Below, piece after piece: positions 1-50,696 of a stretch of DNA of 50,696 nt (positions are counted from its first letter, which is position 1; every line of letters starts with the position of its first letter). Under the pieces are notes generated by a model. The model saw only the letters and a program-made list of their open reading frames with translations, did not search any database and was not told the origin of the DNA. Origin of the DNA: Crocinitomicaceae bacterium (GTDB taxonomy: Bacteria; Bacteroidota; Bacteroidia; Flavobacteriales_D; Crocinitomicaceae); assembly GCA_021740745.1 (NCBI GenBank), contig JAIOZF010000012.1, forward strand, positions 1 through 50,696. The letters run 5' to 3'. A program made the translations under genes and the position numbers.

Positions 1-798
1 GCAACTGGTCCGCAAGGAGCGACAGGTCCTCAAGGAACAACAGGATTAACAGGCGCACAAGGAATTCAAGGTTTACCAGGAACTGATGGCGCAGTTGGTG
101 CTGCCGGTCCAACAGGTCCACAAGGAGCAACAGGCGCTCAAGGAATTCAGGGTTTGACTGGAACTAACGGAGCAGTTGGAACTGCCGGTCCAACAGGACC
201 ACAAGGAGCAACAGGCCCAGCAGGACAAGGTGGTGTTACAACAGCTGGATCAGGAATAAGTGTAATAGGTACTGGTACTGTTGCCAGTCCCTATGTTGTT
301 AGTGCAACAAAACCTTGCGGTTTATCTATTGGCCAAACCTACCAAGGCGGCATTATCTTTTATTTAGATGCTTCAGGCTGTCATGGATTAATTAGTGCAC
401 CAACAGACCAAAGCACAGCGGCGGCATGGTATAATGGCAGCTATTTAGATACAAGAGCTTATGGAAGCGGGTTGTTTGAGGGAAAATATAACTCTGATAT
501 GATTCAATTTTCACAAGGTGGTACAACCTCGGCTGAAGCAATTTGCGGTAATTTAACTATTGGATTATATAGTGATTGGTATTTGCCTTCCATATATGAA
601 TTAAATTTAATGTATCAAAATATAGGACAGGGAAATTCTTTAGGCTTAGGAAATGTAGGTGGTTTTGCTAATGATCGCTATTGGAGTTCTACTGAAAATT
701 ATCAAAACGTAGCGTGGTTCCACATTTTCACTTCTGGTGCATCGGGTCGCGCCGCTAAGTTACTCACGTACTATGTTCGTGCAGTTCGGTCTTTCTAA
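1..798 (+). CDS. Collagen-like repeat protein with DUF1566-type C-terminal domain (5' end outside window)
   Basis: The frame is open from base 1, so this is the C-terminal 265 residues of a longer protein. About the first 77 residues are Gly-X-Y triplets (GPTGPQGATG, GIQGLTG), repeating with an 81-bp DNA period. The remainder resembles the DUF1566/Lcl C-terminal domain: QGGIIFYLD near its start, then WYLPSIYEL, YWSSTE and a terminal YYVRAVRS. Family knowledge: such domains cap collagen-like or fibre-like surface proteins in Bacteroidota, and collagen-like stretches form stiff trimeric rods. A cell-surface or secreted location is inferred, because the signal peptide is not in the window. An internal TTG in the triplet region is not a credible start. 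Its precise function is unknown. Confidence 0.82.
   Translation, partial: ATGPQGATGPQGTTGLTGAQGIQGLPGTDGAVGAAGPTGPQGATGAQGIQGLTGTNGAVGTAGPTGPQGATGPAGQGGVTTAGSGISVIGTGTVASPYVVSATKPCGLSIGQTYQGGIIFYLDASGCHGLISAPTDQSTAAAWYNGSYLDTRAYGSGLFEGKYNSDMIQFSQGGTTSAEAICGNLTIGLYSDWYLPSIYELNLMYQNIGQGNSLGLGNVGGFANDRYWSSTENYQNVAWFHIFTSGASGRAAKLLTYYVRAVRSF
58..219 (+). repeat. 81-bp tandem repeat encoding Gly-X-Y triplets
   Basis: Two neighbouring units, beginning with CAAGGAATTCA at 58 and 139, are nearly identical at DNA level and continue in the same frame. Each unit encodes nine Gly-X-Y triplets. The array probably extends upstream of the window, and its copy number could vary by slippage or recombination. 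Confidence 0.75.
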
Positions 799-861
799 CC
801 ATGACTTCACTCGCACTGAGCTGGACTCCCCTGAGTTTATCGAAGGGTCGAAGTGTTTATC

Positions 862-879
862 TCCCGATAGCTATCGGGA
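862..879. repeat. 18-bp perfect palindrome in intergenic repeat-like DNA
   Basis: TCCCGATAG followed directly by its reverse complement lies in the 251-bp gap after the collagen-like gene. The preceding 40 bp (CTGAGTTTATCGAAG, GGTCGAAGTG) resemble dispersed intergenic repeats common in Bacteroidota genomes. A role as terminator or repeat element is inferred; there is no clean T-tract directly after the palindrome. Confidence 0.55.
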
Positions 880-1049
880 TTATCCATTTAACTATTTTTT
901 AATATGTAGTGCACGCCCTCCATATTTCTTTTCAAAAAACACTAATAAAGTAGTATTTACAAGCATAATTTACCGAAGTACTTTTGGATATGTATTTTAG
1001 ACCGCAGACTTAAAAATTAAGCTTATTTTGTGTTAGAATTAAATTATAC

Positions 1050-3851
1050 ATGTTAAAATTTTCAGTTTTCTTTTTTTGTCTTATTGTACATCTGACATAT
1101 GTGTTTGGACAAAATACATTGATTGAAAAGGATTATATCGTCAAATATGAATTTTTAACCACAGAAGATGGTTTGCCATCACGTGATATTTATTGCGTGG
1201 CTGAAGATAAAAAAGGATTTATTTGGTTTGGTTCAAAAAATGGATTGTGTCGCTTTGATGGTAAAAATTACAAATATTTCACTACAAAGGATGGCTTACA
1301 ATCAAATATTGTGGTGAATTTATACGTGGACAATCAAAATCGGATTTTTATTGCCTACGGAGACAAATGGACGCTTGATTACATCAACAATGATTACGGC
1401 CTGTTGGATGCGAATACATTTGAAGTGAATTCGTACAACAACTTTTTCCGAACAAAATCTAAACCCAAACTTCCTTCTCATTTTTTGAAGAACCACCTAG
1501 ATACAAAATATGCGAGTTCTTCAATTAAGCCAATCATTTCCTTGTTTAAAAGTCATGGTATAAAAATAGAAAACATAGAACATGAGAAAATTTTTTCATT
1601 TGAAAGGAAGAATACTATTGTAAAATCAGAGAAAGGTATTTTCTACATTGAAAACAATAGAATTTACAAAATACTTGAAAATACTTTTTTTGGGAGCGAT
1701 GCAAATTATCGAATATGGCATTTTTTAAAGGATACGAGAGGGAATTTGTGGGTATGTACGCAAAAAGGTGTTTACAAAATAAGTGTTAAGCCAAATTATT
1801 TTCAAACTTTTTTCACACTTGACCAACAAACGCAGGTGAAATATCCTCAGGTAAGAGGAATTTATGTCGCAAATATGCGTGAATCAAAAACGATTCACGC
1901 GAACATATTTTCCTACAGTTTTCAGAGCGGAAGTCATTCCGGATTGATTCAGATTTTCTATTTGGGCTGGGGAATAACCGGGTGGAAAGATCATTTCTAT
2001 ATATCGGATTCCAACAATATCTATATTTTTAAATCCAACACCTTAAGCCTGATTAAAAAAGTTCCATTTCCAGATAACAGGCCTGGTTCTGTAAATTGTA
2101 TGTTTCAAAAGGATGCATCTTCCCTTATTCTCGGAAGAAGTGCAGATATCCTATTATTTGACATAAAAAATAATCGTTATAATTCTATTTCATACAAGTC
2201 TTTGAATTTGCCAAAAGTTAAAAATGTGTACCGTATTTTTAATAGTTCAAAAGGGATACTCGCACAAGCTGAAAATGGACTTTTTCTGATTCAAAACCAA
2301 CAAATTGTAGATTATTTTGGCCCCTTGGCAAAAGATAAAAATAAGTACCTACCTATTGAGTATTTGCTCGATGCGCATGAAGATAAAAATCATGATTTAT
2401 GGATTGCGACCAATGGACAAGGACTTTTCAAATGGGAGTGGAATAAGCCGTATGGTAAGGCGAAAATAGAAAATTACACGAACGAAAAGGGATTGCCAAG
2501 TATGGTTCTTTATCGAATTGAAGAGGATGAAAACAATCATCTCTGGATTGGTTCTGATGATGGTTTAATTCGTTTTTATAAATCGAATGGAGAATCCGAT
2601 TTATTCACAATAAAAGATGGTTTGTCGAATGATGAATTTAATCGTGGGTCCTCTTTTAAGGCATTGGATGGCTTTCTGTATTTTGGTGGAATCAATGGAG
2701 TCAATGGTTTTAATCCCAATGAAATTCCCACAAGAACGTACAAAGAGGTTCCTTTGCATTTGATTTCTTTAATCAAATATTCTGCTGAGGGAGAGCAAGA
2801 CGAATTAATTTCTTTTTTAAATAATCGTCGAATTGAATTCAATAATTCAGATAAATTATTAAAAATCGATTTCACCTTATTGGACTATTCAGCACAAAGG
2901 AAAAAATATGCCTATAGAATAAAAGGAGTTCAAAATAGTTGGATTTCAGTGACAAATGGAAGTATTTCGCTTGGTGAGCTTCCTTTTGGGGAATATACAA
3001 TCGAAATTAAGGCACAAATAGAAAACGAAAGTTGGCAAAAACACATTCTTGAGATCCCAATTTTAGTAATTCCGCCATTTTATTTAACAACTTGGTTTAT
3101 TTTAATGTCAATTGGGATTTTTATCCTCTTGATTTTTGGAATATTTTGGTTCCGCAGTAAACGATTAATAGCACAAAATGTCAAACTTGAAAAAGTAATT
3201 ATCGATCGCACCGAAAAGTTGCAAACAGCACTTGGGGATAAAGACGTACTCCTAAAAGAATTACATCACAGAGTAAAAAATAACCTGCAGATTGTTACAG
3301 GATTATTAGATCTTCAAAAAGCTCGGATGACCGATAAAAAAGCAATTGAAGCGTTGAATGAAGGTAAAATAAGACTTTCCAGTATTGCACTCATTCATCA
3401 AAACTTCTACAGTGGAACCAATTTAGAAACTATTTCCTTCAAAGTATTTTTAACGGACTTAGTAATTGCAGTGAAACAACTTTTCGAAAATGAGGATCGA
3501 ATCATAGACTGCGTAATTCAATCAGATAATATACCTATAGATATTAATATTGCTATTCCACTTGGTTTAATTGTCAATGAACTGCTAACAAATTCATATA
3601 AATACCTTCCACCGGAGCAGTCCGATAAAAAAATTGAAATCAACTTAACAATTTTGGAAAATGGCAACTATGAATTTAAATATAGAGATAATGGCCCAGG
3701 ATTACCGACAACTATCGATTTTGAAAATGCGCAAACACTAGGTTTGAGATTGATCAGTGGTTTAACAGAACAAATAAATGGCAATTTGGATTATAGATTT
3801 GAGGAAGGCAGTGTTTTTGTCATTCAGTTTAATCCTGAATTAAATAAATAA
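1050..3851 (+). CDS. Propeller-type sensor histidine kinase (reg_prop, Y_Y_Y, HisKA_2, HATPase_c)
   Basis: The 933-residue protein starts with a signal peptide (about 20 residues, ending VFG-QN). The periplasmic part carries propeller repeats with the typical IWFGSKNGLCRFDG, LWIATNGQGLF and LWIGSDDGLIRF motifs (roughly residues 40-70, 450 and 500), then a Y_Y_Y-like beta domain (about 610-675). A transmembrane helix (about 677-702) leads to a cytoplasmic HisKA_2 dimerisation domain with ELHHRVKNN, phospho-acceptor His at 739/740, and an HATPase with N box VNELLTNS and G box DNGPGLP. Family knowledge: it senses an extracellular or periplasmic signal and phosphorylates a partner regulator. The partner is almost certainly the response regulator starting 7 nt downstream. 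The ligand is unknown. It is shorter than hybrid two-component systems and lacks a receiver or DNA-binding domain. Confidence 0.9.
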   Translation: MLKFSVFFFCLIVHLTYVFGQNTLIEKDYIVKYEFLTTEDGLPSRDIYCVAEDKKGFIWFGSKNGLCRFDGKNYKYFTTKDGLQSNIVVNLYVDNQNRIFIAYGDKWTLDYINNDYGLLDANTFEVNSYNNFFRTKSKPKLPSHFLKNHLDTKYASSSIKPIISLFKSHGIKIENIEHEKIFSFERKNTIVKSEKGIFYIENNRIYKILENTFFGSDANYRIWHFLKDTRGNLWVCTQKGVYKISVKPNYFQTFFTLDQQTQVKYPQVRGIYVANMRESKTIHANIFSYSFQSGSHSGLIQIFYLGWGITGWKDHFYISDSNNIYIFKSNTLSLIKKVPFPDNRPGSVNCMFQKDASSLILGRSADILLFDIKNNRYNSISYKSLNLPKVKNVYRIFNSSKGILAQAENGLFLIQNQQIVDYFGPLAKDKNKYLPIEYLLDAHEDKNHDLWIATNGQGLFKWEWNKPYGKAKIENYTNEKGLPSMVLYRIEEDENNHLWIGSDDGLIRFYKSNGESDLFTIKDGLSNDEFNRGSSFKALDGFLYFGGINGVNGFNPNEIPTRTYKEVPLHLISLIKYSAEGEQDELISFLNNRRIEFNNSDKLLKIDFTLLDYSAQRKKYAYRIKGVQNSWISVTNGSISLGELPFGEYTIEIKAQIENESWQKHILEIPILVIPPFYLTTWFILMSIGIFILLIFGIFWFRSKRLIAQNVKLEKVIIDRTEKLQTALGDKDVLLKELHHRVKNNLQIVTGLLDLQKARMTDKKAIEALNEGKIRLSSIALIHQNFYSGTNLETISFKVFLTDLVIAVKQLFENEDRIIDCVIQSDNIPIDINIAIPLGLIVNELLTNSYKYLPPEQSDKKIEINLTILENGNYEFKYRDNGPGLPTTIDFENAQTLGLRLISGLTEQINGNLDYRFEEGSVFVIQFNPELNK

Positions 3852-3858
3852 AATTTCT

Positions 3859-4473
3859 ATGGAAAGAATTAAAGTAGGAATAGTGGAAGATGAAATGATC
3901 ATTGCTGATACCATTTGTTTAGCACTTCAAAATTTGAATTATGACTATTGTAAACCGGCTAATTCATTTGCCAAAGCAATTCAGATGATAGAAAGCGAGA
4001 AACCGGATATAGTACTATTAGATATCAACCTTAACGCTAAGCTGGATGGCATTGATTTAGGTCATCACATAAATGCAAATTATGCTATTCCAATTATATA
4101 TCTAACAGCCAACAGCGATAAAGCAACCATCGAACGATGCAAGGAAACCTTGCCGAATGCTTTTCTAATCAAACCGTTTAGCAATGAAGAACTTTTTTCT
4201 GCTATCGAAATTGCACTATTTAGTCATTCAGCTAAATCAGGAACTTTACCGATATCTAAAAACAGCATATTAGTTAAATCCATCGAAAAACATAAGTTGA
4301 CTATGCGAGAGGGAGAAATTATTCTCATGATTTCGGAAGGTTTTCGGCATAAAGAAATTGCGGATAAACTCTCGCTATCTCATACTACTGTGAAAAAACA
4401 TATGCAAAATATTTTCCAGAAATTAGGCGTTCAATCAAGTATTGATGCATTGAATAAACTGCAAGAAGTGTGA
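3859..4473 (+). CDS. Response regulator, receiver plus LuxR-type HTH
   Basis: The 204-residue protein has an N-terminal receiver domain: acidic pocket E10-D11-E12, phospho-acceptor D55 in VLLDI, conserved T83 in YLTAN and K105 in LIKPF. A C-terminal LuxR/GerE helix-turn-helix follows (about 140-200; LTMREGEIILMISEG, IADKLSLSHTTVKKHMQN, FQKLGV). It begins 7 nt after the sensor kinase stop, so the two form one operon and a cognate phosphorelay pair. Phosphorylation should promote dimerisation and DNA binding. Target genes are not evident; the divergently unrelated neighbour downstream is a fatty-acid desaturase, so a link to membrane lipid control is possible but only inferred from position. 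Confidence 0.92.
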   Translation: MERIKVGIVEDEMIIADTICLALQNLNYDYCKPANSFAKAIQMIESEKPDIVLLDINLNAKLDGIDLGHHINANYAIPIIYLTANSDKATIERCKETLPNAFLIKPFSNEELFSAIEIALFSHSAKSGTLPISKNSILVKSIEKHKLTMREGEIILMISEGFRHKEIADKLSLSHTTVKKHMQNIFQKLGVQSSIDALNKLQEV

Positions 4474-4596
4474 AATAGTATCCCTCAATATTCTCAATAA
4501 ATCAATTTTTATTCATTCTCTTAAATAAAAGCATTCCAACAATCCCCCAATTTACGTTGGTTTATTAACGTTCATTGTGTGTTTTGTCTCGTGAAT

Positions 4597-4608
4597 GAAG
4601 GTACCTTC
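4597..4608. promoter_or_regulatory. 12-bp perfect palindrome upstream of the acyl-ACP desaturase
   Basis: GAAGGTACCTTC is fully self-complementary and ends 29 nt before the desaturase ATG. It could be a repressor operator. No regulator family is assigned. Confidence 0.35.
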
Positions 4609-4637
4609 GTCGCTTGATACATCTCCAAACAAATACA

Positions 4638-5615
4638 ATGGTTTTCCAAGAACAACTAGAAGTACTTAAAGCAATCGAACACAATGTTGGTGAATTTATA
4701 GATGATAAAATGAATCTACCGGAAGAATCATGGCAACCTTCTGATTTTTTACCTGATTTTTCAAGTCCCGATTTTCCTGAATCTATTAAGTTAATACAAG
4801 AAAGAATGGCTAATTTACCTGATTCTGTGCTTGTTTCATTGGTTGGGAATATGATTACGGAAGAGGCTTTACCGAGTTATCAAACATTTTTCAATTTGCT
4901 CGAAGGTGTAAACGATGAACGAAATGTTGCAAGTATGAGTCCTTGGGTTCGCTGGTCGCGCTTATGGACAGCGGAGGAGAATCGGCACGGTGATTTGCTC
5001 AATAAATACTTGTATTTGAGTGGACGAGTAGATATGAACGCTGTTGAAAAAACAATCCAACAATTATTATACAATGGAGTTGACCTTAAAACGGGAGGGG
5101 ATCCCTATCAAGGATTGATCTATACATCATTTCAAGAACGAGCAACGAAGATTTCACATGTCAATACAGGTAAGTTGGCAAGTAAATCAGGCGATTCAGT
5201 GTTGACGAAGATTTGTAATACCATAGCAGGCGAGGAGGCTTTACATGAGCGTGCCTATAAGTTTTTCATGAGTAAGATCATTGAAATCGATCCAAATGGC
5301 GGTATAGATGCTTTTCTTACGATGATGAAAAAGAAAATCGTTATGCCAGCGACATTGATGGATTTTGGAACCAAGAAAAATCAATACCTGAATTACGCGA
5401 ATATCACCCAAAAAATTGGTGTTTACACGAGTTTGGATTATGCCAATATCATTGATCATTTAGTTCAGTATTGGGGAATCGATAAGTTGATGGATCTAAA
5501 CGAACAAGGAAAAAAAGCACAAGATTACCTTTCTTCTTTGTCGCAACGTTATTACCGCATGGCGGAAAGAATGCAAGAGCCTGAAGAAACGCAGTTGATT
5601 TGGTTAAATCGTTAA
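4638..5615 (+). CDS. Soluble acyl-ACP desaturase (plant-type di-iron, Delta9-like)
   Basis: The 325-residue enzyme belongs to the FA_desaturase_2 family, which inserts a cis double bond into acyl-ACP using O2 and reduced ferredoxin. The iron ligands are visible: E75 in TEEALPSYQTF, E113/E114 and H117 in TAEENRHGDLL, and E199/E200 with H203 in AGEEALHERAY. Stretches such as ENRHGDLLNKYLYLSGRVDM and YTSFQERAT read almost like plant stearoyl-ACP desaturases. There is no transit or signal peptide, so it is cytosolic. The ATG at 4638 is preferred over the in-frame TTG at 4614, which would add eight residues (MIHLQTNT) unlike the family. Regiospecificity cannot be told from sequence. It implies aerobic unsaturated fatty acid synthesis, and it appears monocistronic. 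Confidence 0.93.
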   Translation: MVFQEQLEVLKAIEHNVGEFIDDKMNLPEESWQPSDFLPDFSSPDFPESIKLIQERMANLPDSVLVSLVGNMITEEALPSYQTFFNLLEGVNDERNVASMSPWVRWSRLWTAEENRHGDLLNKYLYLSGRVDMNAVEKTIQQLLYNGVDLKTGGDPYQGLIYTSFQERATKISHVNTGKLASKSGDSVLTKICNTIAGEEALHERAYKFFMSKIIEIDPNGGIDAFLTMMKKKIVMPATLMDFGTKKNQYLNYANITQKIGVYTSLDYANIIDHLVQYWGIDKLMDLNEQGKKAQDYLSSLSQRYYRMAERMQEPEETQLIWLNR

Positions 5616-5676
5616 GGTATTCGATGTTTGCTCAGTTTTTTAGCCACGAATGCACGAATGACTCAGAAGGTTTTCC

Positions 5677-5704
5677 TTTCTTTTTTGCTTGATCAAAAAA
5701 GAAA
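5677..5704. terminator. A/T-rich hairpin downstream of the desaturase gene
   Basis: Perfect 11-bp arms (TTTCTTTTTTG and its complement) with a 6-nt loop lie about 60 nt after the desaturase stop. The right arm is A-rich rather than followed by T, so terminator activity is more plausible for minus-strand transcription. It may instead be the edge of the intergenic repeat. Confidence 0.35.
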
Positions 5705-6172
5705 CAAAAAAATCAAGGCTGTGAAAAGTAATCTTGAAAATTACGTTTCATTTCGGAAAATCACCCAAACTCGCAAACGCTGTTCACATCGTTTCGTGCC
5801 TCAACGCTGACAGCTGTGCTCAAACATGGGTTCTTTATTCCCTGCATTCAACATATTTTCTACGATTCTCTTTTCAAGGCCATATTAAATCCTCTCTTCG
5901 AGCGTAGTTATCAATTTTGCTAAAACAATCGAAGTGAGTAACCACAATTCACCAGCAGAACTAGTCCGCAAAGGGAATAGAATAAAAAACATTACTGCTT
6001 CTGAATATTTCAATTTATCGTGTAACAATTTTGGTATCGAATTAGATCGTGAGCTTTGTCGGCGGTAGCGGCCGCAGTGAAACGGAGCGCCGCTAAGTTC
6101 CTTTGGTGAATTGTAAAAGAGCACTTTTTTGCTTCTTTTTTTTGCGATAGAAAAAAAGAAGAAGATTTATAC

Positions 6173-6180
6173 TAAATTTG
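6173..6180 (+). promoter_or_regulatory. TAnnTTTG -7 box for the small lipoprotein
   Basis: TAAATTTG matches the Bacteroidota primary sigma -7 consensus and ends 20 nt before the ATG at 6201, giving a normal short leader. Confidence 0.5.
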
Positions 6181-6200
6181 ATTATCATCAATCCGAAACT

Positions 6201-6593
6201 ATGAAATCAATCATTTTCACCTTATTTCTCCTCATTTCTACCGCAACAATTATCGTTGCTTGTAACAAACCCGTTTATAAATACAATGCGGATTTTGAAG
6301 GAACATGGCGTTCGCTTGTAGTTTACGACACCATTTTAAATTCCAATGTAGTAAGTGAAATCCTCATTGATGGCGAAGATGGTTGGTACAAGAATACCTG
6401 TTCACCTTGCGGAGCTGATTTATGCAATTGCATTAGCGCGCAAGTAGGGAAAGCTGTGATGAATACTTCCAGAACTCAAATGAAAATTGGAAGTTCAAAC
6501 TCACTTGTTTTAACGATTCAAGAAGAACCAAATATTGATACAAATGGTGTTTGGACAATGAAAATTCAAGGACTCCGATACTATAAACAATAG
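6201..6593 (+). CDS. Small cysteine-containing lipoprotein of unknown function
   Basis: The predicted protein has 130 residues. It starts with a lipoprotein signal peptide with hydrophobic core FTLFLLISTATIIVA and lipidation Cys at 21. The mature part has a beta-type look (FEGTWRSLVVYDT, LVLTIQEEPN, GVWTMKIQGLRYYKQ), reminiscent of lipocalin-like or DUF-type lipoproteins. A CxxCxxxxCxC cluster sits mid-protein (CSPCGADLCNC). The longer reading frame starts at a TTG inside the upstream A-tract hairpin and is rejected. The ATG at 6201 has a well-placed -7 box. I do not recognise the family, and no function is assigned. It is probably anchored in the inner leaflet of the outer membrane or exported to the surface. 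Confidence 0.7.
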   Translation: MKSIIFTLFLLISTATIIVACNKPVYKYNADFEGTWRSLVVYDTILNSNVVSEILIDGEDGWYKNTCSPCGADLCNCISAQVGKAVMNTSRTQMKIGSSNSLVLTIQEEPNIDTNGVWTMKIQGLRYYKQ

Positions 6594-6596
6594 CGA

Positions 6597-6797
6597 TTAA
6601 ACGCCAAATTGTTTTAAGTGATGATCCAAATGCTTATACAGCATATTATCCCATTCTGTGCTGTTCAAAGCACCCAATGAATTCGATTCTTTTCCTTCGA
6701 AATGAGCAGCATCCATTGAACCCCAAACACGATCGCTATTAGCGCTTAATTTATCAATTCTCGAAACACATTCTTTTGCAACAGCTTTGTCAAATAT
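6597..6797 (-). pseudogene. C-terminal remnant of a DinB/DUF1569-like protein
   Basis: Translating the minus strand gives about 66 residues ending in EWDNMLYKHLDHHLKQFGV and a stop, preceded by VWGSMDAAHFEGKESNSLG. The YKHLDHHLxQFG ending is typical of DUF1569 proteins of the DinB four-helix superfamily. The frame closes at a stop just upstream, and the next gene on the same strand begins 30 nt further, so the N-terminal two thirds of the domain are missing. It has no start codon or promoter and is best read as a truncated fossil. Assignment rests on memory of the family motif rather than a search. Confidence 0.55.
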
Positions 6798-6827
6798 ATT
6801 TCATCTCTTAGGATTTGAGTGTTAAAA

Positions 6828-7358
6828 TTACAATTTGTAATCATGTGCGTCAACAATCTTAAGTCCAAGTTGCTGAATGGTTTCCTTAAAGAGATCAATA
6901 GATTCTAATTCCCTTTTAGGTAAAATGAACGACATTCCTGAACCCATTTTAATGAAGAAATGAAGCGCAGTTTCGTGAATACTTTCAATCTCTGATAGTT
7001 TTACTTTTCCGTCAGCGACCTTGTCTTTTGAATAAATAAAGTCTTTCGTAATTTCTAATTCTGCAGGTTCTCCAAAGCGCTTCGAATAATTGCGTTCAAT
7101 GAAATTAGCGTATTGTTTTTTATACCTCCAGCGAAAAAAATGTGGATAGAAAAGCGCCATTGTGATGGCCAATATCCCGAAATAAATTCCAACGAAAAGT
7201 GTATCATTTAAAATACAGAATACAGAAGCCATTCCGAATAAGACACTATAAAAAAAGCGACTTTTCCGCTTGCGTTTTTGAATGATATCATCTGTCGATG
7301 CGGTGAACAATTGAAAAGCTAAAAAATCAGCTGCTTCAATTTTGTAATTAATTTTCAT
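6828..7358 (-). CDS. YcxB-like membrane protein
   Basis: This is a 176-residue protein. A cytoplasmic N-terminal segment (about 1-35) is followed by two adjacent transmembrane helices (about 36-75; FFYSVLFGMASVFCIL, LFVGIYFGILAITMALF). The C-terminal domain has the YcxB-like pattern: a strand-rich part, then FIKMGSGMSFILPKREL and a terminal helix. YcxB-like proteins are small membrane proteins of unknown function found widely in Firmicutes and Bacteroidota. It stands alone, divergent from the secreted-protein gene at 7572. A near-match to a -7 box (TAACTTTC) lies only 4 nt before the ATG. Confidence 0.7.
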   Translation of the reverse strand: MKINYKIEAADFLAFQLFTASTDDIIQKRKRKSRFFYSVLFGMASVFCILNDTLFVGIYFGILAITMALFYPHFFRWRYKKQYANFIERNYSKRFGEPAELEITKDFIYSKDKVADGKVKLSEIESIHETALHFFIKMGSGMSFILPKRELESIDLFKETIQQLGLKIVDAHDYKL

Positions 7359-7571
7359 GGCGGAAAGTTAAGGAAATAGTATTAGTTGACATGTGATTTT
7401 ATGGTAAACCAACTAAATCACTGTTTGAAACTGAAATTTAGTAGTAACGCTTATTGCCTATTTATTTAAAACCTTTATTGTAATTGGCTCTATATTCTGA
7501 AAGCCGTTTGACTGAGAGATGTAACTTCAAGAGTTATAAAGTTGTTTAAGTTGAAATGATTACTTTTAACT

Positions 7572-8072
7572 ATGCGCTTTTTCAATTTACTTTTCTTTTT
7601 ATGTTTTTACCTGATTGGCTTTTCTCAACCGAGCGGTTTTGAAGGGTATATAGCCATAAAAAAGTGTGATTCACTTGAATTCGGTGTTAAAACAATGCGC
7701 CCAGAAGTCAATTCTGATAGTTTAACGACACGAACTGTTTTTTCATTCAATTACGCGTTAAGTGCAGAAGGAATTGATAACGTAGTTGTTGAATTGGAAC
7801 GCATTCTCGAATTGCATGGTTTGGACCTAATGAAACCCGTAAAAATCGAGTCTAGTTTTGCAGAAAACATTGACAATTTCGATGGTGAAAAAATTGTGAA
7901 GTACTTATCCAAACGAACAAAAGATTTCGTTTTTGAATATCGATTACCCGATAATAATCTCGATTCAGCATCAGAAGCTAGTTGGTCGCTCACATATTCA
8001 ATTGATAATAGCGGTGTTCGCTTGAGATGTGAAGAATATCTGCTAGTAGACATTTACATTGGAAATAATTAA
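7572..8072 (+). CDS. Secreted protein of unknown function
   Basis: The 166-residue protein has a clear signal peptide (MRFFNLLFFLCFYLIGFS, cleavage near FSQ). The mature part is a soluble alpha/beta-looking chain with two cysteines (IKKCDSLEF, RLRCEEYLL) that might pair. I recognise no domain. The ATG is preceded 3 nt upstream by TACTTTTA, one base off the -7 consensus, which would make the transcript nearly leaderless. Downstream lies a gene remnant, and upstream a divergent YcxB-like gene, so no operon context helps. Bacteroidota carry many such lineage-specific exported proteins. Confidence 0.6.
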   Translation: MRFFNLLFFLCFYLIGFSQPSGFEGYIAIKKCDSLEFGVKTMRPEVNSDSLTTRTVFSFNYALSAEGIDNVVVELERILELHGLDLMKPVKIESSFAENIDNFDGEKIVKYLSKRTKDFVFEYRLPDNNLDSASEASWSLTYSIDNSGVRLRCEEYLLVDIYIGNN

Positions 8073-8080
8073 ATTTTCGA

Positions 8081-8218
8081 ATGTTCAACAATATACCTAA
8101 GGAGCAAGAATTTCAATTCAAAGGGATCATGAAGATAATTGGTTGTCTTTTTCCTGCTGAATTCAAGAAGCAAACCTTAAAGTATTATATTGACTTTAAT
8201 AAATTCGTCGACAGTTAA
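8081..8218 (+). pseudogene. 45-codon ORF, likely C-terminal remnant of an SRPBCC/polyketide-cyclase-like protein
   Basis: The ORF has an ATG and reads FQFKGIMKIIGCLFPAEF, then KKQTLKYYIDFNKFVDS. A lysine-rich amphipathic end with F-KKQTxKYxxDFKxFxE is how many SRPBCC-family (Bet v1-like) proteins of Bacteroidota finish. Only this C-terminal helix is present; the upstream gene ends 8 nt before and is unrelated. It is therefore read as a truncated fossil, although a genuine 45-residue protein cannot be excluded. The family link is from memory and moderately uncertain. Confidence 0.4.
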
Positions 8219-8278
8219 AACTAGTAAAACAAAATAAACATATAGGTGGTTTGCTTGTTGTTTTTTAAAACATATAAA

Positions 8279-8917
8279 ATGCGTATTTATCCAATTATAT
8301 TAGCGCTACTTTTGATTTCTTGTGAGGCAACACAAGACAAAGTAAGCGTTCAAAAAACTTCTAGATCAGAGGTGAAAAAGGGACAGAACGGAAATGATAC
8401 TATAACCCTTGGTGGAGGCTGTTATTGGTGTGTTGAAGCTGTTTATGAATTGATGGATGGTGTTGTTGATGTTTCGGCTGGTTTTACTGGAGGACACCGA
8501 AAAAATCCATCTTATGAAGAAGTTTGCATGGGCACGACAGGTCACACTGAAGTTGCACAAATCATTTTTGATTCAACGCAAACATCTGTTCAAGATATTT
8601 TGAAAGTATTTTTCACGGTTCATGATCCAACCACAATAAACCGCCAAGGAAACGATGTTGGTACACAGTACCGTTCAGCAATTTATTACCATTCAATCAA
8701 ACAAAAGGAAATTGCACAAACAATTATTCGTGAGTTGAATGAATCGATGGCATATTCATCAGAAATAGTGACAGAAGTTGCGCCCTTGACTATTTTTTAC
8801 CGCGCAAAAGAAGATCACCAGGATTATTATGAGAATAATTCAGAGGATGCTTATTGCAGAATGGTTATCCAACCTAAAATTGAAAAGTTTGAAAAGGTCT
8901 TTAAAAAGTATAAATAG
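8279..8917 (+). CDS. msrA: Peptide-methionine (S)-S-oxide reductase MsrA, lipoprotein form
   Basis: The 212-residue enzyme reduces the S-epimer of methionine sulfoxide in oxidised proteins. The catalytic Cys48 lies in GGGCYWCVEA, followed by family motifs GFTGGHRKNPSYEEVC, TGHTEVAQI, FFTVHDPTTINRQGNDVGTQ and YRSAIYY. An N-terminal lipobox (LLLISC, Cys15) predicts a membrane-anchored form acting in the periplasm or outer membrane rather than the cytosol. The ATG at 8279 is chosen because the in-frame TTG start further upstream would bury the signal peptide behind 11 extra residues. No MsrB is fused or adjacent. It converges with a thioesterase gene 5 nt away. Confidence 0.94.
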   Translation: MRIYPIILALLLISCEATQDKVSVQKTSRSEVKKGQNGNDTITLGGGCYWCVEAVYELMDGVVDVSAGFTGGHRKNPSYEEVCMGTTGHTEVAQIIFDSTQTSVQDILKVFFTVHDPTTINRQGNDVGTQYRSAIYYHSIKQKEIAQTIIRELNESMAYSSEIVTEVAPLTIFYRAKEDHQDYYENNSEDAYCRMVIQPKIEKFEKVFKKYK

Positions 8918-8922
8918 ATTTG

Positions 8923-9474
8923 TTAGCCGATGAGATTGACAGTACAATTTTCTTCGGCAGCCATTTCAATCATTCCTTCCAAAGGGACGTCAATCATATC
9001 AGATTTTAATAACTCTCGTTTTTGCTTCGAAAAACTTCGGATTAATTTCCCCTCACAAAATCGACGCAATTCTCTTTTTGACTGAAGATTAAGTCCAGGT
9101 ACAGAGGTTAATTCATTGTTCTCATCCTTCGCTGCCATAGTGAAATAGGATGAATTCGTATGTTTGACAATACCCGTTTTGGGTTGCAAAGATTCTACTC
9201 TAATTCCTACAATCATTGTTGTATTTCCAACATAATTAACGGATGCTTTCATTGAAACTAATTCTCCCACTTCAACAGGTGATAGAAATTCAACATTCTC
9301 CACAGCAACAGTAACACAATATCCCCCAGAATGCTTTGATGCACAGACGTAGGCAACTTTATCCATTAAAGACAATAGTATTCCGCCATGCACTTTTCCG
9401 CCGAAATTAGCATAGGAGGGAATCATTAATTCAGTAATCGTTGTTTCTGATTCACTAACAGTTTTGAAGCTCAT
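8923..9474 (-). CDS. Acyl-CoA thioesterase, hotdog fold
   Basis: The 183-residue protein has the 4HBT/hotdog acyl-CoA hydrolase pattern: MIPSYANFGGKVHGGILLSL followed by MDKVAYVCASKHSGG, a central strand VTVAVENVEFLSPVEVGE and KASVNYVGNTTMIVGIRVE. The GGxVHGG(I/L)LLxxMD segment carries the conserved Asp of YciA/ACOT-type thioesterases. It hydrolyses acyl-CoA to free acid and CoA in the cytosol; chain-length preference cannot be read. A single hotdog domain occupies about residues 10-130, and the charged C-terminal tail of about 50 residues is longer than in YciA. It is convergent with msrA, sharing a 5-nt gap. Confidence 0.85.
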   Translation of the reverse strand: MSFKTVSESETTITELMIPSYANFGGKVHGGILLSLMDKVAYVCASKHSGGYCVTVAVENVEFLSPVEVGELVSMKASVNYVGNTTMIVGIRVESLQPKTGIVKHTNSSYFTMAAKDENNELTSVPGLNLQSKRELRRFCEGKLIRSFSKQKRELLKSDMIDVPLEGMIEMAAEENCTVNLIG

Positions 9475-9599
9475 TTCTTTGGTTTATTATTTTGTTTCGC
9501 ATTTGTTCAATTAAAATTATAGAAAATCGGAGTCATTACCTCGAATCGATGATGGAATCCAAGATAAATTTTCGAATTTAAAATGGTGATTACGCGTCA

Positions 9600-10121
9600 T
9601 TATTTCTTAAATAAATGCACCAACACATCATTCACTTCTTGACCATTTTGGGTCCCGACGAGCAGTTTGTCTCCATTTTTAAATTCTAATTGCAAACCAA
9701 TTTTTCCAGAAACATTATAAGCTCGATTACTTTTAAATCCACGAATTCCCCAACCTCCGTATTCCATTATTGGTCGATATTTGCGCACAGATGCTTGTTT
9801 AATATCTGTCCATAAATAAGTCCGCGGTTTTAAATGAAAAGGGAAAAATTGAACTTGAATGTGTTCTTTGGTGATAGTTGTTTTTAACTTGAAAACAAGG
9901 AAAATGATATCGATTAGCATGCAGGAAAACAAACCGATAATAATATCCGTATTACCCATTGGTTTAGTTCCAAAAGGAATTCCTTTATAAAGTTGTTGAT
10001 AGGCACTTACGATAAAGATTCCATTTATGATAATGATAAATCCCCATAACCACAACTGCTTGAAACGCTGATTTTCGGAGTATAAAACTGTGTTATTCAT
10101 AAAGTCTGATTTAACAACCAT
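9600..10121 (-). CDS. Small membrane protein, DUF6141-like
   Basis: The 173-residue protein has two predicted transmembrane helices (about 25-45, LWLWGFIIIINGIFIVSAY, and 62-82, IIIGLFSCMLIDIIFLVF). A C-terminal cytoplasmic beta domain contains YRPIMEYGGWGIRG, GRAYNVSG-like NRAYNVSGKIGLQLEF and KLLVGTQNGQEVNDVL. That layout and the WGIR...AYNVSG...GTQ pattern resemble DUF6141 and bacterial PH-like membrane proteins; function is unknown. The start could be this ATG or the ATG seven codons later (10100). It is monocistronic on the minus strand. Confidence 0.65.
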   Translation of the reverse strand: MVVKSDFMNNTVLYSENQRFKQLWLWGFIIIINGIFIVSAYQQLYKGIPFGTKPMGNTDIIIGLFSCMLIDIIFLVFKLKTTITKEHIQVQFFPFHLKPRTYLWTDIKQASVRKYRPIMEYGGWGIRGFKSNRAYNVSGKIGLQLEFKNGDKLLVGTQNGQEVNDVLVHLFKK

Positions 10122-10264
10122 TTAATTCAATCACAAGGTACAAATAAGTTCTTTTTAATTTATTTATAACATCTCTTTCTTTAAGTGTTTCTTTGTGAAA
10201 TCAAGTATAAATTGGATTGATTTGCTGTTTCTAATAACTTTCTTACTTTTTATATCTTTATGAA

Positions 10265-11848
10265 ATGAAAACAATCAATTTTGCATTTGCTTTATTTCTG
10301 AGCCAATTCTTTTTTAGTCAAACTACGTCTAATTTGGATGTTCTTTCCTACGATATACGAATTGAACTAACAGATCAATCGAACCGTATCGATGTGTATG
10401 AAGAAATTACATTCGTTCTAACGGATAACTCTGGAGTGGTATCATTTGATTTAGATGCTAAAAATGCAGATGGTACAGGCATGCAATTAATTGAATGCAG
10501 TTCAAAGGGAAACGAAAAGATTGTGTTTGAGCTTAAAAATGACAAATTAGTTATTGCCGGTTTATCTAAAACCCAAGATGCGGAACATATGATTGCAATC
10601 AACTATCAAGGTATTCCAAGTGATGGATTGGTTATAGGTAAAAATATGCATGGAGACCGCACATTCTTTGGCGATAATTGGCCAAACAGAGCACATTTAT
10701 GGTTTGCATGCAATGATCATCCCTCAGATAAAGCGAAGGTGGCATTTGAAATCGTTGCACCATCGAATTATGAAGTCATTGCGAATGGCACATTAAAGGA
10801 AAAACTTGATAATGAAAATGGTAAATCTACCCATCGGTATGAAACAGATTATGTGTTGCCTACGAAAGTAATGGTCATAGGTGTTGCCGATTTTGCAGTC
10901 ACGGAATATGGTCCAGTAAATAATCCTGGAATTCCAGTGTCGGCATGGGTTTATCCACAAGATGAGACAAAGGGATTCTATGATTTTGGTTTGGCTCCCG
11001 ATATTTTGAGTTGGTTTGAGGCTAAAATTTCACCCTATCCTTATGATAAATTAGCAAATGTTCAATCGACTACACGATTTGGCGGTATGGAAAATGCCAG
11101 TTGTATTTTTTATGACGAAAAGGCAATTGATGGCAAACGTTCTTCCGAAACGCTCTTAGCCCATGAAATTGCACATCAATGGTTTGGAAATTCAGCATCA
11201 GAAAAAGACTGGTCACATTTATGGTTAAGTGAAGGATTTGCAACCTATTTGACAAATGTATATGTGCAAGAAGTTTATGGAGATGAAACATTTTTTAAGC
11301 AACTTGAAAAAGATAAAGCACGCGTAATTCGTTTTAATAATGCTAATCCATTGCCAATAATTGATACCGTTTCGACTGATCTTATGTCACTACTGAATGC
11401 AAACGCCTACCAAAAAGGAAGTTGGTTTTTACATATGCTGAGAAATGAAATTGGAGAGGATTATTTTTGGGAAGCTCTTCGCGTTTATTATAAAACATAT
11501 GAATTCAACAATGCTGATTCGAGAGATTTCCAAACAATCGTTGAACAAGAATGTCATTGTGATCTAGATGCTTTTTTCAATCAGTGGTTACGTCAATCTG
11601 GACAGCCAGAAATACGAGTTAAAGCTAAAAAAAAGAAGTATGGTGTTCAATTGACAATCACCCAACTTCAACAAAACGATTTTGAGTTTCCACTAGAGTT
11701 TGAATTTAAGTTCGAAAATCAAGTAGAAAAATACTATCATAAGCTGATCTTAAATGAAAAATCAATTAAGATCAGAATTGATTTGCCAAATACTTACAAA
11801 AGTTTTGTAATAGACCCTCACCATAAGCTGTTGTTTGAATTAAAATGA
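10265..11848 (+). CDS. Secreted M1-family metalloaminopeptidase
   Basis: The 527-residue zinc peptidase removes N-terminal residues from peptides. A signal peptide (about 18 residues, ending FFSQ) predicts export. An N-terminal beta domain precedes the catalytic thermolysin-like domain with the exopeptidase motif FGGMENA and the zinc site HEIAHQWFGN, then LWLSEGFATY, giving the HEXXH-x18-E spacing. The C-terminal part (about 440-527) is short, lacking the long helical domain of PepN, so it resembles compact Bacteroidota M1 enzymes. No type IX secretion tail is evident. TATCTTTA, one base off the -7 consensus, lies 4 nt before the ATG. It probably feeds on extracellular protein. Confidence 0.92.
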   Translation: MKTINFAFALFLSQFFFSQTTSNLDVLSYDIRIELTDQSNRIDVYEEITFVLTDNSGVVSFDLDAKNADGTGMQLIECSSKGNEKIVFELKNDKLVIAGLSKTQDAEHMIAINYQGIPSDGLVIGKNMHGDRTFFGDNWPNRAHLWFACNDHPSDKAKVAFEIVAPSNYEVIANGTLKEKLDNENGKSTHRYETDYVLPTKVMVIGVADFAVTEYGPVNNPGIPVSAWVYPQDETKGFYDFGLAPDILSWFEAKISPYPYDKLANVQSTTRFGGMENASCIFYDEKAIDGKRSSETLLAHEIAHQWFGNSASEKDWSHLWLSEGFATYLTNVYVQEVYGDETFFKQLEKDKARVIRFNNANPLPIIDTVSTDLMSLLNANAYQKGSWFLHMLRNEIGEDYFWEALRVYYKTYEFNNADSRDFQTIVEQECHCDLDAFFNQWLRQSGQPEIRVKAKKKKYGVQLTITQLQQNDFEFPLEFEFKFENQVEKYYHKLILNEKSIKIRIDLPNTYKSFVIDPHHKLLFELK

Positions 11849-11919
11849 ACTATAAGTGAGGCATTAGTTGAAAAGATAATGAAACGAATACAATTATAAA
11901 TGGAACTTTTTTGTTTCCA

Positions 11920-13140
11920 TCATTTTCCTTCTTCCCAACCATAGTAAATAAACGGAAAGCTATCATTAACTGATGGCAAAACCAACTTTTGTTCGGTTGA
12001 TAATTGCTGATAACATCCTTTAACATACCATTGGGTATTATGATGATAAAAGTTCTTCAATACTCCTATGTGATGTCTTTTGTAAATTGCTCTTTTTAAA
12101 CGAGCATCTTCCTTTTTATGATCATTTGCGCAACGTCTTTTGCGATACCCTAAAAAAGAGGTGGATTTGTGACGTTCTTCAATACCGGAGTACAATTTAT
12201 AAGATCCTAATTCTTTTTGATCGAACCAATAACGTATACCAACAGAGGTGTATTTTTTTGAACTAACGTATGAAACAGGATCGAGGTAATATTCAAAACG
12301 ATGTATTTTGTTTGGAAGTGACTTGGAACAAATTTGTGCAAATAGTGTGTCGCCAAATGCCCTCGGAGCTGCAAATGTGTAAATGTTTTGTACGGAAAAA
12401 CCATTTGATTGCATGTAAGCACCTGAAATAATCGCCATAGCTCCACCCAGACTATGCCCGGTAAGCCATATTGATTTATTCTTGGCATCCAACTCATTTA
12501 AAATGGTGAATAAATCATCTTTCATGATTTCAAAACTCTTCCAGAATCCTTTGTGAATTTGCGCATGATTGAAACTAGAATCGGTGTATGTTTTTCGGTA
12601 ATTAAAATCCGTTCCTTTCCATTCCGCGCGAATATTTCCTGCAACATCATCCGTTCCACGAAAAACGATTAAAATCAAATCACCATGGGAGATAATTGTA
12701 AATTCGGGATCATAACCAAGTATTGTTTTGAAACCCAAAACGCGCACCGTGTCCAATTTAACTTTCTCGACAAATCGAATATCTGTTGAAATACTATCAT
12801 TGAAATAGTGTCTAAATCGATCAGAGAATGCAGCATTGAAATTTGAATTATTAACTAACGGAAATTCTTTTAATTCTTTGGTTGACTTCAACGAATCTAA
12901 TGGTTGACAATTATTCTGTAAATACCTGAGTTGATAATCCAACCGCTCTGGATACATCATTTCACTCATTTTTGCCAAAATAAAAGCGTTGGTAGAATTA
13001 TAACCAATAGCATTTTTGTTAAAATGCTGCATGCAGTTTATTTCTACTTCCGGAATCGGAAAAGTAAAAGAAGCTGGAAGTTGAACCTTATCTTGACTAA
13101 AAACTGAAAAACTTAAACAAAGTGCAAAAAGAAATCTCAT
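11920..13140 (-). CDS. Secreted class 3 lipase (alpha/beta hydrolase)
   Basis: The 406-residue protein begins with a signal peptide (MRFLFALCLSFSVFSQ). The Lipase_3 core (about 130-300) shows the oxyanion-side strand DLILIVFRGTDD, the nucleophile elbow WLTGHSLGGAMAI (Ser in GHSLG), and FAAPRAFGD after it; catalytic Asp and His should follow in the region with RFEYYLDPVSYV and the C-terminal His-rich part. Family members hydrolyse triacylglycerols or lysophospholipids. The C-terminal ~100 residues are rich in Lys, Arg, Tyr and His and are not a known sorting domain. A TAnnTTTG box lies upstream. The gene is transcribed alone. Confidence 0.88.
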   Translation of the reverse strand: MRFLFALCLSFSVFSQDKVQLPASFTFPIPEVEINCMQHFNKNAIGYNSTNAFILAKMSEMMYPERLDYQLRYLQNNCQPLDSLKSTKELKEFPLVNNSNFNAAFSDRFRHYFNDSISTDIRFVEKVKLDTVRVLGFKTILGYDPEFTIISHGDLILIVFRGTDDVAGNIRAEWKGTDFNYRKTYTDSSFNHAQIHKGFWKSFEIMKDDLFTILNELDAKNKSIWLTGHSLGGAMAIISGAYMQSNGFSVQNIYTFAAPRAFGDTLFAQICSKSLPNKIHRFEYYLDPVSYVSSKKYTSVGIRYWFDQKELGSYKLYSGIEERHKSTSFLGYRKRRCANDHKKEDARLKRAIYKRHHIGVLKNFYHHNTQWYVKGCYQQLSTEQKLVLPSVNDSFPFIYYGWEEGK

Positions 13141-13165
13141 TAATAGTTATTCATTAGATTGTTTT

Positions 13166-13173
13166 CAAAGTTA
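13166..13173 (-). promoter_or_regulatory. TAnnTTTG -7 box for the lipase gene
   Basis: TAACTTTG on the minus strand lies 25 nt before the lipase ATG, a normal leader length. Confidence 0.5.
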
Positions 13174-13180
13174 AGTAGGA

Positions 13181-14029
13181 TTATTCAGATTGATCGATAT
13201 CCTCTTCAGGAAAAGAAAAAATTACGTCAACTCTTCGGTTTTTTTGCATGTTTTCTTCTGATGTTTCTTCAACTAATGGCAGTGTATTATCGAATCCTTT
13301 GAAGCTTAATCTTTTGGGTGAGATTCCGTCTTGAATTAAACTGTTATAAACAGCATAGGCACGTTCCATTGAAAGATATAAATCACTTCCGCAGCATACA
13401 TGACCGCGGATGAATGCGGTAACATTTTCATTTCGCTTCATAAATAAAAACAAACGATCAAGTTCATAATAGGAGTATTCATTTAAAAGTGCATTTGTGC
13501 CGGGAAAAAACTCAATTTTAAGGATAATTGCTTCAAAATTATTTTCTTTTAAATCTGAAATTGTTAATTCATCAAAAGTACTTCTGAGAGGCTCTGCAAC
13601 AGCGCTATTTTCTAGATTGTCAATTGACGAATTTTCTATTTCAATAAGATTTTCAAGATGAATTTCTACTTTTCGCCATTTTCTTAGATCTTCTGGCATG
13701 TTTGATTCACCAGATAGTGTTTCACCGTTAGATTGTGAAGATAAATTTGTAAATCCTTTTTTTGAAAGTTGAGATGTGATAAATGTTAAACGTTCTACAG
13801 CCAACTCTCCATTAAACTCATCAGAACCGCGGTTATCACAAAATGTTTGAACATCAATTATTTTATGGGTCATTGAATTAATCGTATCCAAAAACTGATC
13901 AAATCGTTTTTTTTGTTCATACTTTAATTCGGTAGCATTCGTCTCAAAGTAGAACCTATAGATTTTTTCTTGAGAAAAATAAGAGATTGATATAAAGGAA
14001 AAAATAGTGAAAAGGAGCGTGTTTTTCAT
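13181..14029 (-). CDS. Double OmpA-like domain protein, GHVCCG type (copy 1)
   Basis: The 282-residue exported protein (signal peptide about 1-19) carries two OmpA_C-like modules. The first (about 20-130) retains a TFCDNRGSDEFN loop and conserved RL helix. The second (about 165-282) has ILKIEFFPGTNALL, then IRGHVCCGSDLYLSMERA and QKNRRVDVIFSFPEED. In ordinary OmpA domains the GHTDNTG loop supplies the Asp that binds diaminopimelate of peptidoglycan; here that position is Cys and the loop is shortened. It may bind peptidoglycan weakly or use the adjacent cysteines otherwise. The neighbour upstream is a paralogue with the same design, 60 bp away, so they are tandem duplicates and possibly cotranscribed. 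Confidence 0.82.
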   Translation of the reverse strand: MKNTLLFTIFSFISISYFSQEKIYRFYFETNATELKYEQKKRFDQFLDTINSMTHKIIDVQTFCDNRGSDEFNGELAVERLTFITSQLSKKGFTNLSSQSNGETLSGESNMPEDLRKWRKVEIHLENLIEIENSSIDNLENSAVAEPLRSTFDELTISDLKENNFEAIILKIEFFPGTNALLNEYSYYELDRLFLFMKRNENVTAFIRGHVCCGSDLYLSMERAYAVYNSLIQDGISPKRLSFKGFDNTLPLVEETSEENMQKNRRVDVIFSFPEEDIDQSE

Positions 14030-14089
14030 TTTATCAAATTTTAAAATATGCTTTTCAAATCAAAAACAACTCAAAAAAAGTGTAAACAA

Positions 14090-14950
14090 TTAAAGAGAAA
14101 ATTTCACATCGACTCTTCTGTTTTTTTGTCGATCAGCATTCGTTTTTTCGGGAAATACAATTGGTTCTAAATTCGATCTCCCAACAAAAGATAAGCGATT
14201 CTTTTTAACTCCTAATTGGATTAAACGTTTGTACACTGTTTTTGCACGCATTTTGGAAATAGCCTTATTGTTACCGCAACACACGTGACCTCTGATTTCA
14301 GCTTTTACTTTTGGATTTTCCTTCAGGTAATCAGCTAATTTTTGCACTTCTTTTTGACTGCTTTCCAATAATTGAGATTTTCCTTCGACAAATTGAATGT
14401 CCAACACCAAAGGCGTCATACTTTTCAAACTATTTTCAAACTCATTTAAATTAGCAGACGAAACGATTTCGGGATCATTGATCAAATGCTCATTGGATAA
14501 TGTATCCATCTCAGCTGTAAGTTCAACTTGCCCGTGCGCATTCTCTGTAGTTTCATCCAAAGGTTTTGTCGCTTCTTCCGACATCGTGTAAAAAATATCA
14601 ACTCTACGATTATTAATTGATCTTTCTAGAACATATGGACGTTCAAGGGCATAAGCATTTTGTTTTATAGAAGTGTTTAAGGAGAGTTGATTTGCGAAAT
14701 AATTCAAACGTTTTAATGCTAATGAATCGTTTGATTTTCTGCTTCCTGTTGAATCGGTAAAAGCGTTTATTTCAATGATTTGAATATCACCATTTACGAA
14801 AGAAGTTTTTAATAAAGCGAATTGATTTTGAGAATATAGAGTTGGTTCAACTTGATTCGTCATAAAATAAAATGACTTTACTTTTGTTTGAGACAAAGTG
14901 CTGCCCGAAATGGAAAGAATAAAAAGAAGAATAGAGAAAACTCGAATCAT
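14090..14950 (-). CDS. Double OmpA-like domain protein, GHVCCG type (copy 2)
   Basis: This 286-residue paralogue of the downstream gene has a signal peptide MIRVFSILLFILSISGSTLSQ, a first OmpA-like module with INAFTDSTGSRKSND (peptidoglycan-binding Asp kept) and a second with IRGHVCCGNNKAISKMRA, LSFVGRSNLEPIV and ADRQKNRRVDVKFSL. The second module again replaces the TDNTG loop with VCCG. A linker rich in Glu and Thr joins the modules. The ATG at 14950 is chosen over one ten codons earlier: it starts a proper signal peptide, and a -7 box lies only 4 nt in front of it. The role is probably envelope structure at the outer membrane or periplasm; there is no beta-barrel domain. Confidence 0.82.
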   Translation of the reverse strand: MIRVFSILLFILSISGSTLSQTKVKSFYFMTNQVEPTLYSQNQFALLKTSFVNGDIQIIEINAFTDSTGSRKSNDSLALKRLNYFANQLSLNTSIKQNAYALERPYVLERSINNRRVDIFYTMSEEATKPLDETTENAHGQVELTAEMDTLSNEHLINDPEIVSSANLNEFENSLKSMTPLVLDIQFVEGKSQLLESSQKEVQKLADYLKENPKVKAEIRGHVCCGNNKAISKMRAKTVYKRLIQLGVKKNRLSFVGRSNLEPIVFPEKTNADRQKNRRVDVKFSL

Positions 14951-14954
14951 ACAA

Positions 14955-14962
14955 CAAAAATA
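14955..14962 (-). promoter_or_regulatory. TAnnTTTG -7 box 4 nt before the OmpA-like gene start
   Basis: TATTTTTG on the minus strand is separated from the ATG by TTGT only. Transcription would begin at or next to the start codon. Confidence 0.5.
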
Positions 14963-14989
14963 CGCGAAGGACGAACACATGTTACAAAA

Positions 14990-15022
14990 AAATACGCCTA
15001 TTCTTTTAAAATAGGCGTATTT
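14990..15022 (-). terminator. Rho-independent terminator of the M16 peptidase operon
   Basis: A 13-bp perfect stem (AAATACGCCTATT and complement) with a 7-nt loop lies 20 nt after the stop of the inactive M16 gene. On the minus strand it is followed by a run of T, so it ends that operon before the OmpA-like genes. Confidence 0.85.
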
Positions 15023-15041
15023 ACATATTATTTCATAAAGG

Positions 15042-17123
15042 TTACTTGAATACTTCGAAATCGATTTTACTATTTATGACAATTGACGTTACTTTTCCAG
15101 AAAATGCCATTTCGCCCATTGAAGTATTTACGGTATGAGGGAATAGAATTCCATTCACTTCCTTGTAATCTGCATAGGTTGATGTTGATTCAATAACTTC
15201 ATCTCCCTCTTTTCGGATGGAAAGCGATTTAACTTTCATAAATGTTTCTGTATCGAAGTAGTCAAAAGTTTCTGTTGAGCCATCTGTAAATTTCAACACA
15301 TAAACTTTTGTTCCATTGTTGTCTTCAATGCCTAACAGTTCAGTAGTCATTCCACTTGCAGCATAATTGATCTCAGGAATTAAACCAACCGATTTTTGCT
15401 TTGCGGTAATTTCATCAGCAGTCATTTCTTTTTTACCAGTTTGCATATTGGTAGTTGCTCCGGTTTTACCATCATAGTAAGTTTTCATGAACACCATTCC
15501 TTGACCTTCCATTTTTGAACCTTCTTTACTTGGAGCCATCCATACTTTTGTAGATTTTAAAGGAAATGGTATTTGAGCTAAACTTAAATCTGTCAATTCT
15601 TGATAAGTCTTGATTTTCTTTAATTTCTTTTTAGCAGCCTTTAATGTGGTTGTTTTCGTAGTTGCCAACACATAATTTTGTAATAGAACTTCCTTCGAAA
15701 TGTTAGCCTTTGTAATTTCTTTAACTTCATCACCAAAAGCGTCCAACATTTCAATTTTACCATCGGCATCGAATGGTTTCAACTTTTTAAGAATTTCTTC
15801 ATTACCGACAACTACAATATTACAGTTCTTAGCAGTAAAATATTTTTGAGACATTGTTAAAACATCTTCTTTGTTCACCGCTTCTAAACGCTTCAAATAT
15901 GTTTGGTAATAGTCCTTGGGAAGATTATACTTGATAATATTGTAAGCAAATCGTGCAACTGTCGATGGACGCTCTAATGAACGTGCAAATGCACCCGCCA
16001 TTGAAGACTTTGTCAAATTCAATTCCTCATCAGAAACATAATCATTTGTGATATTATCCAATTCAAACAAGATTTGAGTAATAGCAGAATCTGTAACATC
16101 GTTTCTAAAGTTACCGCCCATTGACATCCATGAACCATCACCTGTGATACTTAAGTTTGAATAACAACCATAAGTATATGCTTTGTCCTCACGAAGATTT
16201 TGCATCAAACGTGTTCCAAATCCACCACCACCAAGTATGCCATTCAAAACTGTTAAAGGCAATTGATCAGCTTGACCTGTGCGGATTTTTTCAGGGAAAG
16301 AAACATAAACTACTGATTGAACTGCACCTGGTTTCTTAACGAAAATAACACGATTTCCTTTGTTAAATTCACCATCTCCGGCTTCTGCTTTGTATGGTTC
16401 GGTTCCATTCCAAGAACCAAAGTATTTTTCAATTACTTCTTTTGCTTTGTCTTTTGTAATATCACCAACAATAACAATGTAACTTCCTTTTGGAGTGAAA
16501 GTCGACTTGTAATAATTTTGAACATCTGCCAACGTTATGTTTGCCAACGTAGATTCTGTCATAACACCACCAAATGGGTGATTCGGGAAGTTTACTTTAA
16601 CTTCAGCATTTCTTGCCATTATTGCAGCATCTGATTTCGCAGAAAGTAAGCCTGACTCATTTTGTTTTTTAATACGATCAAATTCCGATTGAGGGAAATT
16701 CGCATTGAAAACAACATCTGAAAACAATTCTAATCCTTTGTTCATGTGCTTCGTCAGACAAGCAAGCGAAATCGAAGTAGCATCTGCACTTAAACTTGCA
16801 CCGATGTAATCTTTTTCATTGTCCAATTGATCCTTCGAACGATTCGATGTTCCTGACAAAATCATAGAACCTGCCATTTCAGAAAGTCCAGCTTTCATCC
16901 CTTCAACTTTGGGGTCAGATCCTGTGAATAAATCAATAGATACGCGAGGTAACTTGTGATTTTCAGAGAGAATAACAGTGATTCCATTTGAAGTCGTGAA
17001 TACTTCAGAATCTTTAATGTTTATTGTTCTTGCTTGACCTGGGTTCGGACGAACTGATCGATCCAATTGACCAAACAAAACTGTTGGGAGTATTAACCCA
17101 GCTATAAATATGATTTTTTTCAT
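15042..17123 (-). CDS. M16-family protein lacking the zinc motif, with LolA-like C-terminal domain
   Basis: The 693-residue exported protein (signal peptide MKKIIFIAGLILPTVLFG) has two M16-type halves (about 30-450; for instance PHNPFGG-like FPNHPFGGVMTE, GILGGGGFGTRLMQNLREDK). Where an active M16 enzyme has HxxEH, this protein has GLSEMAGSMI, so zinc binding is lost. The C-terminal ~190 residues form a separate beta domain (YYDGKTGATTNMQTGKKEM, YVLKFTDGSTETFDYFDTET, GILFPHTVNTSMGE) like the LolA/LppX-type or DUF4292-like lipoprotein-binding folds. It lies 7 nt after an active M16 gene. Family knowledge: such pairs form heterodimers, as in mitochondrial processing peptidase or Sphingomonas M16 complexes. 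Confidence 0.88.
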   Translation of the reverse strand: MKKIIFIAGLILPTVLFGQLDRSVRPNPGQARTINIKDSEVFTTSNGITVILSENHKLPRVSIDLFTGSDPKVEGMKAGLSEMAGSMILSGTSNRSKDQLDNEKDYIGASLSADATSISLACLTKHMNKGLELFSDVVFNANFPQSEFDRIKKQNESGLLSAKSDAAIMARNAEVKVNFPNHPFGGVMTESTLANITLADVQNYYKSTFTPKGSYIVIVGDITKDKAKEVIEKYFGSWNGTEPYKAEAGDGEFNKGNRVIFVKKPGAVQSVVYVSFPEKIRTGQADQLPLTVLNGILGGGGFGTRLMQNLREDKAYTYGCYSNLSITGDGSWMSMGGNFRNDVTDSAITQILFELDNITNDYVSDEELNLTKSSMAGAFARSLERPSTVARFAYNIIKYNLPKDYYQTYLKRLEAVNKEDVLTMSQKYFTAKNCNIVVVGNEEILKKLKPFDADGKIEMLDAFGDEVKEITKANISKEVLLQNYVLATTKTTTLKAAKKKLKKIKTYQELTDLSLAQIPFPLKSTKVWMAPSKEGSKMEGQGMVFMKTYYDGKTGATTNMQTGKKEMTADEITAKQKSVGLIPEINYAASGMTTELLGIEDNNGTKVYVLKFTDGSTETFDYFDTETFMKVKSLSIRKEGDEVIESTSTYADYKEVNGILFPHTVNTSMGEMAFSGKVTSIVINSKIDFEVFK

Positions 17124-17130
17124 GACAGTC

Positions 17131-18600
17131 TTATTGTTTATCTTTTGGTAAATAATGAAGAATTACACGTGCATTTTGTGTGAAATATTTGTTTGCAACA
17201 CGCTGAATGTCTTCACGTGTAACATTCATATAGCCTTCTAACTCTTTGTTTACGCGACTAGCTGAACCATAGTAAACGTGATTATCAGCCAAGTTTTCAG
17301 CAACACCTGCAATTGATGCATTTGAGCTCACATTGTCATTTTCAATTTTGTTGCGCACTTTTTCAAATTCCTCTTGAGAAATCAACTCTTTCTTGATTAA
17401 ATCAACTTGGATATCGAACTCTTTTTGGATACTATCCAATTCAATTCCGTTCGCAGCAATTGCAGCAAAAATTCCAACTCCAGCATCTTCTAATCCATAG
17501 TTGAATGAAAAAGCAAATTGCGCCATTTCTTTCTTTTCAACAATTACCTTATTGATACGTGAGCTGCTTCCACCAGATAAAACTTCGTTTAACATATCTA
17601 GTGCGTAAGCATCTGGATGGGTTTGCTCTGGGAATTTATAGCCGATGAAAAGTCCAGGTAATTGAATATTGTCATAAACCACATCCTTCACAACACCTGT
17701 TAATTTTTCTGTGTCCTTTTTTGTACGTGGAATTTCAACTGCTTTTGAAGCATATGACGCAATTAATTTTTTCGCCTCAGGACTTTTAGAATTCATAAAG
17801 TCTTTCGCGTCAAATTTAGATTTAGCAACGCCATATGTTTTTTCAAAATCGGCATCACTTAAGTTGATGAAATCACGGTACAGGTTAATTGCTTGACCTT
17901 TTGGTATCGAACTGAAGTATTTTTCGATCCATTTTTTTGTTTGCTCAATATCTAAATCACCAGCAATTGATAATGTCGCATTTGCAGGTACATAGAATGT
18001 TTTGTAAAAATTGACATAATCAACTTCTTGAGCAGCATCTAAATGTTCCATGCTCCCAATTGGAGCCCAATTGTATGGGTGAACAGTGAACAAACGCTTA
18101 AACATTTCAGTGAAGAAAGAACCGTAAGGTGAATTATCAACGCGTTGACGCTTTTCTTCTTTTACAACACTTCGTTGCGTTTCAATTCCAGTGTTTTCAA
18201 CTTTAGCATGCAAAAGTCGCTCACTTTCTAACCACAAGCCTAACTCTAATTGATTGGAAGGAAGTAATTCAAAGTAATAAGTTCTATCTTGAGACGTGTT
18301 TGCATTGAGCGCACCACCATTTTTCTCAACTAGTTCACTATACTCACCACGACCAATATTGGCTGAACCTTCAAATAATAAATGCTCAAAGAAATGCGCA
18401 AAGCCAGTGCGTTCTGGATTTTCATTTTTCGAACCAACGTGATACAAAATAGAAACTGCAACAATTGGCGTTGAAGGTTCTTGATGTAAAATAACGTGAA
18501 TACCATTTGGCAAATCGTACTCGATAAAGTCGATTTTTCGCTGGGCATTCGCAGCAAATGTGGAAACAAGGAGTAATCCACTAATTAGTAATCTCTTCAT
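17131..18600 (-). CDS. Active M16-family zinc peptidase
   Basis: The 489-residue protein has a signal peptide (MKRLLISGLLLVSTFAANA) and the inverted zinc motif HFFEH in FAHFFEHLLFEGS, with the distal Glu expected in VVKEEKRQR. Gln-Asp-Arg-Thr and YYFELLPSNQ follow as in pitrilysin relatives, and the C-terminal inactive half contains LNEVLSGGSSSRIN. It is a periplasmic metallopeptidase that should degrade peptides or unfolded exported proteins. It is the first gene of a two-gene operon with a zinc-motif-less partner 7 nt downstream, ending in the terminator at 14990. Substrate is unknown. Confidence 0.93.
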   Translation of the reverse strand: MKRLLISGLLLVSTFAANAQRKIDFIEYDLPNGIHVILHQEPSTPIVAVSILYHVGSKNENPERTGFAHFFEHLLFEGSANIGRGEYSELVEKNGGALNANTSQDRTYYFELLPSNQLELGLWLESERLLHAKVENTGIETQRSVVKEEKRQRVDNSPYGSFFTEMFKRLFTVHPYNWAPIGSMEHLDAAQEVDYVNFYKTFYVPANATLSIAGDLDIEQTKKWIEKYFSSIPKGQAINLYRDFINLSDADFEKTYGVAKSKFDAKDFMNSKSPEAKKLIASYASKAVEIPRTKKDTEKLTGVVKDVVYDNIQLPGLFIGYKFPEQTHPDAYALDMLNEVLSGGSSSRINKVIVEKKEMAQFAFSFNYGLEDAGVGIFAAIAANGIELDSIQKEFDIQVDLIKKELISQEEFEKVRNKIENDNVSSNASIAGVAENLADNHVYYGSASRVNKELEGYMNVTREDIQRVANKYFTQNARVILHYLPKDKQ

Positions 18601-18732
18601 GAATGATTAAATTTTTTAAATCGAATACAAAGAAAGCACGATTTTTAAAAAAGATACGTTTTATGTGATGTGCGGAACAAATATGATTTTAAAGGTTGAA
18701 AAACCAATTTTCTGTTTGGTCTGAAAATTGTT

Positions 18733-18740
18733 TACTTTTG
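18733..18740 (+). promoter_or_regulatory. TAnnTTTG -7 box 5 nt before the nine-repeat protein start
   Basis: TACTTTTG ends 5 nt before the ATG at 18746. The predicted transcript would be leaderless or nearly so. Confidence 0.5.
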
Positions 18741-18745
18741 ATTCT

Positions 18746-19831
18746 ATGAGAAAAATATTTTACTGCTTTCTTCTTCTTTTTGCTTTTATTTCGGGCTCAA
18801 ACGCTCAAAATGTAGTTCCTTTTGAAGATTTCAATTATTACTTTCGAACATTTGAGAATGACAATTTTCGTCAATTAGAATTTCAACGCATCAAAAGCTA
18901 TCAAGCTGGTGATGAATTTGTTGCATATATTGATACGCGCGGAAATTTAAGAGTTTACGATGGAAAAGAACGGCAGGATATTTCAAATATGAATGTCAGT
19001 TACCACATTTCAGATCATCTTATGGCTTATAATATTGGTGCAACGCTGAATATGTGGGATGCTGGGAAACTTCAAACTTTAACGTATTTCGCAAATAATT
19101 ATGAAGTAAAAGATAGTTTAATCGTTTTTGAAGATACGAGATTCAATACAGTCAGTGCTTATTGGAACAAGCAAATTTATCCTTTATATCAAGTAACGGG
19201 TGATTTATATATGCCAGTCGCAATTGGTGATAACATTGTTGCCTTTAAAGACAACGGTAATTTTTACAAGGTCTTTTGGAGAGGTCAAATCTACGATTTG
19301 GGAGTTTGGAATAGTACAATTGAGTTTGAAGCAGGATGTGACATGATAACGTTTAATGATCCAACTACTCGGACGTATGCAGTGTTTGAAAATGGTCAAT
19401 TCTTAGATGTAGAACAATTCTACATGAAGAAATATAAGGCAGGAAGAGGCTTTATCGTTTATGAAGACTTGAACAGCAACTTGATGTATTACAAGGATGG
19501 TGATAAATTTCAAATCAGTAATTTTTCCGCGAGTTTTTGGGAAGTTAAAGATGATTTAGCTGTTTGGGGCGAAAATTCATTCGTCTATGCCTATCAAAAT
19601 GGGAAGAAAATTCAAGTTACCAATTACATTCCCAAGCAATATTTATTGAAGAACAACATTTTCGTTTTTAAAAATATCGCAGGTGGAGTAAGTGCTTTGG
19701 TGGATGGAAAGGTCGTTGAATTGACCAATCAAATGGATGCCGAATATGAAATTTATGGAAACACGATTTTGATTAAATTATTCAATCGATCTTTCATCGT
19801 TTACAAAGACGGACGTAAATTCACTACCTAA
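18746..19831 (+). CDS. Secreted protein built of about nine ~35-residue beta-type repeats, unknown function
   Basis: The 361-residue protein has a signal peptide (MRKIFYCFLLLFAFISGSNAQ). The rest divides into about nine units of 33-38 residues with the pattern: short loop, YxVKDxLxxFxD, then VYxxGKxxxLTN. Clear units include EVKDDLAVWGENSFVYAYQN, YLLKNNIFVFKNIAGGVSAL and EIYGNTILIKLFNRSFIVYK. Each unit looks like three to four short strands, suggesting a beta-propeller or solenoid. No Asp-box, Kelch, WD40 or NHL signature is visible and I do not recognise the family. The frame also opens at a TTG at 18728, rejected because it overlaps the -7 box. It is convergent with rluF across an octamer array. 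Confidence 0.7.
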   Translation: MRKIFYCFLLLFAFISGSNAQNVVPFEDFNYYFRTFENDNFRQLEFQRIKSYQAGDEFVAYIDTRGNLRVYDGKERQDISNMNVSYHISDHLMAYNIGATLNMWDAGKLQTLTYFANNYEVKDSLIVFEDTRFNTVSAYWNKQIYPLYQVTGDLYMPVAIGDNIVAFKDNGNFYKVFWRGQIYDLGVWNSTIEFEAGCDMITFNDPTTRTYAVFENGQFLDVEQFYMKKYKAGRGFIVYEDLNSNLMYYKDGDKFQISNFSASFWEVKDDLAVWGENSFVYAYQNGKKIQVTNYIPKQYLLKNNIFVFKNIAGGVSALVDGKVVELTNQMDAEYEIYGNTILIKLFNRSFIVYKDGRKFTT

Positions 19832-19838
19832 ACTCTTT

Positions 19839-19966
19839 CATTCCTCCATTCCTTCATTCCTCCATTCCTCCATTCCTCCATTCCTCCATTCCTTCATTCC
19901 TTCATTCCTTCATTCCTCCATTCCTCCATTCCTTCATTCCTTCATTCCTTCATTCCTTCATTCTTC
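19839..19966. repeat. Octanucleotide tandem array, 15 copies of CATTCCTY plus one degenerate unit
   Basis: Fifteen uninterrupted 8-bp units, each CATTCCTC or CATTCCTT, run from 19839 to 19958, and a variant CATTCTTC follows. The array begins 7 bp after a stop codon and ends 15 bp before the convergent rluF stop. It is not translated on either strand by the flanking genes. The C/T variants are interspersed (c t c c c c t t t c c t t t t), so both slippage and point change have acted. Likely variable in copy number. Confidence 0.95.
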
Positions 19967-19981
19967 GACTCCTTCCTTTTT

Positions 19982-20713
19982 TTATTCATGCGTTTTTGAA
20001 GAATCCGAGATTAATTCGTTTAATCCCGTCATTTCTTCATCCGTTAAGTAGCGCCATTGTCCAATTTCAGTGTCGAGTTGAATATTCATGATGCGCACTC
20101 GCTTTAATTTTACAACCTCATAATTCAAGAATTCACACATGCGTCGAATTTGTCGATTGAGACCCTGTGTTAGAATAATTCTAAAGCTAAATTTACTCAC
20201 TTGTTCAACAACACATTCTCTTGTGACAGTATCGAGAATAGGAATTCCTTTACTCATACGCTTCACAAAATCAGGAGAAATAGGTCGATCAACAGTGACA
20301 ATGTATTCTTTTTCGTGATTATTTCGTGCGCGAAGAATTTTGTTAACGATGTCACCATCATTGGTTAAAAAAATCAATCCTTCACTTGCTTTATCCAAGC
20401 GACCGATGGGGAAAATTCTTTTCGGATAGTTGATGTATTCGACAATATTGTTGCGTTCTACTTTGGTATCTGTTGTACAAACAACTCCAACAGGTTTATT
20501 AAATGCGATATAAACAGGTTTTTCAGTTGCATCAGAAATTAATTGACCATTCACTCGCACTTCATCACCTGGAACAATTTTGGTTCCCATCTCAGGCAAT
20601 TTTCCATTGATGGTAACTTTACCCTCTTCAATTAGTTTATCGGCTGCTCGTCGAGAGCAATAACCTACTTCGCTTAAATATTTATTAATTCTGGTTGATT
20701 GTTGTTCGTCCAT
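19982..20713 (-). CDS. rluF: 23S rRNA pseudouridine synthase RluF-like
   Basis: The 243-residue enzyme isomerises a uridine in 23S rRNA (position 2604 in E. coli for RluF). An N-terminal S4 RNA-binding domain (about 8-60; [20 protein letters not shown]) precedes the RsuA-type catalytic domain with [14 protein letters not shown] and the catalytic Asp in [18 protein letters not shown]. The late motif [17 protein letters not shown], then [11 protein letters not shown] and [10 protein letters not shown], fit RluF better than RluB or RsuA. The very short C-terminus lacks extra domains. It is divergent from the DUF4494 gene, and a -7 box lies 4 nt before its ATG. Confidence 0.9.
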
Positions 20714-20717
20714 GCTG

Positions 20718-20725
20718 CAAAATTA
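20718..20725 (-). promoter_or_regulatory. TAnnTTTG -7 box 4 nt before rluF
   Basis: TAATTTTG on the minus strand is separated from the rluF ATG by CAGC only, again predicting a leaderless or near-leaderless mRNA. Confidence 0.5.
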
Positions 20726-20758
20726 TGAATAAGGAATTCATAATTCACATTTCTCACT

Positions 20759-20766
20759 TATCTTTG
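20759..20766 (+). promoter_or_regulatory. TAnnTTTG -7 box for the DUF4494-pdxH-M16 operon
   Basis: TATCTTTG lies 32 nt before the ATG at 20799, a conventional leader length. Confidence 0.5.
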
Positions 20767-20798
20767 TTGCATTACCATTCAATCAAAATCAAAACAAG

Positions 20799-21404
20799 AT
20801 GAATAATTGGTTTACAGTTAAAGTAAAATATACAAAAGAATTAGACAACGGGACATTTAAACGAGTGTCTGAACCATATTTAGTTGCAGCTATGAACTTC
20901 ACGGATGCTGAAGCTCGTATTTACGAAGAATTAGGAATGGTAATCCGCGGTGAGTTTATCGTAGTGGGAATTGCTCGTACTGAATTGCATGATATTTTTG
21001 CATACGATGATGCGGATGTTTGGTACAAAGCGAAAATCACATACGAAAGTGAAGCTGGGGATGAAGACAAGCCTAAGAAAGTGTCTCAGAATTTTTTAGT
21101 TTCTGCACACAGCGTTAAAGATGCTTACGATCGTATTCGTGAGAGTTTATCTACTTTATTGGTTGATTTTCAAATTCCAATGATTGCTGTTTCACCAATT
21201 GTAGAAATCTATCCACCGTCAGAAAATTTAGATCGCGAAATTTCAAGAACTCCAATCGAAGAATTTATACCTGAACCTGTTTCTAAAGGGAAAGTATTTT
21301 CAGCACCTGGGTCTGATATAGATGAAGAAATTGAGGAAGAATTTGAAGAAGAGGAAGCTGATAATGAAAGCGAACTTGAAGACGATTTTAACGAAGAAGC
21401 ATAA
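20799..21404 (+). CDS. DUF4494 protein
   Basis: The 201-residue cytosolic protein matches the Bacteroidota-restricted DUF4494 family: MNNWFTVKVKYTKEL, KRVSEPYLVAAMNFTDAEAR, IYEEL and a second copy-like half beginning DVWYKAKITYESE, VSQNFLVSAHSVKDAYDRI. The two halves look like an internal duplication of a small beta-alpha module. The last ~40 residues are almost entirely Glu/Asp (EEIEEEFEEEEADNES). Function is unknown. It is the first gene of a compact operon: pdxH follows after 9 nt and an M16 peptidase directly after that. A role in vitamin B6 metabolism is not implied by anything beyond position. Confidence 0.85.
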   Translation: MNNWFTVKVKYTKELDNGTFKRVSEPYLVAAMNFTDAEARIYEELGMVIRGEFIVVGIARTELHDIFAYDDADVWYKAKITYESEAGDEDKPKKVSQNFLVSAHSVKDAYDRIRESLSTLLVDFQIPMIAVSPIVEIYPPSENLDREISRTPIEEFIPEPVSKGKVFSAPGSDIDEEIEEEFEEEEADNESELEDDFNEEA

Positions 21405-21413
21405 TTTTAGCGA

Positions 21414-22058
21414 ATGGAAGAATTTCTAGATCTTTTACGCAACGACCATCATTCATTCGATCAAGGTAAATTGGAAGATCATATTGGAAATGAACCTTTT
21501 ACACTTTTGGCTAAATGGCTAAGAGAAGCGATTGAAAAACAAGTTTCTGAGCCGAATGCGATGTCGATTTCCACCATTGGTTTAGACGGATTTCCACACG
21601 CACGAATTGTATATTTGAAGGAATTGTTGGAAGACGGACCGATTTTTTACACCAATTACGCAAGTGATAAAGGAAAATCAATTGAAGCAAATCCAAATAT
21701 TCAGGCATTAATTTTTTGGCCAGGACTAGAACGTCAAATTCGAATAATGGGTACAGCCGAGAAGGTTCCAGAAGAAATGAGTGATACCTATTTTCAATCG
21801 CGACCATGGGGAAGTAAAATTGGTGCATGGGCTTCTCATCAAAGTGAAGTGCTTGCTTCGAGAGAAGAGTTAGAGGAACGTGTGCACGAATTAGCGTTGA
21901 AATATCCAGTTGAAGTTCCTCGGCCGCCTCATTGGGGTGGATATTTACTTCGTCCGATTCAAATAGAATTTTGGCAGGGAAGAAGATCGCGATTACACGA
22001 CCGAATTGTTTTTGAGTTAGAAGAAGGAAGTTGGAAAATTTACCGCAAGAATCCATAA
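21414..22058 (+). CDS. pdxH: Pyridoxamine/pyridoxine 5'-phosphate oxidase
   Basis: The 214-residue FMN enzyme makes pyridoxal 5'-phosphate from pyridoxine or pyridoxamine 5'-phosphate with O2. Motifs across its length fit PdxH: ANAMSIST-like NAMSISTIGLDGFPHARIVYLK, written here in part as NAMSISTIGLDG; FYTNYASDKGKSIEANP; FQSRPWGSKIGAWASHQSE; and the C-terminal signature EFWQGRRSRLHDR with the final RKNP. Length is as usual for the family. It acts in the cytosol as a dimer. It lies 9 nt after DUF4494, and the M16 gene ATG begins 3 nt after its stop, so translation is probably coupled. Confidence 0.96.
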   Translation: MEEFLDLLRNDHHSFDQGKLEDHIGNEPFTLLAKWLREAIEKQVSEPNAMSISTIGLDGFPHARIVYLKELLEDGPIFYTNYASDKGKSIEANPNIQALIFWPGLERQIRIMGTAEKVPEEMSDTYFQSRPWGSKIGAWASHQSEVLASREELEERVHELALKYPVEVPRPPHWGGYLLRPIQIEFWQGRRSRLHDRIVFELEEGSWKIYRKNP

Positions 22059-22061
22059 TTG

Positions 22062-23303
22062 ATGTACGAAATACAACCCGTTTTATTTACGCTTTCAAAT
22101 GGCATTCGTGTTGTTTACTTGCACGCACCTGCTCAGGTCGCTCACTTGGGTATTACGGTTTTGGGCGGATCAAGATTTGAGCTACCCAATGAAGATGGAT
22201 TGGCGCATTTTTTAGAACATTGTATTTTCAAAGGTACCACGAAGCGTAAAGCTTTTCATATTTTGTCTCGACTCGATTCAGTCGGGGGAGAATTAAACGC
22301 ATATACAGCGAAAGAGGAGATTTGTGTTTATGCTTCGTTTACGAAAGAACATATTCGTCGTGCATCCGAATTATTGGCAGATATTACGCTGAATTCCAAT
22401 TTCCCGCTGAAAGAAATTATCAAGGAAAAGGAAATCATTATCGATGAAATAAATTCATATTTGGATAGTCCAAGTGATAAGATTTTCGATGATTTTGAAG
22501 GATATTTATTCCAAGGACATGCTTTAGGGAACAATATTCTTGGTACAAAAGAGCGTGTACAAAGTTTTACCCGTGAACATTTGATAGACTATGTAAAACG
22601 CTTTTTCACAGCAGATAATATAGTTATTTCTTTTGTTGGAGATATCTCAAAGCATAAATTGGAGAAAATTCTTGAAGAGGATTTTAAACATTGTCCAAAG
22701 GGAAATCACCAACCAATCATCGAAACTTTTGAACCAAGAGCTCCTTTTCATATCCGATCAAAAGAGGCCAATTATCAGGTTCATGCAATTGTTGGTGGAT
22801 TAGCTCCTAATTACAAGGATGAGTCGAGAAGAGGAATGATTATGCTTACGAACATTCTTGGTGGACCAGCATTAAATTCGCGATTGACACTTTCAATTCG
22901 TGAGAAATATGGTTACTCCTATAATGTAGAAGCGAATTACACACCATACGTTGACACTGGTTTTTGGAGTGTTTATTTGGGGACGGATCCCAAATACATT
23001 GATAAATCGTTGTCGTTGATACGCAAAGAACTCAAATTATTGAGAACAAAAAAACTGGGAATTTTGCAATTGAATCGAGCAAAAGAACAGTTGAAAGGAC
23101 ATTTAGCACTTGGCTTAGATTCTAATTCAGGTTTGATGTTAGGACTTGGAAAATCTTTGTTGCTTTTTAATCAAATTGATACAATTCAAGAAATTTACGC
23201 TGGAATAGATAAGCTAACAGAAAGTGAATTATTGGAAATTGCGAATCGCTATTTTGCGGAAGATAATTATTCAGAACTCGTATTTGATATTCAAGAAGGA
23301 TAA
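22062..23303 (+). CDS. M16-family zinc peptidase (cytosolic-type)
   Basis: The 413-residue peptidase has the inverted zinc motif HFLEH in GLAHFLEHCIFKGT, the distal acidic helix KEKEIIIDEINSY, and a non-catalytic second half with LGGPALNSRLTLSIREKYGY, typical of processing-peptidase-like proteins of the PqqL/YmxG type. No signal peptide is present, unlike the two M16 proteins at 15-18.6 kb, so it works in the cytosol unless exported otherwise. The ATG at 22062 is preferred to the TTG just before it. It is the last gene of the DUF4494-pdxH operon. Its 3' end is duplicated downstream as part of a ~45-bp direct repeat. Confidence 0.93.
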   Translation: MYEIQPVLFTLSNGIRVVYLHAPAQVAHLGITVLGGSRFELPNEDGLAHFLEHCIFKGTTKRKAFHILSRLDSVGGELNAYTAKEEICVYASFTKEHIRRASELLADITLNSNFPLKEIIKEKEIIIDEINSYLDSPSDKIFDDFEGYLFQGHALGNNILGTKERVQSFTREHLIDYVKRFFTADNIVISFVGDISKHKLEKILEEDFKHCPKGNHQPIIETFEPRAPFHIRSKEANYQVHAIVGGLAPNYKDESRRGMIMLTNILGGPALNSRLTLSIREKYGYSYNVEANYTPYVDTGFWSVYLGTDPKYIDKSLSLIRKELKLLRTKKLGILQLNRAKEQLKGHLALGLDSNSGLMLGLGKSLLLFNQIDTIQEIYAGIDKLTESELLEIANRYFAEDNYSELVFDIQEG

Positions 23304-23336
23304 TCAATCCTTAATTCTATAAAGTGTTTTCGATCT
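23292..23336. repeat. ~45-bp direct repeat, left copy
   Basis: This segment starts in the last codons of the M16 gene (CAAGAAGGATAATC...) and recurs at 24140-24185. The first 39 bp are identical; a single-base insertion separates a further six matching bases (CGATCT). The two copies flank the RAYT/REP insert. Confidence 0.9.
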
Positions 23337-23460
23337 CATGCTCCGCAGGATTTGTAATCCTGCGGAATATGTTAGAAATACTTTTAACGAATCGTTTGTA
23401 ACCTAGCAGTAATACAATACACTTCCGGTAATATTGATTCTTTTTCGTGATAATTACTTG
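23336..23460. repeat. 125-bp tandem duplication, copy A
   Basis: This 125-bp unit is repeated immediately after itself at 23461-23585 with six substitutions. It contains a REP-like hairpin and, on the minus strand, a degenerate copy of the last ~25 codons of the RAYT gene. Confidence 0.93.
23342..23366. repeat. REP-like hairpin 1
   Basis: Perfect 11-bp arms (left arm TCCGCAGGATT) with a 3-nt loop TGT. The same hairpin recurs at 23467, and a compensated variant at 24105. Confidence 0.85.
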
Positions 23461-23585
23461 TCATGCTCCGCAGGATTTGCAATCCTGCGGAATATATTAG
23501 AAATACTTTTAATGAATCGTTTGTAGCCTAGCAGGAATACAATAAACTTCCGGTAATATTGATTCTTTTTCGTGATAATTACTTG
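23461..23585. repeat. 125-bp tandem duplication, copy B (contains RAYT 3' end)
   Basis: This copy includes the functional stop and last ~25 codons of the RAYT gene plus REP-like hairpin 2. It is about 95% identical to copy A by direct comparison. Confidence 0.93.
23467..23491. repeat. REP-like hairpin 2
   Basis: Perfect 11-bp arms (left arm TCCGCAGGATT) with loop TGC, located 18 bp beyond the RAYT stop codon. Confidence 0.85.
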
Positions 23586-24084
23586 CCGATGAATATTTCC
23601 ATTCTGATTCATGATTTACAAATCCTTCTTCGACAGGATTCATATGAATATAATTGATTTTATCCCAAGTAAACTTTTCCTTATACAACTCTATTGCGTG
23701 ATTTCCTTCTTGCCAAAATTTGTAATTTTTATGTTTCGGACTATTGTCTGCAGCTTTAGTAAACTCTTTCAGCATCCATTCTCTTCGAGATTCTGGCTCA
23801 TTCAATATTTGATTCAATATTTTTTTTGATGAAAATTTTTTAAAATCCCGAATTACGTCCTTTAACTCAAAAGGTTCGTTGCAATTAGCAATCAAATTCA
23901 GGTGATTTGACATCAAACAAAAACTATATATGTTCAAACCTTTGTTCTCAATGCAAAAACGTAAAGAATCAATAATTGCATCTTTGTGATTTTTTCGAGT
24001 GAAAACATCAATCCACTCAACTACGGTAAGTGTAAGAAAATAGCTGCTATTCTTTTTTATTGTGTGTTTAACTCCTTGTTTCAT
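23509..24084 (-). CDS. REP-associated tyrosine transposase (RAYT, Y1_Tnp family)
   Basis: The 191-residue protein belongs to the IS200-like Y1 transposase family, group found as single-copy RAYTs: SSYFLTLTVVEWIDVFTR, CLMSNHLNLIANC, then DFKKFSSKKIL, KFWQEGNHAIELY, INYIHMNPVEEGFV and WKYSSASNYH. The expected HUH metal site is HLN here, its second His replaced by Asn. The tyrosine nucleophile is probably that in NYIHMNP. Family knowledge: RAYTs cut and move REP hairpins by single-strand chemistry. REP-like hairpins lie on both sides of this gene in opposite orientation, so it forms a REPtron-like unit. It sits as an insert between two convergent genes. Confidence 0.88.
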   Translation of the reverse strand: MKQGVKHTIKKNSSYFLTLTVVEWIDVFTRKNHKDAIIDSLRFCIENKGLNIYSFCLMSNHLNLIANCNEPFELKDVIRDFKKFSSKKILNQILNEPESRREWMLKEFTKAADNSPKHKNYKFWQEGNHAIELYKEKFTWDKINYIHMNPVEEGFVNHESEWKYSSASNYHEKESILPEVYCIPARLQTIH

Positions 24085-24104
24085 TCAATTAAGCTAATCA
24101 TTAT

Positions 24105-24129
24105 TCCTCAGGATTGCAAATCCTGAGGA
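24105..24129. repeat. REP-like hairpin 3 (compensated variant, inverted)
   Basis: Perfect 11-bp arms (left arm TCCTCAGGATT) with loop GCA. Relative to hairpins 1 and 2, one base pair per stem has changed on both arms together, preserving pairing. The loop orientation is reversed compared with hairpin 2. Confidence 0.85.
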
Positions 24130-24139
24130 GCGTGCTATA

Positions 24140-24185
24140 CAAGAAGGATAATCAATCCTTAATTCTATAAAGTGTTTTACGATCT
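24140..24185. repeat. ~45-bp direct repeat, right copy
   Basis: This copy repeats the end of the M16 gene (out of context here) and contains the genuine 3' end of the minus-strand secreted-protein gene. Confidence 0.9.
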
Positions 24186-24703
24186 TCATTAATCATTACC
24201 CATTTTAGTGGAATGGTGAAATCAAATTCTTCTTTGTAAAAGGAGTAGGAGAGTCCAAAACAACACGTACAAGCGCAGTTCCCACCATAGCCAATAAATA
24301 TAAGATTGAGAATGGTATCGTTGATGGTGCCTGCATCACCAAGAAAGTTGTGACAGCAATTTGAACCAATTTGTATGGATACAAAGAAGGCACTATCTGT
24401 TTGTGAGATTGATTCAACATGGTCGATCACTTCACGCTCTCCTAAAGAATTACAAGGAGCTCCAATCATTTCGTTTAGCCATAAACCATTCGTTCCATAT
24501 AATCCAATTTGATTCGATGTAGTTGGAATCGCCATTGTTCCAAACAATATTTGTCCATCCATTGGACTGTCAATCAAAATGGTGTCGTTTTTCTTTAGTT
24601 CGATAAATTCTGGATTTTTAGGATACACTATAATAACAGTATCAGATTGACTAAAAATCTGTGAGCTGAATGCAACAAATAAATAAAAAAGGACATTTTT
24701 CAT
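24152..24703 (-). CDS. Cysteine-rich secreted protein of unknown function
   Basis: The 183-residue protein has a signal peptide (MKNVLFYLFVAFSSQIFS, cleaved near FSQ). The mature region is beta-like with pairs of cysteines clustered late: GSNCCHNFLGD and GGNCACTCCFGLSY, plus one Cys in GAPCNSLGE. Such clusters suggest disulfides or metal binding outside the cytoplasm. I recognise no domain. The ATG five codons upstream gives a poorer signal peptide, so 24703 is preferred. The 3' end lies in the right copy of the flanking direct repeat, and the original convergent neighbour was probably the M16 gene. Confidence 0.65.
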   Translation of the reverse strand: MKNVLFYLFVAFSSQIFSQSDTVIIVYPKNPEFIELKKNDTILIDSPMDGQILFGTMAIPTTSNQIGLYGTNGLWLNEMIGAPCNSLGEREVIDHVESISQTDSAFFVSIQIGSNCCHNFLGDAGTINDTILNLIFIGYGGNCACTCCFGLSYSFYKEEFDFTIPLKWVMINEDRKTLYRIKD

Positions 24704-24734
24704 TGTTGAAAAGTACATAATTCAAAAATCAAAT

Positions 24735-24762
24735 CAAAACCATATGTTTTTGGGTGGTTTTG
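24735..24762. promoter_or_regulatory. Inverted repeat upstream of the glutamine synthetase gene
   Basis: Arms CAAAACCA and TGGTTTTG pair perfectly over 8 bp with a 12-nt loop. It lies between the divergent secreted-protein gene and glnN. It may be an operator, but no regulator is assigned. Confidence 0.35.
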
Positions 24763-24793
24763 TTAATTAAAAATGAATTTTATAAAAATAAAT

Positions 24794-24838
24794 AGGGGGT
24801 TGTTGATAAAAAAGTATGTTTTTTTTGATTGACCCCCT
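24794..24838. promoter_or_regulatory. AGGGGGT / ACCCCCT dyad at the glnN promoter
   Basis: Seven-base arms at 24794-24800 and 24832-24838 stand out in a very AT-rich leader. The right arm lies just upstream of the -7 box, near where the -33 region would be. It is a candidate nitrogen-control operator, purely by position. Confidence 0.35.
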
Positions 24839-24849
24839 TAAAAATTGAA

Positions 24850-24857
24850 TAAATTTG
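24850..24857 (+). promoter_or_regulatory. TAnnTTTG -7 box for glnN
   Basis: TAAATTTG lies 16 nt before the ATG. A TTTG at 24824-24827 may be the -33 element (22-bp spacing). Confidence 0.5.
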
Positions 24858-24873
24858 TCAAAAAATCAAAATA

Positions 24874-27060
24874 ATGGCAACTAAAAGACAAAAAGCGTAT
24901 CAAGACGTATTGAATCGAACTCCGAAAGACCATGAATACAATGGTAGGGTTTCTGAATTATTTGGAAAGAATGTTTTTCACATGGAAGTAATGCGAGAAT
25001 ATTTACCTTCAGAAGCATTCAAATCAATGCAGGAATCTATTCAGAATGGTACACGTCTAGATCGTAAAATGGCAGATCAAGTTGCTTCTGCAATGAAGGA
25101 TTGGGCCTTGACAAAAGGTGCCACACATTACACTCACTGGTTTCAACCGTTAACAGGTTCTACAGCTGAGAAACACGATGCTTTTTTCAAGCCAGTTGGA
25201 CCAGGAAAAGCAATGGAGCGTTTTGATGGTGATTTGTTAGTTCAACAAGAACCAGATGCTTCTTCATTCCCGAATGGTGGAATTAGAAATACATTTGAAG
25301 CGCGTGGTTATACTGCTTGGGATCCATCTTCACCTGCATTCGTAATTGGAAAGACGTTGTGTATTCCTACCATTTTCATTTCATATACGGGAGAATCACT
25401 AGATTATAAAATGCCATTATTAAAAGCGCTAAGTGCTGTAGATGACGCAGCAGTTGAGGTTTGCCAGTATTTTGATAAAAACGTAACGAAAGTAAATGCA
25501 ACCTTAGGTTGGGAACAAGAATATTTCTTAATTGATCAAGCCTTATTTAATGCACGACCAGATTTGATGATGACGGGCAGAGCATTGTTTGGTCACGCTG
25601 CTGCGAAAGGTCAACAATTAGAAGATCATTATTTTGGTTCTATTCCTGATCGTGTGACGGCGTTCATGCGTGAGTTTGAAACTGAGGCGATTTTGTTAGG
25701 TATTCCAGTTACAACTCGTCATAATGAAGTTGCTCCAAATCAATTCGAGTGTGCACCGATGTTTGAAGAGTGTAATCTAGCAAACGATCATAACTTGTTA
25801 TTGATGGATTTGATGGAGAAAATCGCTCGTAAGCATGATTTCCGTGTATTGTTGCATGAAAAACCTTTTGCAGGTGTAAATGGATCTGGAAAACACAATA
25901 ATTGGTCATTGGGAACAAACACAGGAGTGAACTTATTGGCTCCGGGTAAAAATCCAAAGTCGAATTTACAATTCTTGACGTTCTTCGTGAATACCATTAA
26001 AGCGATTCACGACCATTCAGATATTTTGCGTGCATGTATTGCTTCAGCAGGAAATGATCACCGTTTGGGAGCTAATGAGGCACCACCAGCAATTATTTCA
26101 GCGTTTATCGGCTCACAACTTTCGACTTTGTTAGATGATATCGAAAAGAATGTGAAAGCAGGAAAAATGACGCCTGAAGATAAAACAGAGTTGAAATTGA
26201 ACATTGGTAAAATTCCACAAATTATGTTGGATAATACCGATAGAAATAGAACATCACCTTTTGCATTTACTGGTAATAAATTTGAGTTCCGTGCGGTTGG
26301 ATCAAGTGCAAATTGTGCTTCTGCAATGATTGTTTTGAATACAATTATGGCAAAACAATTAAAGGATTTCAAAGTTTCCGTTGATAATCGCATTGATAAA
26401 GGAGAAGCGAAAGACGAAGCTATCTTGAAAGAATTACAGAAATTGATCAAGGAATCGAAGAAAATTCGTTTCGAAGGAAATGGTTACGGTGAAGAGTGGG
26501 TGAAGGATGCTGAAAAAAGAGGATTGAAAAACTTAAAAGATACACCACGTGCATTGCAAGTTTGGGGAGAGAAAAAAGTAGCGAAGTTGTTCAATGATAT
26601 GAATATCCTTACTCCACGTGAGTTGGAAGCACGTCAAGAAATTGAATTCGATAGTTACATCTTGAAAATTCAAATTGAAGCACGTATCATGGGAGATGTT
26701 ATTCAATCAATGATTATTCCTGCGGTTGTCGAATATCAAAATACATTGATTAAGAATGTGGAAGGTTTATTCAGTGTACTTGGTGATAAAGCTGGAAAAG
26801 AAGCTGCAAAAGGTCAAATCGAATTGATTCAGCGAATTTCTATTCACTTGAATAAAATGAAAGCAGAATCTGATTTAATGTTGATGGCACGAAAAGCAGC
26901 AAACAAAATAGAACACGCTGAAGAAAAAGCATTTGCTTATTGTGATAAAGTTCGTGTTCATTTTGATGAAATTCGCTACCACGCCGATAAATTAGAATTA
27001 TTAGTTGACGATGAACTATGGCCATTACCTAAATTCCGTGAAATGTTGTTCACACGTTAA
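24874..27060 (+). CDS. glnN: Glutamine synthetase type III
   Basis: The 728-residue enzyme has the length and motifs of GSIII, which makes glutamine from glutamate, ammonia and ATP. N-terminal GSIII-specific FGKNVFHMEVMREYLP is followed by THYTHWFQPLTGSTAEKHD, ATLGWEQEYFLID, TRHNEVAPNQFECAPMFE, HEKPFAGVNGSGKHNNW-type nucleotide/metal-binding sequence (quoted in part) and NRTSPFAFTGNKFEFR. GSIII is the usual glutamine synthetase of Bacteroidota and some cyanobacteria, and it forms dodecamers in the cytosol. It is monocistronic, bounded by its own promoter and the terminator at 27079. GC-rich dyads in the leader may regulate it with nitrogen supply. Confidence 0.97.
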   Translation: MATKRQKAYQDVLNRTPKDHEYNGRVSELFGKNVFHMEVMREYLPSEAFKSMQESIQNGTRLDRKMADQVASAMKDWALTKGATHYTHWFQPLTGSTAEKHDAFFKPVGPGKAMERFDGDLLVQQEPDASSFPNGGIRNTFEARGYTAWDPSSPAFVIGKTLCIPTIFISYTGESLDYKMPLLKALSAVDDAAVEVCQYFDKNVTKVNATLGWEQEYFLIDQALFNARPDLMMTGRALFGHAAAKGQQLEDHYFGSIPDRVTAFMREFETEAILLGIPVTTRHNEVAPNQFECAPMFEECNLANDHNLLLMDLMEKIARKHDFRVLLHEKPFAGVNGSGKHNNWSLGTNTGVNLLAPGKNPKSNLQFLTFFVNTIKAIHDHSDILRACIASAGNDHRLGANEAPPAIISAFIGSQLSTLLDDIEKNVKAGKMTPEDKTELKLNIGKIPQIMLDNTDRNRTSPFAFTGNKFEFRAVGSSANCASAMIVLNTIMAKQLKDFKVSVDNRIDKGEAKDEAILKELQKLIKESKKIRFEGNGYGEEWVKDAEKRGLKNLKDTPRALQVWGEKKVAKLFNDMNILTPRELEARQEIEFDSYILKIQIEARIMGDVIQSMIIPAVVEYQNTLIKNVEGLFSVLGDKAGKEAAKGQIELIQRISIHLNKMKAESDLMLMARKAANKIEHAEEKAFAYCDKVRVHFDEIRYHADKLELLVDDELWPLPKFREMLFTR

Positions 27061-27078
27061 TGAAATAGATATTGTTTG

Positions 27079-27111
27079 AATGCCTTTCGCCTCTGCGGAG
27101 GGCATTTTTTT
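27079..27111 (+). terminator. Rho-independent terminator of glnN
   Basis: A 12-bp stem (left arm AATGCCTTTCGC, two G-U pairs) with a 4-nt loop CTCT is followed by TTTTTTGTTTTT, 18 nt after the stop codon. Confidence 0.9.
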
Positions 27112-27146
27112 GTTTTTGCCCATCTCAAACAAAATTTAACTAGTTG

Positions 27147-27178
27147 AATCTTCAAATCTTCAAATCTTCAAATCTTCG
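27147..27178. repeat. Short octamer array, four units of AATCTTCA
   Basis: Three perfect AATCTTCA units and one ending in G lie between glnN and the response regulator gene. Period is 8 bp, as in the larger array at 19839. Confidence 0.8.
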
Positions 27179-27235
27179 AATTTTTAAATCATCCAATCTT
27201 TTCAATTTTTTCCATCATTGTTTTCCCGAACTTAT

Positions 27236-27243
27236 TACCTTTG
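27236..27243 (+). promoter_or_regulatory. TAnnTTTG -7 box for the orphan response regulator
   Basis: TACCTTTG overlaps the in-frame TTG at 27241, which argues against that TTG as start and supports the GTG at 27265. Confidence 0.55.
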
Positions 27244-27264
27244 TTTAAATTAATTCTAAATAAG

Positions 27265-27942
27265 GTGCACGTCATTTTAGCAGATAGTAACGACTTGGTA
27301 AGAGTTGGTCTAAGAACGATTCTGAATTCACATGGTGGGTTCAAAATTGTTGGCGAAGCGCATGATAAGGAGGAACTATTAGAACAAGTTAAGAATTTCG
27401 GAGCGGCTGTTGTATTAATTGATTACACATCTCCCGGTTTCAATATTGATATCATTCCAAAAGTGCTTTCTCAAAATAAACATGTTAAGTTTTTGGCAAT
27501 TACGCCTGAACAATCTGCACAAACATTGGTGGATGCGCTGCGTTCTGGAGTAATCAGCTATGTAAAAAAGGACTGCGATTTAGCAGAAATTATCAATGCA
27601 GTTGAAGAAACGAGTCTGGGAAATAAATTCTTCTGTGGTCAAATCTTAGAAACGATTCAACGCGCTTCTATCGATGTGAATGATATTGATTTCGATTCAT
27701 TCACCTGTGAACCAATTATTCTGTCCGAGCGAGAAAATGAAATTATTATTTTAATCGCAGAAGGATTAACGAATGGACAAATTGCTGAACATTTGTTTTT
27801 GAGTAATCATACGATCAATACACATCGAAAAAATATCATGGCTAAATTGGGTGTTAAAAATACAGCCGGTATTGTTATGTATGCTGTTAAAACAGACTTA
27901 GTATCCCCAAATAAGTTTCTCTTCGCTGCTGATTCAAATTAA
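27265..27942 (+). CDS. NarL/FixJ-type response regulator, orphan
   Basis: The 225-residue protein has a receiver domain starting HVILADSNDLVRVGLRTIL, phospho-acceptor Asp in VVLIDYTSPG, a Thr in LAITPEQ and Lys in YVKKDC, followed by a LuxR-type HTH (LSERENEIIILIAEG, IAEHLFLSNHTINTHRKN, IMAKLGVKN). The usual paired acidic residues after strand 1 (DD) are D-S here, which could weaken magnesium binding and phosphorylation. No histidine kinase is adjacent. The GTG start at 27265 is chosen because the TTG at 27241 lies in the promoter. It precedes the ECF sigma operon and could be connected with it, but separate promoters are visible. Confidence 0.85.
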   Translation: MHVILADSNDLVRVGLRTILNSHGGFKIVGEAHDKEELLEQVKNFGAAVVLIDYTSPGFNIDIIPKVLSQNKHVKFLAITPEQSAQTLVDALRSGVISYVKKDCDLAEIINAVEETSLGNKFFCGQILETIQRASIDVNDIDFDSFTCEPIILSERENEIIILIAEGLTNGQIAEHLFLSNHTINTHRKNIMAKLGVKNTAGIVMYAVKTDLVSPNKFLFAADSN

Positions 27943-28030
27943 TGAATAGTTGAAACTTACGTTATTATTAAGATAGATTTCTACTTTCAAATCTAAATTT
28001 CAAATAATTTTATTATTCATTGAACCATTG

Positions 28031-28038
28031 TATATTTG
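28031..28038 (+). promoter_or_regulatory. TAnnTTTG -7 box for the DUF2723-like/ECF/anti-sigma operon
   Basis: TATATTTG lies 27 nt before the ATG at 28066 and overlaps in-frame upstream starts, which are therefore rejected. Confidence 0.55.
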
Positions 28039-28065
28039 ATGTGTACTGCCCCAAAATTCAATACA

Positions 28066-29286
28066 ATGCGAAATCTATTCTTCTTTTTATTTATTTGTGC
28101 AAGTTGGAACGCTTTTGGTCAGTCAAATAACAATGAAAATGTTCCAGCAACAAATTCTAATACTTTCACACCAGATGTTAAATTCATTAAGGTTGAAGTC
28201 GATACACTTCTTCCACAAGAAGAGAGTTTTAAAGAAGTAGAAAAGAAGCAAGACAAGGTGGTTTCGAAAAAAACGAAGTCGCCTAGTGAAAGTGAATCAC
28301 TGAATGAAGAATCTATACAATCTTCCGCTGCTGTTTCAGAAACTGCTGTCAAAAGTATTTCAATTTCAAAAATTCAAGCTAGTCAAAACAGAACGCAACG
28401 TTCTCCTAGTCCACAGTTTCAGCAGCAAATGGATGATGGTGTAAAAACCTTGGAAACATATGCACCTGAATCGTTTGAATTCCATTTTTACAAGTACTTA
28501 GCCGGAAATTACAACATTCAATTGGCTGAACATTTGTTGAAAGCAGAACAATTGAAACCTAATAACTCAGATGTTCAAATTCAAAAAGCAGCTTATTACA
28601 TTATTTTGTCCGATTCAGTTAATGCGGAGAGTTACTTGAAGAAAATTGAGCAGTCAACACGCATTTCAAAAGAAGCACTGGCCTACGCTGAAGACATCGT
28701 ACTGTCTGCTCCTGAAAATGGCACATTAATAACACATGGATTTGATGATTCGTATGCTTCTTATTATATCCAATACGCAAATAAACAGCGTCCAGATCTT
28801 ACGATTGTCTCATTGGATTTTTTACAAAGCGATGTTTTCCGAGATAATCTGAAAAAGAAAGGGTATGAATTACCAGAAAACAAAATAATCGATGTCAATT
28901 ATTTAAAGGCATTCTGTGAATTGAACGAGAAAAAGTCAATCGCAATTTCATTAACAACTCCAAAGGAATATTTGAGTGCAGTTTCACAAAATATATTTAT
29001 TGTTGGATTAGTGGCTGAATATCACAAAGATCTGACATTCAATAACTTTTACCGCAATGATTATTTGTGGAATGAAGTACTTCAAAAAAAATTAGTCAAT
29101 TCCGCTGTAACAGAAAAAGGCCGGCAATTATCTGCTAATTACTTACCAATGATGATTTACCTAAGTAAGATTTACGGTGAAGTAAAAGAAGTTGAAAAGC
29201 AAAATGAAGTAGAGAAGGCCATCGAAAAAGTGGCTGTTCAAAGCAATAAATACGAACAAGTGCGAATATTGAAAAAATCGTTTTAA
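28066..29286 (+). CDS. Exported protein with a DUF2723-like segment, first gene of an ECF sigma operon
   Basis: The 406-residue protein has a signal peptide (MRNLFFFLFICASWNAFG), then a Ser/Glu/Lys-rich low-complexity linker (about 20-125), a helical TPR-like part (FHFYKYLAGNYNIQLAEHLL, KPNNSDVQIQKAAYYI) and a segment ENGTLITHGFDDSYASYYIQ, then RPDLTIVSLDFLQSDVFRDN. That last segment resembles the soluble tail of DUF2723 membrane glycosyltransferase-like proteins, where NGDNDTFPLWY and RPDVRVVNLSLL occur. The acidic GDNDT motif is GFDDS here. No membrane domain is present. It overlaps the downstream sigma factor by 1 nt (TAATG), so expression is coupled. It may be a periplasmic sensor or partner of that sigma system; this is inference. 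Confidence 0.65.
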   Translation: MRNLFFFLFICASWNAFGQSNNNENVPATNSNTFTPDVKFIKVEVDTLLPQEESFKEVEKKQDKVVSKKTKSPSESESLNEESIQSSAAVSETAVKSISISKIQASQNRTQRSPSPQFQQQMDDGVKTLETYAPESFEFHFYKYLAGNYNIQLAEHLLKAEQLKPNNSDVQIQKAAYYIILSDSVNAESYLKKIEQSTRISKEALAYAEDIVLSAPENGTLITHGFDDSYASYYIQYANKQRPDLTIVSLDFLQSDVFRDNLKKKGYELPENKIIDVNYLKAFCELNEKKSIAISLTTPKEYLSAVSQNIFIVGLVAEYHKDLTFNNFYRNDYLWNEVLQKKLVNSAVTEKGRQLSANYLPMMIYLSKIYGEVKEVEKQNEVEKAIEKVAVQSNKYEQVRILKKSF

Positions 29287-29876
29287 TGCAGTTGCAAAAA
29301 CCGCAGTATAAATCAATGTCTGACGAAGGACTCATGCGTTCTATCTCCAATGGAGATAAGAGAGCGTTTGATGAATTGTACGCCAGATATTCTGGACCAT
29401 TACTGGGTTATTTTATGCGTATGCTTTGGCGCGATAGAGAGAAGTCGGAGGATTTTGTTCACGATCTGTTTGCTAAAATTATTCGTAAACCAGATTATTT
29501 TGACATGGAACGCTCATTTAAAACTTGGGTTTATTCAGTCGCAAATAATATGTGTAAAAACGAATATAAAAAACAAGAGGTCCGCAAGGGAATGTCAAAT
29601 GGTTTAGATAATCATTATACCTTATTCGATGACAGTGTAAATGTGATAGGTGAGGTACAAGATGCGTTTTTTAAAGAGGCATTTGAAGAAAGTATGAAAA
29701 AGCTAGATGATAAACATCGAGAAGCATTTGCGCTAAGACATATTGAAGGACTTTCAATAAAAGAAATTGCAGAAGTACTGGAAATAAATGAGGGAACAAT
29801 CAAATCACGATTGTTTTACGCTACAAAATACCTTGCTGAGCATTTAAAAATATTTAATCCAATTGATAATAGATAG
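29286..29876 (+). CDS. ECF-type RNA polymerase sigma factor
   Basis: The 196-residue protein has sigma region 2 (RAFDELYARYSGPLLGYFMR, then EDFVHDLFAKII and FKTWVYSVANNMCKNEYKK) and region 4 with a helix-turn-helix (HREAFALRHIEGLSIKEIAE, VLEINEGTIKSRLFYATKYL). It directs RNA polymerase to a dedicated promoter set. Its start overlaps the stop of the upstream exported protein by 1 nt, and a membrane-spanning anti-sigma-like gene follows 5 nt after its stop. Together these suggest a transmembrane signalling unit in which the anti-sigma holds the sigma factor until an envelope signal arrives. Confidence 0.93.
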   Translation: MQLQKPQYKSMSDEGLMRSISNGDKRAFDELYARYSGPLLGYFMRMLWRDREKSEDFVHDLFAKIIRKPDYFDMERSFKTWVYSVANNMCKNEYKKQEVRKGMSNGLDNHYTLFDDSVNVIGEVQDAFFKEAFEESMKKLDDKHREAFALRHIEGLSIKEIAEVLEINEGTIKSRLFYATKYLAEHLKIFNPIDNR

Positions 29877-29881
29877 AAGTA

Positions 29882-30610
29882 ATGGAAAAGGAACTCGTAG
29901 ATCTTATCGCTGAAAAGAATTTCGATCAGTTAAATGCAACTGAAAGAGAAGCGCTTGGTGAATGGTGTGCTTCAGAGGAGGAATTTCAAGAAATGAAAGA
30001 TTTGTTTTTTAGTCTTGAGGTGTTGAAAAATGAAAATAGAATGACTCCAAAGCAGGAAACAAAAAACTCACTCGATGATATTTTTGCATCCACCCATGCA
30101 GAACCAAAAACGATTTTGTGGTATAATACCGTATGGTTGACTGTTTATCCAAAAGAGAAAGCGGTGTTTCGTCGCCCATTAATACAAATGGCTGCAGCAG
30201 TTGTTTTACTTGTATTAATATCTCCTTTGTTTTTTCAAACAGCAATAGAAACTGGAAAAGTTCAAACTGCTAAAAACGATGTTAAGCCAACTGAAGAACC
30301 AAAAATCGAAAATGAATTAGAAAAACAAACTGACGTTAAAGTTGAATCAACTCTTGTTAGCAATAAGGCTATTTCTCAAGATGACGATAAGGAAGTTTTA
30401 GTTGCACAAGTTGAAGATCTACCTTCAACTGAAATAATCGATGGACTAAAAAGAGAAGATGTTGAATTTGCTTCTGTTGCGCCATCAGTTGCTGCTGGAA
30501 CTGCTTTTGATCACCCAGACGGGATTTTTAAGGAAGAAAAAACAATTGCATTTTCACAAGCAGCGAAAGATCAACCAGGATTTTTGGACTTACTAACTGC
30601 GACGTTCTAA
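29882..30610 (+). CDS. Membrane-anchored anti-sigma-like protein
   Basis: The 242-residue protein has a soluble N-terminal part (about 1-95; ATEREALGEWCASEEEFQEM resembles the N-termini of Bacteroidota anti-sigma factors), one transmembrane helix (about 100-120; MAAAVVLLVLISPLFF) and a periplasmic tail rich in Glu, Lys and Val. The tail ends FSQAAKDQPGFLDLLTATF. No zinc-binding HxxxCxxC motif is present, so it is not a ZAS-type anti-sigma. Its position 5 nt after an ECF sigma gene is the main functional argument. The operon ends at a strong terminator. Confidence 0.75.
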   Translation: MEKELVDLIAEKNFDQLNATEREALGEWCASEEEFQEMKDLFFSLEVLKNENRMTPKQETKNSLDDIFASTHAEPKTILWYNTVWLTVYPKEKAVFRRPLIQMAAAVVLLVLISPLFFQTAIETGKVQTAKNDVKPTEEPKIENELEKQTDVKVESTLVSNKAISQDDDKEVLVAQVEDLPSTEIIDGLKREDVEFASVAPSVAAGTAFDHPDGIFKEEKTIAFSQAAKDQPGFLDLLTATF

Positions 30611-30627
30611 CCATTTTTAGACAGCAT

Positions 30628-30664
30628 AAAAAACGCCTCGATAATTGTTGTCGAGGCGTTTTTT
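30628..30664. terminator. Bidirectional Rho-independent terminator
   Basis: A 14-bp perfect stem (AAAAAACGCCTCGA and complement) with a 9-nt loop has A and T tracts on both sides. It serves both the ECF operon and the convergent gcvT gene. Confidence 0.93.
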
Positions 30665-30682
30665 GCTTAAAGCGTTTTGTTT

Positions 30683-31765
30683 TTATTTCTTGTAAAAAGG
30701 CAGTTTAACTACTTTCGCTTTTACCCCTTTTTCACGGATTGAAATATATATTTCTGAATCAATCGCAGCATGCTCTGTCGTTACATAACCTAAACCAATA
30801 GCAATTTTCATTGATGGTGACATCGTTCCTGAAGTTACTTTTCCTATAACATTTCCGTTCGCATCTTCGATAGGGTAGTCGTGACGTGGAATTCCACGGT
30901 CAACCATTTCAAAAGCTACCAATTTACGTGTTACACCAGCTTCTTTTTGTTTTTTAAGAAATTCTGAATCAACAAATTCTTTTGTGAATTTTGTAATCCA
31001 ACCAAGACCTGCTTCCAAAGGTGAAGTAGTATCATCAATATCATTTCCATATAAGCAGAAGCCCATTTCCAATCTCAATGTATCTCTAGCAGCTAAACCA
31101 ATTGGTTTGATTCCAAAAGCAGCTCCGGCATCGAAAACATTGTCCCAAACTTGTTCAACTTCATTGTTTTTGCAATAAATTTCAAAACCACCCGATCCAG
31201 TGTATCCTGTAGCTGAAATGATGACATGCTCAATTCCTGCAAAATCACCTACTTCAAAGTGATAATAGTTAATTTCAGAAAGATTTACGGAAGTAAGTGC
31301 TTGCATTGCCTCAACAGCTTTCGGTCCTTGAATTGCCAAAAGAGAGTAATCATCGGATAGATTTTTCATTTCAACACCTAAATCATTGTGTGAAGAAATC
31401 CAATTCCAATCTTTTTCAATGTTCGATGCATTTACCACCAAAAGATATTGTTCCTCCTTCATGCGGTAAATGATTAAATCATCTACAATTCCACCTTTAC
31501 CATTCGGCAAGCAAGAATATTGTGCTCTTCCGATAGTTAAAGTTGAAGCATCATTCGTTGTAACTTTTTGAATTAGAGCAAGGGCACTTGGACCTGTCAA
31601 GAGAAATTCACCCATGTGAGAAACATCAAAAACACCCACACTATTTCTAACAGTTTCGTGTTCTGCGTTTACGCCTTCATATTGAACAGGCATATTATAT
31701 CCAGCAAAGGGAACCATTTTCGCTCCTAATGCAATGTGTTTAGCTGATAATGCGGTATCTTTCAT
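30683..31765 (-). CDS. gcvT: Glycine cleavage system T protein (aminomethyltransferase)
   Basis: The 360-residue enzyme transfers the aminomethyl carbon from lipoylated H protein to tetrahydrofolate, releasing ammonia. Family motifs: [39 protein letters not shown]-like [63 protein letters not shown], and [16 protein letters not shown]. Length is typical for a stand-alone GcvT. The H and P proteins are not in the window. A -7 box precedes it, so it has its own promoter although the FAD oxidase gene upstream runs in the same direction. Confidence 0.96.
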
Positions 31766-31781
31766 TGTTTAAAATTTGTGT

Positions 31782-31789
31782 CAAAAGTA
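31782..31789 (-). promoter_or_regulatory. TAnnTTTG -7 box for gcvT
   Basis: TACTTTTG on the minus strand lies 16 nt before the gcvT ATG, between gcvT and the upstream FAD oxidase gene. Confidence 0.55.
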
Positions 31790-31817
31790 ATTTTTTTAAC
31801 GACATAATTGGGGCTTC

Positions 31818-32951
31818 CTAGAACAATTCTGATAATTCTTTTCCGATTAAACTACCAATCGCAACACCCATACCACCCATTCTCACTCCGATTCCAACAT
31901 TAGGCTTAACTTTTTTTACAATTGGAGCTTTAGTTGATCCAACACCCATGATTCCAGCCCATTTATATTCAATAGAGTAGGGAGTGTTTGGAATGATTAC
32001 TTCCTTAAGAAGTTTATTCAGTGAATTCATTACTAAATCAGTCGTTTCCATTTGCGTTGTGGTTTCACCCTTGAAATCTAAATTTCTACCACCCCCAAGA
32101 AGAATACGATTGTCGACATTTCTGAAATAATAATAGCCTTGATCATAATGAAAAGTACCTTTCATTTGTAAATTGGGAATCGGTGATGTTACGATTACTT
32201 GCGCTCTAGCAGGCTGGACATCTTCATCAATTAATTGTGCTGCGAAACCATTCGTGCAAATAAGTAAATTTCTGGCAGTTATTTCCCCTTGAGAAATATT
32301 TATTAGAACTTTATTTTCAGTTGATTCAAAAGATAAGACATCTATACCGAACAATACTTTGATCCCTTTTTCAATGGCTTTTTGGTAAAACCTGTGAATC
32401 ATTTTTCCCGTATTGATTTGTCCTTCTAATCGGTTGTTTATGGAAGTCTCAATTCCTTGAAAATTGAATTCTTTTGAAAGTCCAAGATCTTCCGAATACA
32501 CTTTTTTTTCACCTGTGATTGCTTCAATTTGTTGATTCAAATAATCAATTTTTGAGCGTACAAAAGGAATTTTATCAGCATTTTTAGTTGTCAAAATATC
32601 CCATGAACCATTTACCTCTAATTCAAGATTTGATTCTCCAATAATTGACTTCAAATAATTCAAACCTTCCCATCGTTTTTGAACAGTTGACCAAACGGTA
32701 TTTTCATCCATTTGATCGAGGTCATCTAATAATTCTGTTGCACTCCCAAAACATGCAAATCCTGCGTTTTTGCTGCTTGCTCCTGATGGTAGATATCCTC
32801 TTTCAACTATTAAAATGGAAGCATTCGGATATTTTTCTTGAAGATGAATAGCAGTGCTGTATCCAACAATTCCAGCTCCAACAATTAAAAAATCGATTTC
32901 CTCAAAATAACTTTGCTTCTCCCAGAAGCTTAATTGTTCGATGTTAAGCAT
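31818..32951 (-). CDS. DAO-family FAD-dependent oxidoreductase
   Basis: The 377-residue protein has an N-terminal FAD-binding Rossmann motif (FLIVGAGIVGYSTAIHLQ, residues about 21-38), the ILIVERGYLPSGASSKNAGF segment in which the second beta strand ends in Glu and the flavin-contact SSKNAGF follows, and late VQPARAQVIVTSPI and a C-terminal WAGIMGVGSTKAPIV, typical of DAO (glycine oxidase / D-amino acid dehydrogenase-like) enzymes. Substrate cannot be assigned. It is cytosolic, without signal peptide. The gcvT gene lies 52 nt downstream on the same strand, so a role in amine or glycine oxidation is plausible. Confidence 0.88.
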   Translation of the reverse strand: MLNIEQLSFWEKQSYFEEIDFLIVGAGIVGYSTAIHLQEKYPNASILIVERGYLPSGASSKNAGFACFGSATELLDDLDQMDENTVWSTVQKRWEGLNYLKSIIGESNLELEVNGSWDILTTKNADKIPFVRSKIDYLNQQIEAITGEKKVYSEDLGLSKEFNFQGIETSINNRLEGQINTGKMIHRFYQKAIEKGIKVLFGIDVLSFESTENKVLINISQGEITARNLLICTNGFAAQLIDEDVQPARAQVIVTSPIPNLQMKGTFHYDQGYYYFRNVDNRILLGGGRNLDFKGETTTQMETTDLVMNSLNKLLKEVIIPNTPYSIEYKWAGIMGVGSTKAPIVKKVKPNVGIGVRMGGMGVAIGSLIGKELSELF

Positions 32952-33061
32952 GATTTTTACTGTGTTAATTAAACAATTTTACACATATTTGTATATTAAT
33001 TGCATTCAAAGTTAAACCAAATCTGTAACTCGTTGTACAGCCGTTCGTTTAAGGTATTAGT

Positions 33062-36000
33062 ATGAGGATATTATTAGCATTTATTTTTGCCGTTTTTTCG
33101 TTCCTTAGTTGGACTCAAGCGCCTGTTTTTCATGTGAATGGAAATTTGAAAAATCACATTAACGGAAAGCCAGAAGCGGGGGTAAAGGTTGAGTTGGTTC
33201 AAGTTGGATCAACCATATTATCCGTTACTTCGACATCGAATGGTAAATATGACCTCAAGGGTGCAATTGATTATTCTAAGCCTTTTGAAATTCGATTTGC
33301 TAAGGATGGTTTTGTTGCTAAAAAAATTGCTTTTGATTATTCTAAAATGAACGTTGAAGATGCGCCTCCAGGTGAAATTCAACCTTACAAGGATGCTGCA
33401 ATTGATATGATTCCAAACAATCCAGCGGTAGATTTGTCCTTTTTGAATTCTGAACCGATTGGAAAATTTTATTACGATGAATTTAAATTTGTTGGTATTC
33501 CTGATGTGAATTACAACAATAGAATGAAATCCAAAGTAGAGAAAGTTCTGATAGATGCAGAAAAAAACAAGGCTCTAAATGATGCAAATTATCAAGCATT
33601 AATTAAAGCGGCTGATGGATATTACTTAAATAAAAATTTAGAGGCAGCAAGAGCCAAATACGAAGAGGCAATCCAAATCAAAGGTAAGGAAATGGAGAAG
33701 CATCCGAATGACCGTATTCTGGAGTTAGATGCCTTAATTGCTGCTAAAAACAAGGAAGATTTAGTCAATGCGCAATCAGACTCAGAGTATTTAGGCCTAA
33801 TTAAAGAAGCCGATGCATTAAGGGATCAAAAAAAATATGATTTAGCCATTGATAAGTATGAGCAGGCAATTGCGAAAAGAGATGAAGATTATCCCAATAC
33901 GCAAATTGAGCTGATTTATAAATTGAAGAAGGAGGCAGAGAACGAGGATAAATTCAAAGAAGCGGTTCGATTGGCTGACATGTTCTATACCCAAAAATCT
34001 TGGCCAGCAGCAAAGGAAAAATACTTAATTGCACAGCAATTAAAACCCACAGATCCGCATCCGATTGCTCGTTTAGCTGATATTGACGCAAAATTAAACG
34101 GACAAACAGCTGCTGCTGAAAAGAAAAAGAAATATGAAGAAGCAGTTGCGGCAGCTGATGTTTTATTTACGGATGGTAAATATGAAGATGCTAAGTTGAA
34201 GTACAAAGAGGCATTAACATTTGAAAATGCAGCAACTTACCCTGTTGAACGTGGAAAAGAATGTGACAAAAAAATTGCTGAAGCTCTTTTAGAAAAGCAA
34301 AAACAAGAAAAAATCGTCAAATTGTTAGCAGAAGGAGGGACTTTATTTACAACTTCAAAATGGTTAGATGCAAAAGCAAAGTACAGTGAAGTGAAAACTT
34401 TGGATCCAGCTAATTCAGAAGCACTTGGAAGATTGGATGAAATCGAAGCAAAATTAAAAGAAGAGCAAGATGTGGCTGCTCAAATGGCAAAATTCACCAA
34501 ATTGGTTGCAGAAGGTGATTTGGCTATTAAAACTTTGAAATTCGCAGATGCATTAGGAAAGTTTGAAGAGGCCTTCATCATAAAACAAGATCCTGGGGTT
34601 CAAGTTAAAATAGACGATGCCAAAAAGAGGTTACAAGAACAAGAAGATAAAGCTGCACAAGAGCTTAAGTTCAATGAATTAAAGGCCGAAGGACTAAAAT
34701 TAGCTACTGAACAGCAATGGTTAGCAGCAAAATCAAAATTAATTGAAGCAAATGCGATAAAGGTTGATCCAATAATTACTCAAAAATTAAAGGAGATCGA
34801 GGAGAAAATCAAAGCCAATGAGTCAATGGTTCAATTGGAGAAAGATTACCAAGATTTAATTGCTCAGGCTCAATCGAAAGAAACAAGCAAAGAGTATGAC
34901 GGAGCAATTGCGAAATATAAAGAGGCATCATTGAAAAAGCCTGCTGAGCAAATGCCAAGAGAAAAGATTATAGAATTAACTGAATTAAAGAAAAATAATC
35001 TTTTAGCCGCAGAGAATGAAATTAAATATAACGCAGCTCTAAAACGCGGTGACGATTTTATGGCTCAGCAAAAATACTTGGAAGCCATAAAAGAATTTAA
35101 TACTGCAAATGGCTTAAAACCTGAAGAAAAAGAACCAGTTGATAAAGCCGCAGAAGCTGAGCGATTGGAAAAAACTAAAAGTAGTGATCAAGATCAAGCT
35201 TTTGAAAAAATGTTGAATGCTGCTCAAACAAAACTAGATGAGAAGGATTTTGCTAAAGCAAGAGAATTGGCAGACCGCGCTGCCAAGGTTCGCGTAAATG
35301 ATGAACGACCAAAAGAATTGCTTGATAAAATTACCTTGGCTGAAAATTTAGAAAAGAACTACAATACCAAGATAGCCGAGGCTGAAAAATTGGCAGCAGA
35401 GAAAAATTATATGAAAGCGATTGCTGCATTTGAACAAGCGAAAATATTTAAAGCAGATGCAACAGAACCCCAAGAACGCATTGATGAAATAAATAAAATC
35501 ATCGCGGATGCTTCATTGGTTGCCGAAAAGGAAGCTCTTTACAAGGATTTCATGAACAAAGGTGCTTTAAGTGAAAAAGCGAAGAATTGGGAACAAGCAC
35601 TGTTGAATTATCAGAATGCATTGAATCTAAAAGAGAAGGATCAACCAGCTCAGAATAAAATTGATGAAATGCAACAAATTTTGGATGATTTGGCAAATGC
35701 ATCGAAAAGTGAACTTGAGAAATTGAACAAGTTTAATGCACTCATTAAGGAGGCAGATGATTTGTTTGCCAATGAAGATTACCTTTCAGCAAAAGCAAAG
35801 TATGAGTCTGCACTCGCTATTATTGGCGATAATGCCTATGCAATTAGTCAAGTACAAGAATGTCAAAAAAGAGAGATTATAAGAAGCGAAGGTGAAGTAG
35901 AGAAAAATTATCAGAAAATTGTTGATAAAGGCGATGAGAATTTTAATGTAAAGGATTATGAAAAAGCAAAGGAGTATTACAATCGTGCCCTATCGATTCG

Positions 36001-37693
36001 AAATGTAGATCCATATCCAAAGCAGAAATTAGCTGAAATTGAAGCAATTGTGAACCCAGTAGTTATAGTTGAACAATCGATTACATTAGAACCACTTGGA
36101 GAACCTTTCCAAGAAAATTCGATTATGGATGGTTACGCTGCGCTAGTTCAAGCTGATATAGAAAGAAAGAATATCAAGGACGAAAAAGTAGAGCGTAAAG
36201 TTAATCGTGCGATTGAAACTGAAGAGGCTATTAGCGATTTGAAAGTACAGCAGCAGTTAGATAATACGAATGAAATTGAAAATATCATTATTAAGATTGG
36301 TGAAACAAATACGGAATCTGATTTAAATCGCGAGGCTATTGTTCGTGCATTGCGCGAGGCCGATTCAGAATACACTTCGATAGCTGCTGAAGAATCTGCA
36401 TTTAAACAAGCTGATTTAGTTAAATCACAGGGAAGAATTGAAGATGTTATTAAAGAGACAGGGATTGACTACAATACTAGAAATGATGTTTACGAAGACA
36501 ATACGATCCTTCTTCATTCTTATGAAGGTTCGCTTCGAGTTGCGAATGTTGAAAGAAGTGAAAAGTATAATTCGTTAAATATAGATGCTGATCAAAAGTT
36601 AAAAACTGTCCAAGTAAATTTGGATGAATTAGCTCTTCAGAATACCGAAAACAGAACTGATAATGAAACTAAGTTGAATGAGGTAATTATTGTTGTTGAA
36701 GATGCTGAAGCTGTACGTATTGAAAATAAGGAAGAGGCCCTTTTGGGAAGTAATGCGATTATTGAAGTAGAGAATGTGAAAATAGCGGATAAAGCTGTTC
36801 AAGATTCCAAACACGCTCCTACCAATAATGAAGATCTAAAGGTAGTTTCAGAGGTTGTTTTGATTGCAGAAAATTACAGATCTGGAGTTGCTAAAGATAG
36901 AACAACTGATAATACAGGTTCATTGGATGCATATACAATTACGCTAGACGATGATTACACGGACCGTGAAAACGGCCGTAAAGAAAATACGGAAAAATTA
37001 AAGGATAACGAATCTGCACTCGTTTCGTCTGCAGAGCAAACGTATTCTGATGAAACCGTAAAGTATCTTCAAAACAAGAACGTAATAGAAAACGAGGATG
37101 CTAAAGTGATTGGTGTTCGTGAAAAAGAGGAAGCTAAATCGGATGAGAATGCACTTGCTGTTGAATCAATTGTAACTAAAGCAACTGACAATTATGAAAC
37201 AAATACCTTGTCTGATGATGAACAACGATTAAATACGCGTTCAGAAATTGAGATTGTCAATGTGAATTCTGCTGAATACGATAAGATTACGAACGAAAAA
37301 CAAGAAAAAAATGCTTCCATATCTGATGATTTAAATAAATCAATTAGCACTGGAGTGACTAATCTAGAATACGCAAAAACAGATAAACTTCAGCAAAATC
37401 AGCAAAAGTTAGATGGTGTTGAAGATAAAAAACCGGAAAGAATTAGAGTCGCAAATGCATTAGGTAATAAATACCCTGAAGGTGTTACCCAAGAATCGTT
37501 TACACAGAATGATGAAAACGGTCTAATGAAATCCATTATTACCAGAAGAATTGTTGTCATCAATGGAGAAGGTAATGTGTATGTTAGAACACAAACATTG
37601 CAAAGTATCACATATTCTAAAAATGATCAACCAACAACAGAAAATGTTTGGCAAAAGGAAACAACTGGTCCACATTTGCAAAAGCACTATTAG
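33062..37693 (+). CDS. Giant exported repeat protein (about 14 TPR-like repeats, 1543 residues)
   Basis: A signal peptide (MRILLAFIFAVFSFLSWTQA) precedes a carboxypeptidase-regulatory-like beta domain (about 25-100; GKPEAGVKVELVQVGS, SNGKYDLKG). From about 177 to 1000 run some fourteen ~59-residue helical repeats of the form (Y/F)xxLIxxADxxxxxKxYxxAxxKYxxAxxLKP...(EI)xxK, such as ADALRDQKKYDLAIDKYEQA and GDENFNVKDYEKAKEYYNRA. A very acidic, Asn/Glu-rich helical region (about 1000-1455) follows, then a conserved-looking C-terminal module (YPEGVTQESFTQ, RRIVVINGEGNVYVRTQTL, WQKET). Similar modules end other large Bacteroidota exported proteins. It is probably periplasmic or outer-membrane associated; function unknown. 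Its 3' end is overlapped by an apbE-like gene. Confidence 0.82.
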   Translation: MRILLAFIFAVFSFLSWTQAPVFHVNGNLKNHINGKPEAGVKVELVQVGSTILSVTSTSNGKYDLKGAIDYSKPFEIRFAKDGFVAKKIAFDYSKMNVEDAPPGEIQPYKDAAIDMIPNNPAVDLSFLNSEPIGKFYYDEFKFVGIPDVNYNNRMKSKVEKVLIDAEKNKALNDANYQALIKAADGYYLNKNLEAARAKYEEAIQIKGKEMEKHPNDRILELDALIAAKNKEDLVNAQSDSEYLGLIKEADALRDQKKYDLAIDKYEQAIAKRDEDYPNTQIELIYKLKKEAENEDKFKEAVRLADMFYTQKSWPAAKEKYLIAQQLKPTDPHPIARLADIDAKLNGQTAAAEKKKKYEEAVAAADVLFTDGKYEDAKLKYKEALTFENAATYPVERGKECDKKIAEALLEKQKQEKIVKLLAEGGTLFTTSKWLDAKAKYSEVKTLDPANSEALGRLDEIEAKLKEEQDVAAQMAKFTKLVAEGDLAIKTLKFADALGKFEEAFIIKQDPGVQVKIDDAKKRLQEQEDKAAQELKFNELKAEGLKLATEQQWLAAKSKLIEANAIKVDPIITQKLKEIEEKIKANESMVQLEKDYQDLIAQAQSKETSKEYDGAIAKYKEASLKKPAEQMPREKIIELTELKKNNLLAAENEIKYNAALKRGDDFMAQQKYLEAIKEFNTANGLKPEEKEPVDKAAEAERLEKTKSSDQDQAFEKMLNAAQTKLDEKDFAKARELADRAAKVRVNDERPKELLDKITLAENLEKNYNTKIAEAEKLAAEKNYMKAIAAFEQAKIFKADATEPQERIDEINKIIADASLVAEKEALYKDFMNKGALSEKAKNWEQALLNYQNALNLKEKDQPAQNKIDEMQQILDDLANASKSELEKLNKFNALIKEADDLFANEDYLSAKAKYESALAIIGDNAYAISQVQECQKREIIRSEGEVEKNYQKIVDKGDENFNVKDYEKAKEYYNRALSIRNVDPYPKQKLAEIEAIVNPVVIVEQSITLEPLGEPFQENSIMDGYAALVQADIERKNIKDEKVERKVNRAIETEEAISDLKVQQQLDNTNEIENIIIKIGETNTESDLNREAIVRALREADSEYTSIAAEESAFKQADLVKSQGRIEDVIKETGIDYNTRNDVYEDNTILLHSYEGSLRVANVERSEKYNSLNIDADQKLKTVQVNLDELALQNTENRTDNETKLNEVIIVVEDAEAVRIENKEEALLGSNAIIEVENVKIADKAVQDSKHAPTNNEDLKVVSEVVLIAENYRSGVAKDRTTDNTGSLDAYTITLDDDYTDRENGRKENTEKLKDNESALVSSAEQTYSDETVKYLQNKNVIENEDAKVIGVREKEEAKSDENALAVESIVTKATDNYETNTLSDDEQRLNTRSEIEIVNVNSAEYDKITNEKQEKNASISDDLNKSISTGVTNLEYAKTDKLQQNQQKLDGVEDKKPERIRVANALGNKYPEGVTQESFTQNDENGLMKSIITRRIVVINGEGNVYVRTQTLQSITYSKNDQPTTENVWQKETTGPHLQKHY

Positions 37694-38720
37694 TCTATTT
37701 TTCATTCTTTTTCTGACAAGTTGCGATTCAAGCAATGAGGTAAAAGAAATTGAAGGCCATGTTTTTCAAGGTGAAACTCAGGGAACGACATATCAAATAA
37801 TTTTAGCAGAAGACAAGGCAAATTTTACCAATGCTGAAATAAAATCTATTCTGGCTTCTTTCGATATGTCACTTTCTACTTACGTTGATTCGTCCATTAT
37901 TACCAAGTTGAATCAATCAGAAACGTCGATTGAATTAATCGATTCGACTGGCTATTTCAAACGTTGTTACGAGGAAAGTAAATTGGTTTACGAAGCATCA
38001 GAAGGTGCGTTTGACCCATCCGTTTTTCCTTTAGTGGAAGGATGGGGATTCATGAAGAATCTAGAAACACCTTTGTCCAAATCGATGGTTGATTCAATAC
38101 TGAAATTCGTAAGTTTTGAGAACGATAAATTTCATTCTATTGAATTTGATGGTAATATTATTCGTTCATCAAAAAAAGACAAACGATTTAAACTCGATTT
38201 TAATGCAATAGCGCAAGGACTTTCTGTGGATGTTTTGTCAGAGTTCATTAGTTCACGTGGGCACAAAAATTTCTATGTTGAAATTGGAGGGGAAATGAGA
38301 GTGAAAGGAACAAATAGAAGTGGTGAGAAATGGAAAATCGGTATCGACGTACCAAAAGAGGATACTTCTTCAAACGGAGTTCGACAATTAGAGAACGTCT
38401 TGTCGATTACCAATAAAGCAATCGCAACTAGTGGTAATTATCGAAAGTTCTATGTTAAAGATGGAAAGAAATACGCTCATACATTAGATCCTCGCACCGG
38501 TTATCCAGTTGAGCATGCATTGTTAAGTGCAACAGTGATTAGTAATAATTGCTCTACTTCTGATGCTTACGCGACTGTGTTTATGGTTGTAGGTCTTGAA
38601 GAATCAAAGAAATTTGTCAAAAACCATCCCGAATTAGGTCTTGAGGTTTACCTCTTATATGATGACAATAACACCATAAAACGTTACCATAACCGATCTG
38701 TTGAGGCATATTTGGAATAA
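37644..38720 (+). CDS. apbE: FAD:protein FMN transferase ApbE, lipoprotein
   Basis: The 358-residue protein has a lipobox (LFLTSC, Cys27) after a hydrophobic stretch and the ApbE fold: GETQGTTYQIILA, FDMSLSTYVDSS, FDPSVFPLVEGWGF, KLDFNAIAQGLSVDVL, YVEIGGEMRVKG, AIATSGNYRKFYV and YAHTLDPRTGYPVEH with STSDAYATVFMV. ApbE attaches FMN to a Thr of flavoproteins such as RnfG/NqrC at the outer face of the membrane. Bacteroidota depend on Na+-NQR, a plausible client. The only good start, ATG 37644, lies 50 nt inside the upstream repeat-protein gene in another frame. Longer in-frame starts would not give a signal peptide. Confidence 0.93.
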   Translation: MFGKRKQLVHICKSTISLFFILFLTSCDSSNEVKEIEGHVFQGETQGTTYQIILAEDKANFTNAEIKSILASFDMSLSTYVDSSIITKLNQSETSIELIDSTGYFKRCYEESKLVYEASEGAFDPSVFPLVEGWGFMKNLETPLSKSMVDSILKFVSFENDKFHSIEFDGNIIRSSKKDKRFKLDFNAIAQGLSVDVLSEFISSRGHKNFYVEIGGEMRVKGTNRSGEKWKIGIDVPKEDTSSNGVRQLENVLSITNKAIATSGNYRKFYVKDGKKYAHTLDPRTGYPVEHALLSATVISNNCSTSDAYATVFMVVGLEESKKFVKNHPELGLEVYLLYDDNNTIKRYHNRSVEAYLE

Positions 38721-38812
38721 AATCGAAGTAATTCAATTTCTTTTGTCAGTAACTAGTTTCATTTGATAAATTGGGTTTTTTATTTTGACTTAAATTCACC
38801 AAAAGAAACAAA

Positions 38813-39181
38813 ATGAAAAGCAATAAGATTATCCTTCACCTTGCCATTGTAGCAAAACTGATTCTTTCCTTTTTTATTAGCTCCTATTTTTGGAATACAG
38901 ACACGCTCTACGACATCAACAATTTACCTGTTTACGTCTTATTTCTATGTGTTGCTTATATTGTACTGCAAATGATTAGCAGAAAAATCTCAACTGCGCA
39001 GCATTGGTGGGATTGGGTATACTATCTTGGATTATTGTGTATCATGTTGCCAGTCATGTTGGCAAATGAGGAATCACTCAAAATGTACAATTACATCACC
39101 GATTATGGAACGCTTTTGTTGCTGATTCCAGTTTTAGTGGATGGATATTTACTTATTAAGCCAAAATCATCTCAATCATGA
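38813..39181 (+). CDS. Small four-helix membrane protein, unknown function
   Basis: The 122-residue protein has four predicted transmembrane segments (about 7-23 LAIVAKLILSFFIS, 38-56 LPVYVLFLCVAYIVLQMI, 66-84 WVYYLGLLCIMLPVML, 98-114 GTLLLLIPVLVDGYLLI). No family is recognised. Its stop overlaps the start of the Mpl-like ligase gene (ATGA), so the two are translationally coupled and probably belong to one transcript. A role in envelope or peptidoglycan metabolism is therefore possible but not shown. Confidence 0.75.
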   Translation: MKSNKIILHLAIVAKLILSFFISSYFWNTDTLYDINNLPVYVLFLCVAYIVLQMISRKISTAQHWWDWVYYLGLLCIMLPVMLANEESLKMYNYITDYGTLLLLIPVLVDGYLLIKPKSSQS

Positions 39182-40539
39182 ATATTCATTTTATTGCCAT
39201 TGGCGGAAGTGCCATGCACAATCTTGCAATTGCTTTAAGTCGCAAAGGAGCCAATGTAACAGGATCGGATGATGAGATTTTTGAGCCTTCACGAACGCGC
39301 CTTGAAAAACAAGGAATTTTGCCTGAAACGATAGGTTGGTTCGCTGACAAGATTAATTCAAATCTTGATGCTGTTATTCTGGGAATGCATGCACGCGAGG
39401 ACAACCCAGAGCTGTTGAAAGCAAAAGAATTGAATATTCCTGTGTTTTCTTATCCTGAATATTTATACGAACAAAGTAAGGACAAGAAAAGAATTGTCAT
39501 TGGTGGAAGTCATGGTAAAACTACGATTACCTCAATGTTACTGCATGTTATGAATGCCTTGCAAATAGATGTTGACTATATGGTTGGTGCCCAATTAGAA
39601 GGATATGACTGTATGGTAAGGTTATCCGAAACCGCAAAAGTAATGATTTTAGAAGGTGATGAGTACTTAAGCTCACCGATTGATCGTCGACCAAAATTAC
39701 ATTTGTACCATCCTGATGTTGCAATTATAAGTGGTATCGCATGGGATCATATTAATGTGTTTCCATCCTTCGAAAATTATGTTGATCAGTTTGATATTTT
39801 TTGTTCCTTGATTCAAAAAAACGGGACATTAATTTATAATACGGAAGATGAAGAAGTGAACAAGCTAGGGCTAAAATACGCATCATCAATTAATACTGTT
39901 CCCTATGCTACACCAGAGTACGATGTTACTGATTCAGGAACGTTATTGAAGTTTGAAGGTAAAGCATATCCCTTGCAAATATTTGGGGGACATAACCTTC
40001 AAAATTTAATGGGAGCAATGTATTTAGCAAAAGAAATAGGAGTGGACCCACACGATTTCTTTACAGCTGTTCAATCGTTTACAGGGGCGGGAAAACGCTT
40101 GCAAAAAGTAGTGGAAACAAAAAATTTCACCATGTTTAAAGATTTTGCTCATTCTCCATCAAAATTAAAGGCTACAACAAAGGCGGTGAAAGAACAATAC
40201 AATAATCGAACAGTGGTCGCATGTATGGAATTACATACTTTTTCATCCTTGAAAAAAGAATTCTTGCCACATTACAAAGATGCGATGCAAATGGCAGACC
40301 ATGCAATTGTATACTATAGTCCTGAGGTTGTTCACCACAAAAAACTAGAACCTATTTCAAAAGAATTGGTTTCTGAAGGTTTTGGAGGAAATGTGGTTGT
40401 AATGAATGAAACGGCAGAAGTTTTGCAATTCATTCGTGCCCAAAACTGGGACAATTCTGTACTATTAATGATGTCGTCTGGAAATTTTGACGGAATCGAT
40501 TACGATGCTTTAGGAAAAGAAATAGTTGACGGACTTTAA
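39178..40539 (+). CDS. mpl: Mpl-like peptidoglycan-recycling Mur ligase
   Basis: The 453-residue Mur-family ligase has the N-terminal Rossmann-like MNIHFIAIGGSAMHNLAIAL, the P-loop IGGSHGKTTITSM, LEGDEYLSSPIDRRPK, the SGIAWDHINVFPSFENYV segment and the C-terminal FKDFAHSPSKLKATTKAVKE. The AHSPSK in place of the AHHPTE of MurC, and length near 450, match Mpl (UDP-MurNAc:tripeptide ligase), which rejoins recycled murein peptides to UDP-MurNAc. Bacteroidota carry this version annotated as peptidoglycan synthetase. It could also be an Mpl-like enzyme of somewhat different substrate. It overlaps the small membrane protein gene by 4 nt. Confidence 0.88.
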   Translation: MNIHFIAIGGSAMHNLAIALSRKGANVTGSDDEIFEPSRTRLEKQGILPETIGWFADKINSNLDAVILGMHAREDNPELLKAKELNIPVFSYPEYLYEQSKDKKRIVIGGSHGKTTITSMLLHVMNALQIDVDYMVGAQLEGYDCMVRLSETAKVMILEGDEYLSSPIDRRPKLHLYHPDVAIISGIAWDHINVFPSFENYVDQFDIFCSLIQKNGTLIYNTEDEEVNKLGLKYASSINTVPYATPEYDVTDSGTLLKFEGKAYPLQIFGGHNLQNLMGAMYLAKEIGVDPHDFFTAVQSFTGAGKRLQKVVETKNFTMFKDFAHSPSKLKATTKAVKEQYNNRTVVACMELHTFSSLKKEFLPHYKDAMQMADHAIVYYSPEVVHHKKLEPISKELVSEGFGGNVVVMNETAEVLQFIRAQNWDNSVLLMMSSGNFDGIDYDALGKEIVDGL

Positions 40540-40541
40540 GT

Positions 40542-41099
40542 TTATTGTCTTCTAAAAATGAATTTACGGTAGACAATTGTCACGAAGATACTGTTCAATG
40601 TAGCCAATAATAATAGGGAAAGCATTGAGATTGCCATTGTTGAACCTGGACTATAAAAGGCTCTTGGTCCAGAACGCAAAGTATCGTAAATTTCTTTTTT
40701 CGATTTCACTTCAAAATCCTCGTTCGATTCTTTAATCTGTTGAAATTTGATTGGATCATCTAAGTCACGTTGCAAAGTTGTTTCAAATTCAGCAATCTGA
40801 TGTGCATTAAATTCCGGGTCAATTTTAGCGTAATAGAAATATAAGAAAATACTCACGAGCATAACGTAAGGTACACCAGCACTCATTGCATTTTTGATAT
40901 CCAATAAAGCATTTGAATCTTCCATTGTTTTCTTCTTGTGTAAAAACAAACCAATAGAAATCGCAAGTAAAACACCTAGTATGTTGAGCATGACAAGTGG
41001 AACAACATTAGATCCAACGATTCCTGTTGCAAAGGCTATCATCTTGATCCCAATCCACACAAGTGCGGCAATCATTCCTGTTTTTACTGTAATGCGCAT
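40542..41099 (-). CDS. DUF4199 membrane protein
   Basis: The 185-residue protein has four predicted membrane helices in the DUF4199 pattern: two N-terminal (MIAALVWIGIKMIAFATG, VVPLVMLNILGVLLAISIGL), one after an amphipathic stretch (AGVPYVMLVSIFLYFYYA), and one C-terminal (ISMLSLLLLATLNSIFVTIV). A charged loop (about 95-145) sits between helices 3 and 4. DUF4199 is restricted largely to Bacteroidota, and its function is unknown. It lies 2 nt from the convergent mpl stop and just downstream of the rho terminator. Confidence 0.85.
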   Translation of the reverse strand: MRITVKTGMIAALVWIGIKMIAFATGIVGSNVVPLVMLNILGVLLAISIGLFLHKKKTMEDSNALLDIKNAMSAGVPYVMLVSIFLYFYYAKIDPEFNAHQIAEFETTLQRDLDDPIKFQQIKESNEDFEVKSKKEIYDTLRSGPRAFYSPGSTMAISMLSLLLLATLNSIFVTIVYRKFIFRRQ

Positions 41100-41111
41100 A
41101 ATTTGAGGTAT

Positions 41112-41139
41112 AAAAAATCCCGATTCAAATGAACCGGGA
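41112..41139 (-). terminator. Intrinsic terminator downstream of rho
   Basis: On the minus strand a 9-bp stem with one mismatch (GAACCGGGA and TCCCGATTC arms flanking a 4-nt loop) is followed by TTTTTTA, 24 nt after the rho stop codon. It separates rho from the DUF4199 gene. Confidence 0.75.
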
Positions 41140-41162
41140 CAAAAATATTATTTTTAACGGGA

Positions 41163-43067
41163 TTAGCTATTCATTGAAACGAGGAATTCTTCGTTCGAAA
41201 GCGTATTCTCCATATGTGATTTCATAAATTCCATGGCTTCAACTGGATTCATATCGGCGATAAACTTACGAATCAACCAAATACGTTGTAAGACATCTTT
41301 GCTAACCAATAAATCTTCACGTCGCGTTCCAGATGCAGTGATATCAATTGCTGGGTAGATACGTCGATTCGAAATTTTACGATCTAATTGTAATTCCATG
41401 TTACCAGTTCCTTTGAATTCCTCAAAGATAACTTCATCCATTTTAGAACCTGTTTCAGTAAGTGCTGTAGCGAGAATCGAAAGTGAACCTCCATTTTCAA
41501 TCTTACGAGCTGAACCAAAGAAACGTTTTGGTTTATGCAAGGCATTCGCATCAACACCACCTGATAATACTTTACCAGAGGCTGGAGAAACGGTGTTGTA
41601 TGCACGAGCAAGACGCGTGATTGAATCTAATAAGATACAAACATCATGTCCACATTCTACCATTCTTTTTGCCTTTTCAAGAACCATATTAGCAACTTTT
41701 ACGTGTCGTTCAGCTGGTTCGTCGAATGTTGAAGCAATAACTTCTGCTTTTACACTTCTAGCCATATCAGTTACCTCTTCAGGACGTTCATCTATCAGAA
41801 GGACAATCAAATAAGTTTCTGGGTGATTTGCTGCAATAGCATTAGCAACATCTTTCAATAACATCGTTTTACCCGTTTTAGGTTGGGCAACGATCATTCC
41901 ACGTTGACCTTTACCAATTGGGGCAAAAAGATCCATTACACGCGTTGAAAGTGATTCTTGTTTATGTCCAGTTAATTTGAATTTTTCATCTGGAAACAAA
42001 GGTGTCAAATATTGAAAAGGAACACGGTCACGAATATATGATGGGTGACGACCGTTGATTGATTCAACTTTTACCAAAGGGAAGAATTTTTCTCCTTCAC
42101 GCGGTGGACGTATGGTTCCTTTCACTGTGTCTCCTGTTTTCAAACCAAATAATTTGATTTGACTTTGGGAAACATAAATATCATCTGGTGATGGCAGGTA
42201 ATTGTAATCAGATGAACGCAAAAATCCATAACCATCTTGAATAACTTCCAAGGATCCCTCAGAAGAAACAATTCCAACTAAATCAAATGTATCATCAGAT
42301 GGTTTTTCATCGTTTGGCACATGTTCAGGACGTGGTCTTGGATTCGGACGATTTTGATTCGGACGATTCTGATTTGGATTCTGATTTGGGTTGTTTTGAT
42401 TTGGATTATTCTGATTTGGATTATTTTCAGAACGATCTGGTCTCGCTGGTCGATCATTTCGCTCATTAGTGCGTTGATCTGGACGCTCATTTCGAGCAGG
42501 TCTTTCTTGACGTTCGCGCGGTTGATTTGGCGCAGTTACATCTGATTTAGAAGATCCAACCACTTCGGTAGATGAACTTTCTTCTTTAATTTCTTGCACT
42601 TTTTCAGCAGCTACTGTCGTATCTTCAACTGGTTTAGCAATTTCAATTAGATTTCTTCCTGGTCGACCTTTTTTAGTATTATCCTTATCACTATCAACGG
42701 TTTTATTTTCAGAGCTAACGATAGGGTCTGATAAAACAGATAGTTCAGCTTCAACGGTTTCGGTTGGTTTAGCTTTTTCATCTACTTTTGGAGTATCTTC
42801 AGCTTCAATTGTAGCTTTTGCATCGTCAGTTGAAAATAAACTTGGTTGACCTTTGACTGGTTCGTTTACCGTGATTTGTTTGCGTTTTCTTTTTTCACGC
42901 GCGTCAGTTGAGCTTTCTGCTGGTCCATCATTTGATGCTGATTCAGAACCTGTAATTCTGGCAACTAAATCAGCTTTTTTTAATGTGTCGGCATCTTCAA
43001 TACCGAATGTTTTGGCGATAACGCGCAAATCTGAAAGTTTTTTACTTTCTAATTCCTCTTTATTCAT
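41163..43067 (-). CDS. rho: Transcription termination factor Rho with long disordered N-terminal insertion
   Basis: The 634-residue protein is the RecA-like RNA helicase that ends transcription. The N-terminal Rho_N helix bundle (about 1-45, [12 protein letters not shown]) is followed by a ~220-residue low-complexity insertion, acidic then rich in Arg, Asn, Gln and Pro, including [15 protein letters not shown]-type repeats (about 215-245). Then come the cold-shock RNA-binding domain ([20 protein letters not shown]) and the ATPase core: Walker [42 protein letters not shown] and Q-loop/R-loop segments. Insertions here are usual in Bacteroidota Rho and in some species drive phase separation. A 13-bp palindrome lies just upstream of the ATG. 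Confidence 0.97.
42341..42428. repeat. Asn/Gln-coding imperfect 12-15-bp repeats inside rho
   Basis: Tandem units related to GATTTGGATTATTCT encode NNPNQ, NPNQ and NRPNQ on the minus strand, about six units. They form part of the disordered Rho insertion and may vary in number. Confidence 0.8.
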
Positions 43068-43072
43068 AAAAT

Positions 43073-43085
43073 ACAGTAATACTGT
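43073..43085. promoter_or_regulatory. 13-bp palindrome in the rho leader
   Basis: ACAGTA and TACTGT arms around a single A lie 6 nt before the rho ATG (minus strand). It could be an operator or a weak translational control site. Confidence 0.3.
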
Positions 43086-43195
43086 GAACTAATAAAAACA
43101 GGGTGTATCAATTTTGATTTGGATTGTAACAGCAATAGAAAACTGCCGTGATTGATGCTGCAATGATACGAATAATCTTCAACTCTGCAAGTTTT

Positions 43196-43263
43196 TTCTC
43201 TAAAAATTGATTTTTTATCAAATTTGTAAATTACCAGATAAAAGATTAGTTTTTTTTAGAGAA
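43196..43263. promoter_or_regulatory. Long dyad upstream of the dicarboxylate symporter
   Basis: Perfect 11-bp arms (TTCTCTAAAAA at 43196-43206, complement at 43253-43263) enclose 46 nt that themselves hold a smaller hairpin, TTGAT/ATCAA at 43207-43221. The dyad ends 26 nt before the ATG. It is a candidate operator or attenuator. Confidence 0.4.
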
Positions 43264-43289
43264 TCTTTGAAATTATATATCTTCACAAA

Positions 43290-44690
43290 ATGAAATTTTT
43301 TAAATCACTTTATACAGTTTTCTGGTATGTCATAATCTTTATGCATATCGGTTTAGTATTTCTAATCGAAAGTAATTTTCCAAATGCTGATCCAACTGGA
43401 TTTAGATTTGCTCGTTATGTGCTAATTGCTTTGCTTTTTGTAATTTCTTTTAAACGCAAGAAATTATCAATGTGGATATTTTCCGCGATGATATTAGGAA
43501 TTGAAGTCGGAATGGATTTCCCAACGTTTGCATTAGAAATGGAGCGCTTTGGTAAAATCTTTCTTCGTTTAATTAAATCGTTGGTTGCTCCTTTGATCTT
43601 TGCAACGTTGGTTGTGGGTATTGCCGGACACAGTAATTTAAAACAAGTTGGTCGAATTGGATTGAAAAGCATTCTTTATTTTGAAATTGTTACTACAATA
43701 GCTCTGTTTATTGGTCTCCTTGCAATAAATGTATCACAAGCTGGTGTTGGCGTAAAAGTCGAAGCAAGAGCGCAAGATAAAGAAAAATCAACTGAACTTT
43801 TGGCTCAAACACTTGAGCATAAAGATCATTTTATTGAGATTTTCCCTGAAAACTTTGCGAAATCAATGGTGGAGAATCAAGTGTTACAAATTGTAGTTTT
43901 TTCAGTCATTTTCGCAATCGGCTTGAGCATGGTTAAAAATGTGACCCATAAAAATACGATGTTAAGCTTCAGTGAAAGTTTAGCGGAAGTGATGTTTAAG
44001 TTTACTGATATTGTTATGTACTTGGCGCCTATTGCTGTGTTTGGCGCACTAGCAAGTACAGTTGCTAAATCGGGAGTTGAAATATTATTTTATTTAATGA
44101 AGCTTGTCGGGACCTTGTATGTCGCCTTAATTATTTTTGTGTTAGGCGTATTGTTACCAATTGCTTTAGCTGCTCGAATACCTATCAAGAAATTTATCAA
44201 GGCGGTAACAGAGCCAGTGACGCTAGCATTTGCTACAGCAAGTAGTGAAGCAGCCTTGCCAAAGGCAATGGAAAACATGGAAAATTTTGGAGTGCCGAAG
44301 AAAATTGTCGCCTTTGTCATTCCAACTGGTTATAGTTTTAATTTGGATGGTACAACTTTATATTTGTCTTTGGCCACAGTTTTTGTTGCTCAAATGTCAG
44401 GTGTGGATTTATCGATAGGTGAGCAAATTAGTATTTGTTTAGTATTAATGCTAACAAGCAAAGGTGTTGCTGGTGTCCGTGGAGCTTCTTTCGTTATACT
44501 TGCTGGAACTGTTGCTTCAATGGGATTGGATCCAGAAAAAGCGAGTGTGATATTGGCTGTTGATGCATTAATGGATATGGGTAGAACATCTGTAAATGTC
44601 CTAGGGAATTGCTTGGCTTCTGCAGTAATTGCACGAAGTGAAAAGGAACTTTTTGTAAAGGAAAATGATCTCTTTATAGACGAAGCTTAG
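43290..44690 (+). CDS. Dicarboxylate/amino acid:cation symporter (DAACS family)
   Basis: The 466-residue inner-membrane transporter belongs to the Na+ (or H+):dicarboxylate family. Signatures: FLRLIKSLVAPLIFATLVVG, TEPVTLAFATASSEAALPKA (the hairpin-1 serine-rich motif TASSEAALP), VPKKIVAFVIPTGYSFNLDG and TTLYLSLATVFVAQ. Eight membrane helices and two re-entrant hairpins are expected. An N-terminal extension with two extra hydrophobic segments precedes the core. Substrate is probably C4-dicarboxylate or glutamate/aspartate. The 3' end overlaps the convergent uvrA gene by 17 nt, with no terminator between them. Confidence 0.93.
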   Translation: MKFFKSLYTVFWYVIIFMHIGLVFLIESNFPNADPTGFRFARYVLIALLFVISFKRKKLSMWIFSAMILGIEVGMDFPTFALEMERFGKIFLRLIKSLVAPLIFATLVVGIAGHSNLKQVGRIGLKSILYFEIVTTIALFIGLLAINVSQAGVGVKVEARAQDKEKSTELLAQTLEHKDHFIEIFPENFAKSMVENQVLQIVVFSVIFAIGLSMVKNVTHKNTMLSFSESLAEVMFKFTDIVMYLAPIAVFGALASTVAKSGVEILFYLMKLVGTLYVALIIFVLGVLLPIALAARIPIKKFIKAVTEPVTLAFATASSEAALPKAMENMENFGVPKKIVAFVIPTGYSFNLDGTTLYLSLATVFVAQMSGVDLSIGEQISICLVLMLTSKGVAGVRGASFVILAGTVASMGLDPEKASVILAVDALMDMGRTSVNVLGNCLASAVIARSEKELFVKENDLFIDEA

Positions 44691-47460
44691 TTTTTAGAAA
44701 TATTCCAGTTGAGTTATCTGTGATTTTCACTAAATCTTCTGGAGTCCCTTCAAACAAAATGTTTCCTCCTTTTTTACCTCCTTCTGGTCCAAGGTCAATA
44801 ATCCAATCAGCACATTTAATAACTTCCGTATTGTGTTCAATCACGATGATGGAGTGCCCGTTGTTAATCAATGAATTAAAAGCAATAATTAGTTTATCGA
44901 TGTCATGAAAATGCAGACCAGTCGTTGGTTCATCAAAAATGAATAGGGTAGCAGGTGCATTATAACCTTTCGATAAAAAAGACGCTAGTTTGATACGCTG
45001 TGCTTCACCACCACTCAATGTGCTTGATGATTGCCCAACTTTCAAATAACCCAATCCAACTTCCACCAATGGTTGAATTTTTTCAACTATTTTAATTTCA
45101 AGCTTATCAGTCCCTTCTTTGAAAAAATTCAAAGCCGATTGAATATCCATTTCCAATAAATCAGCGATGTGAATTCCTCGGTATTCTATTTCTAGCGTTT
45201 CTTGTTTATAGCGCTTACCTTGACAAGTATCACATTCTAGGTGAACATCAGCCATAAACTGCATTCCGACTGTGATATCACCTTCACCCTCGCACATTTC
45301 ACAGCGACCACCCTCAACGTTAAAAGAGAAAAATCCTGGTTTGTATCCACGCATTTTGGCCATGGGCTGACGTGAATACAATTCCCTGATATCATCAAAA
45401 GCTTTTACATAGGTGATTGGATTACTGCGAGAAGATTTCCCAATTGGGTTTTGATCTACAAACTCTGTTGCTTTGATTTGTTTTATATCACCACCAACTT
45501 GAGCAGTATTTCCAGCTTGATCACTCGAATTTTCCTTAATACGTCGAATTGAAGGGTATAAAATATCTTTAATCAAGGTTGATTTCCCTGAACCGCTAAC
45601 TCCAGTGATGCAAACTAAATTGTTTAATGGGATATCAACTGTGAGATTTTTTAGGTTGTATTGTCGAGCTCCCGTAATACTGATTTTATTAGTTGAATTT
45701 CGACGTTTAACTGGAATTGGTATTTCCTTTTTTCCTGTCAAATAATCAGCAGTCAAACTATTTTGCGCATGGATAAGATCAGCATATTTCCCTTGGAATA
45801 CGAGTTCACCACCAAACATACCAGCCATCGGACCAATGTCAAGGATTTCATCGGCTGCCTTCATCATTTCTTCTTCATGCTCAACAACAATTACGGTATT
45901 TCCTAAATCACGTAAATTGTGCAGTACTTTTATTAATCGTTCAGTATCTTTTGGGTGCAAACCAATGGATGGCTCATCCAGAATATACATAGAACCAACT
46001 AAACTACTTCCCAATGAAGTAGCCAAATTGATACGTTGTGACTCACCACCAGAAAGTGAGTTAGACGCTCGATTCAGCGTTAAATATCCTAAGCCAACAT
46101 TCTTCAAGAATCCAAGTCTTCCTGTAATTTCTGGTAAAATCCGTTTTGAAACTTGTTGGTCATAAACGGTTAATTCTAATTCGTTGAAAAAGTCAAATGC
46201 TTCCTCAATGGGCATAAGAACGACGTCCGTAATATTCTTTTGGTTTACCAAAACGTAATTGGCATCCTTGCGCAATCGAGTACCACGACAATCTGGACAT
46301 TCGGTTTTACCTCTGTAACGTGAGAGCATTACGCGGTATTGAATTTTATAAGTTTGCGTCTCTAGGAATTTAAAAAATCCATTAAGACCTGTAAAATACT
46401 TATTTCCAGTCCAAAGTAAATCGTACTCTTTATCCGTTAATTCATTCATCGGACGATGAATTGGAAAATCGAATTTCTGGGCAGAATAAATTAATTCGTT
46501 GAGGTATTCGCTCATCGTTTCTCCTTTCCAAGGAAGAATTGCGCCACTAAACACACTGAGATTTCTGTTTGGGATCACCAAATTCGGATCAACTCCAATG
46601 ACTTGACCATAACCTTCACAGGTTTTGCAAGCTCCAAATGGATTATTAAAGGTGAAAAACAACTCATTTGGTTCTTGAAACTCCATTCCGTCCAATTCGA
46701 ATCGATTGGAAAATGGAAAGAATTCCATGGAAGAAGATTTCACTATTGAGCATTCTCCGTGTCCTTCTGAAAAAGCTAGTTGAATTGAATCAGCATAACG
46801 TGCTTCGTTCTCTTCGGTAAAGTTTATTTCAACGCGGTCAACAATTAAATGAAGATTCGAAGTTTGATTGACTAATTTATCAGTTACATCTTCTAACTCT
46901 ATTACTTCCGTTCCATTCAATAAACGGACATAACCTTGTTGTTTTAATAATTCTAATTGTCGATCAAATCCATATCGATCAAACCCTAGAATAGGACAGG
47001 TGATATAAACTCGCTCTTTGTCTGCTAAGGTTTTTAAAAAGTCGACTACATCAGTAACACTGTGTTTTTTGACTTCATTTCCACTTATTGGCGAATATGT
47101 TTTACCAATTCGAGCAAAAAGGATTTTTAAGTAATCATAGATTTCAGTGGTTGTTCCTACAGTAGATCTTGGATTGCTCGAAATGACCTTTTGTTCAATC
47201 GCAATGGCCGGAGATATACCTTTAATGTAATCTGTTTCGGGCTTGTTTAGTTTTCCTAAAAACTGCCGAGCATAGGAGGAAAGGCTTTCAATATATCTTC
47301 GCTGTCCTTCTGCAAATAAAGTGTCAAATGCAAGAGATGATTTTCCTGATCCCGAAAGACCAGTTATTACTGTCATCTTTCCATGAGGAATTTTTACATC
47401 CAAATTTTTTAGGTTGTGAACACGTGCACCTTTGACTTCAATAAATTTTTGCTTTGACAT
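44674..47460 (-). CDS. uvrA: Excinuclease ABC subunit A
   Basis: The 928-residue UvrA finds bulky DNA lesions and loads UvrB. Two ABC ATPase halves are visible: Walker A ITGLSGSGKSSLAFDTLFAE and ITGVSGSGKSTLIKDILY, signatures LSGGESQRINLAT and LSGGEAQRIKLASFL, and Walker B YILDEPSIGLHP and FIFDEPTTGLHF. Zinc-binding cysteines appear in CKTCEGYG/CPDCRGTR and CEMCEGEG/CDTCQGKRY. A short insertion (about 685-700, SSDQAGNTAQVGG) precedes FVDQNPIGKSSRSNP. The ATG at 47460 begins MSKQKFIEVKGARVHNL; an ATG 25 codons upstream adds a non-homologous leader and is rejected. Bacteroidota often carry a second UvrA elsewhere. Confidence 0.96.
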   Translation of the reverse strand: MSKQKFIEVKGARVHNLKNLDVKIPHGKMTVITGLSGSGKSSLAFDTLFAEGQRRYIESLSSYARQFLGKLNKPETDYIKGISPAIAIEQKVISSNPRSTVGTTTEIYDYLKILFARIGKTYSPISGNEVKKHSVTDVVDFLKTLADKERVYITCPILGFDRYGFDRQLELLKQQGYVRLLNGTEVIELEDVTDKLVNQTSNLHLIVDRVEINFTEENEARYADSIQLAFSEGHGECSIVKSSSMEFFPFSNRFELDGMEFQEPNELFFTFNNPFGACKTCEGYGQVIGVDPNLVIPNRNLSVFSGAILPWKGETMSEYLNELIYSAQKFDFPIHRPMNELTDKEYDLLWTGNKYFTGLNGFFKFLETQTYKIQYRVMLSRYRGKTECPDCRGTRLRKDANYVLVNQKNITDVVLMPIEEAFDFFNELELTVYDQQVSKRILPEITGRLGFLKNVGLGYLTLNRASNSLSGGESQRINLATSLGSSLVGSMYILDEPSIGLHPKDTERLIKVLHNLRDLGNTVIVVEHEEEMMKAADEILDIGPMAGMFGGELVFQGKYADLIHAQNSLTADYLTGKKEIPIPVKRRNSTNKISITGARQYNLKNLTVDIPLNNLVCITGVSGSGKSTLIKDILYPSIRRIKENSSDQAGNTAQVGGDIKQIKATEFVDQNPIGKSSRSNPITYVKAFDDIRELYSRQPMAKMRGYKPGFFSFNVEGGRCEMCEGEGDITVGMQFMADVHLECDTCQGKRYKQETLEIEYRGIHIADLLEMDIQSALNFFKEGTDKLEIKIVEKIQPLVEVGLGYLKVGQSSSTLSGGEAQRIKLASFLSKGYNAPATLFIFDEPTTGLHFHDIDKLIIAFNSLINNGHSIIVIEHNTEVIKCADWIIDLGPEGGKKGGNILFEGTPEDLVKITDNSTGIFLKTKLRL

Positions 47461-47696
47461 TCGGAAAACCTTATAGTTCAAAGATAACAACTGTTTTTGA
47501 TTTATGTTTATTGAATTGCTTTTTCGCGATATCAAGGTTGAAACAGTCGCTGAATAACTATATTTTTATTGTTTTTTTTGTGGATTAACAATTTGTTTGT
47601 ATTTTAGCGATATATAATTCATAAACACACAGGTCGCCTATAGTAAAAATATACTCTAAAAAGTTTTAAGATTTTAACTACTAAAAGAGTAATACT

Positions 47697-48293
47697 ATGG
47701 CTATGAAGCGTTTGGACGACCGTGACCTAATTACAGAATATTTAAAGGGCAACGAGAAAGCATTTGAAGTGTTGTTGATGCGCCATAAGGACAAAATTTT
47801 TCGATTCATTCATTTGAAATTGAGAGATAGGGTGCTGGCAGAAGATGTTTTTCAGGAAACATTTGTAAAAATCATCAATACTTTAAAGTTAGGATCATAT
47901 AATGAAGAAGGTAAATTTCTACCTTGGGCAATGCGTATTGCACACAACTTAGTAATCGATCATTTTAGAAAAGCATCAAAAGTGCGAATGATTTCTGAAT
48001 CTTCTTCTTCTCGTGAGGATTTCAATATTTTCGACGTATTATCTTTAACGGATAAAAACATTGAACAGAAAATCACTTACGATGAGTTGGAAAAGCAAAT
48101 GGTTGATTTAATTGAATTTCTTCCAGCTACTCAAAAAGAAATTTTGAAAATGAGAATTTTCCAGGATATGTCCTTTAAAGATATCGCTGAATCGGAAGAC
48201 ATCAGTATCAATACAGCTTTGGGAAGAATGCGTTATGCGTTGATTAATTTAAGAAAGTTGATTGATAAGCATCAATTGGTGACTGATATTTAA
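47697..48293 (+). CDS. ECF-type RNA polymerase sigma factor, stand-alone
   Basis: The 198-residue protein has sigma-70 region 2 (AFEVLLMRHKDKIFRFIHLK, EDVFQETFVKIIN, FLPWAMRIAHNLVIDHFRK) and region 4 (LPATQKEILKMRIFQDMSFK, DIAESEDISINTALGRMRYA). No anti-sigma gene follows; the next gene, 15 nt downstream, encodes a four-helix membrane protein of unknown function. Conserved single ECF-like sigma factors of this type are widespread in Bacteroidota. The leader is about 100 nt long and AT-rich, with no exact -7 consensus close to the ATG. Confidence 0.92.
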   Translation: MAMKRLDDRDLITEYLKGNEKAFEVLLMRHKDKIFRFIHLKLRDRVLAEDVFQETFVKIINTLKLGSYNEEGKFLPWAMRIAHNLVIDHFRKASKVRMISESSSSREDFNIFDVLSLTDKNIEQKITYDELEKQMVDLIEFLPATQKEILKMRIFQDMSFKDIAESEDISINTALGRMRYALINLRKLIDKHQLVTDI

Positions 48294-48307
48294 CTTATTT
48301 TGATGTC

Positions 48308-48784
48308 ATGAAAAATCATTTGGTTGTTGCTTTTATAGTTGTAGCAACCTTTGTGAGTTGTCTATTACCCTTTCGAGAAATAAATACGATTGCAGGTTCA
48401 TATTCTACTCTCTTTGGAATTGGAACAGCTCAAGCTTCTGTGAAATTTGACAGTGGTGTTGATTTGAAGGTACCATTGCTTACCATCGTTTTTATACTGG
48501 TTTCTTACGTGCTTCTCAACTTAAAGCACACCGCTTGGAAAATTATTGGATTGGTAATAATTGCTTTGTTTCTGCTTTTTCAATTTTTTCTATACTTCAT
48601 TGCCACGTTTCGTTTAGATCTTTTTGGACCGAAAACCACATCTGAACCATCTATTGGATTCTTTTCACTCTTGCTCTTAGCACTTTTTTACAGTGCATTT
48701 TATATTTTCAATTTTGTCATGAAAATTAAGGAGAAAGCACCAATTAAAATCAAGCTTGAAAACGATTTACTTGATGAATTTTAA
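48308..48784 (+). CDS. Four-helix membrane protein downstream of the ECF sigma gene
   Basis: The 158-residue protein has four predicted membrane helices (about 4-20 LVVAFIVVATFVSCLLPF, 55-72 LLTIVFILVSYVLLNL, 78-100 IIGLVIIALFLLFQFFLYFI, 118-140 IGFFSLLLLALFYSAFYIF) and a charged C-terminal tail. It is unlike known anti-sigma proteins. The gene lies 15 nt after the sigma factor and is probably cotranscribed. Its stop and the stop of the convergent acyltransferase gene share the bases TTAA at 48781-48784. Confidence 0.7.
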   Translation: MKNHLVVAFIVVATFVSCLLPFREINTIAGSYSTLFGIGTAQASVKFDSGVDLKVPLLTIVFILVSYVLLNLKHTAWKIIGLVIIALFLLFQFFLYFIATFRLDLFGPKTTSEPSIGFFSLLLLALFYSAFYIFNFVMKIKEKAPIKIKLENDLLDEF

Positions 48785-49704
48785 ACTTCTAATTTCATGT
48801 GACGCTCTTTTTTCTCCTCGAAAATATCTGCAATCGTCACTAAAATCCCCGTTTCTTCAACGTTTCCGAATTCCGGATTTACTGCAGTTCCAAACGTTTT
48901 CATCGTAGGCGAAAGATTCATATAAATATTCACTAATGGTGGAATAAATTCACCATTTTCACGAACTGCCGAGTTTAGTACTTTGAATCCATCTTTGAAA
49001 TCCAATCCTTTCAATTGTTCTTCAACGTACTTTTTGTCGTAATTCTGAATCAAGGGATGAAAAGGCTTCATTAAATTTTCATTATCAGGGAAATAATGAT
49101 GCATAAAATGAAGTAAGAAATCACGGCTTGCTGTATTGTAATTTGGATACATGGTTACTTTTCCAAAGAAATAGCGTATTTCTGGATTAAAAATAACCAA
49201 TGCACCAAGTCCGTCCCAAATATTATCAAGGGCAAATAATCCTTTTCGAGGATTAACCGTTGGTTGAAAGTTAGGTTGAACCCAACTTCTTCCTAATTCA
49301 ATTGTATAAGGAAGGTATTCTGTTATAAAGCGATCTGTAAAATCGAAATAATGTGTGGTAGATAAGTGGATTTCTCCTGTTGAATCGTCTATAGCTTCTG
49401 CACATTTAATGAAACGATAACCACCAATTATTTCTTCGTCTTCGGGTGACCAAACAATCAATTGTTCGTAGCAAATTTGGTTTGTATCAAACTCATCTAA
49501 GTCAACGGAAAGTCCTGTCCCACCGCCTGAAGCACGAAAGGTAACTTCACGCAAACGTCCAATTTCTTGAAGCGTGTTTGGTGCGTTTTTTTGATTAACA
49601 ACATAAATTTCATTGTCACCTTTTCGTGTGTATCGCAGAAAACGCTCTTTCGTTAATTCACTTTTTAGAACTTCCTTTGATATTGCGGGGATGATTTCTT
49701 CCAT
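48781..49704 (-). CDS. GNAT-type amino acid N-acyltransferase (GlsB/OlsB-like)
   Basis: The 307-residue protein matches the family once called hemolysin: EIGRLREVTFRASGGGTGLS, VDLDEFDTNQICYEQLIVWS, EEIIGGYRFIKC and a long conserved C-terminal part (LGRSWVQPNFQP, ALDNIWDGLGALVIFNPEIR, YFFGKVTMYPNYNTASRDFL). Family knowledge: OlsB-like enzymes N-acylate ornithine with a 3-hydroxy fatty acid, and GlsB of Bacteroides does this with glycine. The paired O-acyltransferase gene lies 4 nt upstream on the same strand, as in gls operons. The product is therefore probably an aminolipid precursor at the inner membrane. Head-group amino acid cannot be determined here. Confidence 0.82.
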   Translation of the reverse strand: MEEIIPAISKEVLKSELTKERFLRYTRKGDNEIYVVNQKNAPNTLQEIGRLREVTFRASGGGTGLSVDLDEFDTNQICYEQLIVWSPEDEEIIGGYRFIKCAEAIDDSTGEIHLSTTHYFDFTDRFITEYLPYTIELGRSWVQPNFQPTVNPRKGLFALDNIWDGLGALVIFNPEIRYFFGKVTMYPNYNTASRDFLLHFMHHYFPDNENLMKPFHPLIQNYDKKYVEEQLKGLDFKDGFKVLNSAVRENGEFIPPLVNIYMNLSPTMKTFGTAVNPEFGNVEETGILVTIADIFEEKKERHMKLEV

Positions 49705-49708
49705 GATT

Positions 49709-50530
49709 TTATTTCGCTTGATTTTTTAAATCGTAAACCATACGTTTAACGATTTGCGCTTTTTCTCTTTCAGAAACAGCAGGTAATTCCTTTGAATAAA
49801 AGGGTTTACCGACAGTAAATTGAATCGTTTTTCCTTTTTGTTTGAACATTTCATCTGAAAGATACAACATTTCAATGTTCATTTTGATACCAATAGCTTT
49901 TCTAAATCTAGAAAGTCGATAGAAAAAATTCGATAAACCACCTGAAATATGAATTGGAATTATTGCTTGACCATTTTTGTCGGCATACGTGATGAATGTT
50001 TTTTTCCAATCTAAATCGATTATCTCACCATCAATTTTCCTACTAACTAATCCAGCTGGAAAGATACAAACGGCATTTTCTGAATCGAACAAATCCGAAA
50101 TTTGTTGACGCGTGGATACTTCATTTTTTCCATGTTTATTCACACCAACAAACAAATCTTGCAGTTGCGTAAGATTCATCAGTAAATCATTGACAACAAA
50201 TTTCAAATCAGTTCGGTAATCTTGTAATTCTGCTATTAATGCAATAGCATCCATTCCTCCTAAAGGATGATTCATCGTAATTACGATAGGTCCTGTTGTT
50301 GGAATATTTTCCTTTCCAATAATCTCAATATTGATTTGAAAATACTCGATTATGGCTTTGCAGAAGTCCGCATTTTTAAGCGATTTATTTTCGCTTAAGA
50401 AAGCATTGATTTCATCCTGATGTAAAATGCGTTTCAGGTAATTGAATACAAAGCCAGGGATCCATTTTGCAAGCTTGGGACTTTTACTTTTTACCAGCCT
50501 TTTAATATCAATAAACCTTTCCTCTGTCAT
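49709..50530 (-). CDS. PlsC-like O-acyltransferase (GlsA/OlsA-like)
   Basis: The 273-residue protein has the lysophospholipid acyltransferase pattern: PIVITMNHPLGGMDAIALIA carries the catalytic His and Asp, followed by VNDLLMNLTQLQDLFVGVNK, CIFPAGLVSRKIDGEI in the substrate-binding region, and IPIHISGGLSNFFYRLSRF. The catalytic motif is H-x5-D (HPLGGMD) rather than canonical H-x4-D, which seems typical of this subfamily. It should add a second fatty acid to a lyso-aminolipid made by the adjacent GNAT enzyme. The two genes form an operon with a 4-nt gap. It acts at the inner leaflet of the cytoplasmic membrane, without a signal peptide. Confidence 0.82.
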   Translation of the reverse strand: MTEERFIDIKRLVKSKSPKLAKWIPGFVFNYLKRILHQDEINAFLSENKSLKNADFCKAIIEYFQINIEIIGKENIPTTGPIVITMNHPLGGMDAIALIAELQDYRTDLKFVVNDLLMNLTQLQDLFVGVNKHGKNEVSTRQQISDLFDSENAVCIFPAGLVSRKIDGEIIDLDWKKTFITYADKNGQAIIPIHISGGLSNFFYRLSRFRKAIGIKMNIEMLYLSDEMFKQKGKTIQFTVGKPFYSKELPAVSEREKAQIVKRMVYDLKNQAK

Positions 50531-50656
50531 TTCAATACAAAATTAGAATATAAAAGCGCTTTTTTATCGAATTGACCTTTGATTTATTCACAATTGACTA
50601 TTGAATTCTATGGGTAAATTATATACTTTATATCCTTCTTTTCGTTCAACTTTGTG

Positions 50657-50664
50657 TAATTTTG
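50657..50664 (+). promoter_or_regulatory. TAnnTTTG -7 box for a gene leaving the window
   Basis: TAATTTTG lies 22 nt before an ATG at 50687, the probable start of a gene of which only three codons (Met-Ile-Gln) are visible. Confidence 0.4.
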
Positions 50665-50696
50665 TCGTAAATTTTGAAATTATCATATGATCCAAT

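Follow-up and report, generated by a model that had tools for sequence, protein, structure and literature searches.

A REP-RAYT-REP unit inserted with a long target duplication between convergent genes, and recurrent long duplications at a minority of RAYT loci

How does an element come to occupy the junction of two convergent genes, and why does a piece of that junction stand on both of its sides? The question is raised by a DNA stretch of 50,696 nt (the window) from a Crocinitomicaceae bacterium (GCA_021740745.1, contig JAIOZF010000012.1). To our knowledge, insertion with a long target duplication is not the expected mode for the enzyme family to which RAYTs belong, and the insertion route of IS200/IS605 elements is duplication-free. 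The locus is composed of the following features:

22059..23303, plus strand: M16 peptidase gene, ending in the left copy of the repeat (Pfam, ORF)
23292..23336: target duplication, left copy (39 identical bp, then CGATCT); four congeners have one junction here
23336..23585: tandem pair of 125-bp units, each combining the 3' part of the RAYT coding sequence with a REP (repeat D1, 95%)
23337..24139: REP-RAYT-REP insert, 803 bp, missing at the same site in L009, L010, L013 and L014
23337..23371: outer left REP palindrome (inverted repeat I4)
23462..23494: inner left REP palindrome (inverted repeat I1)
23509..24084, minus strand: RAYT gene, 191 aa, HUH motif changed to NHLN (Pfam Y1_Tnp; NCBIfam NF047646; alignment)
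24102..24134: REP on the right side, in inverted orientation to those on the left (I1 and I2, 88-91% complementary)
24140..24185: target duplication, right copy (39 identical bp, then ACGATCT)
24152..24718, minus strand: convergent gene of unknown function, ending in the right copy (ORF; no Pfam match at E 0.001)

The preliminary description of this DNA had reported an 803-bp insert between convergent genes with flanking repeats of about 45 bp, and this is confirmed: 39 bp are identical (23292-23330 and 24140-24178), six further bases match after a 1-nt indel (CGATCT at 23331-23336 on the left, ACGATCT at 24179-24185 on the right), and exactly 803 bp (23337-24139) separate the two copies. Outside the exact block a weaker similarity can be expressed as 46 bp ungapped at 96% or as a 53-column alignment with 50 identities. 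The ORF coordinates likewise bear out that the M16 gene ends in the left copy and the minus-strand gene in the right one. A chance origin of the repeat is excluded, because the flanks score 84 and the 504 mismatched flank pairs reach at most 27, and because a comparable repeat was found in 0 of 265 decoy intervals.

Inverted REP palindromes flank the gene on both sides (23337-23371, 23462-23494 and 24102-24134), as is characteristic of RAYTs. The 17-base REP core has three exact matches in this genome, all at the window locus, so that by this count, which covers exact copies, the cognate REPs are not dispersed in the host genome as they would be for a typical RAYT. A tandem duplication also marks the left end of the insert (23336-23460 and 23461-23585, 125 bp, 95%), a detail absent from the preliminary description. 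A repeated RAYT 3' end downstream of the gene also occurs at L105, L137, L038, L270, L276, L298 and L326; in the window it comes together with a REP. An extra piece of RAYT lies nearby at 11 of 155 loci, one of which, L081, holds two RAYT genes.

The window protein matches Pfam Y1_Tnp and scores 92.5 bits against the NCBIfam model of REP-associated tyrosine transposases (NF047646, curated cut-off 80), and it stays below the cut-off of the NCBIfam IS200 transposase profile (21.7 bits vs 55); a search of solved structures gave no match at E 0.001. Its HUH motif reads NHLN at residues 60-63, with asparagine in place of the second histidine (window 23896-23898), and the catalytic tyrosine of YIHMNP is present. 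Both HUH histidines are kept in all eight aligned relatives. Since the second one is lost, the window RAYT is probably inactive and unable to move now; the protein appears to be a RAYT by descent whose activity is doubtful. The same genome encodes one other RAYT, on contig C36, which shares 65% identity with that of the window and is associated with a different REP; at L268, in another family, the RAYT is 68% identical to that of the window and the REP is very similar.

The preliminary description had proposed aligning the junction from relatives in search of an empty site, and such sites, with one junction each, were found in four congeners (G006, G012, G002 and G017, at L009, L010, L013 and L014, respectively). 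They came from a search with the M16 protein in 25 other genomes of the genus, 24 of which match at E 3e-121 or better and one (G011) at 6.8e-16 only; the empty-site set comprises these four congeners, and among the others the gene next to M16 is in some cases a different one or more diverged. At L014 the copy match is too weak for BLAST, and the junction call there is based on gene structure and alignment. A RAYT search with E limited to 1e-10 gave nothing in G006, G012 and G002 and a single match in G017, on another contig. Because the insert-free congeners have one junction, the window event is an insertion accompanied by a long duplication of its target, and the duplication arose with or after the insertion. 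The earlier suggestion that collapsing one copy plus the insert rebuilds the ancestral junction is thus supported by the four empty sites.

In all four empty-site congeners the M16 gene and its convergent partner overlap by 4 nt. With overlapping ancestral genes and no free base between them, a duplication-free insertion would therefore have cut at least one gene; at the window locus both gene ends are complete despite the insertion. The locus departs from IS200/IS605 insertion, since 39 exact and six further bases are duplicated at a site that has a single junction in relatives.

Whether the window stands alone was addressed by gathering RAYT loci from the genus, family, order and class, and testing those with at least 150 bp on both sides. 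This gave 94 + 58 = 152 tested loci, some of them orthologous to each other and together only a part of all RAYT matches; 11 retrieved loci were too short and left out. Duplications other than REPs, of 25-92 aligned bp, lie beside the unit at 10 of the 152 loci, corresponding to nine independent insertions: the window, L079, L081, L082 with L083, L086, L119, L137, L268 and L304. They belong to eight genera of three families, and the aligned lengths are 25, 26-32, 38-39, 43, 53, 60, 64, 82 and 92 bp. No copy is more than about 25 bp away from the outer REPs, except at L079 (about 40 bp on one side). The decoy interval pairs, drawn from the first 94 loci, gave 0/265 against 9/152 (Fisher P about 1e-4), where decoys passed through the mechanical filter only and loci through the filter plus a judgement by eye that removed more rows than it added. 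Among 3906 mismatched flank pairs, the 17 matches scoring at least 44 were, by eye, REP sequence or one homologous pair. Long duplication is hence a recurrent minority outcome and no private accident of the window locus, and the finding is more general than the preliminary description stated.

The judgement by eye worked as follows. Eleven rows passed the filter among the first 94 loci, and four of these were dropped: L095 and L106, whose repeats are REP sequence (by eye); L118, with only 21 bp, about 400 bp off on both sides; and L237 (G029), with 158 identities in 173 columns, where the repeat is the 3' end of a gene and L238 (G028) has the same RAYT insertion without a second copy, the two differing by about 1 kb on the side of the repeat. 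From the second set of 58 loci, displayed with a looser filter, L283, L297 and L311 (REP sequence, by eye), L290 (78% over 100 columns, resembling related genes), L324 (score 39) and L301 (28 bp exact, with about 670 bp between the gene and the left copy) were rejected. L121 and L130 have more than two copies of the repeat and were also set aside. L081 was kept with three places, failing the two-places filter, as its 64-bp copies abut the unit, and L079 was kept though about 40 bp separate the right REP from the right copy. At the E. coli K-12 rayT locus, direct repeats of at least 18 bp were of REP type only.

Relatives provide an empty site for four of the nine insertions (the window, L082, L086 and L137). 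At the L082 site, one copy stands at the junction in L181, L183, L184 and L185. At the L137 site, the gene pair abuts or overlaps in all six relatives (gaps of -9, -4, -12, -4, 1 and 1 nt). Only L162 and L165 keep enough similarity for BLAST to identify one copy at the gene end, the others being diverged, and L159 (G011) shares the L137 insertion on a contig that stops next to the RAYT. For L086, the gaps are -4, -4, 159, 6, 64 and -48, i.e., four of six relatives abut or overlap, on the assumption that the partners are orthologous. A prior tandem duplication of the junction, with the unit later inserted between the copies, would result in the same flanking repeat; we nevertheless regard it as very unlikely, as it asks for two independent events meeting at a copy boundary nine times, and a bare tandem copy is absent from every examined empty site.

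Sites related to these were not uniform. L181 (G199) is without a RAYT, and L179 (G201), L180 (G226) and the less similar L187 (G182) have one there; loss by recombination between the copies is a possible cause of the absence in G199. L103 (G182) carries a RAYT at the L082 insertion site, where a second copy was not found, and L182 (G213) has, close to where L082 was inserted, a REP pair without RAYT and without duplication. Relatives such as L250 and L251 are without the element of the L138 site (G017), and an insertion apparently common to G021 shows no convincing duplication.

The window genome is a metagenome-assembled genome in 137 contigs, and an assembly artefact would be another reading of the repeat. 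We consider this extremely unlikely, since the pattern recurs in other genomes, including L119 (G106:C1) within a single contig of 4.4 Mb, and the two copies have diverged from each other at several duplication loci.

Most of the tested RAYT loci are without a long duplication. For 14 elements the ends could be set by a related unit at another site, in some cases adjusted by eye, and 14/14 are without flanking duplication, a count that is to be read with the caveat that erosion or rearrangement may have removed repeats and that the pairs do not tell which copy is the newer. Their best flank matches score 12-19 (95th percentile of the null, 20) and do not overlap with the 43-150 of the nine duplication cases. 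The earlier proposal to survey other RAYT copies for flanking repeats thus had a divided result, with long duplications at nine independent insertions and none at most tested loci, the 14 elements with defined ends among them. The claim that the window event is unlike the duplication-free route of IS200/IS605 has partial support.

These comparisons also touch on mobility. RAYT genes 93-99% identical occupy different sites at L228 (G031:C5), L229 (G031:C76), L231 (G036:C18) and L232 (G027:C12), and two copies of G500 (L271 and L272) are 96% identical at different sites. The former set comes from three species in a single genus and suggests that these units moved recently. Both sets are among the related units by which element ends were set. 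Because related copies occupy different sites, the sequences suggest that the RAYT gene or unit itself moves. This appears to run against statements in the available text of two papers, according to which evidence that the tnpA-REP gene is mobile is lacking (PMC8266576) and typical signs of mobility were not found (PMC2817692).

Two main rival explanations compete for the joining step. A RAYT, or a dimer bound to the inverted REPs, could insert a double-stranded unit at widely staggered cuts, gap filling then duplicating the target. Inverted REPs at or near both unit ends, adjoining the duplication, fit such a scheme, as do duplications at same-strand junctions. A fixed stagger is, however, disfavoured because the length varies from 25 to 92 bp; the 14 defined-end elements have no duplication, the junctions share no target motif that could be seen by eye, and E. 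coli TnpA-REP is reported, in the accessible part of PMC8266576, to cleave and join single-stranded REPs in vitro. We therefore rate staggered cutting as rather unlikely.

About equally improbable, in our estimate, is a capture independent of RAYT, in which a REP-RAYT fragment is pasted in by end joining or template switching and the hairpin REPs merely set the break points. The variable length speaks for it, as do the extra tandem RAYT pieces at some loci, which would be expected from slippage, and the broken HUH motif of the window RAYT. Yet the units end at or near outer REPs in all nine cases, and related units with matching ends occur at several sites, which points to an element-specific process. 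Repair-associated or template-switch capture, which the preliminary description had named as an example of another route, is a possible course of events at the window locus itself.

Starting from what is seen directly, i.e., insertion, duplication, its variable length, unit ends at or near REPs and the existence of duplication-free elements alongside, we infer the joining step, and hence the mechanism, as follows. By comparison with the empty sites, the REP-RAYT-REP unit was inserted whole into a convergent junction overlapping by about 4 nt, leaving some 45-53 bp of target on both sides. RAYT units would usually join DNA without target duplication: a 3' end abutting the 5' end at the join would give none. 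If, before joining, synthesis had carried the receiving 3' end beyond the downstream 5' end, e.g., through displacement of a strand at a nick or an Okazaki junction or through template switching at a fork, the overlap would be duplicated and its length would equal that of the displaced strand, so that one chemistry could yield both outcomes. The enzyme responsible would probably be an active RAYT, either the window copy before its decay or a relative acting in trans; RAYTs are linked to the long-duplication events by association.

Selection may in addition favour the retention of duplications in targets without spare bases, as both gene ends are regenerated. This part of the proposal is weak, because convergent sites are not significantly enriched (5/9 duplication loci vs 31/117, P 0.12), and a duplication is less needed at four of the nine insertions, which lie at same-strand junctions. 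Taken together, we give whole-unit insertion with usually duplication-free joining, duplication from an over-extended 3' end and possible selective retention an even chance of being correct.

Among known systems, RAYT/TnpA-REP (the REPtron) shares with the window a Y1 HUH protein above the NF047646 cut-off and inverted REPs around the gene; different here are units at different sites, a site that is empty in relatives and some long duplications. By motif, the nearest group is the Bacteroidetes subclass 2.6 (group 5) described in the available text of PMC6006769, an assignment made from NHLH and YIHNNP of the relatives and no tree. IS200/IS605 elements have the catalytic superfamily (Y1_Tnp), palindromic ends and, as in the 14 defined-end RAYT elements, no flanking repeat in common with these units, and differ in the nine insertions with 25-92 bp duplications, the IS200 profile below its cut-off and the mutual inversion of the REPs. 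REPINs or BIMEs, as presented in the portion of PMC3116915 at hand, also have an inverted REP pair as probable mobile unit, whereas the unit here includes the RAYT gene and its 17-base REP core is, within this genome, confined to the window locus. The accessible sections of PMC2817692, PMC3116915, PMC3686654, PMC6006769, PMC8266576 and PMC3733652 describe no long duplication at a RAYT.

The spread of RAYT genes and REPs is called unresolved in the available parts of PMC8266576 and PMC2817692. Empty sites, related copies elsewhere and duplications of variable length now provide concrete insertion events and a testable prediction for the joining step, and they illustrate how entry of an element into a site without intergenic space may leave the genes unbroken. 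We tentatively suggest, as a possibility short of an even one, that RAYT units could be actively mobile in gene-dense Bacteroidetes and have a second route of insertion, in which joining across an over-extended nick duplicates tens of bases. If so, a single-strand transposase would be able to settle in overlapping gene pairs with neither gene harmed, which would help to explain the location of REPs at gene ends.
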